This document shows, one piece after another, positions 1-64,000 of a stretch of DNA of 64,000 bases (positions are counted from its first letter, which is position 1; each line of letters starts with the position of its first letter). Source of the DNA: Embleya scabrispora (GTDB lineage Bacteria; Actinomycetota; Actinomycetes; Streptomycetales; Streptomycetaceae); the NCBI RefSeq assembly GCF_002024165.1, contig NZ_MWQN01000001.1, positions 3,141,365-3,205,364 of the forward strand, read 5' to 3'. Both the position numbers and the translations under genes were made by a program. The notes under the pieces were generated by a model. That model did no database searches and was not told the DNA's origin. It saw nothing but the letters and a program-made list of their open reading frames with translations.

Positions 1-655
1 CGGTCTCCAGCACGATCGCGGCGATCGTCTGGGCGCCCTCGAACACGATGGTGTTCTCCAGGTGCGCCAGCGCTCGCTCGCACTCCTGCGCCTCGCCGTC
101 GGCGTGGAAGGCGGAGCGGTAGGCGTACGGGCCCCAGAAGTGCACGATGCCGGACACGCCGGTCTCGTTCGGCCAGCGGCGCGGGTCGCCGGTCAGCGCG
201 ATCGCGTTGGCGGTGGCGCCGTGGTACGAGCGGTAGGTGGAGAGCACCTTGTGCCGGCCGGTGTGCAGCCGCGCCATCCGGATCGCGTTCTCGTTCGCCT
301 CGGCGCCGCCGTTGGTGAAGAAGACCCGGTTCAGGTCGCCGGGCGCGAGCTCGGTGATCAGCCGCGCGGCCTCGCTGCGGGCGTCGTTGGCGAAGGCCGG
401 CTGGACCATGCACAGCTTGTCGGCCTGGGCCTTGATCGCCGCGACGACCTTGGGGTGCTGGTGTCCGATGTTGGTGTTGACCAGCTGGGACGCGAAGTCC
501 AGGTATCGGTTGCCGTCGTAGTCCCAGAAGTAGGATCCCTCGGCGCCCGCGACCGCCAGCGGGCTGATGAGCCCCTGTGCGGACCAGGAGTGGAAGACGT
601 GGGCGCGGTCGGCGTCGTAAACGGCCTTCCCGGCCGCCGGGTCCAGAGTGCTCAT
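1..655 (-). CDS. Class III aminotransferase, N-terminal part
   Basis: PLP-dependent class III (omega) aminotransferase. The gene runs off the left window edge, so only about 218 N-terminal residues are visible and the PLP lysine is not seen. The ATG at 655 gives MSTLDPAAGK, followed by the family pattern: an entry segment around YFWDYDGNRYLDF (residues 43-55), the GHQHPKVV segment, the FTNGGAEANENAIRMAR cofactor-phosphate motif near 112-128, and YRSYHGATANA near 140. These match the class III fold. The substrate (aspartate, GABA or an omega-amino acid) cannot be told from this part. It lies downstream of purA in the same direction, separated by a strong terminator, so it is probably transcribed separately. 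Confidence 0.85.
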   Translation of the reverse strand, partial: MSTLDPAAGKAVYDADRAHVFHSWSAQGLISPLAVAGAEGSYFWDYDGNRYLDFASQLVNTNIGHQHPKVVAAIKAQADKLCMVQPAFANDARSEAARLITELAPGDLNRVFFTNGGAEANENAIRMARLHTGRHKVLSTYRSYHGATANAIALTGDPRRWPNETGVSGIVHFWGPYAYRSAFHADGEAQECERALAHLENTIVFEGAQTIAAIVLET

Positions 656-711
656 GCGGCCACCATAAGGGCGGGCAAACGCCGTCCGAAGCGGCAGATT
701 GTCAACGATCA

Positions 712-746
712 CGGGGTCCTGCCGACAGTGTGTCGGCAGGACCCCG
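712..746 (-). terminator. Hairpin terminator after purA
   Basis: Perfect 15-bp inverted repeat (712-726 with 732-746) around a 5-base loop, beginning 21 bases after the purA stop. There is no clear T-run, as is common for actinobacterial terminators. Confidence 0.75.
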
Positions 747-766
747 CGTGGCCTCGATCCGGTGCG

Positions 767-2059
767 CTACTTGCCGCGCAGCAGGCTGTTGATCTCGATG
801 GTCTGCGTACGGCCGGGGCCGACGCCGATCGCCGAGATCGGGGCGCCGGACATCTCCTCCAGGGCCCGCACGTACGCCTGCGCGTTCTTGGGCAGGTCCG
901 CGAAGGTGCGTGCGCCGGTGATGTCCTCGGTCCAGCCGGGAAGCTTCTCGTAGATCGGCTTCGCGTGGTGGAAGTCGGTCTGCGACATCGGCAGTTCGTC
1001 GTGCCGCACACCGTCGATGTCGTACGCGACGCAGACCGGGATCTCCTCCCAGCCGGTGAGCACGTCCAGCTTGGTCAGGAAGAAGTCGGTGAGCCCGTTG
1101 ACCCGCGTGGCATAGCGCGCGATGACCGCGTCGAACCAGCCGCAGCGCCGGTCGCGCCCGGTGGTCACGCCGCGCTCGTGGCCGATCCGGCGCAGCGCCT
1201 CGCCGTCCTCGTCGAAGAGTTCGGTCGGGAAGGGGCCGGCACCCACGCGCGTGGTGTACGCCTTGAGGATGCCGATCACTCCGGTGATCTTGGTCGGGCC
1301 GATGCCCGATCCGGCGCACGCGCCGCCCGCCGTGGGGTTGGACGAGGTGACGAACGGATAGGTGCCGTGGTCCACGTCCAACAGCGTGCCCTGACCGCCC
1401 TCCAGCAGGACGACCTTGCCCTGGTCCAGGGCCTGGTTCAGGACCAGCGTGGTGTCGGCGACGTAGGGCCGCAGCTGCTCGGCGTAGCCGAGGTATTCCT
1501 CGACGATCTCCTCGACCTTGAGCTCGCGGCGGTTGTACATCTTGACCAGCATCTGGTTCTTGTCCGACAGCGCGCTCTCGACCTTTTGGGTCAGGATGCC
1601 GGCGTCGAACAGGTCCTGGACGCGGATCCCGACCCGGTTGATCTTGTCGGCGTAGGACGGGCCGATGCCGCGTCCGGTGGTGCCGATCTTGCGCTTGCCG
1701 AGGAACCGTTCCGTCACCTTGTCCAAAGTGCGGTGGTACGGCGTGATCAGGTGCGCATTGCCCGAGATGAGCAACTTGGAGGTGTCGATGCCGCGTTCGA
1801 CCAGGGTGCTGATCTCGTGCAGCAGCACCCCGGGGTCGACCACGACCCCGTTGCCGATGACGGGCGTGCACTCGGGCGTGAGGATGCCGGAGGGCAGCAG
1901 GTGGAGGGCGTACTTCTGATCGCCGATGACAACGGTATGGCCGGCATTGTTGCCGCCCTGGTACCGAACCACGTAGTCGACGGATCCGCCGAGCAGGTCG
2001 GTAGCCTTCCCCTTGCCCTCGTCTCCCCATTGGGCGCCGACGAGTACGAGTGCGGGCAT
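767..2059 (-). CDS. purA: Adenylosuccinate synthetase
   Basis: Condenses IMP and aspartate with GTP hydrolysis to adenylosuccinate, the first committed step to AMP; cytosolic. The 430-residue protein has the usual length. It opens with [11 protein letters not shown] (residues 8-18), which carries catalytic Asp13, and NNAGHTVV gives catalytic His41. [13 protein letters not shown] and [18 protein letters not shown] are the IMP loops, and the C-terminal [16 protein letters not shown] is the GTP guanine-binding region. The ATG at 2059 is chosen because AAGGGG lies about 8 bases upstream and the protein then aligns from its first residue. It is divergent from the diacylglycerol-kinase-like gene across a 124-bp gap. 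Confidence 0.97.
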
Positions 2060-2183
2060 GAGGCGTACACCCCTTCCAGGCGGGGCATGTTTGACAACGG
2101 GAGCCCCGGACGGTCCAAGCCCCTTGACGCGATGCGCGGCAAGGGGCTCTTGCGGGGAGAGGTTACCTGAGGAAGGACGACCG

Positions 2184-3125
2184 GTGTCGGCCGAGCGCTC
2201 GCTGCTCGTGATCACGGACCCTGCGGCTCGCTCGGCGGACGGCGAATCCGTCCGGGTCGCGCTCGATGTTCTGCGGGCCTGCGCCCCCAGCAAGATCGTC
2301 ATTCCCACCGACCCCGCCGACCTGCAGCGCGCTCTCGCGCGGCGGGGGCGTCGGCGTGTCGTGGTGATCGGCGGGGATGCCGGAGTGCATGCCGTCGCGC
2401 GGTTACTGGATCGTGCGGGCGAGCTGGGCGAGACCCCGCTGGGCATCGTCCCGATCGACACCGGAAGCGGTCACGGGCTGGCCCGGGCGCTGGGCCTGCC
2501 GGCCGAGCCCGCCAAGGCGGCACGCGTGGCACTGGGCGAGAACGAACGTTCCTTCGACCTGATGTCGGACGACCTGGGCGGCCTCGCGCTGCGCTCGGTC
2601 CGGATCGGCCACGGCGTGCGCGCCGGCCGCGCCGGGGCGGTCGCCGGTATGTCCGGACGCGGCTGGCGCGGGTTGTGGGACCAGGCCGCGCGGACCGTGT
2701 CGAGCACCGTCGGCGCCGCCGTCGGGCCCTCGGGACACCGGCTGCGGATCGAGGCGGACGGCCGGGTGGTGGCAGACACGGATCGCCCCGTGCTGTCCGT
2801 GCACCTGGGCTGCGACGGGTCGACCACGCCCGGCCCGATGATGACGGAAGTCACAGTGAACGGGTACAACGGCCGAAACGGAACTCACGGGGCAAATGGC
2901 TCGAACGGGGCAGGTACGGCGACCGTGATGATCACCGGCCACCCGGGCGCGTCCCGCTTCGGCCCCCATCCGGCGCTCGGCGCGCCGGTACAACTGCGCG
3001 CACACGAAATCACGGTACGCGGCCGCGACTTCACCTACGCCGCCGACGGAATGCCCACCGGCCCGGTCCACCTGCGCACCTGGACGGTACGCCCGACAGG
3101 CTGGCGCCTGTTCGTCCCGGCGTGA
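2184..3125 (+). CDS. Diacylglycerol kinase catalytic-domain protein
   Basis: A 313-residue protein with the fold of the diacylglycerol kinase / NAD kinase-like catalytic domain. [15 protein letters not shown] (about 54-68) stands where the family's GGDGT nucleotide-binding loop lies, and [18 protein letters not shown] (about 85-102) stands for the usual P-x-GTxND-x-R loop. Both loops deviate (GGDAG for [14 protein letters not shown] for TGNDFAR), so kinase activity is uncertain. The C-terminal half has a beta-rich domain ending in GWRLFVPA. The GTG at 2184 follows GGAAGG by 7 bases. A Gly/Asn-rich insert ([17 protein letters not shown]) lies near residue 230. Substrate lipid unknown. Confidence 0.75.
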
Positions 3126-3257
3126 AACCGCAGCCACGGCCGCAACCAAAACGCCGGCCGGGCAAACCAACAGCCCGACCGGCGCCCGATGCCAAACCGG
3201 GCCCATCCGGAGCCGGATACCAAACTCGACCCGACGGGCGTCCGAGAGCCCAAACCC

Positions 3258-3305
3258 AGCCCGGCCGGCGCTTGAGGCCAGACAGCCCGGCCGGCGCTTG
3301 AGGCC
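3258..3305. repeat. Two tandem copies of a CCGGCGCTTGAGG intergenic repeat
   Basis: Two 22-base copies (3258-3279 and 3284-3305) share AGCCCGGCCGGCGCTTGAGG and start 26 bases apart, between two converging genes. The same CCGGCGCTTGAG core recurs at 35501 and 35563. It looks like a dispersed intergenic repeat. The rest of 3126-3327 shows no gene. Confidence 0.7.
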
Positions 3306-3327
3306 GCCTTGGGCGGAGGGCGGGTGC

Positions 3328-3744
3328 TCAGCCCTCCAGGGCGTTGGCCCCCGTGGCGCTGCTGTCCCGCAGGAAGATGGTGCAGCGCGAGTACTCCTCC
3401 TCCTCGCCGATGGCACCCGCGGCCCGCGCAAGCGCGTGCAGGGAGCGCAGGAAGCCCCGGTTCGGCTCGTGCTCCCACGGCACCGGCCCGTGCCCGCGCC
3501 ACCCCGCCCGCCGCAGCGCGTCCAGCCCGCGGTGGTAGCCCACCCGCGCGTAGGCGTAGGACTCGATCACGCTGCCCCGGCCGAAGGCCTCGTCGGCCAG
3601 GTCGGCCCACGCGAGCGAGAAGGTCGGGAACTTCGCGGCCACCTCGGCCGCCGGCACGCCGTCCACGAGCAGCGCCAGCGGCTCGGACTCCTCGGGCAGG
3701 TAGGTGGGATCGGGTCCGCCGAAAAGGTTCTGGTCGATGGTCAT
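3328..3744 (-). CDS. DUF3151 family protein
   Basis: A 138-residue soluble protein of the actinobacterial DUF3151 family, whose function is unknown. The conserved stretches ESYAYARVGYHRGLDALRR and PWEHEPNRGFLR are present. It follows fba in the same direction, 83 bases downstream, an arrangement common in actinobacteria that suggests co-transcription with the aldolase. The ATG at 3744 (MTIDQNLFGG) is preferred because it matches the family N-terminus; an in-frame ATG at 3753 would add MGS. Neither start has a strong Shine-Dalgarno sequence. Confidence 0.88.
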   Translation of the reverse strand: MTIDQNLFGGPDPTYLPEESEPLALLVDGVPAAEVAAKFPTFSLAWADLADEAFGRGSVIESYAYARVGYHRGLDALRRAGWRGHGPVPWEHEPNRGFLRSLHALARAAGAIGEEEEYSRCTIFLRDSSATGANALEG

Positions 3745-3827
3745 GGACCCCATGATCGCCCATCACGCGCCGAGGCCCGCGACCTCGTGGTCACGGGCCT
3801 CGGCTGCGAATCGTCGCCGATCGCGGA

Positions 3828-4850
3828 CTACTTCATCCGGGTGCCCGCGGAGCGCAGGTCGCGGCAGGCCTCGACGACCCGCTCGGCCATCCCGGTCTCG
3901 GCCGCCTTGCCGTACGAACGCGGGTCGTACAGCTTCTTGTTGCCGACCTCGCCGTCCACCTTGAGCACGCCGTCGTAGTTGCGCAGCACGTGGTCGACGA
4001 TCGGGCGGGTGAAGGCGTACTGCGTGTCGGTGTCGACGTTCATCTTGACCACGCCGTAGTCCAGCGCCTCGCGGATCTCCTCGAGCAGCGAACCGGAGCC
4101 GCCGTGGAAGACCAGGTCGAACGGCTTCTCCCGGCCGTACTTCGCGCCGACCGCGTCCTGGAGGTCCTTGAGGATGCTCGGCCGCAGCTTGACGTTGCCC
4201 GGCTTGTACACGCCGTGCACGTTGCCGAAGGTCGCGGCCAGCATGTAGCGGCCCTGCTCGCCCAGGCCGATCGCCTCGACGGTCTCCAGCGCGTCGGCCG
4301 CGGTGGTGTAGAGCTTGTCGTTGATCTCGTTGGCGACGCCATCCTCCTCGCCGCCGACGACGCCGATCTCCAGCTCCATGACGATCCGCGCGGCGGCGCA
4401 CTTGACGATCAGCTCACGGGCGATCTCCAGGTTCTCCGCCAGCGGTACGGCCGAGCCGTCCCACATGTGCGACTGGAACAGCGGGTCCTGCCCCTTGGCC
4501 ACACGCTCCGCGGAGATGTCGATCAGCGGGCGCATGAACCCGTCGAGCTTGTCCTTGGGACAGTGGTCGGTGTGCAGCGCGATGTTCACCGAGTACTTCT
4601 CGGCGATCACCTTCGCGTACTCGGCGAACGCGACCGAGCCCACCACCATGTCCTTGACGGTGGTGCCCGACAGGAACTCCGCGCCGCCCGTGGACACCTG
4701 GACGATGCCGTCGCTCTCCGCCTCGGCGAACCCGCGCAGCGCCGCGTTCAGGGTCTGGGACGAGGTCACGTTGATCGCCGGGTAGGCGAATCGACCGGCC
4801 TTGGCCCGGTCCAGCATCTCGGCGTAGACCTCGGGAGTTGCGATGGGCAT
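3828..4850 (-). CDS. fbaA: Class II fructose-bisphosphate aldolase
   Basis: Zinc-dependent aldolase of glycolysis and gluconeogenesis: fructose 1,6-bisphosphate to glyceraldehyde 3-phosphate plus dihydroxyacetone phosphate. The 340 residues match the usual length. HTDHCPKD (93-100) supplies catalytic Asp95 and zinc ligand His96; VHGVYKPGN gives His212 and HGGSGS gives His249; VKMNVDTDTQYAF is the phosphate-binding segment. The ATG at 4850 lies 8 bases after AAGGAG. DUF3151 follows in the same direction. The 480 bases upstream separate it from a divergent sigma factor gene. Confidence 0.97.
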   Translation of the reverse strand: MPIATPEVYAEMLDRAKAGRFAYPAINVTSSQTLNAALRGFAEAESDGIVQVSTGGAEFLSGTTVKDMVVGSVAFAEYAKVIAEKYSVNIALHTDHCPKDKLDGFMRPLIDISAERVAKGQDPLFQSHMWDGSAVPLAENLEIARELIVKCAAARIVMELEIGVVGGEEDGVANEINDKLYTTAADALETVEAIGLGEQGRYMLAATFGNVHGVYKPGNVKLRPSILKDLQDAVGAKYGREKPFDLVFHGGSGSLLEEIREALDYGVVKMNVDTDTQYAFTRPIVDHVLRNYDGVLKVDGEVGNKKLYDPRSYGKAAETGMAERVVEACRDLRSAGTRMK

Positions 4851-5333
4851 GCGTGTGCTCCTTGTTGCTCGAGCCGGCGGTGATATGAGGGTTTCGGACA
4901 CGGATGGCCGTATCCCCGCTTGCCGCCCATCCTGGCAGACCGACTTGGTCGACACCGCATCCCGTCCGCCACGTTCGGCGGAGCGGAAGGATCTTCCGCA
5001 CGGACTTTCACTCGGGGCGCAACCATCCCATCGAACACGCATCCTGGTACGTGACAGCAGCAAGCGGAGAGCGGCGGATCACAACCCGCGGAACCCGACG
5101 GCGCCCGCTTTCACGGCGCCCGAGGCTCCGGTTCGTCTTCGTTTTCCTCCCACCACCTTCCCCAGGGGACACCCCTGTCATGCACGGGTCCGCGACGAGT
5201 GCTCTCGCCGGGACGCCGGCCGATATCGCGCCCACCGATCCGCGCCTCGCGGACGGGCACGGCACGACGAACCGGCCCGGCGCCACCGGGACTTCGAAGG
5301 CAGGCGCAACCCGCGGCGAGCCGAGACGTCTCC
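4851..5333. other. Intergenic region upstream of fba and the sigma factor gene
   Basis: This gap between divergent genes should hold the fba promoter and that of the sigma factor. I see no convincing gene in it; reading frames here have no ribosome-binding site or family resemblance. No clear operator palindrome was found. Confidence 0.4.
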
Positions 5334-6023
5334 ATGACACGGGCTGTGCACAAGGGGTGGGGACGGTTCGATGACAGCGAAGGGGGCGGCGGGGCCGTGG
5401 CGCTGCTGAGCATGCCGGCATTCGGGGGCGACGAGCGATCGCCGGACTCCGCGTCCGACGACGCGACGGCCGAGGCCGCACCGCGTCGACCGCGGCTTCG
5501 CATCCTGCGGGGCGGTCGGGAGGAGCCGGCCGCCCGCCCGACCCTGACCCAGCTCTACCACGCCCAACGGCTGGGCATGGTCCGGCTGTCCATCCTGCTC
5601 GTGGACGACCTCGGCACCGCCGAGGACGTGGTCCAGGACGCCTTCACCGCGTTGTACCGCCGCTTCGGCGAGGACCTGGTCGACGTCGACAACGCGATGG
5701 CCTACCTGCGCACGTCGGTGGTCAACCTCTCCCGCTCGGTGTTGCGCCGGCGCCGCACGGCCCGTGCCTACGTCCCCCCGCACGAGCCGGCCGCCGCCTC
5801 GCCCGAGGACGCCGTGGTGCTCTCCGAGGAACATCTGCGGGTGCTCGGCGCGGTGCAGCGCCTGGCCCCGCGACAGCGTGAGGTGCTCGTGCTGCGCTAC
5901 TGGTCGGACATGACGGAGGCGCAGATTGCCGAAACGCTCGGACTCTCCCGTGGAGCGGTGAAGTCCACGGCGAGTCGTGCCATCGACGCCCTCGAAAAAC
6001 TCATGAAGGACGAACAGTCGTGA
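5334..6023 (+). CDS. ECF sigma factor, SigE/sigma-70 family
   Basis: RNA polymerase sigma factor of the extracytoplasmic-function type. Region 2 is seen in LTQLYHAQRLGMVRLSILL and DDLGTAEDVVQDAFTALYRR; region 4 in LAPRQREVLVLRYWSDM followed by the helix-turn-helix EAQIAETLGLSRGAVKSTAS near the C-terminus. The N-terminal 70 or so residues are low-complexity and the start is uncertain: ATG 5334 gives 229 residues, while GTG 5397, preceded by AAGGGGG, gives 208. It overlaps the next gene by 4 bases (GTGA), so the two are translationally coupled and probably act as a sigma/membrane-regulator pair. Confidence 0.88.
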   Translation: MTRAVHKGWGRFDDSEGGGGAVALLSMPAFGGDERSPDSASDDATAEAAPRRPRLRILRGGREEPAARPTLTQLYHAQRLGMVRLSILLVDDLGTAEDVVQDAFTALYRRFGEDLVDVDNAMAYLRTSVVNLSRSVLRRRRTARAYVPPHEPAAASPEDAVVLSEEHLRVLGAVQRLAPRQREVLVLRYWSDMTEAQIAETLGLSRGAVKSTASRAIDALEKLMKDEQS

Positions 6024-6985
6024 CCGAACACAATGCGCGCGACGAATCGGTGGAGGACCTGCTGCGCGCGGCGATGGCGGCGCGGGCGGACACCGTCACC
6101 GCGCACCGACTGCGACCGCCGGCCCCGCCGCACGCCGACGGGACCGCGCACTCCCGGTGGAAGACCATCGGACTGCCGCTGTCCGCGGTGCTCCTGGCCG
6201 CGGCGGCCGTCGGCGGGGTGTCCCTGGTGGGGGCACCCACCACGAACCGGAGCACGCCGCTCCAGTCCCGGGTCCCCACACCGCTGACCACCGAATCGGG
6301 AACCCCCTCCCCCGGCATGACGTCGGCGCCACCGACGCACGTCGCCGCGACCGAGGTCCTGGAAGCGAACGGGACGCCGGAGTCGAGCACGGCGGAGTCG
6401 GAGAACACCCCACCGGACAACCGCCCGACGACCCGGCCGCCGTCGTCGAAGCCGGCGAGTACCGCTCCCGGTTCGTCCACCAGGCCCAGGTCCGACGACG
6501 TCTCGGCGGTGAAGTTCCGGTCCCGGCCGTCGTGGCGGGTCGTGCGGGAGGACGCCCGGCACGAGTGTGTGCTCGCCGACCCCGCGTATACCGGTGACTG
6601 CCTGGGTCACGGCGCCTGGGTCAGCGTCAAACCCGTCCCGGACGTCTCGGGGAGCTGGCCCTCCGAGGGGGCCGTCGACAAGGACGACGGCGGACCGACC
6701 CGGCCGTCGTGCCTGCGCAACGGTGTCCTCGTCACGCCTCCGGCGAACAAGGAGCCGACCATGCGGTTGACCACCAAGTCGACGGTGACGGTCGCCGGCC
6801 ACCCCGCCAAGTACCGCTCCTGGACCGTGACATGCGCCGACGCGGGGTCCTACGACATCCGGCTGTGGTGGCTGGTCGACCAGGGCGTGTACATCCACAC
6901 CATCGGGCTCCCGGCCGGCTCCGACATCGCCGACCGGGTGGTCGCGTCCCTCGATCTCTCCGGCTACAAACCGCCGACGAGCTGA
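6020..6985 (+). CDS. Single-pass membrane protein, probable partner of the sigma factor
   Basis: 321 residues. A basic cytoplasmic segment of about 45 residues is followed by one membrane span (IGLPLSAVLLAAAAVGGVSLVG, about 52-73), a long Thr/Ser/Pro-rich linker (about 80-165) and an extracytoplasmic domain with four cysteines (near HECVLA, DCLGHG, PSCLRN and VTCADA) that could form disulfides. It starts on the GTG overlapping the sigma gene stop. Location and topology suggest an anti-sigma or sensor role, but no anti-sigma zinc-binding motif (HxxxCxxC) is visible, so this is inference. Confidence 0.75.
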   Translation: MTEHNARDESVEDLLRAAMAARADTVTAHRLRPPAPPHADGTAHSRWKTIGLPLSAVLLAAAAVGGVSLVGAPTTNRSTPLQSRVPTPLTTESGTPSPGMTSAPPTHVAATEVLEANGTPESSTAESENTPPDNRPTTRPPSSKPASTAPGSSTRPRSDDVSAVKFRSRPSWRVVREDARHECVLADPAYTGDCLGHGAWVSVKPVPDVSGSWPSEGAVDKDDGGPTRPSCLRNGVLVTPPANKEPTMRLTTKSTVTVAGHPAKYRSWTVTCADAGSYDIRLWWLVDQGVYIHTIGLPAGSDIADRVVASLDLSGYKPPTS

Positions 6986-6989
6986 TCCC

Positions 6990-7021
6990 GACCGGCGCTC
7001 GGCGGGGCCCGATCGCCGGTC
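6990..7021. terminator. Hairpin between convergent genes
   Basis: An 8-bp inverted repeat GACCGGCG / CGCCGGTC (6990-6997 and 7014-7021) lies in the 34-base gap between convergent genes. Possible bidirectional terminator; weak evidence. Confidence 0.4.
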
Positions 7022-8399
7022 AGCGATCCTCCGCGACCCGCTGCGCCGCCTTGCGGGCGGCGACCAGGATCGGGTCCCAGACCGGGGAGAACGGGGGCGC
7101 GTAGCCGAGGTCGAGGGAGGTGATCTCCTCGACCGTCATCCGGTGGGTGAGTGCGACGGCCGCGGTGTCGATGCGTTTGGCGGCGCCGTCGCGGCCGACG
7201 ATCTGTACGCCGAGCAGTCGGCCGGTGATCCGCTCGGCGATCATCTTGACCCGCATCGACCGCGCGCCCGGGTAGTAGCCGGCCCGGCCGGTGGACTCGA
7301 CGGTCGCGGTGACGAACTCGAAGCCGGCCGCCGCCGCGTCCTTCTCGCGCAGGCCGGTGCGGCCGATCTCCAGGTCGCACACCTTGCTGACGGCGGTGCC
7401 GACCACGCCGGGGAAGGTGGCGTAGTCGCCGCCGATGTTGGCGCCGATCACCCGGCCGTGCTTGTTCGCGTGGGTACCGAGCGCGATGTGCCGACGGCGG
7501 CCGGAGACGAGGTCGAGTACTTCGACGCAGTCGCCTCCCGCCCAGATGCCCTCGGCTCCGCCGCCGACGCCGACCCGCATCCGCAGGTCGGTGGTCAGTC
7601 CGCCGCTCGCGCCGAGCGGCAGGCCGGCCGCGCGGGCGAGTTCGGTGGCGGGACGCACGCCCAGGCCCAGGACCACGATGTCGGCCGGGAAACGGCCGTC
7701 GGCGGTCAGTACGGCGCTCGCCCGACCGTCGGTCACCTCGATCCCCACCACCTCGGTCTCGGTCACCACGTCGATGTCCATGCCCTCCATGGCCTCGTGC
7801 ACCAGGGCGCCCATGTCGGGGTCCAGGGTGGACATCGGCTGCACGGAACGGTCCACGACGGTGACCGCCAGGCCCTTGCGGACCATCGCCTCGGCCATCT
7901 CGATGCCGATGTAGCCGCCGCCGACCACCACCGCCCGGCGGTGTTCGGGGGCCAGCCAGTCGATCAGCTCGCGGGCGTCCTCCAGGGTCTGCACCCCGTG
8001 CACGCCGGGTGCGTCCATCCCGGGCAGCGGCGGCCGGATGGGCACCGCGCCGGTGGCCAGGACCAAATGGTCGAAGCCGACCCGGTCGGCCCTGCCGGTG
8101 GCCAGGTCACGGATCTCGACCGTACGGCGATCCAGGTCGAGACCCTCCGCCTCGACACCCAGGCGCAGGTCGATCCCCCGCCTGCGGTGCTCGTCGGGCG
8201 TACGTGCGATCAGCGCGTCGGGACCGTCCACGTCCCCGGAGACCAGATACGGGATGCCGCACGCGGAGTACGAGGCGAACCGGCCCCGCTCGATCACCAC
8301 GATCTCCAGGTCGTCCTCGCCGCGCCGCCGCCGGGCCTGCGAGGCCGCACTCATCCCGGCGGCGTCACCGCCGATCACCACCAGCCGCTCGTTGCCCAC
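7020..8399 (-). CDS. FAD/NAD(P)-dependent oxidoreductase, CoA-disulfide reductase-like
   Basis: 459-residue flavoprotein of the pyridine nucleotide-disulfide oxidoreductase family. The FAD site is VVIGGDAAGMSAASQARRR at the N-terminus, the NAD(P) site is AVVVGGGYIGIEMAEAM (about 154-170), and the second FAD motif is GIWAGGDCVEV. The single redox cysteine of CoA-disulfide reductase and NADH oxidase/peroxidase relatives is in YSACGIPYLVSG (Cys about 47). The C-terminal dimerization domain is complete. It is likely a thiol-disulfide or peroxide/polysulfide reductase using NAD(P)H; the substrate cannot be settled here. The GTG at 8399 has AGGGGT upstream. Confidence 0.85.
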   Translation of the reverse strand: MGNERLVVIGGDAAGMSAASQARRRRGEDDLEIVVIERGRFASYSACGIPYLVSGDVDGPDALIARTPDEHRRRGIDLRLGVEAEGLDLDRRTVEIRDLATGRADRVGFDHLVLATGAVPIRPPLPGMDAPGVHGVQTLEDARELIDWLAPEHRRAVVVGGGYIGIEMAEAMVRKGLAVTVVDRSVQPMSTLDPDMGALVHEAMEGMDIDVVTETEVVGIEVTDGRASAVLTADGRFPADIVVLGLGVRPATELARAAGLPLGASGGLTTDLRMRVGVGGGAEGIWAGGDCVEVLDLVSGRRRHIALGTHANKHGRVIGANIGGDYATFPGVVGTAVSKVCDLEIGRTGLREKDAAAAGFEFVTATVESTGRAGYYPGARSMRVKMIAERITGRLLGVQIVGRDGAAKRIDTAAVALTHRMTVEEITSLDLGYAPPFSPVWDPILVAARKAAQRVAEDR

Positions 8400-8559
8400 G
8401 TGCTACCCCTGACTCTGTGTGCGTACGTGTGTCCGCGCGGGTGCGGACGCCGCCGAAAACGGCCGTCGATCGCCGCCGGACGTCCCGACCCGGTAATGAT
8501 GCGTGCCCCGGAGCGGGGACGGGTGACCACCCGGGCCGCACGCGCACTACCCTCACAAG

Positions 8560-9225
8560 GTGGAATTCCAAGCTGTCAACGTCCTCGACGCGACGTCCCT
8601 CATCTCGACGTTCGGACTCATCGGCATCCTCGCGATCATCTTCGCCGAGACGGGTCTGCTGGTCGGGTTCTTCTTCCCCGGCGACTCGATGCTGTTCCTG
8701 GCCGGCGTCGCCGCGTCCTCGTCGGCGGAGGAGATCGTCGGCACCTCCATCTCGCTGCCCTGGCTGCTCCTCGGGGCACCGGTGTGTGCGATCGCCGGTG
8801 CCCAGTTCGGCCACTTCCTGGGGGCCCGCTACGGCACGAAGATGTTCAGCAAACCGGACTCGAAGCTGTTCAAGGCCGAGTACGTGACCAAGGCCGAGCA
8901 GTACTTCGAGAAGTTCGGCCCGGCCAAGGCGGTGCTGCTCGCCCGGTTCATCCCGATCGTCCGCACCTTCCTGAACCCGGTCGCCGGGGTGCTGGAGATG
9001 CCCGCCCGGACGTTCTTCCTCTGGAACGTCATCGGCGGCCTGGTGTGGACCGACGGCATCATCCTGCTCGGCTACAAGCTCGGCGACACGATCGGCAGCA
9101 GCATCGACAAATATCTTTTGCCGGGCGTTTTCGTCATCGTGCTCATCTCGGTACTGCCGATCATCATCGAGGTGGTGCGCAGCAAGCGGGAGGCGAAGCG
9201 CGAAGCGGCTTCCTCGGGTAACTGA
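8560..9225 (+). CDS. DedA family membrane protein
   Basis: 221-residue integral membrane protein of the DedA/VTT (SNARE-associated) family, linked in bacteria to flipping of lipid carriers and envelope homeostasis. The signature ETGLLVGFFFPGDSMLFLAG (about 28-47) and the re-entrant loop ARFIPIVRTFLNPVAGVLEM (about 128-147) are present, with hydrophobic spans at both ends and a basic C-terminus. The start is GTG at 8560 (MEFQAVNVL); there is no good Shine-Dalgarno, so the mRNA may have a very short leader. A textbook terminator follows the stop. Confidence 0.9.
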   Translation: MEFQAVNVLDATSLISTFGLIGILAIIFAETGLLVGFFFPGDSMLFLAGVAASSSAEEIVGTSISLPWLLLGAPVCAIAGAQFGHFLGARYGTKMFSKPDSKLFKAEYVTKAEQYFEKFGPAKAVLLARFIPIVRTFLNPVAGVLEMPARTFFLWNVIGGLVWTDGIILLGYKLGDTIGSSIDKYLLPGVFVIVLISVLPIIIEVVRSKREAKREAASSGN

Positions 9226-9240
9226 ACACATACGCTCCGA

Positions 9241-9274
9241 AGCGGCGGTGCGCATTGGCGCACCGCCGCTTTTT
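9241..9274 (+). terminator. Rho-independent terminator after dedA
   Basis: Perfect 13-bp GC-rich stem (9241-9253 with 9258-9270), loop ATTG, followed directly by TTTTT. Confidence 0.92.
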
Positions 9275-9393
9275 GTCGTCCCGGAGGATGTTCCGGGCAC
9301 GACACCGGTAATCGACCGGAATGAAATGCGCGGCCGTACAACCTTTCCGCTTCGTCGTGCGTCGGGCCGCCGAAGGGTCGGCGCAATGCAAAA

Positions 9394-9428
9394 CACCCCG
9401 CCCCCGGACGGGGACCGGGAGCGGGGTG
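9394..9428 (-). terminator. Imperfect hairpin with T-run on the minus strand
   Basis: CACCCCGC pairs with GCGGGGTG (9394-9401/9421-9428) and an inner CCCGG/CCGGG pair extends it; read on the minus strand it is followed by TTTT. It may be a second terminator downstream of pyrE. No gene was found in 9275-9744 apart from these hairpins. Confidence 0.45.
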
Positions 9429-9665
9429 GACTCGGAGGGTGCCGACGACGAAGGTGGCCGCCGGGTCGGACGGGGAACCGACCCGGCGGTCCGAGGGGAA
9501 AGGGCAGAGGTGTTCAACGCCCCGATCGGCGCAGGACGACTCGGCCGCGAGAGCGCGGCGAGCGCGTGCAGGACGGCATACACGACGAATTCATACTTCC
9601 CCCCGGGAAGTCCGGTCGGCGGATGCGCCGACGTCGGAACTGGTTCGACAATATCCGAGACGGCG

Positions 9666-9716
9666 AAAAAAGCAATGGCCGTCCCGTGAATGCGCAAGGC
9701 ATCACACGGGACGGCC
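9666..9716 (-). terminator. Terminator after pyrE
   Basis: Perfect 12-bp stem (9677-9688 with 9705-9716) with a 16-base loop, followed on the minus strand by a six-T run (9666-9671). It lies 28 bases beyond the pyrE stop. Confidence 0.8.
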
Positions 9717-9744
9717 GACGGCGGAATGCGCGGGCGGGGGGCCG

Positions 9745-10284
9745 CTAATTCAGTTCGAGGTCTTCCAGGTGGTAGGCGACCCGATACTCGAGGCCGGCCT
9801 TTTCCACGGTGGGCGCGGCGCCGCGCTCGACGATCACCGCGACCGCGACGACCTCGGCGCCGGCCTCGCGCAGCGCCTCGACGGCGGTCAGCACCGAGCC
9901 GCCCGTGGTGGAGGTGTCCTCGACCGCGAGCACCCGGCGGCCCCGCACGTCCGGGCCCTCGATCCGGCGCTGCAGGCCGTGCGCCTTGCCGGCCTTGCGC
10001 ACCACGAACGCGTCCAGTCGGCGGCCCCGCGCGGCGGCGGCGTGCAGCATCGCCCCGGCGACCGGGTCGGCGCCCAGGGTCAGCCCGCCGACCGCGTCGA
10101 AGTCCAGGTCGGCGGTGAGGTCGAGCATGACCTTGCCGACCAGCGGCGCGGCTTCGCCGTCCAGGGTGATCCGGCGCAGGTCGACGTAGTAGTCCGCCTC
10201 CCGACCGGAGGACAGGACGACCCGGCCGTGCACGACGGCCTTGGTCTTGATCTGTTCGAGCAGCGCATCACGGTCGGAGGTCAT
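9745..10284 (-). CDS. pyrE: Orotate phosphoribosyltransferase
   Basis: Transfers phosphoribosyl from PRPP to orotate, giving OMP in de novo pyrimidine synthesis. 179 residues, normal for the actinobacterial form. The PRPP-binding loop RVLAVEDTSTTGGSVLTAVE (about 120-139) is intact, VVRKAGKAHG gives the conserved catalytic-loop lysines, and GGLTLGADPVAGAML is the core strand-loop. ATG at 10284. It stands alone, as often in Streptomyces, with the SRPBCC gene 37 bases upstream in the same direction, so the two may share a transcript. Confidence 0.95.
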   Translation of the reverse strand: MTSDRDALLEQIKTKAVVHGRVVLSSGREADYYVDLRRITLDGEAAPLVGKVMLDLTADLDFDAVGGLTLGADPVAGAMLHAAAARGRRLDAFVVRKAGKAHGLQRRIEGPDVRGRRVLAVEDTSTTGGSVLTAVEALREAGAEVVAVAVIVERGAAPTVEKAGLEYRVAYHLEDLELN

Positions 10285-10321
10285 GGCACGGGAGCCTATC
10301 GCCGCGACCCGCCCGGCCCGT

Positions 10322-11068
10322 TCAGGCTCGGCCGACGCGCTCGCGGCGGGCCCTCACCCGGACCAGGCGCCAGAGCACGACCGCGCCCAGCGCCGGGACC
10401 AGTACCCGGATCGCCCGGCGCGCGGCTCGGCCGCTGCCGTGTCCGACCTCGGACCACAGGTCCGCCTCGGAGCCGGTCTCGGCCGGTCGCGGCGGCACGG
10501 GCCGGGTGCGCGGCGGCGGCGTCGAGAACGGCTCGGCGAGCGGCCGGACCGGCTCGAACGGCGTGTCGGCCGCCGGCTCGGGCGCGAGTTCGTCGGCCAG
10601 CGCGGCGGCGAACAGGTCGGCCGCGCGGGCGAAGGCGACCTGTCGCGCGGTCTCGACAGGGCCGAACTCGCCCGGCTCGGCGGCGAACACGATCCGGGTC
10701 TCGCCGGCGTGTTCCGCGTCGTCGTCCTCGGCCGCGGCGAGGTCGTACAGCCGCACCGTGAACTCGGCGTCGAGGCGGGCGGCCGGCGTCCCCTCGCCCC
10801 CGGCCGCGCCCGGCTCCTCGACCCCGACCACGGTCGCGATCAGCGCCAACGGCTCGGCCGCGGCGGCGAGCCGCAGCAGGCCGCGGAAGGCGACGGTGTC
10901 GGCGCCGACCCGCACCCGCCAGCGGCCGGTCAGCGCGACGCCCTCGGCACCGCCGCGGGCCGGCTCCTCGGGCACCAGGCCCGGAATGCACCGCCCCAGG
11001 CGTTCGGCGTCGTGGAAGGTCTCCCAGACAGATCGGACCGGGATCGGCACGACGACTTCGTACTGCAT
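10322..11068 (-). CDS. SRPBCC / CoxG-like protein with C-terminal membrane anchor
   Basis: 248 residues. Residues 1-150 have the pattern of the SRPBCC (START-like) fold of the CO dehydrogenase subunit G family: YEVVVPIPVRSVWETFHDAERLGRCIPG at the start, then GRWRVRVGADTVAF and a late helix with ARAADLFAAALADEL. A Pro-rich linker (about 175-205) leads to one hydrophobic segment IRVLVPALGAVVLWRLVRV and a basic tail, suggesting the domain is tethered to the inner face of the membrane. GGGGGAG lies 7 bases before the ATG. Ligand unknown. Confidence 0.75.
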   Translation of the reverse strand: MQYEVVVPIPVRSVWETFHDAERLGRCIPGLVPEEPARGGAEGVALTGRWRVRVGADTVAFRGLLRLAAAAEPLALIATVVGVEEPGAAGGEGTPAARLDAEFTVRLYDLAAAEDDDAEHAGETRIVFAAEPGEFGPVETARQVAFARAADLFAAALADELAPEPAADTPFEPVRPLAEPFSTPPPRTRPVPPRPAETGSEADLWSEVGHGSGRAARRAIRVLVPALGAVVLWRLVRVRARRERVGRA

Positions 11069-11157
11069 CCGTTCTCCCCCGTTCGTTGGCGGCGGGCCGC
11101 CGTCCGGCGACGTGCCCGCGCACCGACCCGGACGGTCGGTGTGTACCGCCCACCCCA

Positions 11158-13017
11158 TCACACCCGCCGGTGCCGCCCGGTCGGTGCGTCGGGGTCGATC
11201 ACCCTCGGCATCGCGTCCGGGTCCGGGGCCGACCGCGCCGGCTCCTCGGGCAACCACAACCGGCGGGCCCTCGGGTAGGCGACCGGCGCCACGATCACCG
11301 CGAACAGCACGACCGCGCCGGCCAGCGCGACCGCGGCCCCCAGCGGCCCGGAGCCGAGCGTATGCGCACACCAGCGGGCCAGGAGCCAGGAGCCGCCCGC
11401 GGCGCCCGCGGAGACCAGGGCCAGACCCAGGTGGGTGCGCGCCACCCGGACCGTGTCCAGACCGCGCAGCCGCCGGCGCAGCACCCGGGCGAGCCACACC
11501 AGGCCGATCACCTGCGCGACGCTGTATCCGGCGGCCATACCGGTGACCGCCCACTCGGCGGGCAGCGTCCAGTAGGCGATCAGCGAGAACAGCGCGCCGG
11601 CCAGGGTCATCGCCACGGTGGCCCGAAACGGCGTGCGGGCGTCCTGTACCGCGTACAGGCCGCGCTGGATCAGGTATTGCCCCGAGTAGGCGATCAGCCC
11701 CGGCGCGAACGCGGTCAACATCAGGCCCATCGACCGGGTGTCCGCCTCGGTGGTGATGCCGTGCTGGAAGACCACCGCGGTCACCTGCGGGCCGAGGGCC
11801 AGGAACAGGAACGACACCGGCACGATCACCAGCGCGTTCAGCCGCAGGCCCCGGGAGACCAACGCGCGGACCGTGGCGGGGTGTCCGTCGGCCGCCGCAC
11901 GACTGATCCGGGGCATCAGCATGGTCGCGATCGACACGGTGACCACGCCGTGCGGGACGATCCAGAGCAACTGCGCGTTGGCGTAGGCGGTGTAGCCCAC
12001 GCCGTGGCCGAGCCCGGACTTCACCGCCTTGTCGGACACCTCGACCGCGAGCCGGGTCACCAGCCAGTAGCCCAGTTGCGAGACACCGACCATGGCGACC
12101 GCCCAGCCGGCCATCCGCAGCGGCGCGCCCAGGCCGTGGCCGCGCCAGTCGAAGCGGGGCCGAAAGCGCACCCCCGCCGCGCGCAGGTACGGCACCAGGG
12201 TCAGCGCCTGGACGACGATGCCGAGCGTGGTGCCCAGGCCGAGGAGGCGGACCTGCGCCGGGGTGATGCCCTGCGCGTCCCGCACGTCGTGCGCGACCAG
12301 CAGGAAGGACCCGAAGACCGCGATCACCACGACGTTGTTCAGGATCGGTGTCCAGGCCATCGGACCGAACCGGCCGCGTGCGTTGAGCACTTCGCCGACC
12401 AGCGCGAACATGCCGTAGAAGAGGATCTGCGGCAGGCACATCCGGGCCAGCGCGACGGTCAGCGTGCGCTGGGCGCCGTCGTAGTCGGCGTAGGCGGACA
12501 CGATCGCGGGCGCCGCGAGCACGCCGGCGAGGGTGAGCACGAGCAGCAGGCAGCCCACCGCGGTGAGGAGCCGGTCGGTGTACCCGGCCCCGCCGTCGGC
12601 GTCGCGCCGGGCCGCGCGCACCAGTTGCGGCACCAGGACCGAGTTGAGCGCGCCGCCGACGAGCAGGATGTAGAGGATGTTGGGCACCGTGTTCGCCACG
12701 TTGTAGCCGTCGGCGAACAGGCCGGTGCCCAGCGCCGCGACCACGGTGGCGCTGCGGGCGAACCCGGTCAGCCGGGAGACCGCGGAGCCGAGCGCCAGGT
12801 TCGCGCCGCCGCGCAGCAGCGATCGGCCGCCGGGTTCTTCGGTTTTGCCCCCTTCGCGCCGACCCGGTGCCCGCTCGACCGAGCGCGCGGGCCCGTGCGC
12901 GGGCGCCTCGGAAGCGGGCGGGCGATCCTCCGCGCGAGCGTGCCGGCCCTCCGATCGGCCCGAGACGACATGGCTCACAAACGTCTCCAATTCGGCCGCG
13001 TTCGGGGTTTCGGACAT
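11158..13017 (-). CDS. MurJ/MviN-type lipid II flippase homologue
   Basis: About 619 residues. A charged, Pro/Arg-rich cytoplasmic N-terminus of about 70 residues precedes 13-14 predicted membrane spans of the MOP superfamily. Hallmarks are NTVPNILYILLVGGALNSVL, the MCLPQILFYGMFALVGEVLN segment and YLIQRGLYAVQDARTPF. MurJ moves lipid II outward for peptidoglycan synthesis. This copy has no kinase-like C-terminal extension and faces an FemX-type ligase gene, so a paralogue with a specialised role is possible. The start is uncertain: ATG 13017 has GGGGGAG very close by; an ATG about 29 codons upstream is also open. Confidence 0.85.
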   Translation of the reverse strand: MSETPNAAELETFVSHVVSGRSEGRHARAEDRPPASEAPAHGPARSVERAPGRREGGKTEEPGGRSLLRGGANLALGSAVSRLTGFARSATVVAALGTGLFADGYNVANTVPNILYILLVGGALNSVLVPQLVRAARRDADGGAGYTDRLLTAVGCLLLVLTLAGVLAAPAIVSAYADYDGAQRTLTVALARMCLPQILFYGMFALVGEVLNARGRFGPMAWTPILNNVVVIAVFGSFLLVAHDVRDAQGITPAQVRLLGLGTTLGIVVQALTLVPYLRAAGVRFRPRFDWRGHGLGAPLRMAGWAVAMVGVSQLGYWLVTRLAVEVSDKAVKSGLGHGVGYTAYANAQLLWIVPHGVVTVSIATMLMPRISRAAADGHPATVRALVSRGLRLNALVIVPVSFLFLALGPQVTAVVFQHGITTEADTRSMGLMLTAFAPGLIAYSGQYLIQRGLYAVQDARTPFRATVAMTLAGALFSLIAYWTLPAEWAVTGMAAGYSVAQVIGLVWLARVLRRRLRGLDTVRVARTHLGLALVSAGAAGGSWLLARWCAHTLGSGPLGAAVALAGAVVLFAVIVAPVAYPRARRLWLPEEPARSAPDPDAMPRVIDPDAPTGRHRRV

Positions 13018-13155
13018 GCTCCCCCGTTGTCTGAGTGCCTGGGAGGCCACTTCCGTTGCATCCGAATTTCTCGGTGACGAAACCATTCGCCCACGGGCTC
13101 TAAGGGTTTGCGGGGCATCCCCACCCGCATTCCTCCGTCCCCTAGGAGACGTCCC

Positions 13156-14349
13156 GTGGTCACGCTGCTTCCGGCGCCGCCCGCCCGACCGTCCGTTCCC
13201 GCCGCGCCCGCCGGCTCCGTCGCGCCCGCCGGGCCGGCCGACCGGGCGTTGCGGGTCGCCCCGCTGACCGAGGACGCGCACCTCGCGCACCTCGACGAGC
13301 GCGGCGACGCGGGGTTCCTGCAGTACCCGTCGTGGGCCGTGGTCAAGGAGGCCTGGCGCAGCGAGGGCATCGGCTGGTTCGACGCGAACGGCGCCGTGGT
13401 CGGCACGGCCCTGGTGCTGTACCGCAAGATGCCCAAGGTGCCGTACTGGTTCGCGTACCTCCCCGAGGGTCCGGTGATCGACTGGGCCGACCCGAACCCG
13501 CAGCGCTGGCTGGCGCCGCTGATCGAACACATGCGCGCCAGGCACGTGTTCACCGTGCGGATGGGGCCGCCGCTCGCCCACCGGCGCTGGCAGGCGCAGA
13601 CCGTCAAGGACGCGGTGCGGCACGGGCTCAAGCACCTGGATCGGGTCACCCCGGACGAGATCGTCCCGCTGGGCGCGACGGTCGCCCTGCGGCTGGGCGA
13701 CCTGGGGTGGCGGACCTCGGGCGACGGCGCGGACGCGCAGCCCCGCTACACCTTCGAGCTGCCGTTCGAGGGGCGGGCCTTGGACCAGGTCAAGGCGGGC
13801 TTCAACCAGGAGTGGAAGCGCGCGATCGCCAAGGCGGGCAAGGCGGGCGTGGACATCGCCGTGGGCGGCTACGAGGACCTGCCCGCGTTCTTCGATCTGC
13901 TCCAGGTGACCGAGCGCCGCAACGGGTTCCGGCTGGGCCGCGAACTCCCGTACTACCAGCGGCAGTACCGGGCGCTGAACACCGAGGCGGCAGGTCGGAT
14001 GAAGCTGTACCTGGCCCGGTTCGAGGACCGGCTCCTGGCCGCGCACACGCTGATCACCGCGGGCGAGCGGGTCTGGTACCAGACCGGCGCCTCCACGGAC
14101 CACGGCCGAGGGGTGCGGCCCAGTCACGCGCTCCAGTGGCGAATGATCCAGGATGTGCACGAGCACGGCATACCGGTCTACGACATGCGCGGGGTCAGTC
14201 CGGTGATCGACCCCGACGACCGGCTGTTCGGGGTGCTGCGCTGGAAGCTCGGTACGAACGGGCGCGTGGTGGAGAACCTGGGCGAGTGGGAGTACCCGGT
14301 GCAGCCCGCGCTGCACAAGGCGTTCCGCGCCTACATGTCGATCCGCTGA
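13156..14349 (+). CDS. FemABX-type peptidoglycan bridge ligase
   Basis: 397 residues with two GNAT-like halves of the FemABX family, which add amino acids from aminoacyl-tRNA to the stem lysine or diaminopimelate of lipid II. Seen are FLQYPSWAVVKEAW, the coiled-coil-like NQEWKRAIAKAGKAGVDI, the RRNGFRLGRELPYYQ segment and VYDMRGVSPVIDPDDRLFG near the C-terminus. The GTG start at 13156 follows AGGAGA by 6 bases; a Pro/Ala-rich leader of about 35 residues precedes the domain. The gene is divergent from the MurJ homologue across 138 bases, so lipid II transport and side-chain addition may be co-regulated. Confidence 0.88.
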   Translation: MVTLLPAPPARPSVPAAPAGSVAPAGPADRALRVAPLTEDAHLAHLDERGDAGFLQYPSWAVVKEAWRSEGIGWFDANGAVVGTALVLYRKMPKVPYWFAYLPEGPVIDWADPNPQRWLAPLIEHMRARHVFTVRMGPPLAHRRWQAQTVKDAVRHGLKHLDRVTPDEIVPLGATVALRLGDLGWRTSGDGADAQPRYTFELPFEGRALDQVKAGFNQEWKRAIAKAGKAGVDIAVGGYEDLPAFFDLLQVTERRNGFRLGRELPYYQRQYRALNTEAAGRMKLYLARFEDRLLAAHTLITAGERVWYQTGASTDHGRGVRPSHALQWRMIQDVHEHGIPVYDMRGVSPVIDPDDRLFGVLRWKLGTNGRVVENLGEWEYPVQPALHKAFRAYMSIR

Positions 14350-14390
14350 GCGGGTGGGCCACTCGCGGGCCGGGTACTCGCGGGGCCGGG

Positions 14391-15974
14391 CTACTCGCGG
14401 GCGTAGTCGGCGATGCGCGGGTTGTTCAAGGTGGACGGCGGCATCTCCACCCGCGCCTCGTGTGGCGGGAACAGGCTCGCGGGGGCGAGGCGGTCGGCGG
14501 CGAGGAACGGTACGACCGCCGGATCCGGCGCGTCGTCGGCCGGCCGCAGCACGGCCCCGGGCGCGAGCACGAGCGCGGCGAGCAGGAAGCCCCGATCGGC
14601 CGGGCCCACGGTGATCCGGTAGGGCAGCGTGCGCAGGCCGGCGGCGCGCAGGCCCGCCTCGGCGCACCAGAACGCCCGGGGATGCGCGTCGGGCGCGGGC
14701 GCGCGCACCACGATCCGGCCCGCCGGGCGCAGCACGGTGCGGGTCAAGCCGTAGAACTCCTGCGTGTACAGGCGCGCGGCGGCGCCGACGGCGGGCCCGG
14801 GCAGATCCGCGACCACCACGTCGAAGCGCTCGGCGGTGGCCCGTACCCACGCGAAGGCGTCCGCGCCGACCACCCGCACCCGGGGGTCGGCGAACGCGTC
14901 GCCGGCGAGGGCGCGCAGGGCCGGATCGGTGCGGGCGGACGCGGTCTCGCCGACGTGCGCGACCACGACCACGACGTCGCGCACCGCCGCGTAGCGCAGC
15001 ACCTCGCGCAGGGCCAGACCGTCGCCCCCGCCGAGCACGAGCACCCGTTCGTGCCGGCCGGCCATCGCCGGGTGCACCAGCGCCTGGGCGCTCTCGCTCG
15101 CCCCCGCGGCCGCCACCCGGCGCTCGCCGGCCACGTACATCTCGGGGCCGGCGGCGGTGTGGGTGACCACCACGTCCCCTTGGGCGGACACCACGTCGCC
15201 GTCGTAGAGGGCGTCGCGCGCGGCCCGTTCGAAGGCGGGCGTGTACAGCCAGGTACCGGCGAGCAGGGCGAGCACGGCGCCCACCGCGGCGTACATGCCC
15301 ACCCGTAGGCGCCCCGGCAGGTCGGCCCGGAACAGCCACAACACCACGAGCGTGCCGGCGATCGCGTTGACCATGCCCGCGAGCACCACGGTGCGCAGCT
15401 GGCCCAGGTGCGGCAGCAGCAGGAACGGAAAGAGCAGGCCGCCCACCAGCGCGCCCACGTAGTCGGCGGCGAACAGGTCGGCCACCGCGCTGCCCGCCTC
15501 CTGCGGCCGGATCCGCTGGACGAGCGTCATCAGCAGCGGGATCTCGGCGCCGATCAGCAGCCCGAGCACGGCCGCGACGGCGATCATCGGCCAGCGGTAG
15601 ACGTCGTACCAGGCGAACCCGGCGAACAACACGGTCGCGCACATCCCGCCGCACGCGGCGAGCAGGATCTCGGCGGCCAGGAACGCCGGTGCCGCGCGGC
15701 GCACGAACGGCTTGGCGACGAGCGCGCCGACGCCCATCGCGAAGACCATCACCGACAGCACGATCGAGGTCTCCACCACCGGATCGCCGCCCAGCGTGCC
15801 GCCGAGCGCGGCCAGCGCGAGTTCGTAGACCAGGCCGCAGGCCGCGCAGACGAGGACGGCGAGCAGGACCACGAATCGCGCGGGCCCGGGGGCGATCGCG
15901 GTGGAGGGGGATCGGGCGGCCGACGCGCGCACGATCGTGGCGGCGCGCGGCGCTGGGGAGTTCACCCCGAGCAC
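14391..15974 (-). CDS. Spermidine-synthase-like membrane protein, substrate residues lost
   Basis: 527 residues: about seven hydrophobic spans (35-245), then a Rossmann methyltransferase-like domain with GGGDGLALREVL (315-326). This is the layout of actinobacterial membrane polyamine synthases. The acidic residue after strand 2 that holds the dcSAM ribose is missing (VVVVAHVGE, 335-343), the ADLPDPD-type catalytic segment reads ADLPGPAVG (389-397), and the usual DEYxYHE before LVHPAMAG is replaced by AGASESAQA. It probably does not make spermidine. The GTG at 15974 is tentative; GTG 15965 is equally possible and neither has a clear ribosome site. Confidence 0.8.
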   Translation of the reverse strand: MLGVNSPAPRAATIVRASAARSPSTAIAPGPARFVVLLAVLVCAACGLVYELALAALGGTLGGDPVVETSIVLSVMVFAMGVGALVAKPFVRRAAPAFLAAEILLAACGGMCATVLFAGFAWYDVYRWPMIAVAAVLGLLIGAEIPLLMTLVQRIRPQEAGSAVADLFAADYVGALVGGLLFPFLLLPHLGQLRTVVLAGMVNAIAGTLVVLWLFRADLPGRLRVGMYAAVGAVLALLAGTWLYTPAFERAARDALYDGDVVSAQGDVVVTHTAAGPEMYVAGERRVAAAGASESAQALVHPAMAGRHERVLVLGGGDGLALREVLRYAAVRDVVVVVAHVGETASARTDPALRALAGDAFADPRVRVVGADAFAWVRATAERFDVVVADLPGPAVGAAARLYTQEFYGLTRTVLRPAGRIVVRAPAPDAHPRAFWCAEAGLRAAGLRTLPYRITVGPADRGFLLAALVLAPGAVLRPADDAPDPAVVPFLAADRLAPASLFPPHEARVEMPPSTLNNPRIADYARE

Positions 15975-16089
15975 GCTAGGCGCGGAGCGCGCGGGGGTCG
16001 CCGAACGCGCCGACGGTTCACCCGATCCGACTACGCGGGGCGGGTGGGCACGCCGGGCCCGCGCCCGCCGGGCCCGCGCCCTTCCGGCC

Positions 16090-16596
16090 TCACGTCGCGC
16101 GGCTCCGGGTGCTCACGATCCGGCATTCCTGCGGGTACGTGTGCCACGTGGACCAGACCGCGCCCGCCCCGCAGCGCTCCACCACCATGGCGGTGACCGC
16201 GTACGGCAGCCCGGGATACTCGCCGATCAGGCCGTATCGGTGCCCGGTGGCCAGCGCGACGATCTCCCGCACCCGGGCCGTGAACGCGGTGTCGTCGAGT
16301 TGCCGGGTCAGCGCGGTGAACTCGTACTCCCACCGGCCGAGCCGGGTCGCCGCCCGGGCGGGCAGCGGGGTGGCCGCGCCCGGCACGCACGCGACCGTCT
16401 CGGACACCGGCTCGCCCCCGCCCGGCTCGGAAGCGATCAGCACCTGGTGCGAGGCGCCGAGCAGGCGCAGGTCCAGCTTCAGTCCTCCGAGGTCGACGTC
16501 GCGCGCGGCCAGCGCGGGAAGTGGCGGCAGGCCCAGGCACCAGCCGAGGGCGTCCGCGCGGGTGTCGGTGTACGGGGTGGTGAGTGTGGCGTGCAT
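16090..16596 (-). CDS. DUF2617 family protein
   Basis: 168-residue cytosolic protein of the DUF2617 family found in Streptomyces and relatives; function unknown. Recognised from the N-terminal DTRADALGWCLGLPP, the ETVAC segment, the YEFTALTRQLDD helix and the C-terminal YAVTAMVVERCGAGAVWSTWHTYP. The ATG at 16596 begins MHATLTTPYTD. It sits between the spermidine-synthase-like gene (same strand) and a divergent aminotransferase. Confidence 0.82.
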   Translation of the reverse strand: MHATLTTPYTDTRADALGWCLGLPPLPALAARDVDLGGLKLDLRLLGASHQVLIASEPGGGEPVSETVACVPGAATPLPARAATRLGRWEYEFTALTRQLDDTAFTARVREIVALATGHRYGLIGEYPGLPYAVTAMVVERCGAGAVWSTWHTYPQECRIVSTRSRAT

Positions 16597-16827
16597 TTCT
16601 CGCGCTCATCTGTCCGGGCAACGGGGAACACCCTCGGGAGGCTCCCGGGGCGACAATCTGCTGCAAACCAGGGGACATGACTCACCGTAGGTGCCCGAAG
16701 GCGCACCGTCGTCACCCACGAAGGTGAAAGCCATTCACACGAACGAGTGAAGGGCGCCCTGTGAGCAACGGGGTGTCGCAGGCGAGGATGGGCCCGCAGA
16801 GCCGAACCTCGCGAAGGAGCCGTACGG

Positions 16828-17988
16828 ATGAACCGACCCCTGTTGGCCAGACACCTGGACGGCCTCGGCACGACGATCTTCGCCGAGATGTCCGCCCTCG
16901 CGCGCACCACCGGCGCGATCAACCTCGGCCAGGGTTTCCCCGACACCGACGGGCCGACGGAGGTGATCGAGGCGGCGGTCGCGGCGATGCGCGACGGGGC
17001 GAACCAGTACCCGCCGGGCGACGGCATCCCGGATCTGCGGCTGGCCGTGGCGGAGCACCGGCAGCGCTTCTACGACCAGACCTTCGACCCGGACGGCGAG
17101 GTGCTGATCACCACCGGCGCCACCGAGGCGATCGCCGCCGCGCTGCTCGCACTGCTGGAGCCGGGCGACGAGGTGATCGCGCTCGAACCGTTCTACGACT
17201 CGTACGCGGCCTGCATCGCGATGGCCGGCGCCCGCCGGGTGGGCGTCACCCTGCGCCCCCCGCACTTCCGTCCGGACCTCGACGAGCTGCGCGCGGCGGT
17301 CACCGAGCGCACCCGGGTGATCATGCTCAACACCCCGCACAACCCGACCGGCACGGTGCTCACCCGCGCCGAGCTGGAGGCGATCGCCGCCGTCGCGATC
17401 GAGCACGACCTGATCGTGGTCACCGACGAGGTGTACGAACACCTGGTCTACACCGGCGAGCACATCCCGATCTCGACCCTGCCGGGCATGCGCGAGCGCA
17501 CCGTCACCATCTCCTCGGCGGGCAAGACGTTCTCGTTCACCGGCTGGAAGATCGGCTGGGTGTGCGCGCCGAGGGAGCTGATCGCGGCGGTGCGCACGAC
17601 CAAGCAGTTCCTGACCTACACCTCGGGCGCCCCGTTCCAGCCGGCGATCGCACACGCGCTGCGCCTGCCGGACACGTACTTCGACGGGCTGCGCGAGGAC
17701 CTGCGGCACAAGCGCGACCTGCTCGGCGGCGGACTGCGGGCGGCCGGACTGACCGTGTACGAGCCGCAGGGCACCTACTTCACCACCACCGACATCACCC
17801 CGCTCGGCTACGCCGACGGCCTCGACTTCTGCCGCAGGCTGCCCGAACTGCGCGGCGTGGTCGCGATCCCCGAGGTGGTCTTCTTCGACAACGAGGAGGT
17901 CGGCCGCCCCCTGGTCCGCTTCGCCTTCTGCAAACGCGTCGAGGTCCTGGAGGAGGCCGTGAGCCGTCTCAAGCGACTCGAGCCTTGA
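16828..17988 (+). CDS. Class I/II pyridoxal phosphate-dependent aminotransferase
   Basis: 386-residue fold-type I aminotransferase. NLGQGFPD near residue 33 and YPPGDGIPDLR near 62 are typical of kynurenine/methionine aminotransferase relatives; MLNTPHNPTGTV (about 167-178) binds PLP, DEVYEHL follows, and the Schiff-base lysine is in SSAGKTFSFTGWKIGW (about 229-244). The C-terminal VRFAFCKR supplies the carboxylate-binding Arg. The donor substrate is uncertain. AAGGAG lies about 9 bases before the ATG at 16828. Confidence 0.92.
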   Translation: MNRPLLARHLDGLGTTIFAEMSALARTTGAINLGQGFPDTDGPTEVIEAAVAAMRDGANQYPPGDGIPDLRLAVAEHRQRFYDQTFDPDGEVLITTGATEAIAAALLALLEPGDEVIALEPFYDSYAACIAMAGARRVGVTLRPPHFRPDLDELRAAVTERTRVIMLNTPHNPTGTVLTRAELEAIAAVAIEHDLIVVTDEVYEHLVYTGEHIPISTLPGMRERTVTISSAGKTFSFTGWKIGWVCAPRELIAAVRTTKQFLTYTSGAPFQPAIAHALRLPDTYFDGLREDLRHKRDLLGGGLRAAGLTVYEPQGTYFTTTDITPLGYADGLDFCRRLPELRGVVAIPEVVFFDNEEVGRPLVRFAFCKRVEVLEEAVSRLKRLEP

Positions 17989-18065
17989 CCTACGCCTGAA
18001 CCTCCCACGCACCGACAGGACACCGTGGGCTCCGGCCGGTCCGACGCATGTCGGTCAACCGGGGC

Positions 18066-18416
18066 TCACTCGGTGTCCTTCGGATGCCGAGGCGAGGCGT
18101 ACACGAGGATCACCGTGGATGTCTCCGGGCTGACCAGGTAGCGAACCCGGCCACCGCTGGTGATCTCGTACTCCCACTGCTCCAGCTCGGAGCCCTTCCA
18201 CTCTTTGGTGGCGTGCCGGCCCCGGAGCTGGTGTTGGCGGTCCCAGTTCGATCGAGACTGTGGGTCGGTGCGTAGCGTGTCCAGGCAACGATGCGCGTTC
18301 GACAACACGGCTCTGCACAGTTCCTCCCAACCCGTCGCCGCCTCCGTCGTCCCAAAGACGACGTTCCAACCGCTGAGCGGAGGAACACTGACCCGATCCC
18401 CCTTCTTGGGACTCAC
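18066..18416 (-). CDS. Small protein, probable toxin of a TA pair
   Basis: 116 residues. The C-terminal third (HATKEWKGSELEQWEYEITSGGRVRYLVSPETSTVILVYAS) looks like the beta-sheet core of a ParE/RelE-like ribonuclease toxin. Its ATG overlaps the stop of the upstream antitoxin-like gene by 4 bases, the standard antitoxin-then-toxin order. No catalytic residues can be assigned with confidence. It converges on the aminotransferase. Confidence 0.6.
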   Translation of the reverse strand: MSPKKGDRVSVPPLSGWNVVFGTTEAATGWEELCRAVLSNAHRCLDTLRTDPQSRSNWDRQHQLRGRHATKEWKGSELEQWEYEITSGGRVRYLVSPETSTVILVYASPRHPKDTE

Positions 18417-18898
18417 GCACGCACCTCGACGGGGCCGAAGTCATCACCGTCCAGCGGGCGCAGCGACTCCCGAAGCTGCTCAGGGTCGGCATTGATGCGG
18501 GCGGTGGCGCGCCAGGAAACTATCGCGCGATGGACGGCCTGCCCCGCCCCCAGCTCGGCGGCGTCGGACAACGCCTCGACGAGCTCGACGGTGAACGCTC
18601 GAACCTCCTCCCGATCCAGATGCCTTACCCAGGGGAACACCTCGGGGAGCGCGAGCAGGAGCGATTTGGCACCGTCGTCGTGCTTCATCAGGGCAAGGAA
18701 GAGCCGGGAGGCGGTGGTCAGATTCTCCTCGTCGTGCTCTGCCTGCGCGGCTGTGGTGAGCACCATGTCCGGGGCATCCCGATGCGTCACGCGCAGGCGT
18801 CCCAGGGCGGCGGCTCTGGCCGCGACGCCCTTGGGGTTGCGGGAAAGATCGGTGAAGGAGACGGATTCCGACTCTGCGCCGAGATGCGTGGTGCTCAT
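18413..18898 (-). CDS. Phd/prevent-host-death-like antitoxin
   Basis: 161 residues. The N-terminal VSFTDLSRNPKGVAARAAALGRLRVTHRD and PDMVLTT (about 13-47) are the Phd/YefM DNA-binding fold. The rest is longer than a usual antitoxin (about 80 residues) and helical. It is coupled to the toxin-like gene by a 4-base overlap. The ATG at 18898 follows TACAAT by only 6 bases, so the message is probably leaderless, and an inverted repeat sits just upstream as an autoregulation candidate. Confidence 0.65.
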   Translation of the reverse strand: MSTTHLGAESESVSFTDLSRNPKGVAARAAALGRLRVTHRDAPDMVLTTAAQAEHDEENLTTASRLFLALMKHDDGAKSLLLALPEVFPWVRHLDREEVRAFTVELVEALSDAAELGAGQAVHRAIVSWRATARINADPEQLRESLRPLDGDDFGPVEVRA

Positions 18899-18904
18899 AC
18901 CCGG

Positions 18905-18927
18905 ATTGTACTCAGATCCTGTTCTGA
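18905..18927 (-). promoter_or_regulatory. -10 box of a leaderless promoter with an overlapping inverted repeat
   Basis: On the minus strand TACAAT (18905-18910) stands 6 bases before the antitoxin ATG, placing transcription start at the start codon. A perfect TCAGA-N6-TCTGA inverted repeat (18912-18927) abuts it and could be the Phd operator. Confidence 0.55.
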
Positions 18928-19046
18928 TTACCTCGGGAAAGCCCGGGCCGGTCGGGCGATGGTCGGGCCTGCCCGGATGGTGGGGCGCGGGATGGGGCGG
19001 TTGCGTGTGGGGGTCGGGTGCCGTCCCCCACACGCGCGGGTTCCGC

Positions 19047-19538
19047 CTATGCCTCGCCGTCGGTCGCCGGCTTGTCTTCGGGGCCGTACTGCTCGGTGAT
19101 CCAGTTCGCGAACGAGATGCACGTGCTGATCCACGCGCGCGTGGTGAACACGAACAGCTCGCGGTTGATCCCCGGCTCGCAGTCGAGCTGGGCCTCGCCG
19201 ATCAGCCGCAGCTGCTCCTCGTGCTCGTGCGTGTAGACCTTGGGCCAGAAGAACTGGCGGTGCCACTCGTCCAGCAGTTCCAGCATCCGCGGCCGGTCGG
19301 CCGGGTCGAACGCACGGTCCAGGAACATCCGGACCGTGAAGATCTCCTGCTTGTCTCCGCGCAGCATGAAGTAGACGCGGAAGCCGTCCCAGGGCGCACA
19401 GATGTCGCCCTCCTCGTCGGTGAAATGGTTCACCTGGAGTTCGTCGAGGACCTGGTTGATCAGGTCCGCCGACGGCTTGACGACCGGCGCGGCCGGAACG
19501 AAGGTCGACCTCGGAAGCGAGGACGGGTCGATGCTCAT
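19047..19538 (-). CDS. YbjN domain-containing protein
   Basis: 163 residues of the YbjN/type III secretion chaperone-like fold, common in actinobacteria. Supporting segments are LINQVLDELQVNHF, ICAPWDGFRVYFMLRGDKQE, MLELLDEWHRQFFWPKVYTH and NRELFVFTTRAWIS. The family is thought to act as a chaperone or stress-linked adaptor; no enzyme activity is known. The ATG at 19538 begins MSIDPSSLPRS. It lies downstream of the RNA ligase gene in the same direction only if they share a transcript; the gap is 73 bases. Confidence 0.85.
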   Translation of the reverse strand: MSIDPSSLPRSTFVPAAPVVKPSADLINQVLDELQVNHFTDEEGDICAPWDGFRVYFMLRGDKQEIFTVRMFLDRAFDPADRPRMLELLDEWHRQFFWPKVYTHEHEEQLRLIGEAQLDCEPGINRELFVFTTRAWISTCISFANWITEQYGPEDKPATDGEA

Positions 19539-19611
19539 GAAGGATCCTCTCCAGACGTATCGACGCCATCCTCTCTCATTCGGCCCAGAGCGGTGGGCCC
19601 CGAGGGCACGC

Positions 19612-20706
19612 TCATTCGTACTCGGTGCCGCCCTTGCGCATCAGGTACGACGCGGAGACGATCTTGCCGATCGCGCGCCCCCCGACCACGGCGCTGTACC
19701 GCTCGCGCGCCGGGCGCACCACCAGGCCCTCGCGCAGGTGCGCGGCGGTGCCCGAGACGGTTTCCCGGCCCTCGGCCAGGGCCAGCAATTCGGCCTCGTC
19801 GTAGGGCCCGGTGTAGAGGGTCGGCACCACCGGCGGCGCGGTCGCGAGGTCGGCGAGCAGGTCGGCCAACTCCTCGGCGTCGACGTGTCGTACCGCGCCG
19901 CTGTCGTCCGCGAGCGCGATGTCGAACACCGCGTAGCCGGGCAGCTCGGACCGCCCCTGCGCGCCGTAGCCCAGGTCCTGCACGCCCTGCCCGAACACCT
20001 CGCCGAACACACCCACCCGGGCCACCCCGAACCGCGCGGCCAGCTCCGCGGCGACCTCGGGCAACCGGTGCGCGAGCACGCTGCGCCAGTAGAGGTTGTG
20101 CTCGTCCCGGACCAGCGCCTGCGACCGGGCGCCGAAGCCCTTGGAGGAGACGAAGCTCTCGCCGGTGCGGGTGAGGTAGGTGTAGAGGCAGGCCGTGCCG
20201 TGGATCTTCTCGGTGGCCACCACCGGCTCGCCGGCCGTGAAGAGGTCCGGGTAGCGCCGGATGTTCTCCATGTCGACCCACGGCAGCAGATCGGGCGCGG
20301 CCACGATGTCGCCGCTCATGTGCACGGGGATGGGCGGCACCCACTTGACGATGCCGAGCAGCTCGGCGAAGTCCTTGCCGTCGGCGAGCGCGGCGTCGAG
20401 GTCGAGGCCGAGCTCGGTCAGCGCGGCGGGCCGACAGACGATGCCCTGCGACAACTCGCCGCGCAGCCGAATGGCCCGCACCCGGTTCCTGGCCGAGCCG
20501 GCGAGCTTCCCGGTGAGCCCGAGTTCCTCGATCAGGCCGGCCGGCAACACCGCCTGCTCCGGGATGTAGAGCGCCACGTCGCCGGTGACGTAGACCCCCT
20601 TGGCGACGACGGCCCGGTACAACCCGACCTGGGCCAACTCCAACGCATCGGCATTCGGATGCGAATGCACCACCAACCGCTCGACCGTGACCCTGAGCCC
20701 GGACAT
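19612..20706 (-). CDS. ATP-dependent RNA ligase, DRB0094 (Rnl5) family
   Basis: 364 residues. The N-terminal about 150 residues form an OB-like domain (LRVTVERLVVHSHPNADALE, VALYIPEQAVLP). The nucleotidyltransferase domain starts with motif I EKIHGT (adenylated lysine about 170), followed by a motif III-like VGVFGEVFG, motif IV-like HLREGLVVRPA and motif V-like IGKIVSASYLMRKGG. This order, OB domain first, is that of Deinococcus radiodurans Rnl, which seals RNA 3'-OH/5'-phosphate ends when templated by DNA. A repair role is inferred from that family. AAGGGGG lies 6 bases before the ATG. Confidence 0.85.
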   Translation of the reverse strand: MSGLRVTVERLVVHSHPNADALELAQVGLYRAVVAKGVYVTGDVALYIPEQAVLPAGLIEELGLTGKLAGSARNRVRAIRLRGELSQGIVCRPAALTELGLDLDAALADGKDFAELLGIVKWVPPIPVHMSGDIVAAPDLLPWVDMENIRRYPDLFTAGEPVVATEKIHGTACLYTYLTRTGESFVSSKGFGARSQALVRDEHNLYWRSVLAHRLPEVAAELAARFGVARVGVFGEVFGQGVQDLGYGAQGRSELPGYAVFDIALADDSGAVRHVDAEELADLLADLATAPPVVPTLYTGPYDEAELLALAEGRETVSGTAAHLREGLVVRPARERYSAVVGGRAIGKIVSASYLMRKGGTEYE

Positions 20707-20859
20707 GGCTGCCCCCTTCCCCGTGACCGCCACTGAGGCGGCCGCTTCCCCGTCGGCCCCACGGTCCCAAGGGGCTGGGGGAGGTCGCCAACGAATTACG
20801 GGCGGGGTGGGTGGGGTGGCGGCGTAGGTGGGGTGGTCGGGGCTGGCGGCCGTGGCTGA

Positions 20860-21760
20860 GGGTTCTGGCGAGACGGGTGCATTGCTCACCGAAAACCGGC
20901 TGGCAGCGGGGGCGGGGAGGGCGGTCCGGTCGGGTTCTCCGGAGAGCCTTCCCGGGTGGGTCGAGTGCTTCCGGCGGGCGTCGCGCCTTTGGTCACGGGT
21001 GGCCGGTGCGGGGCTTGTCCGAGTCGGAGATGGGCCGCCGCCGGCGTTCGGGGCTCCAAGGCTCCGGGCTCCCGACGAGGCGAGCACGTCGGTCGGCGAA
21101 AACCGGCTGGCAGCGGCGGAGAGGGCGGGGGCTCGGGTCGAGTCCGCCGAGGGGCCTTCCCGAGTGGGTCGGGGCGCTTTCGAGGGCGTTTGGGGAGGAG
21201 TTGGGGTTCGAAACCGGATCTCGGTGGGGTGGTTCTAGGCCTGGTGCTTCGGTGACCTGCGGTTTTGTGGGGTTGGAGTGGAAAGGTGGGTGTCGAGTGC
21301 CGGTTTCGTGTGCTCCGGTCTCCTCGACGCCGGTGCAGAGACCGAAACTGCCCGGTAGGTGTCGGTTTCGGGCGCTGTGGCCTTGCAGAGGCCGTTGCAG
21401 TGACCAAAAGTGCCCTGTGGGTGTCGAAACCGGATCCCGAGACGCTCGAAACGGCGGCCTCCTGCGTTGACCTGCAGTTTTCTCTCACGCACAGGGCGCG
21501 GCGACCCACGGGATCCGGTTTCGTGAAACTCCGTCGCCCACATGCCCTTCGCACCCCGAAAACACCCGGCCGCTCAGCCCACTCGGGAACGCTCCCCGGC
21601 AGACCCGACCCGAGCCCCCGCCCTCCCCGCCGCTGCCAGCCGCTTTTCGCCGAGCAACACACCCGTCTCGTCGGGAACTTCGGGTCTCGGAGCACCGAAC
21701 GCCGGCGGCGGCCGACCTCTGGCGGCGGACCAGCCCCGCACCGGCCACCACGCAATCAAG
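20860..21760. repeat. Non-coding cluster of diverged repeats
   Basis: Three related blocks share a core GAAAACCGGCTGGCAGCGG: about 20870-20970 (+), 20998-21180 (+) and 21560-21755 (reverse orientation, core at 21630-21648). Between them are a perfect 15-bp inverted pair CGAAACCGGATCCCG (21425-21439/21509-21523), a third near-copy at 21209-21223, and a 30-base direct repeat (21335-21364/21397-21426). Reading frames through the blocks are arginine/glycine-rich shadows without start signals. The flanks, 20707-20859 and 21761-21827, show nothing. Confidence 0.7.
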
Positions 21761-21827
21761 ACGCGACCCCGGCAGACCGGCAGGAAACCCCGCCGACCGA
21801 CAACGGCCGACGGGGCGTCAGGTCGCA

Positions 21828-22004
21828 CTAATCGCGCAGTGCCGCCGTGAGGGCGCCCCACGACGCCGCAGGGACGACGAGGTGGCCCAGGCTTGGATCT
21901 TTGCTGTCACGAACCGGAACGGCGTCTTGGGATGTGGCGACTTCCACGCACTCCGCGCCTTGCTGGTTGCTGTAGCTGGAAGTTCGCCAACCGGTGGGGT
22001 GCAC
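21828..22004 (-). CDS. DUF397 small protein
   Basis: 58-residue DUF397 protein, starting at GTG 22004 and reading VHPTGWRTSSYSNQQGAECV and then VRDSKDP and SWGALTAALRD. The WRTSSYS...GAECVEV and RDSKDP motifs define the family. It overlaps the 3' end of the XRE regulator gene by 98 bases in a different frame. DUF397 proteins are the usual partners of XRE/DUF5753 regulators in Streptomyces, in BldB/WhiJ-like or TA-like pairs that influence development. Confidence 0.88.
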   Translation of the reverse strand: MHPTGWRTSSYSNQQGAECVEVATSQDAVPVRDSKDPSLGHLVVPAASWGALTAALRD

Positions 22005-22824
22005 GATACATACCTTTCGCTACGGATCTGATCATCGCCTCGGACTCCCGAGCAGACAGGGCCGATGCCCGAAGTTGCTCGTAGGTTAGGCCAAACGCGT
22101 CCACCTCTGACCGCCCCTCCCAGAGTCGCCCATCGAATGCACTTTCGGTATACGCGTACCGGTTACCGTCCGCCGTTCGAACGAGCGTCAGAGAGCCACC
22201 CATGGCCGCGTGTTCACCCGCATGGAACGGCAAAATCTGGATCTTGGTGCCTGCGCTTGCCTCCTCCAGCAACCGGGCCATTTGACCGCGCATAACGAAC
22301 GGACTGCCGGCACTCCGGGCCAGGACCGCTTCGTCGAGGATGACCCGGATACGCGGAGGGTCGTCGCCGCGCAGAATGCGCGCTTGGCGATCCAATCGTC
22401 GCGAGATACGGTCCCGAAGCTGGTCATCGCTCGTCAGCGCTTGTCCGAGTCGGAGCGTGGCGCGGGCGTACGCCTTTGTCTGGAGCAAGCCCGGCACAAT
22501 CTGCGCGGCGTAGAAACGCAGGTCGGTTGCCGCCTGCTCTCGGTCCATGTACTCACGGACATAGTCGGGGACCAACTCCCGCTGGCTCGCCTTCCACAGG
22601 TCTGTGAGCAGGTCATCGGCACCCAGCGCGGCATCCAGGCGCCAGGCCTGCTCCCACGTCGGCGGACTGCCCGTGCGCCGTTCGATTTGGGTGATGCGCG
22701 TGTCGTGCACGTGGATCAAGGCCGCCAGTTGGGCTTGTGTGAGCATGCGCAACTTACGCAGCTTGGTCACACGTGTGGCGAACATATTTGCGGACGATTG
22801 TGTGGGGTCGATCGCTTCGGCCAA
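21907..22824 (-). CDS. XRE-family regulator with DUF5753
   Basis: 305 residues. The N-terminal helix-turn-helix spans about 17-75 (VTKLRKLRMLTQAQLAALIH, DTRITQIERRTGSPP). The DUF5753 domain follows, recognised from QIVPGLLQTKAYARATL, VILDEAVL, GQMARLLEEAS and IQILPFHAGEHAAMGGSLTLV. The start is TTG at 22824 with GAGGG upstream; ATG 22785 is an alternative with no ribosome site. The C-terminal 32 residues are encoded over the DUF397 gene. Probable DNA-binding repressor or activator partnered with DUF397. Confidence 0.88.
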   Translation of the reverse strand: MAEAIDPTQSSANMFATRVTKLRKLRMLTQAQLAALIHVHDTRITQIERRTGSPPTWEQAWRLDAALGADDLLTDLWKASQRELVPDYVREYMDREQAATDLRFYAAQIVPGLLQTKAYARATLRLGQALTSDDQLRDRISRRLDRQARILRGDDPPRIRVILDEAVLARSAGSPFVMRGQMARLLEEASAGTKIQILPFHAGEHAAMGGSLTLVRTADGNRYAYTESAFDGRLWEGRSEVDAFGLTYEQLRASALSARESEAMIRSVAKGMYRAPHRLANFQLQQPARRGVRGSRHIPRRRSGS

Positions 22825-22981
22825 GTCGTTTAATCCCTCAAGATCATTTATTCCTGATCGATGCGCAAATCAGGTTCTCGCCTGGCCGCATCGTAAGGCG
22901 GCCGGTTGATCCTGGGATAGACATTCCGTGTCCACGGAATGTGGCCGGATACCTAACCGCCACAGTGCGAGAGGGACAGGC

Positions 22982-23371
22982 ATGCCCATGACCATGACGA
23001 GACAACAGCCGCCCACGGAAGCCGACTTGCGGCGTCGCCTGGCGGCGTCCGACGAGGTGCGGGTCCGGGACACGCGGAGCGGATATGTGGGCACGCTCTA
23101 TCGCGTGGCCACCGGCTATGTCGTGGCGCTCACGGCCAACAACAGCGCCTACACCATTTCCATGGCGCGCCTCGAAGTGATCGACGACGAGGGCGACATC
23201 GGGCAGCCCGAAGCGGTCGCACGCGGCGTGCGCGGGCCCGGCGAGATCGTGGCGGCGCAACCGCTGTCGAACGAAGTGCGGTGCCCCATTGACCGGTTCG
23301 GTCCGGAGGTCCGGTGGCGCATGCCCTCCGGCAGCGTGCGACCGGTCGGCCAACCGGAATCCACGCCCTGA
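22982..23371 (+). CDS. Hypothetical protein
   Basis: 129 residues, ATG at 22982 six bases after GAGAGGGA. The central part (VRVRDTRSGYVGTLYRVATGYVVALTANNSAYTISMARLEVID) looks like a small beta-barrel, and the C-terminus is acidic then Pro-rich. No family was recognised with confidence. It is divergent from the XRE gene and is followed by another small hypothetical in the same direction. Confidence 0.65.
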   Translation: MPMTMTRQQPPTEADLRRRLAASDEVRVRDTRSGYVGTLYRVATGYVVALTANNSAYTISMARLEVIDDEGDIGQPEAVARGVRGPGEIVAAQPLSNEVRCPIDRFGPEVRWRMPSGSVRPVGQPESTP

Positions 23372-23557
23372 ACTGCCGTGTCGCCGAACCCAGTTGGTCG
23401 TGGCTACCGGCGGCACGACTCCGGGCCCTCTCCGCCTTCCCCCATGGCCCGGTCGGCGGAGAGGGCCACAAGCGGTATCCAGTCAACAACCGAGGGCCGG
23501 CGCTCGCTCGCCAGTGATCCGCCGGCCCCCGGCCTCCCCCACCGAAGCGAGGTCGAC

Positions 23558-23890
23558 ATGAAACTACCGATCCCATCGCCGGACGAAACAACCCCGATCG
23601 GCGGCACCGTCGGGGACGAGGTGAAGCACGCCGACGACGCGCGCCGTCCGGAACAGCCGCCCGGCGTCATCGTGCGGGTGGACGACACCGGCCGGGTGAC
23701 GGTCCAGCCGTTCGACGCGGCGCGAGCGGAGTGGACCGCCGGCCCGGCGGACATCGTGCCCGACGACGGCGTCTGGTTCCCCACGGACAGCGCCCAGCCG
23801 GACAACCTGCTGCCCTTCCCGATCCCGCCCGGCACGATCACCCCGCTCCGCTACGGCGGCCTACGCCCGAAGCCACGCCCCGATCGCTGA
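23558..23890 (+). CDS. Hypothetical protein
   Basis: 110 residues from ATG 23558 with GCGAGG upstream. Acidic N-terminal half, then GVIVRVDDTGRVTVQPFD and a Pro-rich C-terminus ending KPRPDR. No family recognised. It shares direction and small size with the gene at 22982; both may be accessory genes associated with the XRE/DUF397 pair. A hairpin terminator follows. Confidence 0.6.
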   Translation: MKLPIPSPDETTPIGGTVGDEVKHADDARRPEQPPGVIVRVDDTGRVTVQPFDAARAEWTAGPADIVPDDGVWFPTDSAQPDNLLPFPIPPGTITPLRYGGLRPKPRPDR

Positions 23891-23900
23891 CCCAGACGAC

Positions 23901-23935
23901 GGAAGCCCCGACCCCCTCCGGGAATCGGGGCTTCC
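23901..23935. terminator. Hairpin between convergent genes
   Basis: Perfect 11-bp stem GGAAGCCCCGA / TCGGGGCTTCC (23901-23911 and 23925-23935), lying between converging small genes; probably works in both directions. Confidence 0.75.
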
Positions 23936-23943
23936 ACTCGCTG

Positions 23944-24180
23944 TTACCCCATGAGTTCCACAACCGTGACCAGCAGCGAGTTATTCGTGACTTGGTAGAC
24001 CACGATCACGCTGCCGCACGTCGCCTCGCGCCTGTCCTTGTGGTAGGTCGCGGACGATCCGCATCCATAGGGATCCTGGGCGATGCGTGCCATGCCGTTG
24101 TCCAGATCCCGGCGCTTGTCAGCGGGCAGACTCAGGCGGGCCCTCTCGCAGGCGGGACTGTACGCGATCGAGTACGACAC
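23944..24180 (-). CDS. RelE/ParE-like toxin
   Basis: 78 residues: SIAYSPACERARLSLPADKRRDLDNGMARIAQDPYG (two helices) followed by strands EATCGSVIVVYQVTNNSLLVTVVELM. This is the size and order of RelE/ParE toxins, which in the RelE case cut mRNA at the ribosome. The GTG at 24180 lies 5 bases after GGAGGAA, a strong ribosome site. It overlaps the 3' end of the upstream gene by 62 bases. Confidence 0.65.
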   Translation of the reverse strand: MSYSIAYSPACERARLSLPADKRRDLDNGMARIAQDPYGCGSSATYHKDRREATCGSVIVVYQVTNNSLLVTVVELMG

Positions 24181-24499
24181 TCCGTTCCTCCCCCATGATC
24201 GTCATTGCGTCAGCTTCGGCGTGGATTCCCTCGACCCAGTCGTGGGTTCGCTCGATTGCCTCGTCGACTTCCGGGCGGGTACGGCGGGCCCATCGGTTAA
24301 GGGTCAGAGGCAGGTCTCGTGCCGGTGTGTCCTCGATCGACTTGGTGAATTCCTCGCGCTGGTCGGCGGGCAAGGCGGCCCGAATACCGGCGATGGTGGC
24401 CGGGAGTTCGATCAACTCGCCCGTTGCCCATGTGCGCCAGGTACGTCCGTCCGGTTCCGGCCCGTCTTGGTGCCCATGCTCACTGGTGTACTCGTCCAT
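24119..24499 (-). CDS. Putative antitoxin paired with the RelE/ParE-like gene
   Basis: 126 residues. Mostly helical; contains RTWRTWATGELIELPATIAGIRAALPADQREEF and VDEAIERTHDWVEGIHAEADA. Not a standard antitoxin family by eye, but its 62-base overlap with the downstream toxin-like gene and its position first in the pair suggest that role. AAGGA lies 6 bases before the ATG at 24499. The TA assignment rests on layout. Confidence 0.55.
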   Translation of the reverse strand: MDEYTSEHGHQDGPEPDGRTWRTWATGELIELPATIAGIRAALPADQREEFTKSIEDTPARDLPLTLNRWARRTRPEVDEAIERTHDWVEGIHAEADAMTIMGEERSVVLDRVQSRLREGPPESAR

Positions 24500-24653
24500 A
24501 GACGTCCTTCACTGTGTTATGGACCGGCTACTTACAGTGTGCTTCGCCGAGGGCGTCCGACGGAAGCCGCGGGATCGACGCGGTCGAGGCCGATCCCCCC
24601 GCGCCAGGCGAGGCCGCCGACGATTCGCCGCCCACCTGGGACAGGATGGGGCC

Positions 24654-25016
24654 ATGCCGAAATTCATCGAGAAGCCGACCGTGGTCGAGGCCGCCGGGAA
24701 CATCCCGAAGACCATTCGCGAGTTCGTGGGCCGGGTCAACACCGGCGACGAGGCGCTCAGCATCGCGCACATGACCAGCCCCGGCGGCTGGGAGGAGCCG
24801 GGTCAGCGCCCCGAGTTCGACGAGTACACGGTGGTCCTGCGCGGCGTGCTCACCGTGGAGCACGAGGGCGGCACCCAGGAGGTCGCGGCCGGCCAGGGCA
24901 TCCACACCGCCGCCGGCGAATGGGTCCGCTACAGCACCCGAGGCGAAGAGGGCGCCGACTACATCGCCGTCTGCCTCCCCGGCTTCACCCCGGACACGGT
25001 GCACCGCGACGCGTAG
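24654..25016 (+). CDS. Cupin domain protein
   Basis: 120-residue single-domain cupin. The first cupin motif is seen at PGGWEEPGQRPEFDEYTVVLRGVLTVEHEGG (about 43-74) and the second at AGEWVRYSTRGEEGADYIAVCLPG. The metal-binding histidines of motif 1 are replaced (P.FDEY), so it may bind a ligand without metal catalysis. ATG at 24654 with GGATGGGG just before. Confidence 0.8.
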   Translation: MPKFIEKPTVVEAAGNIPKTIREFVGRVNTGDEALSIAHMTSPGGWEEPGQRPEFDEYTVVLRGVLTVEHEGGTQEVAAGQGIHTAAGEWVRYSTRGEEGADYIAVCLPGFTPDTVHRDA

Positions 25017-25026
25017 GGCGCCATTT

Positions 25027-25057
25027 CCGGCGGGTCGCAACAGCCGCGACCCGCCGG
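25027..25057. terminator. Hairpin between convergent genes
   Basis: Perfect 12-bp stem (25027-25038 with 25046-25057) around a 7-base loop, between the cupin gene and the membrane-protein cluster. Confidence 0.75.
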
Positions 25058-25076
25058 GGACGCCGAGCGCACCGGG

Positions 25077-26036
25077 TCAGATCTTGGCGGTGATCGTGGG
25101 GAGCAGCTTGGGGAGGAGTTCCCCCTGCCAGCCCTGCCAGGGCGAGTCGGTGCCCTCCTTGCTCAGGGATCCCGAGGCGTCGATCTGCAGGGAGTACTGG
25201 CCCTTGCGCATCCGCATGCCGTTCGTCGCGTAGTAGGCGTCGTCGGCGCCGCCCGCGGTGCCCAGGGCCTTGAAGTCGGGCTGGACCCGCTGGGCGCTGT
25301 TCTTGCCCAGGTTCCAGATGTAGTCGAGCTCCTTGGGAGCGTCGATGTTGTTGATCTGGATGGTCACCTTGATCACGTTGCTGTAGCCCCAGCCGCGCTT
25401 GGTGTTCACCGTGTACAGGCACGTCGTGCTGCGCAGCGCCGGGCCTCGGGACGCGTAGGAGCCGGCCGCCTTGGCGGTGCCCTGCTGCTCCTGGGAGGTG
25501 ACCTCGGGGATGACCTTGGCCAGCTCCTCCGGGGTGATCAGGTCGCACACGTCCGGCCACGTGGACATGTCGTTCGCCACGGGCGCGAACTTGCCACCGG
25601 ACTTCGGCGCCGGTGGGGCCGACGGGCGCGACGCCTCCTTCGACGGGGCCGTCGTCGGCGTGTTGTTCACCGCGTTCGGGTCGAAGCTCTCCAGCTTTCG
25701 GGCGCTCTCCGTAGGGGGGAGCTTCACCGCCTCGTTCTTCTTGCCGTCCGTGCCGTTGATCAGCAGGGCCGCGACCACCGTCGCCGCGGTGCCGCCGGCG
25801 ACCACGGCCACCCAGCTGAAGATCTGCTTGCGGCGGTTGGGGCGCGGCGGCTGGGGCGGGTACGGCGGCGGGTAACCGGGCGGGCCGTAGCCGGGCGGCT
25901 GTTGGCCGTAGCCGGGCGGCGGGCCGTACTGGCCCGGCGGCGGCTGATGGCCGTAGTTGCCTTGGTAGCCGGGGCCCTGGCCGGGACCGGGCCCCTGATA
26001 CTGGCCGGAGTTCGGGCTGTTGTACTGGCCGGTCAT
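25077..26036 (-). CDS. Proline/tyrosine-rich membrane protein, paralogue 4 of the cluster
   Basis: 319 residues. Pro/Gly/Gln/Tyr-rich cytoplasmic N-terminus (1-68), one span (IFSWVAVVAGGTAATVVAALLI, about 72-93), a Ser/Pro linker and an extracytoplasmic domain with WPDVCDLITPEELAKVIPE (about 160) and a second Cys in TTCLYTVNTK, as in the other three members. The domain resembles DUF3558-type lipoprotein domains, but here it is anchored by the span. Its ATG lies one base after the stop of the next gene upstream. Function unknown. Confidence 0.75.
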   Translation of the reverse strand: MTGQYNSPNSGQYQGPGPGQGPGYQGNYGHQPPPGQYGPPPGYGQQPPGYGPPGYPPPYPPQPPRPNRRKQIFSWVAVVAGGTAATVVAALLINGTDGKKNEAVKLPPTESARKLESFDPNAVNNTPTTAPSKEASRPSAPPAPKSGGKFAPVANDMSTWPDVCDLITPEELAKVIPEVTSQEQQGTAKAAGSYASRGPALRSTTCLYTVNTKRGWGYSNVIKVTIQINNIDAPKELDYIWNLGKNSAQRVQPDFKALGTAGGADDAYYATNGMRMRKGQYSLQIDASGSLSKEGTDSPWQGWQGELLPKLLPTITAKI

Positions 26037-26037
26037 C

Positions 26038-26889
26038 TCAGTCGTCCGTCATCTTGATGTTGAGGACGCGCACGAGGGCAGGTCCGGCCTTCTTGGTCCA
26101 GGCGTCCCTCGTCTCGGGGCCGCCCGCCGAGTCCTTGGTGTCCGCCTTGAGGTCGATCACCACGTAGTAGGCCGGGGAGTCCGGCTTCGTGCCCTGCTTG
26201 AACAGGTTGAGCTTCGTGGTGTCGTTGCGGAAGGCGCTCTGCACGAACAGCTTGTTGGCCAAGTCCTCGAAGCCGGTGTACGGAGCCGCCTCGCTCTTGG
26301 CCTTCTCGTACATGTCCTTGACCGGCGCGGCGTCGCCGATCGCCTTGATGGTCATGGTGAGCTTGGCCGGCGTCGCGGGATCCGCGAGATTGGGCAGCTT
26401 GATGTTGACCGTGCACTCGAAGTTCTTGGGCGTCTTCGCGGCCTTCCGGCCCTGACGCCCGCCCACGATGCTCGAGTCGGGGATCGCGTTCTGGATCTCC
26501 TTGTCGGAGAGCATGTCGCACGCGTCCGGCCAGGTGCCGGTGTCCCCGCTGGCCCGGAACTTGGCGCCGTCGCTGAAGGCCACGCCGGGCGGCGGGGTGT
26601 AGCCGTCGGGGAACGCCACCCCGTTCTCCGCCACCGGCTTGTCGCCCTTGTCGTTCTTCTTGTTGATCTCGTCGACGATGTACGAGCCGGCGACGGTCGC
26701 CAGCACGCCGCCCACGACCACGCCGATCCAGCCGAGCACGGGCTTGAGCTTGCTGCGGCGCGGCGGCTGGTGGGGCGGCATCGGGCCACCGGGGTACTGC
26801 TGCTGGTACATGCCGGGCTGACCGTACGGCTGCTGCTGATGCGGCCCGCCGCCGTACTGGTTCCCCCCGGGGTTCCCGATTCGTACCAT
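26038..26889 (-). CDS. Proline-rich membrane protein, paralogue 3 of the cluster
   Basis: 283 residues. Gly/Gln/Pro-rich N-terminus (1-45), one span (VLGWIGVVVGGVLATVAGSYIV, about 51-72), linker, then a domain with WPDACDMLSDKEIQNAIPD (about 119-137) and a second Cys in FECTVNIKLP. The ATG at 26889 begins MVRIGNPGG. It sits third in a same-strand row of four paralogues, 103 bases after the previous one, and is followed within one base by the fourth. Confidence 0.75.
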   Translation of the reverse strand: MVRIGNPGGNQYGGGPHQQQPYGQPGMYQQQYPGGPMPPHQPPRRSKLKPVLGWIGVVVGGVLATVAGSYIVDEINKKNDKGDKPVAENGVAFPDGYTPPPGVAFSDGAKFRASGDTGTWPDACDMLSDKEIQNAIPDSSIVGGRQGRKAAKTPKNFECTVNIKLPNLADPATPAKLTMTIKAIGDAAPVKDMYEKAKSEAAPYTGFEDLANKLFVQSAFRNDTTKLNLFKQGTKPDSPAYYVVIDLKADTKDSAGGPETRDAWTKKAGPALVRVLNIKMTDD

Positions 26890-26992
26890 CCCCGTGCTCC
26901 TCCTGATTACCTGTTCCGACGCGCTGTTCCGATGCGCTGTCGCCGCTGCTGCCGTGCCGCGCGGACCGCGGTTACATCCGTTGCGTCCGGGT

Positions 26993-27976
26993 CTACATCC
27001 GGGCCACGAGGTAACCGATCAGCGTCGGCCCGTACTGCTTCACCCCGTCGTCGTCCGGGAGCCTCGCGCCGCCGGGACCGGTCAGCCCCGAGTGGACGTA
27101 CAGCTCCACGAAATACGACCCCTTGTAGAAGTAGATGTAGCTGTCGTCGCGGAACGCGTCGTCGGTGCCCAGCTTGGTGCCCAGCTCCTCGAACTCGCCG
27201 AACGGCTTGCGTGCCCGGTTCTTCTTGGTGTCGCCGTAGTGGCCCTTGGCGATCACCGGGGTGCTCACCTCGTGCAGTGTGAGCTCGATCTTGGCGTACG
27301 ACGGATACTTCGGATTGTTCGGGTCCGGTACGGCGAGGTCGAAGTTGCACTGGTTGTCGGCCGCACCCGGGAAGTCGTACTTGACCGACACGGTCGTGTC
27401 CGGCTTCCTGGTCTTGACCGTGGCGCCCTTGATCACCTTCCCGATCTGCGCGTCGGACAGCATCTCGCACGCCTTCGGCCAGCTCTTGCCGTCGTTGGTC
27501 GCATTGAATCCTGGCCCGGCGTCGGCCGGCGGCGCTGCGGGGAAAACCATCGGGCGTTGCAGGGGCGCCGCGCTCTGGCCTCCGGGGCCGGCGCTCTTGC
27601 CACCGCCGGAGGCTCCGGGCGCCACGGGGCCACCGGACGACTGCGGGCCGGACTTCGCGGTGTCCTTCGAGTCGTCGTCCTTCTTCAGGAACAGGAAGCC
27701 GCCGACACCGGCCGCGATCAGGACGAGCACGACCGCGATCCACAACACCGGCCGGTTGCCCCCGCGTTGCGGCCCTTGCGGCCCGTACGGCTGCCCGGGC
27801 GGCCCGTAGCCGCCCTGCGGCGGGTAGCCGGGCCGGAGAGGCGCATACCCCTGCTGCTGCGGGAATCCCTGCTGCCCGGGCGGGTAGCCCGGATGTTGCG
27901 GATACTGCCCGGGCGAGCCGTAGCCGCCGCCGTGCGGCCCGGGTTGTTGCGGCTGCTGCTGCCAACCCCCGCTCAC
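26993..27976 (-). CDS. Proline-rich membrane protein, paralogue 2 of the cluster
   Basis: 327 residues from GTG 27976, which overlaps the stop of the gene upstream (GTGA). N-terminal 75 residues are Pro/Gln/Gly-rich with PGQQGFPQQQ-like units; one span (VLWIAVVLVLIAAGVGGFLFL, about 76-96); Ser/Gly/Pro linker; then a domain with WPKACEMLSDAQIGKVIKG and a second Cys in NQCNFDL, ending in YGPTLIGYLVARM. The C-terminus closely parallels YGPTVAAIVGQRL of paralogue 1. Confidence 0.75.
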   Translation of the reverse strand: MSGGWQQQPQQPGPHGGGYGSPGQYPQHPGYPPGQQGFPQQQGYAPLRPGYPPQGGYGPPGQPYGPQGPQRGGNRPVLWIAVVLVLIAAGVGGFLFLKKDDDSKDTAKSGPQSSGGPVAPGASGGGKSAGPGGQSAAPLQRPMVFPAAPPADAGPGFNATNDGKSWPKACEMLSDAQIGKVIKGATVKTRKPDTTVSVKYDFPGAADNQCNFDLAVPDPNNPKYPSYAKIELTLHEVSTPVIAKGHYGDTKKNRARKPFGEFEELGTKLGTDDAFRDDSYIYFYKGSYFVELYVHSGLTGPGGARLPDDDGVKQYGPTLIGYLVARM

Positions 27977-29030
27977 AACCGCTGCCCCACGATCGCGGCC
28001 ACCGTCGGACCGTACTGGCGCGCCATGGTGTTGTTCTTGAGCGGGTTGCCCTGCGAGTCCTCGAGTTGGGCGAACAGGGAGATCCAGACCCGGAAGCCGT
28101 TCTTCGAGATCTGCATGGTGGTGTTGTCCCGGAACGCCGCGTCCACGGCGATCTTGTCGGCCGGGATGTCGTCGTACTGATCGGGATACGCCTTGGACGT
28201 GCGCTCCTGGCTGGTCTTCTCCTTGGCGAAGGACGCCTTCTCGTCGGCCGGCGTCTTGTACCCCTGCGAGGTGATGCTGATCCTGGCCGGGTAGTTCGAG
28301 GACTGCTGGTTCGGCAGGTCGAGCGTGATCTCGCACTCGTTGTCGTTGACGTTGTTGCCGAACATGTTCGAGATGCGGCCCATGCGGCTCTTGCGCTCGC
28401 GGATCGTGCCCTCGGGGATGGCGGTCTTGATCTCTTCGTCCGTCAGCAGGTCGCAGGCCTTGGGCCAGGTCTTCGGATCGACCGTGATGCCGGTGATCTT
28501 GGGCCCGCTGATCGGCGGCAGCGTCGCCGGGATCTTCAGCTCGTTGGACATGTCGGTCTTCTTCGGCGCGGCCGCCGCGCTGTTGCTCGGCGCGGCGGTC
28601 TTGCCCACCACGACCGGCGCCGGCTTGCTCGCCTCGGCCGCCGGGTCCTTCTTCTCCGTCGGGTCGTCGAAGCCGATCGTCGCGACCAGCACGGACGCCA
28701 CGACGGCCCCGGTGATGCCGGCGATCCAGGTGCCCATCACCTTGCGGCTGCGCGCCCCCCGCGGCGGACGGCCGTTGGCGTCGAGCTGGATCGGGTTCTG
28801 CGCGTACTGCTGGTAGTGGCCGTACTCGCTGTACTGCGGGTACGGGTAGCCGCTGGGCTCCTGGAAGCCGCCCTGTTGGGGCTGCTGCTGCGGAAAACCG
28901 CCGGGTTGCTGCGGATAGCCGGCCGGCGGCGGTGGGTAACCCCCTGCGGCGGACCCTGCGGGGGTCCGGACTGGCCCGGCGGGCCGGGCGGCATCGGAGG
29001 TACGGGCGGATAGCCCTGACCGTCACTCAT
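27973..29030 (-). CDS. Proline-rich membrane protein, paralogue 1, with apparent frameshift
   Basis: First gene of the cluster. ATG 29030 with AGGGGGA upstream reads MSDGQGYPPVPPMPPGPPGQ, then leaves frame at a five-G tract (28940-28944). One added G would continue into GGYPPPPAGYPQQPGGFPQQ, the span (WIAGITGAVVASVLVATIGF) and the WPKACDLLTDEEIKTAIPE domain, giving 352 residues in line with its paralogues. As it stands only the part from GTG/ATG 28740/28737 is open, which would lack the Pro-rich segment. Sequencing error, slippage or true mutation are all possible. Second conserved Cys is in NECEITL. Confidence 0.7.
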
Positions 29031-29271
29031 GGGGGTCCCCCTAGGATCTCGGATTCCGCCCGCCGTCGGCGCGGCAGGCAGCAGGCGCGCGAACATGCTG
29101 CCATGTGCATGCGGAGGCCGCAGAGGTCAAGGGTGTCGTTTGTGGCGACATTCACCTGAATAAGTCTCCCGGGGCGCACAACGTTTCGATGACGCCAAGC
29201 ATCCGGGCCGCACGGTCGCGTGACGAGATCAAGGCGCCGAATCCGCCCCTCACAGCCGCCGGGGCACTAAA

Positions 29272-29292
29272 GTTGAGCCGGGAATACTCAAG
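29272..29292 (+). promoter_or_regulatory. HAIR operator 1 for HspR upstream of dnaK
   Basis: GTTGAGC-N7-ACTCAAG (29272-29278, 29286-29292) matches the HspR-associated inverted repeat CTTGAGT-N7-ACTCAAG with one half perfect. Bound by the HspR encoded at the end of this operon. Confidence 0.88.
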
Positions 29293-29323
29293 CGATTTGA
29301 CCCGTTGAACCGGGCAGCTCATG

Positions 29324-29344
29324 CTTGAGCGACAAGCACTCAAC
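29324..29344 (+). promoter_or_regulatory. HAIR operator 2 for HspR upstream of dnaK
   Basis: CTTGAGC-N7-ACTCAAC (29324-29330, 29338-29344), 52 bases downstream of HAIR 1 and 24 bases before the dnaK ATG. TTGACC at 29297 and CATGCT at 29320, 17 bases apart, are tentative -35/-10 boxes between the two operators. Confidence 0.85.
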
Positions 29345-29367
29345 TCTTCCCCTGGAGGAACCGAATC

Positions 29368-31211
<1,844 letters not shown>

Positions 31212-31215
<4 letters not shown>

Positions 31216-31805
31216 CCGAAGGGAACGGCTCGAACCACGGCGCCGTCCCGGGCGACGCCCAAGAAACCGAGTCGAAGCCGGAAACCGGGACCGCCGCCAC
31301 CGCGGCGGCCCCGGCCCCCGGGGCGGCCGAACTCGCCGAGCTGCGCAACCAACTCGGGGAGCGCACGGCCGACTTGCAGCGGCTTCAGGCGGAATACGCG
31401 AACTACCGCAAGCGGGTCGAGCGGGACCGCAACGTGGCGGGCGAGGCGGCCGCCATCAAGGTGCTGAGCGAACTGCTGCCGGTGCTCGACGACATCGGCC
31501 GGGCGCGCGACCACGGCGAACTGGCGGGCGGCTTCAAGTCGGTCGCCGAGTCGCTGGAGTCGATCGTGGCCAAGATGGGGCTGCAGAGCTTCGGTTCCAA
31601 GGGCGACCCGTTCGACCCGACGGTGCACGAGGCGCTGTTGCACTCGTACGCGACCGATGTCACCGAACCCACGTGTGTGGAGATCCTGCAGCCCGGTTAT
31701 CAAGTGGGCGAGCGGATCATCCGACCGGCACGGGTGGCGGTCGCGGAACCCACGGCGGAGGCCGAGGGCGGTCCGGAGGAGTCGGGCGAAGCGGCCGGCA
31801 GCTGA
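31212..31805 (+). CDS. grpE: Nucleotide exchange factor GrpE
   Basis: 197 residues. GTG 31212 overlaps the dnaK stop (GTGA). An acidic, disordered N-terminus (1-45) leads to the long dimer helix ([29 protein letters not shown]) and the beta-wing with [21 protein letters not shown] and [20 protein letters not shown], the GrpE signature. It releases ADP from DnaK. Confidence 0.96.
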
Positions 31806-31926
31806 ACCGTCACCGGGAACGAGACGACGAGAAGCGGAGAGGAGGGACGCCGATGCGCGGGTGGTGTGAATCCGGAAACGGGCGCTCGGAGCACGAGGGC
31901 ACCCCGACCCGATCGGCGAGGGGCGC

Positions 31927-33099
31927 ATGAGTACGAAGGACTACCTGGAGAAGGACTACTACAAGGTGCTCGGCGTCCCCAAGGACGCCGGCACCGCCGA
32001 GATCAAGAAGGCGTATCGCAAGCTCGCCGTCGAGTTCCACCCGGACAAGAACAAGGGTGACACGAAGGCCGAGGAGCGCTTCAAGGAGATCTCGGAGGCC
32101 TACGACGTACTGGCCGACGACAAGCGGCGCAAGGAATACGACGAGGCCCGGACCCTGTTCGGCAGCGGCGGCGGCTTCCGCGGCGCCGGCGGCGGACCGT
32201 CCGGCTCCGGCGGCTTCCCGTTCGACCTCGGCGACATCTTCGGCGGCCAGCAGGGCGGCGCGGGCAACACCGGCGGGCTGGGCGACATCTTCGGCGGCCT
32301 GTTCGGCGGCGGTCGCCAGACCGGGCGTCAGCAGCCCCGGCGCGGTACCGACGTGGAGTCCGAGGTCACCCTCGACTTCGCCGACGCGGTCGACGGCGCG
32401 ACCGTGCCGATCCGGCTGACCAGTTCGGAACCGTGTCGGCACTGCAACGGCACGGGCGCGGCCGCGGGCACCACCCCGCGGATGTGCCCGACCTGCGCGG
32501 GCTCGGGCAACGTCAGCCGGCCGCAGGGCGGTTTCGGCTTCTCCGAGCCGTGCCGCGACTGCAAGGGCCGCGGGCTGCTCGTGGACGACCCGTGCATCGT
32601 GTGCAACGGCAGTGGCCGGGCCAAGAGTTCGCGCACGATGCAGGTCCGGATCCCGGCCGGGGTCCAGGACGGGCAGCGCATCCGGCTCAAGGGCAAGGGC
32701 GCTCCCGGCGAGCGCGGCGGCCCGGCCGGCGACCTGTACGTCGTCGTGCACGTCAAGGCGCACTCCGTCTTCGGACGCAAGGGCGACAACCTCACGGTCA
32801 CCGTGCCGGTCACCTTCCCGGAGGCCGTGCTCGGGGCCGACGTCACCGTACCCACGCTCGGCGGCATCCCGGTCACGCTCAAGCTCCCCGCGGGCACGGG
32901 CAACGGCCGCACGCTGCGGGTGCGCGGGCGCGGGGCGGCACGCAAGGACGGCACTCGGGGCGACCTCCTGGTCACCGTCGAGGTGACGGTCCCTCAGCAG
33001 CTGAACGACAAGGCGCGCGAAGCGCTGGAGGCGTTCCGCGAGGCGACCGTCGCGCACGATCCCCGAGCCGATCTGTTGGACGCGGCGAAGGGGGCATGA
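31927..33099 (+). CDS. dnaJ: Co-chaperone DnaJ
   Basis: 390-residue type I Hsp40. J domain DYYKVLGVPKDAGTAEIKKAYRKLAVEFHPDKN (10-42) with intact HPD, Gly/Phe-rich stretch (about 78-135), four CxxCxGxG zinc repeats (CRHCNGTG, CPTCAGSG, CRDCKGRG, CIVCNGSG), then the client-binding C-terminal domains. It stimulates DnaK ATPase. GAGGGG precedes the ATG at 31927. The 121-base gap after grpE contains no gene. Confidence 0.97.
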   Translation: MSTKDYLEKDYYKVLGVPKDAGTAEIKKAYRKLAVEFHPDKNKGDTKAEERFKEISEAYDVLADDKRRKEYDEARTLFGSGGGFRGAGGGPSGSGGFPFDLGDIFGGQQGGAGNTGGLGDIFGGLFGGGRQTGRQQPRRGTDVESEVTLDFADAVDGATVPIRLTSSEPCRHCNGTGAAAGTTPRMCPTCAGSGNVSRPQGGFGFSEPCRDCKGRGLLVDDPCIVCNGSGRAKSSRTMQVRIPAGVQDGQRIRLKGKGAPGERGGPAGDLYVVVHVKAHSVFGRKGDNLTVTVPVTFPEAVLGADVTVPTLGGIPVTLKLPAGTGNGRTLRVRGRGAARKDGTRGDLLVTVEVTVPQQLNDKAREALEAFREATVAHDPRADLLDAAKGA

Positions 33100-33100
33100 C

Positions 33101-33571
33101 ATGCGACCGGGTGGCTTTGGCGGTGGCGGTGTCGGCGGTGGACACGGCTTCGAGATCGACGAGACCTCTCCGGTCTACGTGATCTCGGTGGCCGCCCAGC
33201 TGTCCGGCCTGCACCCGCAGACGTTGCGACAGTACGACCGCCTCGGCCTGGTCTCGCCGGACCGTACGGCGGGCCGGGGGCGGCGCTATTCCGCCCGCGA
33301 CATCGTGCAGTTGCGCGAGGTGCAGCGGCTCTCCCAGGAGGCCGGCATCAACCTCGCCGGGATCAAGCGGATCCTGGAGCTGGAGAACCAGGTGCTCGCG
33401 CTGCGCATGCGCGTGGCCGAGATGGAGCACGCGCTGCACGAGGCGACGGACGCGAGCGCCCGGCGCGAGGCGGCCGTACACGCGTCCTACCGGCGCGATC
33501 TGGTCCCGGTCCGACCGCAGGCGGGCACCGCGCTCGTGGTGTGGAAGCCGCGGCGCGGGCGCTCGGACTGA
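33101..33571 (+). CDS. hspR: Heat-shock repressor HspR
   Basis: 156-residue MerR-type repressor that autoregulates the dnaK operon and clpB through HAIR sites, with DnaK as co-repressor in Streptomyces. YVISVAAQLSGLHPQTLRQYDRLGLVSPDRT (about 26-56) is the winged helix, followed by RYSARDIVQLREVQ and the helical ILELENQVLALRMRVAEMEHAL. It has a Gly-rich extra N-terminus. ATG 33101 is one base after the dnaJ stop (TGACATG), so the two are coupled. Confidence 0.97.
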   Translation: MRPGGFGGGGVGGGHGFEIDETSPVYVISVAAQLSGLHPQTLRQYDRLGLVSPDRTAGRGRRYSARDIVQLREVQRLSQEAGINLAGIKRILELENQVLALRMRVAEMEHALHEATDASARREAAVHASYRRDLVPVRPQAGTALVVWKPRRGRSD

Positions 33572-33583
33572 CGGCCGCGACGT

Positions 33584-33629
33584 CGTCGAGGAAGGCGGTA
33601 CGGCCCCGGCCGTACCGCCTTCCTCGACG
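33584..33629 (+). terminator. Long hairpin terminator after the dnaK operon
   Basis: Perfect 22-bp inverted repeat (33584-33605 with 33608-33629), 13 bases beyond the hspR stop, with almost no spacer and no T-run. Confidence 0.88.
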
Positions 33630-33681
33630 CAGCCTCGATGCTTCCTTGATGCGCCTCGCTACGCGTCAGTAGGGTCGCGGC

Positions 33682-35511
33682 ATGAAGCCGAATCGTCGGG
33701 ACGTCCTGAAGTACTCGGCCGCGAGCGCGGCACTGCTCGGAGTGGCCGCGTGCTCCGACGACGACAAGGACAAGCCCGACGGGAAGTCGAGCGACGCGCC
33801 CAAGTCGGGCGCGCCGGCGCCCGCCGGCGCGGCCGGCACCACGCTGGAGCGCACCCTGGTACTCGGCCCGCCCGGACCGGGCGGCTACCGCAAGATCGTC
33901 GCCGGACCCGGTGAACCGCACCTGCTGCGCGGCGAGTTGGTCCCCGGCGGCCGCTCGGGCGACAAGGCGAAGCGGCGCTCGCTGGTCGCGTTCACCCAGT
34001 TGACCGACATCCACATCCAGGATTCGCAGTCGACCGCGCGCGTGGACTTCCTCGACCGGCACAGCGACAAGGACCAGCCGTTCGCCAAGCTGCTGCCCTT
34101 CCAGTCGGCGTACCGCCCGCAGGAGGTGCTGACCGCGCAGATCGCCGAGGCGATGGTGCAGTCGCTCAATCGGATCGGCAAGGGTCCGGCCCTCGGCGCG
34201 CCGCTGGCCTTCACGATCTGCACCGGCGACAACACCGACAACATCCAGTTCAACGAGCTGCGCTGGTACATCGACGTGCTCGACGGCGGCAAGAAGGTCA
34301 CGCCGGACTCGGGCGATCGCAACAGGTACGAGGGCCCGATGGACGCGGTGGCGTACCACGAGCGCTACTGGCACCCCGACGGCACGCCGCCCGGGCAGAA
34401 GGACGACGTGCCGCGCGCCCGGTACGGCTATCCCACCGTGCCGGGCCTGCTGGACGCATGCCGGCGGCCGTTCGACGCGACCGGCCTGAAGACCCCCTGG
34501 TACAGCGCCTACGGCAACCACGACGGCCTGGTCCAGGGCAACCTGCCGGTCAGCGAACTGCTGGGCAAGGTCGCGGTCGGCGACGAGAAGGTGCTCGACA
34601 TATCGCCCGGACAGACCGTGGCGGCACTGGCGCTGGGACTGCAGAGCGGCAAACCGGACGCGCTGGCGGCGCTGTTGGCCGGCCCCAAGCGCAAGGTCAC
34701 CGCCGACCCGGATCGTCGCCTCGTCGACCGCGGGGAGACGATCAGGGAGCACTTCAACACCACCGGCCTGCCCAAGGGCCACGGCTTCACCCAGCAGAAC
34801 CTGGACACCAAGACCGCGTACTACACCTTCGACCAGGGTCCGGTGCGCTGCCTGGTCCTGGACACGGTGAACCCGTACGGCTCGGACTCGGGTTGCCTGG
34901 ACCCGACCCAGTTCGCCTGGCTGGAGGACCAGCTGGTCAAGGGCAGTTCCAGCCATCTCGACGAGCAGGGCAAGGTGGTGCGGGGCACCGGCCAGGACAA
35001 GCTGTTCGTGCTGTTCAGCCACCACACCCTCGACACGATGACCAACAAGACCGTGCCGTCCGGTGAGCCCGCGCGGATCCTGGGTCCGCAGGTGCTGGCG
35101 CTGCTGCTGCGGTTCCCGAACGTGGTGCTGTGGGTCAACGGGCACACCCACGACAACAACGTGAAGCCCTACCCGCGTCCGGCGGGCAGCGCGGTCCCCG
35201 GCGGGTTCTGGGAGGTCAACACCGCGTCGCACATCGACTGGCCCTCCCAGGCGCGGATCGTGGAGATCGCCGACAACGCGAACGGGACCCTGTCCATCTT
35301 CGGCACGATCATCGACTCGGCCGGCCCGGAATCACACGGCAACAAGATCGACTCCCCACTCGCCCTGGCCGCCCTGGCCCGCGAACTCGCCGGCAACGAC
35401 TGGCAGGAGCGAGACCGCCCCGACCCCAAGGTCGACGGCCGCCGAGGCCGCCTGGAGGACCGCAACGTGGAACTCCTGGTCCCGGCCCCTTTCAACCCCT
35501 CCGGCGCTTGA
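33682..35511 (+). CDS. Tat-exported metallophosphoesterase, TIGR03767-like
   Basis: 609 residues. NRRDVLKYSAASAALLGVAACS (4-25) is a twin-arginine signal with a lipobox-like VAAC, so it is probably a Tat-exported lipoprotein, followed by a charged Pro-rich linker. Calcineurin-type metal motifs are QLTDIHIQDSQS (about 107-118), CTGDNTDN (about 177-184), YGNHDG, FSHHTLD and NGHTHDNN. Substrate unknown; the family includes extracellular phosphodiesterases. Its last two codons and stop lie in a CCGGCGCTTGA repeat copy. Confidence 0.88.
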   Translation: MKPNRRDVLKYSAASAALLGVAACSDDDKDKPDGKSSDAPKSGAPAPAGAAGTTLERTLVLGPPGPGGYRKIVAGPGEPHLLRGELVPGGRSGDKAKRRSLVAFTQLTDIHIQDSQSTARVDFLDRHSDKDQPFAKLLPFQSAYRPQEVLTAQIAEAMVQSLNRIGKGPALGAPLAFTICTGDNTDNIQFNELRWYIDVLDGGKKVTPDSGDRNRYEGPMDAVAYHERYWHPDGTPPGQKDDVPRARYGYPTVPGLLDACRRPFDATGLKTPWYSAYGNHDGLVQGNLPVSELLGKVAVGDEKVLDISPGQTVAALALGLQSGKPDALAALLAGPKRKVTADPDRRLVDRGETIREHFNTTGLPKGHGFTQQNLDTKTAYYTFDQGPVRCLVLDTVNPYGSDSGCLDPTQFAWLEDQLVKGSSSHLDEQGKVVRGTGQDKLFVLFSHHTLDTMTNKTVPSGEPARILGPQVLALLLRFPNVVLWVNGHTHDNNVKPYPRPAGSAVPGGFWEVNTASHIDWPSQARIVEIADNANGTLSIFGTIIDSAGPESHGNKIDSPLALAALARELAGNDWQERDRPDPKVDGRRGRLEDRNVELLVPAPFNPSGA

Positions 35512-35574
35512 GAACACCCGAACACGGCCACCGCGTCGCACAACCCAACCAAATCAGCCCGTCCGGCGCTTGAG
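35500..35574. repeat. Two copies of TCCGGCGCTTGAG
   Basis: Copies at 35500-35512 and 35562-35574. The first supplies the Ser-Gly-Ala-stop end of the metallophosphoesterase gene. Same core as the pair at 3258-3305. Otherwise 35512-35628 has no gene. Confidence 0.7.
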
Positions 35575-35628
35575 GACAAGCGGGCCGCGGGCCGGCCGCG
35601 GCGACCCTCGCCGACGAGCGTCGTGGGC

Positions 35629-36294
35629 TCACCACACCACCGTCACCACTCGGGCGCAGCGCGACTTCGAGCGTTTGACCAGTTCGCCGTTGGGGCGGTC
35701 GCTGCCCGCGACCCAGGCCATCGCCTCGCCGGGGCTGCGACCGCCCCGGCGCTGGCGCCTGGTCAGCCGCTCGTCGCGCACCCGGTCCGAGGCGTGCACG
35801 TACCAGACCTCGGTCATCAGGCAGTAGGCGTCGGTCCAGCCGGGCGCGTCCAGCGCCAGGTAGTTGCCTTCCGTCACCACGATCCGCGTGCCGGGCCGCA
35901 CCACGTGCCGCGCGGCGACCGGCTCGTGCAACGTCCGGTCGTAGTCCGGCACGTACACGTCCCGATCCACCTCACGCACCACCCGCGCCAGCGTGGTCGC
36001 GTAGCCCCACACGTCGAACGTGTCCACCGCGCCCTTGCGATGCAGCCGCCCGATCCGCTTGAGCTGCACGTTCGAGAGGTGGAACCCGTCGAGCGGCACG
36101 TAGGCGGCCGTACCGGACCCGACCCGCTGCTCGATCGCGCGCACCAGCCGACCGGCGAGCGTGGACTTCCCGGCTCCCGGCGGACCGGCGAGACCGAGCA
36201 CGACCCGCTCGGCCTCGGGCGCCGCCGGAATGAGCCGTACCGCCTCATCCGCGAGCGCGTCGAGTGTTTCGAGGGCACCGGACACATCTGGCAT
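35629..36294 (-). CDS. Nucleoside/nucleotide kinase family P-loop protein
   Basis: 221 residues, uridine kinase/PanK-like P-loop kinase. Walker A LAGPPGAGKSTLAGRLV (about 35-51), the acceptor-site AYVPLDGFHLSN (about 64-75), GYATTLARVV, DRTLHEPVAARHVV, ITEGNYLAL-type segment VVTEGNYLALD (about 138-148) and lid DERLTRRQRRGG. Probably phosphorylates a sugar, nucleoside or pantothenate-like compound; target unknown. It is divergent from clpB, and the HAIR site lies between them. Confidence 0.85.
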   Translation of the reverse strand: MPDVSGALETLDALADEAVRLIPAAPEAERVVLGLAGPPGAGKSTLAGRLVRAIEQRVGSGTAAYVPLDGFHLSNVQLKRIGRLHRKGAVDTFDVWGYATTLARVVREVDRDVYVPDYDRTLHEPVAARHVVRPGTRIVVTEGNYLALDAPGWTDAYCLMTEVWYVHASDRVRDERLTRRQRRGGRSPGEAMAWVAGSDRPNGELVKRSKSRCARVVTVVW

Positions 36295-36326
36295 GTCCGC
36301 AGTGTAAGCATCCCGGGCAGCGCATG

Positions 36327-36347
36327 GTTGAGTGGAATAGACTCAAC
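36327..36347 (+). promoter_or_regulatory. HAIR operator upstream of clpB
   Basis: GTTGAGT-N7-ACTCAAC (36327-36333, 36341-36347), a perfect inverted repeat matching the HspR site, 113 bases before clpB and 33 bases from the divergent kinase start, so it could affect both. Confidence 0.88.
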
Positions 36348-36459
36348 TTAGTTGTGGTTTTTCCAGTCAACGAACCGTTCGGGTGCGGTACGTGCGCGGC
36401 ACGGACGGGATGATGGCCGTGACAGCGCGTGCCCGAAGCGAAGGAGTCGCACACCTCAC

Positions 36460-39078
<2,619 letters not shown>

Positions 39079-39115
39079 TCGGCCGCCTCGGCGGTCGGTG
39101 GGCATGGGCGGAATA

Positions 39116-39152
39116 CGCGGCGCCGGGACCTCTTGCGGGTCCCGGCGCCGCG
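39116..39152 (+). terminator. Hairpin terminator after clpB
   Basis: Perfect 15-bp GC-rich stem (39116-39130 with 39138-39152), 7-base loop, 37 bases after the clpB stop. Confidence 0.85.
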
Positions 39153-39350
39153 GCATGGCAGCATGCATGTGTACAGATCTGACGGTGCGTCACACAACTG
39201 GCGAGCCGGGTGGATCGGTGCGCCGCGTCCGGATCGGCTCGGGAGCCGGTCCGGGGTGGAGTGTGGGGTCCGACAAGATCGTCCGGCGTGGGATAAAGCG
39301 GGCAAAACCTGCGAAGCCGATAGCGTCCGGCGTGACAGATATCATCGACG

Positions 39351-39376
39351 CAGTGGTTAAGTTACCAGTGGGTAAG
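39351..39376 (+). promoter_or_regulatory. Direct and inverted repeats upstream of the Fe-S reductase
   Basis: Two near-identical 11-mers, CAGTGGTTAAG (39351) and CAGTGGGTAAG (39366), start 15 bases apart; the second also forms TTACC-N4-GGTAA (39362-39375). This looks like an operator for a dimeric regulator. The surrounding 39153-39450 contains no gene. Confidence 0.5.
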
Positions 39377-39450
39377 ATGCCCGCACGGCCGTACGCTGTC
39401 GGCCGATACACGCCCCGGAAGGGACGTCCCACCGGAGGAGCCGAACGCCC

Positions 39451-41679
39451 ATGCAGCTCGCAGCGATCGTGATCTCGCTGTTCATCAGCGTGATCGGGTT
39501 CGCCCTACTCGGGCGCACCGCCGCATACATCTACTCGTTCGTCAAACTCGGACAGCCCGTCCGCGGCCGGACCAACGCGGCCGGCAAGCGTCTGGGCACG
39601 ATGCTGACCGAGACCGTCGGGCACACCCGGATGCTCCGCTGGGGCATCGTCGGCGCCGCGCACTGGTTCGTCATGGTCGGCTTCGGCGCGCTCATCCTGA
39701 CCCTGGTCAACGCGTACGGGCAGCTCTTCTCGCCCGAGTTCGCGCTGTGGGGGCTCGGCCACTGGGACCCGTTCGAGGTCTTCACCGAGTTCATGGGCCT
39801 GATGACCGTGCTCGGCATCCTGGTGCTGATCGCGATTCGCCAGCTCAGCCACCCGCGACGGGCGGGCCGCAAGAGCCGGTTCGGCGGGTCCAACTTCGGC
39901 CAGGCGTACTTCGTCGAGTTCGTGGTCGGTTCGGTCGGCGTGTGCATCATGCTGCTGCGCGGGCTGGAGGGCGCGCTGGCCGGGGTGGACTCGTACGAGC
40001 CGGGCTACTGGGTCAGCTACCCGCTGGTCTCCGCGTTCGGCGGCCTCTCCGAGAACTCGCTGGAGAACCTGGTCTACCTGGTCGCCACGATCAAGATCGT
40101 CATCTCGATGACGTGGGCGATCACCATCGGCCTCACCCCCACCATGGGTGTCGCCTGGCACCGGTTCCTGGCGTTCTTCAACATCTACTTCAAGCGCAAC
40201 GCCGACGGCACGGTCGCGCTGGGCGCGCTGCAGCCGATGACCTCCGGCGGCGAGCCGATCGACTTCGAGGACCCCGCCGACGACGCGGTGTTCGGCGTCA
40301 GTCAGATCGAGCACTTCTCCTGGAAGGGCCTGCTCGACTTCTCCACCTGTACCGAGTGCGGTCGGTGCCAGTCGCAGTGCCCGGCGTGGAACACCGGCAA
40401 GCCGCTGTCCCCCAAGCTGCTGATCATGTCGCTGCGCGAGCACGCCTACGCCAAGGCGCCGTACCTGCTCGCGGGCGGCGGCAAGGACGAAGAGGGCAAC
40501 GAGAAGGCCACGCCCGAGCAGCTGGCCAAGGTCCCGGCGGCGGCGCTCGCCGAGGCCGAGCGGCCGCTGATCGGCACCGCCGAGGAGAACGGGGTCATCG
40601 ACCCCGACGTGTTGTGGTCGTGCACCACGTGCGGCGCGTGTGTCGAGCAGTGCCCGGTCGACATCGAGCACGTGGACCACATCGTCGACATGCGCCGCTA
40701 CCAGGTGCTGATCGAGAGCGCGTTCCCGTCCGAGGCGGCGACGATGCTCAAGGGCCTGGAGAACAAGGGCAACCCGTGGGGCGTGGCCACCAAGGCCCGG
40801 CTCGACTGGGTCAAGGAGCTGAAGAAGACCACCGGCATCGAGGTCCCGATCGTCGGCCAGGACATCGAGCCCGCCGAGCTGGAGTACCTGTACTGGGTCG
40901 GCTGCGCGGGTGCGCTGGCCGACGGCCCGAAGAAGACCACCAAGGCGTTCGCCGAGCTGCTCGACATCGCGGGCGTCAAGTACGGGATCCTCGGCAAGGA
41001 GGAGTCCTGCACGGGCGACTCGGCACGCCGACTGGGCTCCGAGGTGGTCTTCCAGATGCTCGCGGCGCAAAACGTCGAGACGCTGAACGCGGCCCTCGAG
41101 GACGCGCCGAAGAAGCGCATCGTCACCACCTGCCCGCACTGCTTCAACACGCTGGCGAACGAATACCCGCAGCTGGACGGGCACTTCGAGGTCATCCACC
41201 ACACCCAGCTGCTCCAGCACCTGATCGACGAGGGCCGGCTGCTGCCGGTCGGGCCGGTCGACGGCCTGGTGACGTACCACGACCCGTGCTACCTCGGTCG
41301 GCACAACAAGGTCTACACGCCCCCGCGCGAGATCATCGCGAGGGTGCCGGGCCTGCGCAACGAGGAGATGCACCGGCACAAGGAGCGCGGCTTCTGCTGC
41401 GGCGCCGGCGGTGCGCGCATGTGGATGGAGGAGCGCATCGGCAAGCGCATCAACAACGAGCGCATGGACGAGGCGCTGTCGCTCAAGCCCGACATCGTCT
41501 CCACCGCGTGCCCGTTCTGCCTGGTGATGTTCACCGACTCGATCAACGCCAAGAAGCAGGCGGGCGAGGCGAAGGAGGAGCTCCAGGTGGTCGACGTGGC
41601 GCAACTGCTGCTCCAGTCGGTCAAGCAGCCGGAGCCGCCGGCCGAGGAGGGCGTCCTGGAGGACGCGGGGGCCAAGTAG
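39451..41679 (+). CDS. Membrane (Fe-S)-binding oxidoreductase, HdrD/GlcF-like
   Basis: 742 residues. About six membrane spans (1-260, NarI/HdrE-like) are fused to two 4Fe-4S clusters (CTECGRCQSQCP near 302 and CTTCGACVEQCP near 392) and two CCG domains (CPHCFN...; CYLGRHNK with CCGAGGARMW and ACPFCLVMF). It resembles heterodisulfide-reductase-like proteins of actinobacteria, which pass electrons between quinones and a soluble partner such as an acyl-CoA or lactate-type dehydrogenase. GGAGGAG lies 10 bases before the ATG at 39451. It stands alone. Confidence 0.9.
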   Translation: MQLAAIVISLFISVIGFALLGRTAAYIYSFVKLGQPVRGRTNAAGKRLGTMLTETVGHTRMLRWGIVGAAHWFVMVGFGALILTLVNAYGQLFSPEFALWGLGHWDPFEVFTEFMGLMTVLGILVLIAIRQLSHPRRAGRKSRFGGSNFGQAYFVEFVVGSVGVCIMLLRGLEGALAGVDSYEPGYWVSYPLVSAFGGLSENSLENLVYLVATIKIVISMTWAITIGLTPTMGVAWHRFLAFFNIYFKRNADGTVALGALQPMTSGGEPIDFEDPADDAVFGVSQIEHFSWKGLLDFSTCTECGRCQSQCPAWNTGKPLSPKLLIMSLREHAYAKAPYLLAGGGKDEEGNEKATPEQLAKVPAAALAEAERPLIGTAEENGVIDPDVLWSCTTCGACVEQCPVDIEHVDHIVDMRRYQVLIESAFPSEAATMLKGLENKGNPWGVATKARLDWVKELKKTTGIEVPIVGQDIEPAELEYLYWVGCAGALADGPKKTTKAFAELLDIAGVKYGILGKEESCTGDSARRLGSEVVFQMLAAQNVETLNAALEDAPKKRIVTTCPHCFNTLANEYPQLDGHFEVIHHTQLLQHLIDEGRLLPVGPVDGLVTYHDPCYLGRHNKVYTPPREIIARVPGLRNEEMHRHKERGFCCGAGGARMWMEERIGKRINNERMDEALSLKPDIVSTACPFCLVMFTDSINAKKQAGEAKEELQVVDVAQLLLQSVKQPEPPAEEGVLEDAGAK

Positions 41680-41746
41680 CTTTTCCGGGGCGCGCTTCGG
41701 TGCGCTCGGTGTGCGGCGAGCGCCGTCGGTTCCCTTGGGGCCGGCG

Positions 41747-41803
41747 GCGTTCGGTTTTTGGGCGTTCAGTTTTGGGCGTTCGGTTTTGGGCGTTCGGTTT
41801 TGT
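41747..41803. repeat. Four tandem copies of a 14-15 bp repeat
   Basis: GCGTTCGGTTTTGG repeated four times with minor changes (unit starts 41747, 41762, 41776, 41790), in the gap between the Fe-S reductase and the Yip1 gene. Rich in TTTT, unusual for this DNA. Confidence 0.8.
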
Positions 41804-41864
41804 GCCCGAATTACCACCGTCCCGCGACGACGGTGGGGGGTGTGGTGCCGGTACCGTCAGGGGT

Positions 41865-42824
41865 GTGACTGGCAATGGACCCTACGACCCGTACCGGCAA
41901 CAGCCCCCGCCTGCCGGGCAGGGTTACCCACCACCTCAGTACGGCGGGGCTTACGGCGACGGGTACGGGCAGCAGCAGGGGCAGCCTGGGCAGCAGGGGT
42001 ACGGGCATCCCGGGCAGCAGGGACAGCCCGGGTATGGGCAGCCTGGGCAGCAGGGGTACGGGCAGCAGCCGGTTCCGCCGCCTCCGCCGCCGTCGCAGGG
42101 TGGGCAGGGCGGATCGGGTGGGCCGGGGGGCTCGGGTTACGGGCCGCTGTCGCTGCCCGACGAGACGAGTCTGTACATCTACGGCGCGCCGCCGGAGGAG
42201 TACACGACGGTGACGCCGTCGGTACCTCCTCCGCACCAGCAGCCGCAGCAGTACCAGCCGCCGCCGTACGGCGGGCCGCCGAGGTACCTGCACTGGAAAG
42301 AAGTGCTGAGCGGGCTCGTGTTGCGGCCGCTGCGCACCATGAACGAGGTCCGCGACCAGGCGGTGTGGTGGCCGGCGCTGATCATGTCCGCGCTCGGCGG
42401 TGTGCTCGCGGTGCTGGCCAACGACGCGTCGCGCAAGGAGATCCTGCACTCGACGCTGAGCACGAGCGTGCCGGCGCTCGGCATCGTCGTGGTCATGGTG
42501 CCCGCGTTCTGCGCGCTGCTCGGTCTGGTCTCACATGCGCTGGCCACCCAGTTCGGCGGCAACGGCTCGCCGACGCCGTTCATCACGCTGTCGATGATCG
42601 TGGTCTGGATCGCGGACGCGCCGCGCCTGGCGGTCGCGATGTTCGCGCCGGACAAGAACTCGATCGTGACCGGCGTCGGGCTGCTCTCGTTCGTGCTGAC
42701 GGCGTGGTTGTTGACGACGTTGATGATGCGCGTGCACGAGTTGGCGTGGCCGCGTGCGCTCGGGTGTGTGGCGGTCGAGTTGATTGCGCTGTTGTTGGTG
42801 TTGAAGCTGCCGCTGACGTCGTGA
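41865..42824 (+). CDS. Yip1-family membrane protein
   Basis: 319 residues from GTG 41865. Residues 1-140 are Gln/Gly/Pro/Tyr-rich and repetitive (PGQQGYG units); the C-terminal 180 residues have about five hydrophobic spans (VWWPALIMSALGGVLAVLA, ALGIVVVMVPAFCALLGLV, ITLSMIVVWIADAP, VGLLSFVLTAWLLTTLMM, LGCVAVELIALLLVL) in the Yip1 pattern after LSGLVLRPLRTMNEV. Role unknown. The stop codon falls in an 8-bp repeat array. Confidence 0.8.
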   Translation: MTGNGPYDPYRQQPPPAGQGYPPPQYGGAYGDGYGQQQGQPGQQGYGHPGQQGQPGYGQPGQQGYGQQPVPPPPPPSQGGQGGSGGPGGSGYGPLSLPDETSLYIYGAPPEEYTTVTPSVPPPHQQPQQYQPPPYGGPPRYLHWKEVLSGLVLRPLRTMNEVRDQAVWWPALIMSALGGVLAVLANDASRKEILHSTLSTSVPALGIVVVMVPAFCALLGLVSHALATQFGGNGSPTPFITLSMIVVWIADAPRLAVAMFAPDKNSIVTGVGLLSFVLTAWLLTTLMMRVHELAWPRALGCVAVELIALLLVLKLPLTS

Positions 42825-42853
42825 CGTCGTGACGTCGTGACGTCGTGACGTCG
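42814..42853. repeat. Five tandem copies of TGACGTCG
   Basis: Units start at 42814, 42822, 42830, 42838 and 42846; each contains the palindrome GACGTC. The first overlaps the 3' end of the Yip1 gene. The rest of 42854-43128 has no gene that I can support. Confidence 0.85.
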
Positions 42854-43128
42854 GGGGGCTTAGGGCGGGGCGTGAGTCGGCGGCGCGGGGTCGTGGCCTT
42901 GTGGCCTCGTGCACCTGAGTTCGGGGCGGGTGCGGGGGCTGACGCCTGGTCAGGCCGGTGACGAAGCGTGCCGGCAGTGGACCAAGCGGACCGCAAGCGG
43001 CACGGTCGGGCCGCGTTGCGGATCTGTTCGGGGGCCGTTTCGGGCGGTGTACTCGTAGGAGTACCGGGAGTACACCTGCCGGACCACGACACTTCGCCGT
43101 GGTCGCGGTCGCGAGGAACGGAACGGAC

Positions 43129-43731
43129 ATGCTTGTGCGGCAACGCACCCGGGCTGCGCTCCAGGCCGCCGCCCTCTTCTACGTCGTGGATCGCGGTTGG
43201 CCCGTGCTGCCCGGCGCCTACGTCGAGGACGGCCGATGTTCGTGCGGCGACGCCGAATGCCCCGACCCGGGGGCGCACCCCGCCGCCGAACCGGGGCTGA
43301 CCCGGGCCACCCGGTCGACGGACGACGTGTGGGAGTGGTGGAGCGGCAAGCCGTACACCGTCCTGCTGGCGAGCGGGCTGGAGTTCGACGTGCTGGACGC
43401 GCCGGCGCAGGTCGGCTACGCGGCGATCCGCCAGCTCGAACTGGTCGGCCTGCCGCTGGGGCCGGTGTTGCAGCTGCCGAGCGGGCGGTTGTTGTTCCTG
43501 GTCGATCCGGGTGCGCGCAACCTGTACTGGTACACGGTGGACCACAACGACACGGCCCGGTTCGACGTCCGGCACCACGCGGTCGGCCACTTCGTACCGG
43601 CTCCGCCCTCGTCCACGGCGTGCGGGGGGTGGACCCGATGGGCGGTGCCGCCGGACCCGGTCGAGCGGGGGCTGCCGGGGGCGGTGGACGTACTCGGGGC
43701 GTTGATGCGGTTCAGCACACAGGCCCGGTGA
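43129..43731 (+). CDS. Short bifunctional primase/polymerase-like protein
   Basis: 200 residues. LQAAALFYVVDRGWPVLPG (about 11-29), a zinc-like CSCGDAECPDPGAHP (38-52), RSTDDVWEWWSGKPY and VLQLPSGRLLFLV follow the N-terminal pattern of AEP primase/polymerase domains found in Streptomyces phage-like proteins. The expected catalytic acidic pair is not clear (LEFDVLDAP may be the remnant), so it may have lost catalysis. ATG 43129 with GAGGAA upstream. Confidence 0.7.
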   Translation: MLVRQRTRAALQAAALFYVVDRGWPVLPGAYVEDGRCSCGDAECPDPGAHPAAEPGLTRATRSTDDVWEWWSGKPYTVLLASGLEFDVLDAPAQVGYAAIRQLELVGLPLGPVLQLPSGRLLFLVDPGARNLYWYTVDHNDTARFDVRHHAVGHFVPAPPSSTACGGWTRWAVPPDPVERGLPGAVDVLGALMRFSTQAR

Positions 43732-43763
43732 CGCGGGCGACGTCGTCCCGCCCCGCTCGTCGC

Positions 43764-44261
43764 TCAGGCGTCGAGGATCTGGCCTTGGCGGGTGACCACG
43801 GGCGGCTCGACGGACCACGGGAAGTTGATCCAGTCGTCGGTGTGCTTCCACACGTATTCGCACTTCACCAGCGACTGCGGCTTCTCGTACACGACGGCGC
43901 AGCGCACCTCGGCCACATTGCCCTCGCAGAAGTCGCGGACCAGGAGCAGCGTCTTGCCGGTGTCGGCGACGTCGTCCGCGATGAGCACCTTCTTGTTCGA
44001 GAAGTCCACCACGTCGGGCACCGGCGCGAGCATGACGGGCATGTCCAGCGTGGTGCCGATCCCCGTGTAGAACTCGACGTTGACCAGGTGCAGGTTCTTC
44101 ACATCGAGCGCATACGCCAGCGCGCCGGCCGCGAACACGCCGCCGCGGGCGATCGACAGGATGATGTCGGGCTCGTACCCGTCCGCCGCGACCTGCATGG
44201 CCAGCTCGCGCGTGGCCTGACCGAAGAGCGGCCAGGTGAGGTTTTCGCGCACGTCACTCAT
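43764..44261 (-). CDS. Phosphoribosyltransferase
   Basis: 165-residue type I PRTase. The PRPP loop KVLIADDVADTGKTLLLVRD (about 91-110) and the pyrophosphate loop SIARGGVFAAGALAYAL (about 37-53) are intact; WKHTDDWINFPW near the C-terminus is typical of xanthine/guanine-type or related family members. Probably purine salvage, base not determined. ATG 44261. The gene lies downstream of dcd on the same strand, 124 bases away. Confidence 0.88.
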   Translation of the reverse strand: MSDVRENLTWPLFGQATRELAMQVAADGYEPDIILSIARGGVFAAGALAYALDVKNLHLVNVEFYTGIGTTLDMPVMLAPVPDVVDFSNKKVLIADDVADTGKTLLLVRDFCEGNVAEVRCAVVYEKPQSLVKCEYVWKHTDDWINFPWSVEPPVVTRQGQILDA

Positions 44262-44385
44262 GTCCGGAGATGCCTATCTTCTGCTCGGGGGCGTCGGTCG
44301 CGGGGCGTGGTGTCGGAGTCGGGCCGAGGTCGGGATCGAGATCGGGTCGTCCTTGACGGTCGTCCAGACCACCCACCCATCCCTC

Positions 44386-44967
44386 CTAATCGCGGACGTT
44401 CGTGCGGTGGAAGTCCTTGAACGACCGGGAGGGGGTCGGCCCGCGCTGCCCCTGGTAGCGCGACCCGTACACCGAGGACCCATACGGAAACTCAGCCGGC
44501 GACGACAGCCGGAACATGCACAGCTGGCCGATCTTCATCCCCGGCCACAACTTGATCGGCAAGGTCGCGACGTTGGACAGCTCCAGCGTCACATGCCCGG
44601 AGAAGCCCGGGTCGATGAACCCGGCGGTCGAGTGCGTCAGCAGCCCGAGCCGCCCCAACGAACTCTTCCCCTCAAGCCGCGACGCGACATCGTCCGGCAA
44701 CGACACGACCTCGTAGGTCGAACCGAGCGCGAACTCGCCCGGGTGCAGAATGAACGGTTCACCCTCCGGCGGCTCGATCATCCGCGTGAGATCGGGCTGC
44801 TCGACGGCGGGGTCGATGTGCGGGTACTTGTGGTTCTCGAAGACCCGAAAGAACCGGTCGAGTCGAACGTCCACACTCGACGGCTGAACCATGGCCGGCT
44901 CGTAGGGATCGATCCGAACCCGACCGCAGTCGATCTCCGCGCGAATGTCCTTGTCCGATAGAAGCAC
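44386..44967 (-). CDS. dcd: dCTP deaminase (probably bifunctional dCTP deaminase/dUTPase)
   Basis: 193 residues. Converts dCTP towards dUMP for dTMP synthesis. [11 protein letters not shown] opens the protein, [11 protein letters not shown] follows, and the key motif [20 protein letters not shown] (with the catalytic Glu) is followed by [16 protein letters not shown]. This matches the mycobacterial form that also hydrolyses dUTP. The start is GTG 44967 without a ribosome site; TACGCT ends 6 bases upstream, so a leaderless mRNA is likely. Confidence 0.95.
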
Positions 44968-44973
44968 GGGCAA

Positions 44974-44979
44974 AGCGTA
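44974..44979 (-). promoter_or_regulatory. -10 box of a leaderless dcd promoter
   Basis: On the minus strand TACGCT is followed by TTGCCC and then the GTG start, placing the transcript start at the start codon. A TTGGGT about 19 bases upstream is a weak -35. Confidence 0.4.
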
Positions 44980-45104
44980 ATCGCAGCTCCCCGGATCCAC
45001 CCAAACGCTCCCGCACCGCTCCGCACCCACCGCCGGAACGATGCTGCGACCACACTCGACCATCCGGTAGAGTGACGGTGCAGCGCTCCAAGGAGTCCTG
45101 TGTT

Positions 45105-45175
45105 GCGGGCGTAGTTTAATGGTAGAACATGAGCTTCCCAAGCTTAGAACGCGAGTTCGATTCTCGTCGCCCGCT
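45105..45175 (+). tRNA. tRNA-Gly(CCC)
   Basis: 71 bases plus an encoded CCA at 45176-45178. Acceptor stem GCGGGCG/CGCCCGC, D stem GTTT/GAAC, anticodon stem TGAGC/GCTTA around loop TTCCCAA (anticodon CCC, reading GGG), T arm GCGAG-TTCGATT-CTCGT. Its 3' half is the integration site of the neighbouring element. Confidence 0.95.
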
Positions 45176-45176
45176 C
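45139..45176 (+). repeat. att copy 1 (tRNA-Gly 3' end)
   Basis: 38-bp att core from the anticodon loop through the CC of CCA; identical to 53382-53419. Forms the left attachment junction. Confidence 0.9.
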
Positions 45177-45184
45177 CATATGTA

Positions 45185-45223
45185 AAGGCCCAGGTCACGG
45201 ACATAATCCGTAACCTGGGCCTT
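45185..45223. terminator. Hairpin between tRNA-Gly/att and int
   Basis: AAGGCCCAGGT/ACCTGGGCCTT (45185-45195, 45213-45223) plus an inner ACGGA/TCCGT pair. It ends with TT on either strand and probably stops both tRNA and int transcription. Related hairpins follow att copies 2 (53428-53466) and 3 (about 55965-56005). Confidence 0.75.
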
Positions 45224-45240
45224 CGCCGTTCCCAGGGCTC

Positions 45241-46395
45241 CTACGCCTCGCGTGCCAGATCCGTGCCAGATTGGGGATGATCTTGGGGCCGAGATTTCTT
45301 GATCCGCTTCGCGATCGAGTCCGCGATGGCTTGGTCCCGGCCAGCGCGAGCGTGTTGATAGATGAGCGCGGCGCGTGACGTCGACTGGCCCATGCGATCC
45401 ATCAGCTCTCGGAGGGTGGCGCCGGTCTCGGCGGCGAGGACGTTCCCGGTATGACGTAGATCGTGGAAGTGGAGGTCAGTCACTCCGAGGTGATGGGTCC
45501 CGCGGCGCCATACCCGGGTGAAGTTGCAGCGACGCAGGGCTGCCCCCTTCGGACCGACGAAGAGCAAGCCGTCTTCTTCCTTCTCCGCGAACCACTCCAC
45601 TTGCCGACGCAGGTCGAGGAGTATCGGCGCGGGGATGGTGACGGTGCGCTTGCCGGCGGCCGACTTCGGCGGTCCGGTGATGCGCTTGCCGTTGCTCATC
45701 TCGATTGCGGAGACGTCGATACGGATGGCGCCTGCGTCGAGATCCACGTGATCGCGACGGAGGGCCACGAGTTCGCCCCAGCGCAGGGAACCGAAGGCCG
45801 CAAGGAGGACGAGAGCCCGGTAGCGAGGCCCGACGCCATCCGCGAGGGTGAAGACCTGTTCGAGGGTGAGGATCGGCCGCTCCGGAGCCTTCTCGTCGCC
45901 GCCGCCCTTGATGCGGCAGGGGTTGCGGCGGATCAGGCCGTCGTCCACGGCGGTGTTCATGATCGCGCGCATGAGCCGGTACGCCTTGGCGGTGGTCGAC
46001 AGGCCGACGCCGCCTTCCAGGCGAGTGGCGCGCCAGCGGCGTACGTCCGCCTCCTTGATAGTCGGGATGGCCGCCATGCCAAAGGTGGGCATCAGGTGCA
46101 GGCGAAGCAGGATGCTGTACAACTCACGCGTGCGCGGTCGGAGGTTCGGCCGCTCCTTGATCCAGGCGATGGCGAACGTACCGAAGACCAAGTCGCCGCG
46201 CGGGTCGATCCAGTCGCCGCGCCGCATCTCCGACTCGGTGTCGGTCAGCCACTCTTCGGCGGCCGTCTTGGTGGCAAAGGTCTTGTCAGCTGTCAGCAGT
46301 TGGCCATCCGGCCCGGGGTATCGCGCCTGCCACTTCTTGGACGGAAGTTGACGGACCGCCCCGAAACGACGGCGCCGCCCCTTGTTGTTGGCCAT
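45241..46395 (-). CDS. int: Tyrosine site-specific integrase
   Basis: 384-residue phage-type integrase. Arm-binding N-terminus (RRRRFGAVRQLPSKKWQARYPGPDG), core-binding SAM-like domain (about 75-165) and catalytic domain with Arg in FGSLRWGELVALR, Lys in GKRTVTIPAP, HDLRHTGNVLA (HxxR) and the nucleophile in AALIYQHA. It integrates the element into tRNA-Gly. ATG 46395 shares its A with the xis stop (TGATG), so the two are coupled. The arm-type repeats lie over its last codons. Confidence 0.95.
   Translation of the reverse strand: MANNKGRRRRFGAVRQLPSKKWQARYPGPDGQLLTADKTFATKTAAEEWLTDTESEMRRGDWIDPRGDLVFGTFAIAWIKERPNLRPRTRELYSILLRLHLMPTFGMAAIPTIKEADVRRWRATRLEGGVGLSTTAKAYRLMRAIMNTAVDDGLIRRNPCRIKGGGDEKAPERPILTLEQVFTLADGVGPRYRALVLLAAFGSLRWGELVALRRDHVDLDAGAIRIDVSAIEMSNGKRITGPPKSAAGKRTVTIPAPILLDLRRQVEWFAEKEEDGLLFVGPKGAALRRCNFTRVWRRGTHHLGVTDLHFHDLRHTGNVLAAETGATLRELMDRMGQSTSRAALIYQHARAGRDQAIADSIAKRIKKSRPQDHPQSGTDLAREA
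45252..45270. repeat. Putative integrase arm sites, left end
   Basis: Two GTGCCAGA copies, 45252-45259 and 45263-45270, 11 bp apart, at the 3' end of int about 75 bp from the att core. The same pair, same spacing, occurs near att copies 2 and 3. Confidence 0.6.
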
Positions 46396-46610
46396 CAGGC
46401 CGCCTTTCCATGAGTTCTGCCAGGCTCCACGAGCCCAGCGCGAATGAAGGCGTCGACCGCGTCCGCCGGAATCCGGACATGGCGGCCGATCCGAATGAAG
46501 GTGATGCGTCGCTCTGCGATGAGGCGACGGACGAAGCGCTCGCCGACATTGAGCCGGTCGGCGGCTTGGGGGACGGTCAGGAGCCGTCCGGGAGTGCTCT
46601 TCTCGCTCAC
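46395..46610 (-). CDS. xis: Excisionase-like DNA-binding protein
   Basis: 71 residues from GTG 46610: RLLTVPQAADRLNVGERFVRRLIAERRITFIRIGRHVRIPADAVDAFIRAG is a MerR-type winged helix of the excisionase family (HTH_17). It directs excision with the integrase and precedes it by a one-base overlap. Confidence 0.88.
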   Translation of the reverse strand: MSEKSTPGRLLTVPQAADRLNVGERFVRRLIAERRITFIRIGRHVRIPADAVDAFIRAGLVEPGRTHGKAA

Positions 46611-46662
46611 GGGAGCAAGTCCCCTCGCAGGTCTGGACTGGTCAGGTCGCGTCCTGTTGGGC

Positions 46663-46791
46663 CCGTCTGCGTGGGGACCTCGGCTCTGTTGTCTCGACAC
46701 CGTTTGGGCGTTTGGTCGGTGCGAGCCGGCCTGTGGCGGCCGTTGCCGAATATCGGTCGGGTGGTGCGTTGGTCCGGCCGGGTGCGCGGGG
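46663..46791. repeat. 129-bp non-coding block, identical to 54848-54976
   Basis: Upstream of xis-int. All 129 bases match the copy in element 2, although the int and xis copies beside it have diverged with frameshifts. Probably holds the xis-int promoter or another functional site; contains CCGA-ATA-TCGG (about 46747-46757). Confidence 0.85.
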
Positions 46792-46824
46792 GGCCGTTTT
46801 GCGCACCCGACCGGGGTGTGTGGG

Positions 46825-47130
46825 TCAGGCTGCTTCGTCGTGGGCGGCGAGGTGATCCAGCTCGGCACAAAGGCCGTTGGCGAGGAGCGCGGCCAGGCGG
46901 TGGACTGCGTCGGCGGGGACGGGGCCGAGGTTGACCAAGCCGTCACCGTGGACGTTCACTTCCGCCTTGAGCGCTCCGAAACCGTCGTCCAGACCGGCTG
47001 TTGTGAGGCGTTTGGCGAGTTCAGTCGTGGCGTTGTTCGCCGTGCGCTAGCCACGGACATAGGGGATGCCGGCGTCCAGGACCTCGGCAGGTGGTGCGCA
47101 GGTTCGAGCGTTGTCGGCTGCGGGGCGCAT
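46825..47130 (-). pseudogene. Small conserved gene interrupted by an in-frame TAG
   Basis: ATG 47130 has a perfect AGGAGGT six bases upstream. It reads MRPAADNARTCAPPAEVLDA and on to YVRG, meets TAG at codon 28 (47049-47047), then stays open in the same frame for 73 codons (RTANNATTELAKRLTTAGLD... to HLAAHDEAA). The downstream part is paralogous to the 80-residue gene next to it and is also found in element 2, which lacks one base here and so is in another frame. A restart at an internal GTG (EVNVHGDG) is possible. Confidence 0.6.
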
Positions 47131-47144
47131 GGCGCTACCTCCTG

Positions 47145-47387
47145 TCAGGCGGGGTTCTTCTCTGCTGTGGCGAGGAGTTCGGCGAGCCTGGTAGCGGCTT
47201 CCGGCGTGGTGCGGCCGAGTTCGACGTAGCCGTGCCCGAAGGCGTTGACGTCGGCACGGAGGTAGGGGAAGTGCTCGGCGAGGCCGACGGCGATCAAAAC
47301 GTCCCGTAGGGCAACGACGGCGGACCGCGCTTCGTACCAGGCCGTGGTGTCGATGGGCGACCAGGAGGCCGCGTCCGGTTCACTCAT
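47145..47387 (-). CDS. Small conserved hypothetical protein of the element
   Basis: 80 residues: WYEARSAVVALRDVLIAVGLAEHFPYLRADVNAFGHGYVELGRTTPEAATRLAELLATAEKN. Shares the pattern GL..F..LRA.VN..G.G.V.LG...P.A...LA.LLA with the interrupted gene downstream. The ATG at 47387 has GAGGGA seven bases upstream and overlaps the stop of the preceding gene by 8 bases. Function unknown; such genes accompany regulators in Streptomyces elements. Confidence 0.75.
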   Translation of the reverse strand: MSEPDAASWSPIDTTAWYEARSAVVALRDVLIAVGLAEHFPYLRADVNAFGHGYVELGRTTPEAATRLAELLATAEKNPA

Positions 47388-47871
47388 CGTCCGTTCCCTC
47401 GGCTGCAGCAGTCAGGTTGCGCAGCGCGATGAGGAGATAGACGGTGAGCACCGCGACCGCGTCGCGATTGAGGGTGGATTCCTCCGTGGGCTTGCTGAGC
47501 CACTGGTAGCGATCTCCGGCTTCGGCATCTCGGCCGGGGACCACCAGATACCCGCCTGTCGAGAGGTAGCGGTACGGCACCTCCCCTCGCAGAACCCTCA
47601 ACGCGCCCGCGAAGAAGGGCTCCCCGACCGGCGCGATAAGGAAGGCGACCTTCCGCGCCTGGTGGTCGATGACGGACGGCGGAGCCAGGGAACCGAGACG
47701 CCGATACCAGTCGACCGCTTCGATGCCCAGCCGGTCCGCCACGATGACCGCGTCCACGACGTGGCCGGTCGCCCACAGCCGAGGCGCCCGGGGGTGTCCG
47801 GTCCCGGCCGAGGTGCCAAGGGCTGCGAGCAGCCAACCACCGGCGGATTCACTCGCCTGATGAAGCGTCAT
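47380..47871 (-). CDS. Hypothetical protein of the element
   Basis: 163 residues from ATG 47871 (GGGAG six bases upstream; ATG 47877 is too close to it). Segments SAGGWLLAALGTSAGTGHPRAPRLWATG, VVDAVIVADRLGIEAVDWYRRL, SVIDHQARKVAFLIAPVG and YLSTGGYLVVPG suggest a primase/polymerase-like or related accessory domain, but no catalytic motif is visible and the family is unclear. It heads the leftward group and is divergent from the HTH/TPR regulator. Confidence 0.7.
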   Translation of the reverse strand: MTLHQASESAGGWLLAALGTSAGTGHPRAPRLWATGHVVDAVIVADRLGIEAVDWYRRLGSLAPPSVIDHQARKVAFLIAPVGEPFFAGALRVLRGEVPYRYLSTGGYLVVPGRDAEAGDRYQWLSKPTEESTLNRDAVAVLTVYLLIALRNLTAAAEGTDDE

Positions 47872-48085
47872 GTTCATCTCCCGAAGCCCGCCGGTCGTTC
47901 CGCCGGGCATCACCACGATGCGACGGCGGCACCGGTCCGAGGCAGACGGCAAGGGATGACAAGGGGTGACACGGCTTGTCACCTCAGCGCGTGTCAACGA
48001 GATCAACTCACTGCGATTCTTTGACGATGCTTCGTGTGCGCGAGCACGATGGCTGGATCTGGCTCCGTTTCCGGGGAGGCGATTC

Positions 48086-49465
48086 GTGGTGTCGGCCACC
48101 ACGCCGTATCAAGCCAATCTCCTACGCGCGGCCCGAACTCACCTCGGCTGGAAAAAGCCCCGTCTCGTCTACGCCCTCCGCCAAGCCGCCGCGCAGGAGG
48201 GTCGCTCCCTAGCCACCGACACATCACTCCTGCGAAGCATCGCCCGCTGGGAGAACGGCCAGACCTACCCCGCCGACTACGTCGAACTGCTGGTGAAGGT
48301 CTACGGTCAGCCAGCACACCGACTCGGGTTGGCCGACGCCCCGGCCGCTCCAGAGGCCCCAGGCACGGTCTACCCCAGCACTCCCACGGACGGCATCGAA
48401 GCACTTGCAGCGCTGTGGCGTGCCGATCTCGCGCCTGATAGCGACATGCAAGCGCTGGCCCCGGACCCGACTGCCTGGAACGCGGCACCGCTGGCGTGGC
48501 TCGTTTCCGGGCAGCAAGAGCAGCTGCCGAATTCACGAACCCAAACACAGGTGGGGGTGTCGGACGTCGAAGCCGTCCGTGCAACGGTCGACGTTTACGC
48601 CGACTTGGACAACCGCTTCGGGGGAGGGCACGGCCGCCGAGCGTTGATCCAATACCTGGACGGCGACGTCGCCGAGTTGCTGACCGCGCGCAGCACGGAG
48701 CCCGTGGGCCGCGCTCTGTTCGGCACGGTCGCCGAAGCCACGCTCCTCGCCGGGTGGATGAGCTACGACAGCGGGCACCACGGCTTGGCCCAGCGCTACT
48801 TCATCCAGGCCCTCCGCTTGGCCCAGGCCGCCGCAGATCGCCGTCTCGCAGGAAGCGTCCTCTCCGCGATGAGCCATCAGGCCACCTACCTCGGCCGCTT
48901 CACCGAGGCAGCCAACTTGGCCCGCGCCGCCCAACTCGGTACAACAGGCCACGCAACGCCGACCCTGACCGCGCAGTTCCTCGCGATGGAGGCCCGAGCA
49001 CTCTCCCGCGTCGGCGACCACGCCGGATGCCACACGGCCTTGACCCGGGCAACGACGATCTTCGAACGCACCAACCCGGGTGAAGACCCGGAGTGGATCG
49101 GCTACTTCGACCAGGCGGAGCTGTCCGCCGAGCTGGGCCACTGCTTCCGCGACATGCACCAGGCCCAGCAAGCCACCACATACGCGGAACTGTGTCTTGG
49201 CGGCACGGACGGCCGCTACGTCCGCAGCGACTTCTTCGCGACCATGGTCTTGGCGGAAGCCCACCTGACGGCCGGAGAACCCGAACTCGCCTGCCGCAGC
49301 GCCCTCACCGCGCTGAGGCTCGGACGGCAGCTCAAGTCCGCCCGATGCGTGACCTATCTATCCGAATTCCGCACAAAGTTGGCGGTGTTCGCAACCTCAG
49401 CTTCAGTTACCGAATTCCTGGAAGAGGCCGAGAGCCACCGCCTGTGGCAGCAGACCGCGAGTTGA
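48086..49465 (+). CDS. HTH regulator with tetratricopeptide-like repeats
   Basis: 459 residues. The N-terminal DNA-binding region (about 6-80: YQANLLRAARTHLGWKKPRL... LRSIARWENGQTYPADYVELL) is XRE-like, as in NsdA-type Streptomyces regulators. The remainder is helical repeats (LAQRYFIQALRLAQAAADRRLAGSVLSAMSHQATYLGR..., ARALSRVGDHAGCHTALTRA). GTG 48086 has GGAGG six bases upstream; GTG 48089 is an alternative. Probably controls the divergent small genes. Confidence 0.82.
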   Translation: MVSATTPYQANLLRAARTHLGWKKPRLVYALRQAAAQEGRSLATDTSLLRSIARWENGQTYPADYVELLVKVYGQPAHRLGLADAPAAPEAPGTVYPSTPTDGIEALAALWRADLAPDSDMQALAPDPTAWNAAPLAWLVSGQQEQLPNSRTQTQVGVSDVEAVRATVDVYADLDNRFGGGHGRRALIQYLDGDVAELLTARSTEPVGRALFGTVAEATLLAGWMSYDSGHHGLAQRYFIQALRLAQAAADRRLAGSVLSAMSHQATYLGRFTEAANLARAAQLGTTGHATPTLTAQFLAMEARALSRVGDHAGCHTALTRATTIFERTNPGEDPEWIGYFDQAELSAELGHCFRDMHQAQQATTYAELCLGGTDGRYVRSDFFATMVLAEAHLTAGEPELACRSALTALRLGRQLKSARCVTYLSEFRTKLAVFATSASVTEFLEEAESHRLWQQTAS

Positions 49466-49472
49466 TCCGGCT

Positions 49473-50390
49473 TCAGAACGGCTTCCACCCGTGCCGGTCG
49501 GCACCGCTCCGCAGGTCCGACATACGCCGCTCGACCTCCGCCTTCACCGCAGCATCGCCGGCCATGTTCTGCGTCAGCCACACGGTCATCATCAGCTCAC
49601 GCATGTCCGCCAGGACCGGGTAGCCGTACCAGTTCATGACGTCGAACCCATACGCGTGCACGAACGCCTCGTACTCGGCCCGCGTGTGCCACCCGTACCG
49701 CTCGTAGTACATCGCGGTCAGCACCAGGTCCCACTCACGTGGCCCGAGCGCGAACCCGTCCAGGTCGATGAGGACAGCCCGTCCCGCTTCGTCGACGAGC
49801 GCGTTCCCGACGTTCGCATCCCCGTGCACGAGCCCGAAGGGAAGCACGAACTCCAGAGCGTCGTACCGCTTACGCAGGTCCTCGGCCCGCTGCCGCAGAA
49901 ACGCCCGGTCGTCATCGCCCAACGCCACCGCGGCATCGATCCGCCCCCAGGTCGCCGCCAACGGCTCCAGATACGGCACCCCCAGCGACTCCGGCTCCTC
50001 CAGCCAGTGCAACCGCCGCAGCAACTCGGCCAACGCGACCACACCAGCGAACCGCTCCTCGTCGGCCACCAGCTCCCAGAACGTCACCACCCGCCCATCC
50101 ACCACAAGCGGTTGCCGAATCCTCGAAACGACGCGCACCGCTGGGAACCCCACATCGGCAAGCCACCGAGCAGCAGCAACAGTCCGCTCATGCTCATCGA
50201 CCCGGTCCGCCGACCGAGCCACCCGCACCACAACCGGATCACCCAGTCGAAAGACAGCGTTCTCCCCAAGCCGCAGCAGAGCCGCCCCCTCAGCACTCAG
50301 CCCGGCCACGGCACACGCCGAGCCCAACACCTCCCGAGCACGCTCCACAGTGAACGCCCCACCGGCCCCAGACACCCCGCCATCCGCCAT
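49473..50390 (-). CDS. Aminoglycoside phosphotransferase-family kinase
   Basis: 305 residues with the APH/ChoK fold: LLRLGENAVFRLGDPVVVRVARS (nucleotide part), then catalytic loop GLVHGDANVGNALVD (Asp about 192) and the metal-binding VLIDLDGFALGPREWDL (about 208-224). The target may be a small molecule or protein; there is no evidence of antibiotic resistance. It converges on the regulator with only 7 bases between the stops. ATG 50390. Confidence 0.85.
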   Translation of the reverse strand: MADGGVSGAGGAFTVERAREVLGSACAVAGLSAEGAALLRLGENAVFRLGDPVVVRVARSADRVDEHERTVAAARWLADVGFPAVRVVSRIRQPLVVDGRVVTFWELVADEERFAGVVALAELLRRLHWLEEPESLGVPYLEPLAATWGRIDAAVALGDDDRAFLRQRAEDLRKRYDALEFVLPFGLVHGDANVGNALVDEAGRAVLIDLDGFALGPREWDLVLTAMYYERYGWHTRAEYEAFVHAYGFDVMNWYGYPVLADMRELMMTVWLTQNMAGDAAVKAEVERRMSDLRSGADRHGWKPF

Positions 50391-51083
50391 ACCGCGAAGC
50401 TACCCGCATCCCACGCCCTGTCGATCCACCAACGGCGCCCAATCGACCATTGCCGAATTTGGCTCTACAGGATCAAGCGGCACGCGTCCCGCGCGCCGAC
50501 GCCCGGTTGGGCTGGGGGCCGCGCCGGGCGTGCGGCGTGGCCGCCGGTCCCGGTGCGGCCCCCAGCCCAACCGGGCGCTCAGCGTCGGTCGGGTCCGCCG
50601 CGAGCGAGTCTTTACCTTCGCGCCGATCGGCGGGGACCCCTGCCGGAGCAAGGACAGAGGGCCGAGGGGGACCAAAACCGGGTGGGGATGCCTGCGGCCC
50701 CCCTCCGCCGGGCAGCGTACGGCCCCCTGACCATGCTCCGGCCCCGCCAATCAACGCGAAGGCAAACACTCACCCGCAGCTCAGCGCGACAGCTGCGTTC
50801 GCCCGGAACCCTTGCACCCCCGGGCTATTGGGTCTCCCCTCGGCCAGACGCCGAAGGCACCCATGTTTGTGAACGGCGCGCTTTGGCGCCGCTTGGCTGC
50901 GTGTGCTGACGTCTAGCTGCGCGTGAAGCGCACCCACGCCGTTCCCGATGAAGCCCCGCTGTGCCAGCAACAGGGCATTTTGCCGGCGAGTCAATGAGGA
51001 ATTGCTTAGAATCGTGGCCACCGGATCTCGCGGAACTTTGCACATCTTCCGCTCAACGTCACTTGTGAAAACGAGGCTCAGGG
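50391..51083. other. Intergenic region with a long hairpin
   Basis: No supportable gene. It marks the shift from high to lower GC. It contains the hairpin at 50501-50576, and TTGAAA/TTGCTT-like AT-rich segments near 51000, upstream of the accessory pair. Confidence 0.5.
50501..50576. repeat. 22-bp perfect inverted repeat
   Basis: Arms 50501-50522 and 50555-50576 are perfect complements; the 32-base loop holds another GCCGGG/CCCGGT pairing. Very stable as RNA or single-stranded DNA. Confidence 0.9.
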
Positions 51084-51569
51084 TTGCAAGTTGATTCATT
51101 CACACAGGTTGCATCCGTCTTCTCGCCTGTAGCCGTCGCCGTGATCGCCGGGGTCTTCGCAGCACGCGCCAGTCGACGCCTACGGTCAGATGTCATCATG
51201 GCTCGCCTAGTGGCTGAAATTTCGGCCATCGAAAGCATGCCTGCTGGGACTACCGGCAGGTCCGAACTTGAGGCCCAAAGGCTCGCCACGATCCGGAGAT
51301 ACAAAGAGACCTGTCAACGAGAGGACACATTCAAGCGAGACGCAGCCGGATTAACTCTCGGACTTATTTTGGGTGGAGGTGGAATCGCCCTTGGAACATG
51401 GGCAGCCAGTCAAGGTGGACCTTATCTTTGGTGGTGGGCGCTAGCCTTCCCTGCGATCGTGCTGGGAGTCCCAGGATTCTTCCATGAACTTGCTGGAGGA
51501 CGCAGCAGGAATCAGGTCGCCCCTACCCCTTCAACTCCGCCCACCAGTTCACAGCCCACGAACCCCTGA
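51084..51569 (+). CDS. Two-span membrane protein beside the ApeA-like gene
   Basis: Up to 161 residues from TTG 51084 (tentative; GAGG about 7 bases upstream). One span near the N-terminus (FSPVAVAVIAGVFAAR), a charged helical middle (RSELEAQRLATIRRYKETCQREDTFKRD), two further hydrophobic segments (GLTLGLILGGGGIALGTWAA and YLWWWALAFPAIVLGVPGF) and a Thr/Ser/Pro tail. Base composition is lower in GC than the chromosome, as in the next gene 104 bases downstream. No family recognised. It may be part of the same accessory module. Confidence 0.65.
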   Translation: MQVDSFTQVASVFSPVAVAVIAGVFAARASRRLRSDVIMARLVAEISAIESMPAGTTGRSELEAQRLATIRRYKETCQREDTFKRDAAGLTLGLILGGGGIALGTWAASQGGPYLWWWALAFPAIVLGVPGFFHELAGGRSRNQVAPTPSTPPTSSQPTNP

Positions 51570-51673
51570 GCGGAGTTCACTCACAAGCCTATCGGCAAGC
51601 ACCCTGGATTGCACTTACTCCTCCGAAAAAGCCAACCGTCTGATTTCAGCCCACTATCGATCTGGATGCGTTT

Positions 51674-53008
51674 ATGGATAAATTGCTCTCGAATATCAGG
51701 GATGGAGTTATCGGCGAATTCAGAATTGTAAACCACAAGGGAGAGCCGAAGAATCACATCAATTATGGATATCTGGAAGGGACATCCGACGGTCTGTTGC
51801 AGCTGAGGGTGGTGGACACAGGAAAAATCTTCCCCTTGCCGGATGACGAAGAACGATTTCCTGAATCGATCATTGGCACAACCGAGTCAGGGCAAGTACT
51901 TCTGATGCACCCCACATGGCGCAATAGCACATATGCCGGAGGGCCCAGCATCTCAAACAGTCGATTCAGATTCAAGACTGTAATCTGTGGCCCTACCGGC
52001 CAATTGGCGAGAACTCCTACCTTTACAGCGGCGCGGGTATTCTTTCCGGGCATTGCCCGCTGGGCCGGACTGCGCACCTATGACGAGAAGATCGAGCAGC
52101 GCGCTGACGGCCGCATGTACGCAGTAAGTATCGAGCTCTTCTCTCCCCAGGAGACTTCGATTGAGATTTCACGAGGGATGCGAATCCACCTGTCCGGCCA
52201 TTGGGAGTACTCGGGAGGAGATAGAAAAGAGATCTACGCTCCGGTGCAGATTGGATGCGAATCAGATTCACCATCCAATCTAACTGACCTGCTACGCCCT
52301 TTGTTGAGAATCCAAGATCTGCTAAATATAAAATTCAACTCATACGTGGCGGCAGATGGGGGGCAAGTCGTTCTTTCACATGGATCAGTCCCTGACAAGA
52401 AGCCAATACTATGGACGACTCCCCTGATGCACGGGCCACCAGGAACACGCCTTCGCGATGCCAACTCCAGTCCTGCGCTCCCGTTGCAGCAGATTGGTGG
52501 GCTACCGGGGATTCGACGATGGCTCAGGCTCTACGATACGCATCCGCGTTCGGTAAAAGCTGTAGTCGACCGGTTTCGGCGAGGCAATACATCCCCTGAA
52601 ACGAGGCTACTTGAAACAGCAACCGGGCTAGAGTACTGGGTCTCATCTCACAAAAGACAAAAGGTTCAATGGGCCAAAACATCACCACAATCTCTGGCCG
52701 TTGCGCGCAATGTAGGAGTTCCATTTCGCGATTGGATTGGCGACGTCAAAGTTTGGTCCGATATTTTCTGGGATGCCTACAACGGACTCAAGCATAATGT
52801 CCGATACAACCCCGACCCAATCGACATTCACGTATTGGCCGAGAGCGGACAATTCTTGCTCACCGCCGCTTTGCTGAAACGAATCTCGCCGGACAATATA
52901 GCAATTCAGTCGCTTTTTGAGTCCAGACAGGCGTATGGCATTAGAGACGAGGTAAGAACGTTGATTCGGAACCCTCCGCCTAATATTCGCCAACCGAGGG
53001 GGAGATAA
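51674..53008 (+). CDS. ApeA-like protein with N-terminal ApeA domain and C-terminal HEPN-like domain
   Basis: 444 residues. The first about 270 residues are a beta-rich domain (GEFRIVNHKGEPKNHINYGYLEG, VLLMHPTW, EKIEQRADGRMYAVSI, WEYSGGDRKEIYAPVQIG) with the character of the ApeA N-terminal domain; the last about 150 are helical (RLLETATGLEYW, FWDAYNGLKHNVRYN, GQFLLTAALLKRI), as in Apea_HEPN. ApeA proteins are single-gene abortive-infection anti-phage systems. The HEPN R-x4-6-H is not clear: His is in GLKH but the expected Arg is absent. The codon use is AT-richer than its surroundings, a sign of transfer. ATG 51674; the ribosome site is weak. Confidence 0.65.
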   Translation: MDKLLSNIRDGVIGEFRIVNHKGEPKNHINYGYLEGTSDGLLQLRVVDTGKIFPLPDDEERFPESIIGTTESGQVLLMHPTWRNSTYAGGPSISNSRFRFKTVICGPTGQLARTPTFTAARVFFPGIARWAGLRTYDEKIEQRADGRMYAVSIELFSPQETSIEISRGMRIHLSGHWEYSGGDRKEIYAPVQIGCESDSPSNLTDLLRPLLRIQDLLNIKFNSYVAADGGQVVLSHGSVPDKKPILWTTPLMHGPPGTRLRDANSSPALPLQQIGGLPGIRRWLRLYDTHPRSVKAVVDRFRRGNTSPETRLLETATGLEYWVSSHKRQKVQWAKTSPQSLAVARNVGVPFRDWIGDVKVWSDIFWDAYNGLKHNVRYNPDPIDIHVLAESGQFLLTAALLKRISPDNIAIQSLFESRQAYGIRDEVRTLIRNPPPNIRQPRGR

Positions 53009-53245
53009 TCCCTCTAAGGGAACCGCCAGACCAACCATCCTCCTGGGAGGCGAGACTGGCCCGGCTTGCGTACCAGAACGGCGCAATTCAAGGTCCTGAT
53101 GAGCGCTCAGAGCATCAGCGAACGCGCGGGGCAGGTGGAGGCTGCCCAGGTCGCAGGCAGGACCACAAGCTTCCCCTCCAAGGCTTCTGAAGTCGCGAGC
53201 GCGCGCGGCAACGGCACTACAGGCCAGGAAGGCGTACTGCTCGCC

Positions 53246-53264
53246 GTGCCAGATGCGTGCCAGA
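53246..53264. repeat. Putative integrase arm sites, right end of element 1
   Basis: GTGCCAGA at 53246-53253 and 53257-53264, 11 bp apart, 118 bp from att copy 2. Mirrors the left-end pair. No supportable gene lies in 53009-53480. Confidence 0.6.
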
Positions 53265-53381
53265 ACGGGTGGGAAATCGCGGTCAGCAGAGGGTACTGAC
53301 GGGCTGTCGAGCCGGGTAGTACTGGCGAGGATGCGGGGCTGGTCAGGGCGCATTCACGGGCATCGCTGGAACGGCGCTTCA

Positions 53382-53419
53382 CAAGCTTAGAACGCGAGTT
53401 CGATTCTCGTCGCCCGCTC
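53382..53419 (+). repeat. att copy 2
   Basis: 38 bp identical to 45139-45176. Right junction of element 1 and left junction of the element 2 remnant; followed by a related hairpin at 53428-53466. Confidence 0.9.
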
Positions 53420-53483
53420 GTTTGATGAAGGCCCAGGTCACGGACATGATCCGTAGCTTGGGCCTTCGTCGTCTCCGGAACCC

Positions 53484-54578
53484 CTACGCCCCGCGCCAGA
53501 TCCGTGCCGGCTTGGCGATGATGTGATCCCGGGGCCGAGACTCCTTGATCCGCTTCGCGATCGGATCGGCGATGACTTGGTCCCAGCCGGCGCGAGCGTG
53601 CTGGTAGATGAGCGCAGCTCGCGACGTCGCCTGGCCCATGTGGTCCATCAGCTCACGGAGCGTGGCGCCGGTCTCGGCTGCGAGCACGTTGCCCGTGTGG
53701 CGCAGGCCGTGAAAGTGGAGATCGGTGACGCCGAGATGGCGTGTCCCGCGTCGCCACACCCGAGTGAAGTAGCAGAGGAGAGCGGCGCCCTTCGGGCCAA
53801 CGAAGAGCAAGCCGTCCTCCTCCTTCTCTGCGAACCGCTCCACGTGCCGATGCAGATCGAGGAGGATCGGCGCGGGGATGGTGACGGTGCGTTTGCCGGC
53901 GGCCAACTTCGGCGGGTCCGTGATGCGCTCGCCGTTGCTCATCTCGATGGCGGAGACGTCGCTGCGGATGGTGCCCGCGTCGAGGTCCACGTGATCGCGG
54001 CGGAGGGCGGCGGCACACAACCGTCCACGAGCGTGAAGACCTGTTAGAGGGTGAGGATCGGCCGCTCCCGAGCCTTCTCGTCACCGCCACCCTTGATACG
54101 ACAAGGGTTCCGGCGGATCAGACCGTCCGTCCGCGGCGGTGTTCATGATCGCGCGCATGAGGCGGTACACCTTGGCCGTGGTCGACAGCCCGAGGCCCCT
54201 TTCGAGCCGAGTGGCACGCCGGCGGCGTACGTCGGCCTCCTTGATCGCCGGAATGGCTGCTTTGCCGAAGGTGGGCATCAGGTGAAGGCGGAGCAGGATG
54301 CCGTACAGCTCACGTGTGCGCAGCCGGAGGTTTCGGCCGCTTCTTGGTCCAGGCCATGGTGAACGTACCGAAGACCATGTCGCCGCGCGGGTCGATCCAG
54401 TCGCGGCGTCTCATCTCTGACTCGGTGTCGGTCAGCCACTTTTCGGCTGCCGTCTTGGTGGTGAAGGTCTTGTCAGCGTCCGCAGTTGGCCATCCGGCCC
54501 GGGGTATCGCGCCTGCCACTTGTTGGGCGGTTGGCGGACCGCCCCGAAACGACGGCGCCGTCCCTTGCTGTTGGCCAT
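53484..54578 (-). pseudogene. int: Broken integrase of element 2
   Basis: Homologous along its length to int of element 1 but with several frameshifts and a deletion of about 60-80 bp around the first catalytic Arg (FGSLRWGELVAL is missing). The C-terminal part (MSNGERITDPPKLAAGKRT... HGLRHTGNVLAAETGA... AALIYQHARAG) is open and keeps Tyr. The start ATG 54578 and the relation to xis are as in element 1. Not functional. Confidence 0.9.
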
Positions 54579-54795
54579 CAGGCTCCCTTTCCATGAGTTC
54601 GGGCAGGTTCGACAAGACCGGTGCGAATGAAGGCGTCGACCGCGTCCGCGGAGATCCGGATGTGGCGGCCGATCCGAACGAAGGTGATGCGTCGCTCTGC
54701 AATGAGAGGCGACGGACGAAGCGCTCGCCGACGTTGAGCCGGTCGGCGGCTTGGGGGACGGTCAGGAGCCGTCCGAGAGTGCTCTTCTCGCTCAT
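54578..54795 (-). pseudogene. xis: Frameshifted excisionase of element 2
   Basis: 218 bases against 216 in the intact copy: a 2-bp duplication (AG) after RFVRRL shifts the frame. ATG 54795 and MSEKSTLGRLLTVPQAADRL match element 1. Confidence 0.88.
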
Positions 54796-54847
54796 GGGAG
54801 CAAGTCCCTTCGCAGGTCCGGGCTGTCAGGTCACGTCCTGTTGGGGT

Positions 54848-54976
54848 CCGTCTGCGTGGGGACCTCGGCTCTGTTGTCTCGACACCGTTTGGGCGTTTGG
54901 TCGGTGCGAGCCGGCCTGTGGCGGCCGTTGCCGAATATCGGTCGGGTGGTGCGTTGGTCCGGCCGGGTGCGCGGGG
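54848..54976. repeat. 129-bp non-coding block, identical to 46663-46791
   Basis: Second copy of the fully conserved block, between the broken xis and the small gene remnant. Confidence 0.85.
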
Positions 54977-55009
54977 AGCGCTCTGCGCACCCGACCGGGG
55001 TGTGTGGGG

Positions 55010-55290
55010 TCAGGCCGCTTCGTCGTGCGCGGCGAGGTGATCCAGCTCGGCGCAGAAGCCGTTGGCGAGGAGCGCCGCCAGGCGGTGGACTGCGCCGGCA
55101 GGGACGGGGCCGAGGTTGACCAAGCCGTCACCGTGGACGTTCACTTCCGCCTTGAGCGCTCGGAAATCGTCGCTCAGGCCGGCTGTTGTGAGGCGTTTGG
55201 CGAGTTCGGTCGTGGCGTTGTTCGCCGTGCGCAGCCACGGACGTAGAGGATGCCGGCGTGCAGAACCTCGGCTTGTGGCGCGCAGGTGGC
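55010..55290 (-). pseudogene. Small conserved gene remnant of element 2
   Basis: RTANNATTELAKRLTTAGLS to HLAAHDEAA is open, but the upstream part (CAPQAEVLHAGILYVRG) is one frame off by a missing base relative to element 1, and the start region is not conserved. Confidence 0.6.
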
Positions 55291-55432
55291 GAGCCGGCGA
55301 CGTGACCTTTGGCCGCGACCGGGGCGCGCTCGTTGCGTGGGACACCCGTTGGTGCTGCGCTCCGCAGCCGTTTCCGAAGCGAAGCCCGAAAACGTGTGGA
55401 CCGCCGCGAATTGGCCTGTGAGGGTTTGGCGC

Positions 55433-55684
55433 ATGGATCCCACTGCTGTGGAGCAGGCGCGACGGTCGGATGAGCGTCTGACTCAGGCGAGCAGACAGGC
55501 GCAGCCTGTCTGGGAGTCGAGCCACGATCACGATGCGTTTCGGCGGTTCCTGGACGACCAAGGTTGGGGTGCCGCACTGACGATCGCTGTGATTCGCAGG
55601 GTGCTTGGATGCGAACTCAAGGACGCCATGGACGTCTACGACTCGTACTGCGCCCGCACGCGGGAGGACGTAGCCGGTTCGTGA
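55433..55684 (+). CDS. Small hypothetical protein
   Basis: 83 residues from ATG 55433 with GAGGG upstream. Charged N-terminus then DQGWGAALTIAVIRRVLGCELKDAMDVYDSYCARTRED, which looks like a ribosomal L7/L12-like or Gp-type helical segment; no family assigned. It lies in the remnant, opposite the small gene. Confidence 0.5.
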   Translation: MDPTAVEQARRSDERLTQASRQAQPVWESSHDHDAFRRFLDDQGWGAALTIAVIRRVLGCELKDAMDVYDSYCARTREDVAGS

Positions 55685-55783
55685 AGGTCGGAACCACGCG
55701 AGGATGGCCGCCAACGACGACCCGCACGCTGCAAGCAAGGTCGCGCTGGATGGGCACTCACCTTGCACCGAACACGATCTTTC

Positions 55784-55957
55784 GTGCCAGATGCGTGCCA
55801 GAAGAGGCGGGGTATCGCGGTCCTTGGCGGACACTGACGGGCTGTTGCGCTCATCGTGGCACCACAGGGGCGGGGCTGGTCAGGGTGCGTTCGACGGTCC
55901 GGGTGGAACGGCGCTTCGCGGGCTTGGAACGCGAGTTTGATTCTCGTTGCCTGCTCG
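55784..55957. repeat. Decayed att copy 3 with arm sites
   Basis: GTGCCAGA pair at 55784-55791 and 55795-55802 (11-bp spacing), then about 120 bp homologous to the region before att copy 2, then an att-like core from 55922 differing from copy 2 by four transitions (GCTTGGAACGCGAGTTTGAT...). Marks the old right end. Confidence 0.75.
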
Positions 55958-56083
55958 TTGGATGAAGGCCCAGGGCATGGACTCGCTCCGAGCCTGGGCC
56001 TTCGTCGTTTTCGGGTCCGCTGCGGCGTGTTGCGGGCTTTGGGGGGTGTTGCGGCTACCGGGTGGGGGCGTTGGGAGGTGGGG

Positions 56084-56635
56084 TCAGGGTTGTTTGATGG
56101 CGGAGATGTCGAATTCCAGGACGACCTTGTCGCCTACTAGGACGCCGCCGCCTTCCAGGGCCGCGTTCCACTTCAGGCCGAATTCCTTGCGGGAGATGGT
56201 CACGGATCCCTCCAGGCCTACGCGGAGGTTGCCGTATGGGTCGACCGCGTTGCCCGTGTACTCGAAGTCGATGGTCAGGGAGCGGGTGACGTCCTTGACT
56301 GTGAGGTCGCCGGTGACGCGGTATTCGGTATCGGAGTCCGCCTCGACGGAGGTGGTCCGGAAGGTGATTTCGGGGTAGTTGGGGACGTCGAGGAAGTCGT
56401 TGGTGCGCAGGTGCTGGTCGCGCTGTTCGACGCCGGTGTGGATGCTCTCGGTCTTGATCACCAACTGTGCACTGGACTTGGTCGGGTCGCTGCCGTTCAG
56501 GTGGGCGGTGCCTTCGAAGACGCCGAACGAACCGCGGACCTTGGTCACCATGGCATGGCGGGCGACGAAGCCGATCCGGGTGTGGGCGGGGTCGAGGACG
56601 TAGTCCCCAGTGAGTTCGGGGAGGGTGGCGGTCAT
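56084..56635 (-). CDS. YceI family protein
   Basis: 183-residue lipocalin-like YceI protein that binds polyisoprenoids in other bacteria. LTGDYVLDPAHTRIGFVARHAMVTKVRGSF, DPTKSSAQLVIKTESIHTG, FLDVPNYPEITFRTTSVE and FGLKWNAALEGGGVLVGDKV are the family pattern. No signal peptide, so cytosolic. ATG 56635. Confidence 0.92.
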   Translation of the reverse strand: MTATLPELTGDYVLDPAHTRIGFVARHAMVTKVRGSFGVFEGTAHLNGSDPTKSSAQLVIKTESIHTGVEQRDQHLRTNDFLDVPNYPEITFRTTSVEADSDTEYRVTGDLTVKDVTRSLTIDFEYTGNAVDPYGNLRVGLEGSVTISRKEFGLKWNAALEGGGVLVGDKVVLEFDISAIKQP

Positions 56636-57024
56636 GGTGAACGGATCTCCGTGGGGTCGGGATCCCGGCGGCGGTTCGCCGGGATTGTCTCCTGATCCAC
56701 GCTAGGTGTGATGGGTGCCTGCGTCGCCCGGACGCGCGGGGAGTGCACTCCGAATGGTGACCACGGGCCGACGCCACCACTGCGGCTCGTGGTCGGCACC
56801 GATGCGAACAGTTCACGGGGGTGGGGCGAGGCGGGTCGTTTCCGTTGAGGGTGGGTTGCGGGTGAGTTGCGGGTGGGTTGAGGGTGGGAACAGTTGGGTT
56901 TTTTGGGGGCTTGCGGGTGTGGTTTGTGGTTTTGGTTCGGGGCTTTGGGGGCCTGTGTGTGGCTGCCCCTGGAGGGGTCGGCGGCTCGGCGCCGCTTCGG
57001 GTGGCGCGGTGGGTGGGGCTGAGG
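56636..57024. other. GT-rich intergenic region
   Basis: No gene seen. Contains repeated GGGTGGGTTG / GGGTGAGTTG pentamer-decamer runs around 56848-56900 that give a G-rich top strand. Confidence 0.4.
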
Positions 57025-57375
57025 TCAGTGGAATTCGTGGATTAGGTGGATTTGGCCGACTATGTGTTTGTTGAATTCTTCGAGGTCTTCGGCTGGGACC
57101 CAGAGTTCGAGGATGGTTTTGCCGCCTGCTTGGCGGACCGGGTAGCGGATTACGTATTCGGTTTCGATTTGGAAGCGGGTTACGTAGCCGGAGCCGGAGG
57201 CGGGGACGTTCCAGTCTCTGGCGATTTTGATTGCGTAGTCCTCGTTGAGGACCGGGTAGAAGATCGGCTGGTCGGGCAGCCGGGGCGGCCACGCGGTCCA
57301 GCCGGACGCGCGTACGAGCTCCAGCTCGGCCGGGCCGGTCGGCCGCCAGAGGGTCGTCGTGGGGATGGCGTTCAT
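57025..57375 (-). CDS. Conserved protein, ADP-ribosylation/crystallin J1-like annotation
   Basis: 116 residues, MNAIPTTTLWRPTGPAELEL, then PPRLPDQPIFYPVLNEDYAIKIARDWNVPASGSGYVTRF and IPAEDLEEFN-type WVPAEDLEEFNKHIVGQIHLIHEF. Many bacteria have this short protein, often labelled ADP-ribosylation/crystallin J1, although it is too short for that enzyme. Function unknown. ATG 57375 without a ribosome site. Confidence 0.8.
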   Translation of the reverse strand: MNAIPTTTLWRPTGPAELELVRASGWTAWPPRLPDQPIFYPVLNEDYAIKIARDWNVPASGSGYVTRFQIETEYVIRYPVRQAGGKTILELWVPAEDLEEFNKHIVGQIHLIHEFH

Positions 57376-57560
57376 GGGGTTATGGTGCGGCCGCGGGTGG
57401 GTGGGGTGGAAACGGATTTTCGCAGGTGGGGCGGGGCAGGGCGGTGTGGGGCCAGGGCGTGGTTCGGGTGGGGCGGCGGGCGAGTGACTTCCGCCTCGAT
57501 GGGGTGGGATCTGACGGGGCGTCATGGAAGTTGGCGGCGGGCGCTGCTAGCTTCCGCGGC

Positions 57561-58481
57561 ATGGATCACCGCATAGACCCCGAATTGCTCGCTGTCCTCC
57601 CGTATCTGCCGACCGTGGACATCGCCGAGCCGGCGGCGTTTCGGGCTGCGCAGCGGGCTCGGGCCGCCCAGCCTTTGCAGCGTCCGGACGGGCTTCTGGT
57701 CGAGGATCGGGTGGTGGCCGGGGGTGTGCCGGTGCGGATTTACACGCCGAAGGCTGCGGCCGAGGCCGGTGGGGTGCTTGGGGTGTTGGTGTGGTTCCAC
57801 GGTGGCGGGTTCGTGTTCGGGGACATGGACAGCACCGATGGCAGTTGTGTGGCGACCGCTCTTGAGGTGGGCTGCGTCGTGGTGAATGTGGAGTATCGGC
57901 TTGCGCCCGAGGATCCCTTTCCAGCGGGCTTCGACGATGCGTGGGCGGCGCTTCGGTGGGTGGCGGAGCATGCGGCGTCGATCGGGGCGGATGCGGGGCG
58001 GATCGCGGTCGGTGGGGTGAGCGCGGGTGGCGGGTTGGCTGCGGCGTTGGCCTTGCGGGCGCGGGACGAGGGTGGGCCCGCGCTGGTGTACCAGGTGCTG
58101 GACACGGCGGTTTTGGATGATCGGTTGGACACGCCCTCGATGCGGGAGTTCGATGCGACGCCGTTGTGGAGTCGTCCGCAGGCGGAGTTGAGTTGGCGGT
58201 ACTACTTGGCGGGGGCGGAGGCGAGTGCCTACGCGGCGCCGGCGCGGGCCGAGGATGTGGCGAACCTGGCGCCCGCGTACATCACGGCGAACGAGTTCGA
58301 TCCGTTGCGTGATGAGGCGATCGAGTATGCGGTGCGGTTGATCCGGGCAGGTGTTCCGGTCGAGTTGCATCACCGGCCGGGTACGTTCCATGGCTCCAAC
58401 GCGATCCCGTCGGCCGAGGTCTCGCGGCGGGCGCTCGAGGACATTCGGCGGGCCCTGCGGGCGGCTTTTCGGGCCGGGTGA
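57561..58481 (+). CDS. Alpha/beta hydrolase, HSL family esterase
   Basis: 306 residues. Oxyanion-hole WFHGGGFVFGD (about 78-88), nucleophile GVSAGGG (Ser about 154), Asp in EFDPLRDE (about 254) and His in TFHGS (about 279): a complete hormone-sensitive-lipase-type triad. Probably a carboxylesterase on short acyl esters. ATG 57561. Confidence 0.92.
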   Translation: MDHRIDPELLAVLPYLPTVDIAEPAAFRAAQRARAAQPLQRPDGLLVEDRVVAGGVPVRIYTPKAAAEAGGVLGVLVWFHGGGFVFGDMDSTDGSCVATALEVGCVVVNVEYRLAPEDPFPAGFDDAWAALRWVAEHAASIGADAGRIAVGGVSAGGGLAAALALRARDEGGPALVYQVLDTAVLDDRLDTPSMREFDATPLWSRPQAELSWRYYLAGAEASAYAAPARAEDVANLAPAYITANEFDPLRDEAIEYAVRLIRAGVPVELHHRPGTFHGSNAIPSAEVSRRALEDIRRALRAAFRAG

Positions 58482-58669
58482 GGGCGGGCGGGGCAGGCTA
58501 GGCGGGGGCGGGTACCGGGGCCGCCGGGTACGGGGCGGACCTCCGAACGGCGCGGCCGGGCATCGGGCATCGGGCATCCGATTCGGGTGCTGGAACCTTG
58601 GGAGGGGTCTCTGGCACCGGGGCTCAGGCGACAGGTGCCCGACGTCGCGGGCTCGAAGTGGGGGCTTGA

Positions 58670-58960
58670 AGCCGGTTGTCGGGCGTCGGGCTCGGGCGTC
58701 GGGCGCGGACGTCTGGCCCGGGCGACGGGCTCGGAGGTTGGGCTCGGGCGTCGGGCCCGGGCGACGGGCGCGGGCGTCTGGCCCGGGCGACGGGCGCGGG
58801 CGTCTGGCCCGGGCGACGGGCGCGGGCGTCTGGCCCGGGCGACGGGCTCGGGCGACGGGCTCGGACGTCGGGTTCGGACGTCTGGCCCGGGGGTTGGGCT
58901 CGGGGGTTGGGCTCGGGGGTCGGGCTCGGAGGTCCGGGCGCGGGGGGCGACGGGCTCGGG
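58670..58960. repeat. 13-bp minisatellite
   Basis: About 290 bp of degenerate 13-mers of the type GGGCGWCKGGCNC, with a clear 26-bp higher-order period (GTCTGGCCCGGGCGACGGG starts at 58776, 58802 and 58828). The unit is not a multiple of three, so not coding. The rest of 58482-59074 has no gene. Confidence 0.9.
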
Positions 58961-59074
58961 GGCGGGCTTGGGGTTCGGGGGTGAATGGGGCCTGGTCGGT
59001 GGGGCTTTGGAGGTTGTGGGGACCGTTCGTCCTACGCTGGGGGCGTTCGGGGACGGGCTTTGGAGGGTGTTGTT

Positions 59075-59365
59075 GTGATCGTTGCGTTTTCGGTGTCGCC
59101 GCTGGGTGTCGGTGAGGATGTCGGGGAGGCGGTGGCGGCTGCGGTGCGGGTGGTGCGGGCCAGTGGGCTGCCGAATCGCACCGATGCCATGTTCACCTCG
59201 ATCGAGGGTGAGTGGGACGAGGTGATGGCCGTGGTCAAGGAGGCCGTCGAGGCGGTCAAGGCGCACTCGAACCGGGTGAGTCTGGTACTCAAGGCGGACA
59301 TCCGCGAGGGGGTCGTCGACGGGCTGACGGCCAAGGTCGAGACGATCGAGCGCTATCTGGCGTAG
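59075..59365 (+). CDS. MTH1187 family thiamine-binding protein
   Basis: 96 residues from GTG 59075 with GGAGGG seven bases upstream: [50 protein letters not shown] is the DUF77/MTH1187 ferredoxin-like fold. Family members bind thiamine or related compounds. Confidence 0.9.
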
Positions 59366-60116
59366 GCAAGCGGGTCGATCCCGATCCGGCGGCAGAAGGC
59401 GAACGGCGGACGGGCTGTCCTGGAGATTTGGCGTGCGGCAGGTGGGTTCGTCTCACGCTCGCGACCGCGACCGCACGGCCGGTACCACGGGCCCGAGTTC
59501 GAGCAGGCGCTGCCGGGTGTGCTGCGTGCCGTGGTCGATACCTTCCCGGCGTACGACCCCGAGGTAATCCCACGCGGCGTCGCGCGCGGCGAGCGGCTTC
59601 GGCGGGTGTGGCGCATCCGGATCGGGGCCGCCGCGTGTGCGGTGGCCGTCACCGTGGTGGGTGCCGGGGGCGCTGGAGACCGATGCGTCGGCGGCCTCTC
59701 GGCGCACGCTGCCGGACGCCGAGATCAACCACGACGACTATCCGGGGATCGTGATGGAAGCGAATATCACACAACCGAAGGCCTCGCGCCCCGAACCGGG
59801 CTTGACCGCGGACCAGTTGGAGGAATCGCCGCCAATCCGCTCTGGACGCGCTGAGATCCGACGGGGCGGCGCGGAGTGCGTTCGGCGTAGGCGAACGGGT
59901 ATCTCCCGAGCCGGATTTCGAGCCGGTCACGCACCTCCTCGTCCGCCGCACCAGGCGCCGCCCCACCGGACACGTACCGCACCACCGTCCGCCGCGTGGC
60001 CTGTCCGAAGTGCGTGAAACCGGTTGTACGGAACGCGACTTCGACACGTCGGGCGTTTGTGCCCGTGAGACCGTCGATGCGGTTTTCCGTTGTACGGACA
60101 CGGTGCCCTTCTAGGA
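59366..60116 (+). other. Decayed coding region
   Basis: No intact gene. A plus-strand segment near 59520-59660 reads YDPEVIPRGVARGERLRRVWRIR and then a hydrophobic IGAAACAVAVTVVGAGG, continuing only after a frame change (TDASAASRRTLPDAEINHDD), which suggests a broken membrane or anti-sigma-like protein. Low confidence. Confidence 0.3.
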
Positions 60117-60123
60117 CCCACTA

Positions 60124-60155
60124 GGCCGGCCGCCCCTTCGGGGCGGCGGCCGGCC
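60124..60155. terminator. Strong GC hairpin
   Basis: 13-bp stem (60124-60136 with 60140-60155) with a 3-base bulge and a TTC(G) loop. Confidence 0.7.
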
Positions 60156-60333
60156 CTGGGTGGGAAATCGCCCGGGAAAACGTCACTCGGGTGGGTGATT
60201 GACGGCAACTGCCGCAGCACTGTGTGCTGTTCCGTGTCCGAAGCGTGAGCTTCCCAAACGTGAGTCGGCCCCCGTCGGTGCAACAACACCGATGCGAGGG
60301 CCTGACCATCAACGAGAGGCTAACCCCCCTCGC

Positions 60334-61116
60334 ATGGCTAATTCCCAGCGTACTGATGTCCCCGTCCCTGTCGAGAACCCCGCCGCCGCCGTGTTGGCCC
60401 GATTCGGCGGTCTCTCCGGATGGGCGTTCGAAGCCGCCATTCGGTACGAGGCCGCGCCTCCCGGCACTCCGATCTCGATCGAGACCATCCGCGAACTCCT
60501 CGGCGTGGGAACCCACATCGCCCGCCGTGTGCTCCAGGAACTCACCGACGCCGGCATCGCGGTGGCCAAGCGCTTAAGGGATTCGGCGACCGGGCGCCTG
60601 CTCGGTCGTCTCACGGAGTGGTCCGGGCCGCGTGCGGTTCGGGGCGCTCCCGAGGCAGGCTCACCGTCCGCGCCGACGGCCGACCCCGAGCCGGATCCCG
60701 CCGTACGCGCCCTCGAACTGCTCCGTTCGCTGGCCGACGTGGACGAACGACTGGCTTTCAAGGACCGGGAGTTGCGTACCCTCGTGCCGTTCGTCCTGGC
60801 CCGCTTCTCGGACGGCGCGACGGACGACGAGGTCTTCCGGGAGTTGACCGACGACCTACCGTCACCGAGCCGCGAGCTCAAGACCGGCTTGCTGCACTTC
60901 CGCCTGACCCGTACTCCGCCGCCACCGGCGGCACCCAAAATCCCGGCCCAGTCGCGCCGCCCGCGCCTGGTCGAGTGCGCCGACTGTGGGCGCCCCGGCC
61001 CCGACCTCGTTCCCGGCGATCTGTGCCGCCACTGTCGCACCGGCACCGCGCCCGTTCCGCTCGACGGCTTCGCCCGGGCGAAACGGCTGATGCAACTCGC
61101 CGACCTGCCGCTGTGA
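60334..61116 (+). CDS. Winged-helix protein with C-terminal zinc ribbon
   Basis: 260 residues. An N-terminal wHTH-like part (SGWAFEAAIRYEAAPPGTPISIETIRELLGVGTHIARRVLQELTDAGIAVAKRL, about 28-80), an acidic helical middle and a C-terminal zinc-ribbon candidate CADCGRP...LCRHC (about 220-245). Probably DNA-binding; no known family assigned. The start ATG 60334 lacks a good ribosome site. Confidence 0.65.
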   Translation: MANSQRTDVPVPVENPAAAVLARFGGLSGWAFEAAIRYEAAPPGTPISIETIRELLGVGTHIARRVLQELTDAGIAVAKRLRDSATGRLLGRLTEWSGPRAVRGAPEAGSPSAPTADPEPDPAVRALELLRSLADVDERLAFKDRELRTLVPFVLARFSDGATDDEVFRELTDDLPSPSRELKTGLLHFRLTRTPPPPAAPKIPAQSRRPRLVECADCGRPGPDLVPGDLCRHCRTGTAPVPLDGFARAKRLMQLADLPL

Positions 61117-61150
61117 CCGTCGCGGAAGGAGCCATCCGAGGGAGCCGAGG

Positions 61151-61179
61151 TTGTCCCGGGTATTCTGGATGGGTAGCGT
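61151..61179 (+). promoter_or_regulatory. Promoter of the Rrf2 gene, probably leaderless
   Basis: TTGTCC (61151-61156) and TAGCGT (61174-61179) are 17 bases apart; the ATG begins 7 bases after the -10 box. Confidence 0.55.
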
Positions 61180-61186
61180 CCAGCAT

Positions 61187-61666
61187 ATGCAGATGAGCGA
61201 AGGCGTGGAGTGGGCGCTGCACAGCTGCCTGAACCTGGCGTGGGCCGAATCGGGCACGGCGGTGACGGCCACGAAGCTGGCCGCCTTCTACGGCCTGCCC
61301 GCCGCGTACCTGAACAAGCAGCTCCAGGCCCTCGCCCGCGCCGGCATCGTCACCTCGACCTCCGGACCGCGCGGCGGATTCCGGCTGGCCAAGGCCCTGA
61401 AGGACATCACCCTGATGGACGTGGTCGTCGCCATCGAGGGCCCCGACGCGGCCTTCCGCTGCCAACAGATCCTGCGCAGCGGCCCCGACGCCGACCCGAC
61501 GGCCGACTACCGCACCGCGTGCGTGATCGCGCAGGCGATGTCCCGCGCCGACCTGGCCTGGCGCCGCGAACTCGCCGCGCAGACGCTCGCCGACATCAGG
61601 GCGACGGTGGAGTCCCGCTCCCCCGACACCCCGGAGCTGACCCGGAACCGGCTGGCCGCGAGGTAG
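61187..61666 (+). CDS. Rrf2 family transcriptional regulator
   Basis: 159 residues. Winged helix MSEGVEWALHSCLNLAWAE, TKLAAFYGLPAAYLNKQLQALARAGIVTSTSGPRGGFRLAK, DITLMDVVVAIEGPDAAF is the Rrf2 pattern. The three clustered cysteines that bind Fe-S in IscR/NsrR are absent, so it is probably cluster-free. ATG 61187 or 61193. It converges on the LysR gene and overlaps it by 71 bases. Confidence 0.88.
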   Translation: MQMSEGVEWALHSCLNLAWAESGTAVTATKLAAFYGLPAAYLNKQLQALARAGIVTSTSGPRGGFRLAKALKDITLMDVVVAIEGPDAAFRCQQILRSGPDADPTADYRTACVIAQAMSRADLAWRRELAAQTLADIRATVESRSPDTPELTRNRLAAR

Positions 61667-62579
61667 ATCCGCGCCGCCGGACGAGATCGCGCACGACGGC
61701 GAGGAAGTTGTCCCGCACCCGCGTACCCCGCGCCGGGTCCCACACCGCGCCGATCCGCCAGGAAACCGCGCCCGCGCCCGAAGCAACGCCCGACCCCCCG
61801 CCCTCGATCGCCGTCACCACCACCGAAGGCGACGCGATGTCCGCCGCCCCCGCCGGCACCAGCGCCACCCCCACCCCCGCCGCGACCAGCGCCAACACGG
61901 TCTGGAGGTCGGACGCCTCCTGAACCGGCTCCGGCCGGGCATCGAACTCCCGCTCGAACAGCTCGATCTGCCGCACCAGCCCCGGCCCCTTCGCCCGGGT
62001 GAGCCGCACCACCGGACGCCCCCGCAACCACGCGGCGACCCCCACCGGATCCGTCGGCGGCGGATCCGCGTCCCGGGGCGCCGCCACCGCGAGCGTGTCG
62101 GTCAGCACCACCAACCGGGCCAGGTCGTCCGGCGCCGGCAGCCGTACGAAGCCCACGTCGAGATCGCCTCCGCGAACCGCCTCGATCTGACTCGCGGAGG
62201 ACATGTCCTCCAACGAGATCTCCACCCCGGGAAAGCGCCGGCGGAAGGCCGCCACGGCCTGCGGCGCGAGATCGATCCCGGACAGCCCGAACCCGACCGC
62301 CAGACTGCCCGCCTCCCCGCGCCGGAACTGCCCGGCCCGCCGGCTCAACTGGTCGGCCCGGCGCACCAGTTCACGCGCCTCCGGCAGCAGCGTGGTGCCC
62401 AGCCGGGTCGGCTCGGCACCGTGCCGCCCCCGGGTGAACAGGGCGCCGCCGACCTCCGCCTCCAGCGCCCGGATCTGCTTGCTCAACGCGGGCTGGGTGA
62501 TCGACAACCCCCGCGCCGCAGCCCCGAACGCGCCACAGTCGGCCACCGCGACCAACGCGCGCAGCAGCCGGATGTCCAT
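61596..62579 (-). CDS. LysR family transcriptional regulator
   Basis: 327 residues. Helix-turn-helix MDIRLLRALVAVADCGAFGAAARGLSITQPALSKQIRALE (1-40) and periplasmic-binding-like effector domain (about 90-295). It is divergent from the nitrilase-family gene, 134 bases away, and likely controls it, as LysR proteins usually do. The C-terminal 24 codons overlap the convergent Rrf2 gene. Confidence 0.92.
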   Translation of the reverse strand: MDIRLLRALVAVADCGAFGAAARGLSITQPALSKQIRALEAEVGGALFTRGRHGAEPTRLGTTLLPEARELVRRADQLSRRAGQFRRGEAGSLAVGFGLSGIDLAPQAVAAFRRRFPGVEISLEDMSSASQIEAVRGGDLDVGFVRLPAPDDLARLVVLTDTLAVAAPRDADPPPTDPVGVAAWLRGRPVVRLTRAKGPGLVRQIELFEREFDARPEPVQEASDLQTVLALVAAGVGVALVPAGAADIASPSVVVTAIEGGGSGVASGAGAVSWRIGAVWDPARGTRVRDNFLAVVRDLVRRRGSTSRPAGSGSAPGCRGSGTPPSP

Positions 62580-62713
62580 GGCGGGAGTCTAGGCGGCGAT
62601 CCATTCCGTCTGGTTATCGAAGCACCCCGAGGTTTCATTGGACCGGAATGCCGAAGAACGGCTGTGATGGACGTCGGGACGACCATCAGCCACCCCACGG
62701 ACAGGAGTCGTCG

Positions 62714-63712
62714 ATGTCGACGGAGCAACTGCGCTGCGCGTCGGTACAGTTCGAGCCGCGCCCGGACGACAAGGCGTACAACCTGGCCCGCGTCGAACAC
62801 TTCACCCGGCGTGCCGCCGCCGACGGGGTGCACCTCGTCGTGGTCCCCGAGATGTCCCTCCTGGGCTACTGGCATCTGCGCCGGCATCCCGCGGAGCGGC
62901 TGCGCGAACTCGCCGAGCCGGTCACCGGCCCCTCCGTCACCCGTGTGAGTGAGCTGGCCGTCGAGCTGGGCGTGGCCAGCGGCCTGGGCTTCCTGGAGCG
63001 GGACGAGGTCGACGGGCGGTTGTTCAACTCGTACGCGGTCTGCCTCCCCGACGGCCGGGTGCACCGCCATCGCAAACTGCACGCGTTCGAGCACGAGGCC
63101 GTCTCCAGCGGCGACCGGTACACCGTCTTCGACACCCCGTGGGGTGTGCGGGTCGGCATCCTCGTCTGCTGGGACAACAACCTCGTCGAGAACGTGCGGG
63201 CCACCGCCCTGCTCGGCGCCTCGATCCTGGTGGCGCCGCACCAGACCGGCGGTACCGACTCGCGCAGTCCGCACGGGATGCGGCCGATCCCGCCGGCCGT
63301 GTGGGAGAACCGCCACCGGGACCCGGCCGCCGTCGAGGCCGCGTTTCGCGGCGACAGCGGCCGGGGGTGGTTGCTGCGCTGGCTGCCCTCGCGGGCCCAC
63401 GACAACGGCCTGGCCCTGATCTTCAGCAACGGGGTGGGGCGCGACGACGACGAGGTCCGCACCGGCAACGCGATGATCCTCGACCCGTACGGCCGCATCC
63501 TCGCCGAGACCTGGGCCGCGGCGGACACGATGGTGACCGCGGACGTCGACCTGTCCCTGATCCCGCTGTCCACCGGCCGGCGCTGGCTCAAGGGCCGCCG
63601 CCCCGACCTGTACGGCGTCCTCACCCACCACTTCGGCGACGAACGCGACCCCAGGACCGCCCGCTTCTCGCCGGACCCGGCGGCGGTGGCTCCGACGGCC
63701 CTCCCGGATTGA
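62714..63712 (+). CDS. Nitrilase-family carbon-nitrogen hydrolase
   Basis: 332 residues. The Glu-Lys-Cys triad is VVPEMSLLGY (Glu about 45), HRKLHAFEHE (Lys about 118) and ILVCWDNNLVEN (Cys about 155). The family hydrolyses nitriles or amides; here the substrate is unknown. AGGAG lies 6 bases before ATG 62714. The C-terminus extends past the usual core. Confidence 0.93.
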   Translation: MSTEQLRCASVQFEPRPDDKAYNLARVEHFTRRAAADGVHLVVVPEMSLLGYWHLRRHPAERLRELAEPVTGPSVTRVSELAVELGVASGLGFLERDEVDGRLFNSYAVCLPDGRVHRHRKLHAFEHEAVSSGDRYTVFDTPWGVRVGILVCWDNNLVENVRATALLGASILVAPHQTGGTDSRSPHGMRPIPPAVWENRHRDPAAVEAAFRGDSGRGWLLRWLPSRAHDNGLALIFSNGVGRDDDEVRTGNAMILDPYGRILAETWAAADTMVTADVDLSLIPLSTGRRWLKGRRPDLYGVLTHHFGDERDPRTARFSPDPAAVAPTALPD

Positions 63713-63725
63713 ACCCGGGGCCCGC

Positions 63726-64000
63726 TCAGCCCTCGGTCAACCCGACGAGTTTGCCGACCGCACGGCCGAGTTCCATGTCGGTGTGCGCGCGGCGGATGTC
63801 GTCGAGGCCGTAGGTGTGGATCGGCCCGAGGCTGATCCGCCCGGCGGCGATCTCGTCGAGGTGGTGCTGCAGCACGTCGGCGGGCAGATCGCCGCTCTCG
63901 CCGCCGTACGCGGTCAGCCGAACCCCCTTCGGGAGGTAGCCGATCGGATAGAAGTCGGGCACGATCCACTCGTTGGACAACATCCCGGTGAAGCACACCG
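63726..64000 (-). CDS. Zinc-type/MDR alcohol dehydrogenase, C-terminal part
   Basis: Only the C-terminal 91 residues are inside the window: VCFTGMLSNEWIVPDFYPIGYLPKGVRLTAYGG... GPIHTYGLDDIRRAHTDMELGRAVGKLVGLTEG, the cofactor-domain end of quinone oxidoreductase-like MDR enzymes. The gene continues beyond 64000. It converges on the nitrilase-family gene. Confidence 0.85.
   Translation of the reverse strand, partial: VCFTGMLSNEWIVPDFYPIGYLPKGVRLTAYGGESGDLPADVLQHHLDEIAAGRISLGPIHTYGLDDIRRAHTDMELGRAVGKLVGLTEG

Follow-up and report, generated by a model that had tools for sequence, protein, structure and literature searches.

Descriptions of active HEPN sites name an arginine and a histidine, and the locus considered here raises the question of what a HEPN-like protein might do when the arginine is gone and the histidine stays. 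This protein, of 444 residues, is encoded by the second gene of a low-GC pair near the right end of an integrated element in Embleya scabrispora; the window, by which we mean the whole 64,000-nt stretch of DNA that was analysed, holds the complete element (Table 1). ApeA, the protein that it resembles, was reportedly found by Gao et al. in 2020 to carry a HEPN domain and to act in defence. We propose, with a probability of about 0.62, that the 444-residue protein is a stand-alone ApeA-like effector and putative RNase, belonging to a sister clade of ApeA in which Lys373 most likely replaces the arginine.

Table 1. Features of the element and of the 444-residue protein; nucleotide positions are those of the window, residue ranges those of the protein
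Feature	Position	Strand	Basis or remark
tRNA-Gly(CCC), attachment site	45105..45178	+	31-nt core of 3' part at 45141-45171
Integrase (Phage_integrase)	45241..46395	-	Pfam domain
HTH_17 protein, excisionase-like	46395..46946	-	role inferred from domain and place
499-aa backbone protein	47966..49465	+	Pfam: nothing at E 0.01
APH-type phosphotransferase, last backbone gene ahead of slot	49473..50390	-	Pfam domain
Variable cargo slot	50563..53233	n/a	unmatched in G001/G003 sister elements; backbones match on both sides
161-aa gene, two to three hydrophobic stretches	51084..51569	+	TTG start; slot cargo
444-aa ApeA-like gene	51674..53008	+	ORF list, Pfam, profile-profile comparison, AlphaFold model
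ApeA_NTD1 part, beta-rich	residues 13-256		Pfam
HEPN-like part, helical	residues about 308-432		AlphaFold model
Glu320, acidic residue in helix ahead of motif	52631..52633	+	alignments, AlphaFold model
HEPN motif YNGLKH, residues 369-374	52778..52795	+	32-relative alignment, profile-profile register
Right attachment repeat	53384..53414	+	31-nt core identical to tRNA copy

The tRNA-Gly element and its exchangeable slot

The gene pair is set apart by its composition. GC dips to 53-54% across the block that contains both genes (57.8% for the 161-aa gene, 51.9% for the 444-aa gene); the integrase, phosphotransferase and 499-aa genes of the element have 66.6-68.0%. The earlier note, which had described a low-GC pair near the right attachment site, is borne out by both the composition and the repeat at 53384. 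The two genes lie on the same strand with a gap of 104 nt, and both reading frames are regarded as genes because homologues exist for each. The 161-residue protein, previously called a membrane protein of two to three spans, indeed has that number of hydrophobic stretches when they are counted by eye; it found matches in 2 of 100 relatives, its own genome included, and the other relative is 42% identical. Scans for promoters and terminators across window positions 50750-53300 found none.

The tRNA flank is shared by all three congeners compared, and each has a second attachment copy close to it. The element backbone matches the window until 50562 in one of them (G001, 91%) and until 50566 in another (G003, 83%), and the match resumes at 53234 and 53240, respectively, while window positions 50567-53233 have no match in these two sister elements at E 1e-8. 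The slot thus delimited is 2.67 kb long in the window, somewhat longer in G003 (about 2.8 kb) and shorter in G001 (about 1.8 kb). G002, the remaining congener, keeps nothing but the two element ends, about 0.7 kb apart. Since slot content differs between sister elements, the 161-aa and 444-aa genes are exchangeable cargo. In the G001 slot lies a gene for a TIR_2-domain protein (E 2.3e-10), which the PADLOC model PDC-S66 also matches (E 9.5e-9). The G003 slot encodes a 401-residue protein without a match and a 210-residue protein with a sub-threshold FUSC match, and neither Pfam nor PADLOC recognised a defence gene in it. One of the two sister cargos therefore has a defence-type domain and the other does not. 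The idea that mobile elements carry defence genes at such a spot gains backing from this turnover and from the TIR gene in one sister slot, and this tRNA-Gly element, with its exchangeable slot, is a place to seek more defence genes.

Several smaller features accompany the element. An inverted repeat at 50500-50577 (29 nt, 97%, with a 20-nt spacer) spans the left edge of the slot at 50562; the sister elements are partly alike there, and the repeat might mark a route of cargo exchange. A third, diverged copy of the tRNA 3' part lies at 55921, and between the second and third copies the integrase region is present again, in pieces that are 83-99% alike, with its integrase reading frame broken into several frames. 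Positions 53376-56032 are a further, smaller element placed in tandem at this tRNA-Gly. Further along, a 13-nt unit is repeated in tandem at 58615-58976, with 19 register copies.

Homology and domain layout of the 444-residue protein

The N-terminal part of the 444-residue protein matches the Pfam family ApeA_NTD1 (PF18862) with E=1.6e-16 and 61 bits, above the cut-off of 25.5, and a profile-profile comparison with R-type ApeA proteins, whose motif reads R-x4-H, gave a probability of 97.5% and E 6e-12 over 394 columns. The protein had been assigned to ApeA by eye, which is correct as a statement of homology. When the two domain families are taken separately, as had been proposed as a check, ApeA_NTD1 holds, and HEPN_Apea (PF18739) remains borderline, scoring 20.1 bits where its cut-off is 24.4, and is absent at E 0.001 in the search of the own genome; the profile-profile match and the helical model described below are consistent with this domain. 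The same imbalance is found among proteins with the motif Y-x3-K-H of the 444-residue protein, which we call Y/K-type: ApeA_NTD1 exceeds its cut-off in all six that were tested, HEPN_Apea in only two of the six.

Current defence models separate the two types. The PADLOC model PDC-S58 matches eight of eight R-type proteins tested; neither this model nor Cas13-ApeA matches the 444-residue protein at E 10, and none of 11 Y/K proteins, this one among them, was matched by PADLOC models at E 10 or E 0.01. The PADLOC counts enter the L009 protein once, as L016:8624-10072. The protein found nothing in NCBIfam, and sequence searches of the PDB with the protein and both profiles likewise found nothing.

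An AlphaFold model built from 11 sequences reached a mean pLDDT of 78.5, compared with a poor 46.7 for an earlier model from 4 sequences. Strands run from residue 12 to 201 and helices follow, as had been supposed for a protein with a beta-rich N-terminal and a helical C-terminal part. In the helical region the pLDDT is 84-95 in 15 of the 16 ten-residue blocks between 271 and 430, with high-confidence helices at 308-328, 358-374, 382-404 and 418-432. The motif forms the end of helix 358-374 and is followed by a loop and the long helix 382-404; Glu320 lies in helix 308-328. A survey of HEPN proteins (PMC3710099) locates the motif where helix 3 ends and an acidic residue in helix 2, and the predicted place of the motif in our model agrees with this description. 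At E 0.001, Foldseek found no match to the model, either in the PDB or in the set of viral models. In the VIA fold search, the beta half showed a middling resemblance to split-barrel, Hcp and PilZ proteins (highest Z 7.6), which we take as a common arrangement; no HEPN entry was listed in this search, which ranked chiefly residues 1-250 and hardly covered the helical half.

A motif exchange across a whole clade

The earlier note had remarked that the expected HEPN arginine is missing from FWDAYNGLKHN. This arginine is absent, and the same loss extends across a clade. Tyr369 occupies the place of the catalytic arginine, and Lys373 stands just ahead of the kept His374. An L-INS-i alignment of 32 relatives keeps the catalytic histidine in every row and divides them into 17 with R-[NDHI]-x3-H and 15, including the 444-residue protein, with Y-x3-K-H; mixed rows do not occur. 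With four more rows the count becomes 16 Y/K-type and 20 R-type of 36, and the histidine is present in 36 of 36. The acidic position 320 is Glu throughout the 32 rows except in L024, which has Asp. Profile-profile comparison, which does without a mixed alignment, gave the same register, with Y369 on the arginine, N370 on the asparagine and H374 on the histidine. The register rests on this comparison and on the 32-row alignment; a further alignment (A6), which puts the motif of distant R-type rows two columns off, served only the structure model. Neither the 32-row alignment nor the trees include L011 and L014 (short N-terminal or partial), L040 (stop in frame), the fragments L025-L038, or L069. 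The near-copies L008 and L018 are each counted, and L090, outside the 36-row count, reads R-type in its true frame. Because the protein lacks the canonical R-x4-6-H motif, we file it as a member of a sister clade and not as canonical ApeA.

The tree supports this division. All Y/K rows fall on one side of a single branch, whose support is 99/95 on all columns and 96/93 when the motif region is removed; the N-terminal part by itself gives 91 (SH-aLRT). As the same split appears without the motif and from the N-terminal part, the beta domain and the motif tell the same history. Several end branches are long, and the tree, read without a root, sets no order for the R and Y/K states.

Constraint is visible among the relatives. 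Six of seven mycobacterial Y/K gene pairs have dN/dS values (NG86) of 0.08-0.16, the seventh being saturated; the ratios are rough for four pairs because dS exceeds 1.6 there, and the 444-aa gene itself is a member of no pair. Its own frame is intact and keeps the columns that are invariant in alignment A2. The missing arginine is thus real and no sign of decay, which is disfavoured for this gene by the motif alignment, the kept invariant columns and the low dN/dS of the relatives. Since the change is common to the whole sister lineage, we regard the Y/K form as probably functional, not as a dead copy, and the suggestion of an ApeA variant stands.

The R-type is the wider type, with rows from archaeal, proteobacterial, cyanobacterial and Bacillota plasmids. 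Y/K proteins were sought in Actinomycetota, plasmids, phages and IMG/VR, together with one pattern-based genome scan (three loci). The gene for the 444-residue protein occurs once in its own 11-Mb genome. Of 396 genomes of the phylum, 12 contain ApeA_NTD1, and the 14 control genomes have none. A profile made from the 444-residue protein and two relatives matched 16 of 394 genomes of the class, the own genome included and three of them R-type (L046, L047, L049). In another order, 249 genomes searched with a wider profile gave 8 with a match: R-type in five and Y/K in three, of which one has an internal stop. Besides the window's own, five family groups of the class contain the Y/K lineage. With tblastn at E 0.01 the 444-residue protein found no relative on plasmids or phages; the Y/K protein L041, used as another query, retrieved one relative on a plasmid, an R-type protein. 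Scans of viral sequences yielded one Y/K locus (L069, an IMG/VR contig) and six R-type loci, and further scans gave no match.

A putative altered HEPN site and its alternatives

The invariant histidine, together with a lysine that is present exactly where the arginine is lost, suggests an active site that is kept but altered, in which Lys373 may substitute for the arginine. We infer that the 444-residue protein probably works like ApeA, as a single chain in which a sensor part is joined to a HEPN RNase part. The beta-rich N-terminal part would hold the helical part inactive until a phage cue arrives, upon which the HEPN part, as a dimer, would cut RNA and thereby stop the infected cell (abortive infection). 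In the Y/K clade, the catalytic arginine would have become tyrosine, and the lysine would have arisen directly ahead of the kept histidine. More tentatively, and with somewhat less than even odds in our judgement, the clade could represent another functional layout of the HEPN RNase site in the ApeA family, and a defence type that has been overlooked and escapes present models. One step would then have moved the positive charge from five residues before the histidine to the adjacent residue, leaving tyrosine at the old place of the arginine, and the RNA target or the trigger would perhaps differ.

The likeness to canonical ApeA comprises the N-terminal domain above its cut-off, the domain order, a similar length, the catalytic histidine and the acidic residue, and Y/K genes are also seen in mobile or defence settings. 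In contrast to canonical ApeA, Y/K proteins carry Y-x3-K-H, form a separate clade, go unseen by PADLOC in 11 of 11 cases and mostly stay below the HEPN_Apea cut-off. Reviews present ApeA as a HEPN-domain defence protein (PMC7699616, PMC10952713), and according to its title a 2026 preprint finds that deoxydinucleotides activate ApeA. The 2013 survey (PMC3710099) enters ApeA with a conserved motif, a description from which the Y/K clade therefore departs. The same source lists the HEPN families Parep1/8 and c2405 as having kept the histidine and lost the arginine; like the Y/K clade they have His without Arg, but they are other families with other partners. As PMC13405049 describes it, the defence HEPN protein of retron-Kva2 (a type IX retron) lacks the canonical motif and nonetheless needs a histidine and a basic residue, its site consisting of H64 and a sequence-distant arginine, R122; unlike Y/K ApeA, it belongs to a retron that includes reverse transcriptase and msDNA. 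We found no literature on an ApeA type without the arginine, in a search with thin coverage of preprints and subscription journals. If our main reading is true, a clade with arginine exchanged for a lysine elsewhere in the motif shows that a HEPN site can be rewired, and present defence models overlook an ApeA-like lineage. The sister R-type and Y/K clades form a pair for testing what the arginine does.

Loss of the RNase chemistry is the strongest alternative, albeit an unlikely one: the HEPN part would then bind RNA or nucleotides, defending by binding, or would regulate canonical ApeA. It is favoured by the absence, from 16 of 16 aligned Y/K proteins, of an arginine that is required for activity in KEN and PrrC according to PMC3710099, and by the gene order at two loci. 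In L016 (M. fortunisiensis), HsdS and HsdR of a type I restriction-modification system and a DUF4917 protein (PDC-S21) precede the Y/K gene, and an R-type ApeA gene lies 1.4 kb beyond it on the opposite strand; in L051, a CAP12-type TIR gene and a 152-aa gene precede the Y/K gene, with an R-type ApeA gene before them on the opposite strand. Such an R-type neighbour, however, is found in only these two of 16 Y/K loci; moreover, the histidine is kept in all 36 rows, a lysine is present just in those rows that lost the arginine, and binding by itself would require no histidine. The two paired arrangements, each within a few kb (L016 5551-10072, L051 2618-7205), make cooperation or mixed dimers of Y/K and R-type ApeA worth a test.

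Far less probable is a passenger without a present defence role, whether a decaying gene of the element or one that serves the element itself. The 444-residue protein is rare, as a search of 150 relatives matched only its own genome and one R-type protein; within one mycobacterial genus, the three-sequence profile matched 24 of 248 genomes, mostly as fragments or with internal stops, so that these matches are largely broken remnants. Against this stand the intact frame of 444 codons, the invariant columns and the low dN/dS of relatives described above, as well as the defence genes adjoining Y/K genes in L016 and L051.

Slimmer still is the chance of a two-gene system in which the 161-residue membrane protein serves the ApeA-like protein as anchor or pore-like effector, since the shared strand, short gap, low GC and slot of the pair are opposed by the absence of any gene for a similar membrane protein from the 16 Y/K loci (phmmer at E 10, rough gene calls) and of ApeA beside the one other relative found. 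The earlier proposal of a new partner thus lacks support and was dropped, and we regard the 161-aa gene as cargo of the same slot and not as a conserved partner. Among the rough gene calls of the 16 Y/K loci listed, no neighbour is common to all.

Other surroundings vary. An integrase gene lies ahead of the Y/K gene in L059. Directly upstream of two further Y/K genes are open reading frames whose products look HEPN-like by eye (L018 5291-5950, 219 aa, with WRHGHVAH; L050 4938-5438, 166 aa, with ASKHVVH) and have no match in Pfam or PADLOC. Twelve mycobacterial loci (L027-L038) hold a near-identical relict of a Y/K ApeA C terminus in a conserved neighbourhood; in those that were read, it takes the form of an 80-aa frame with YTSLKH.
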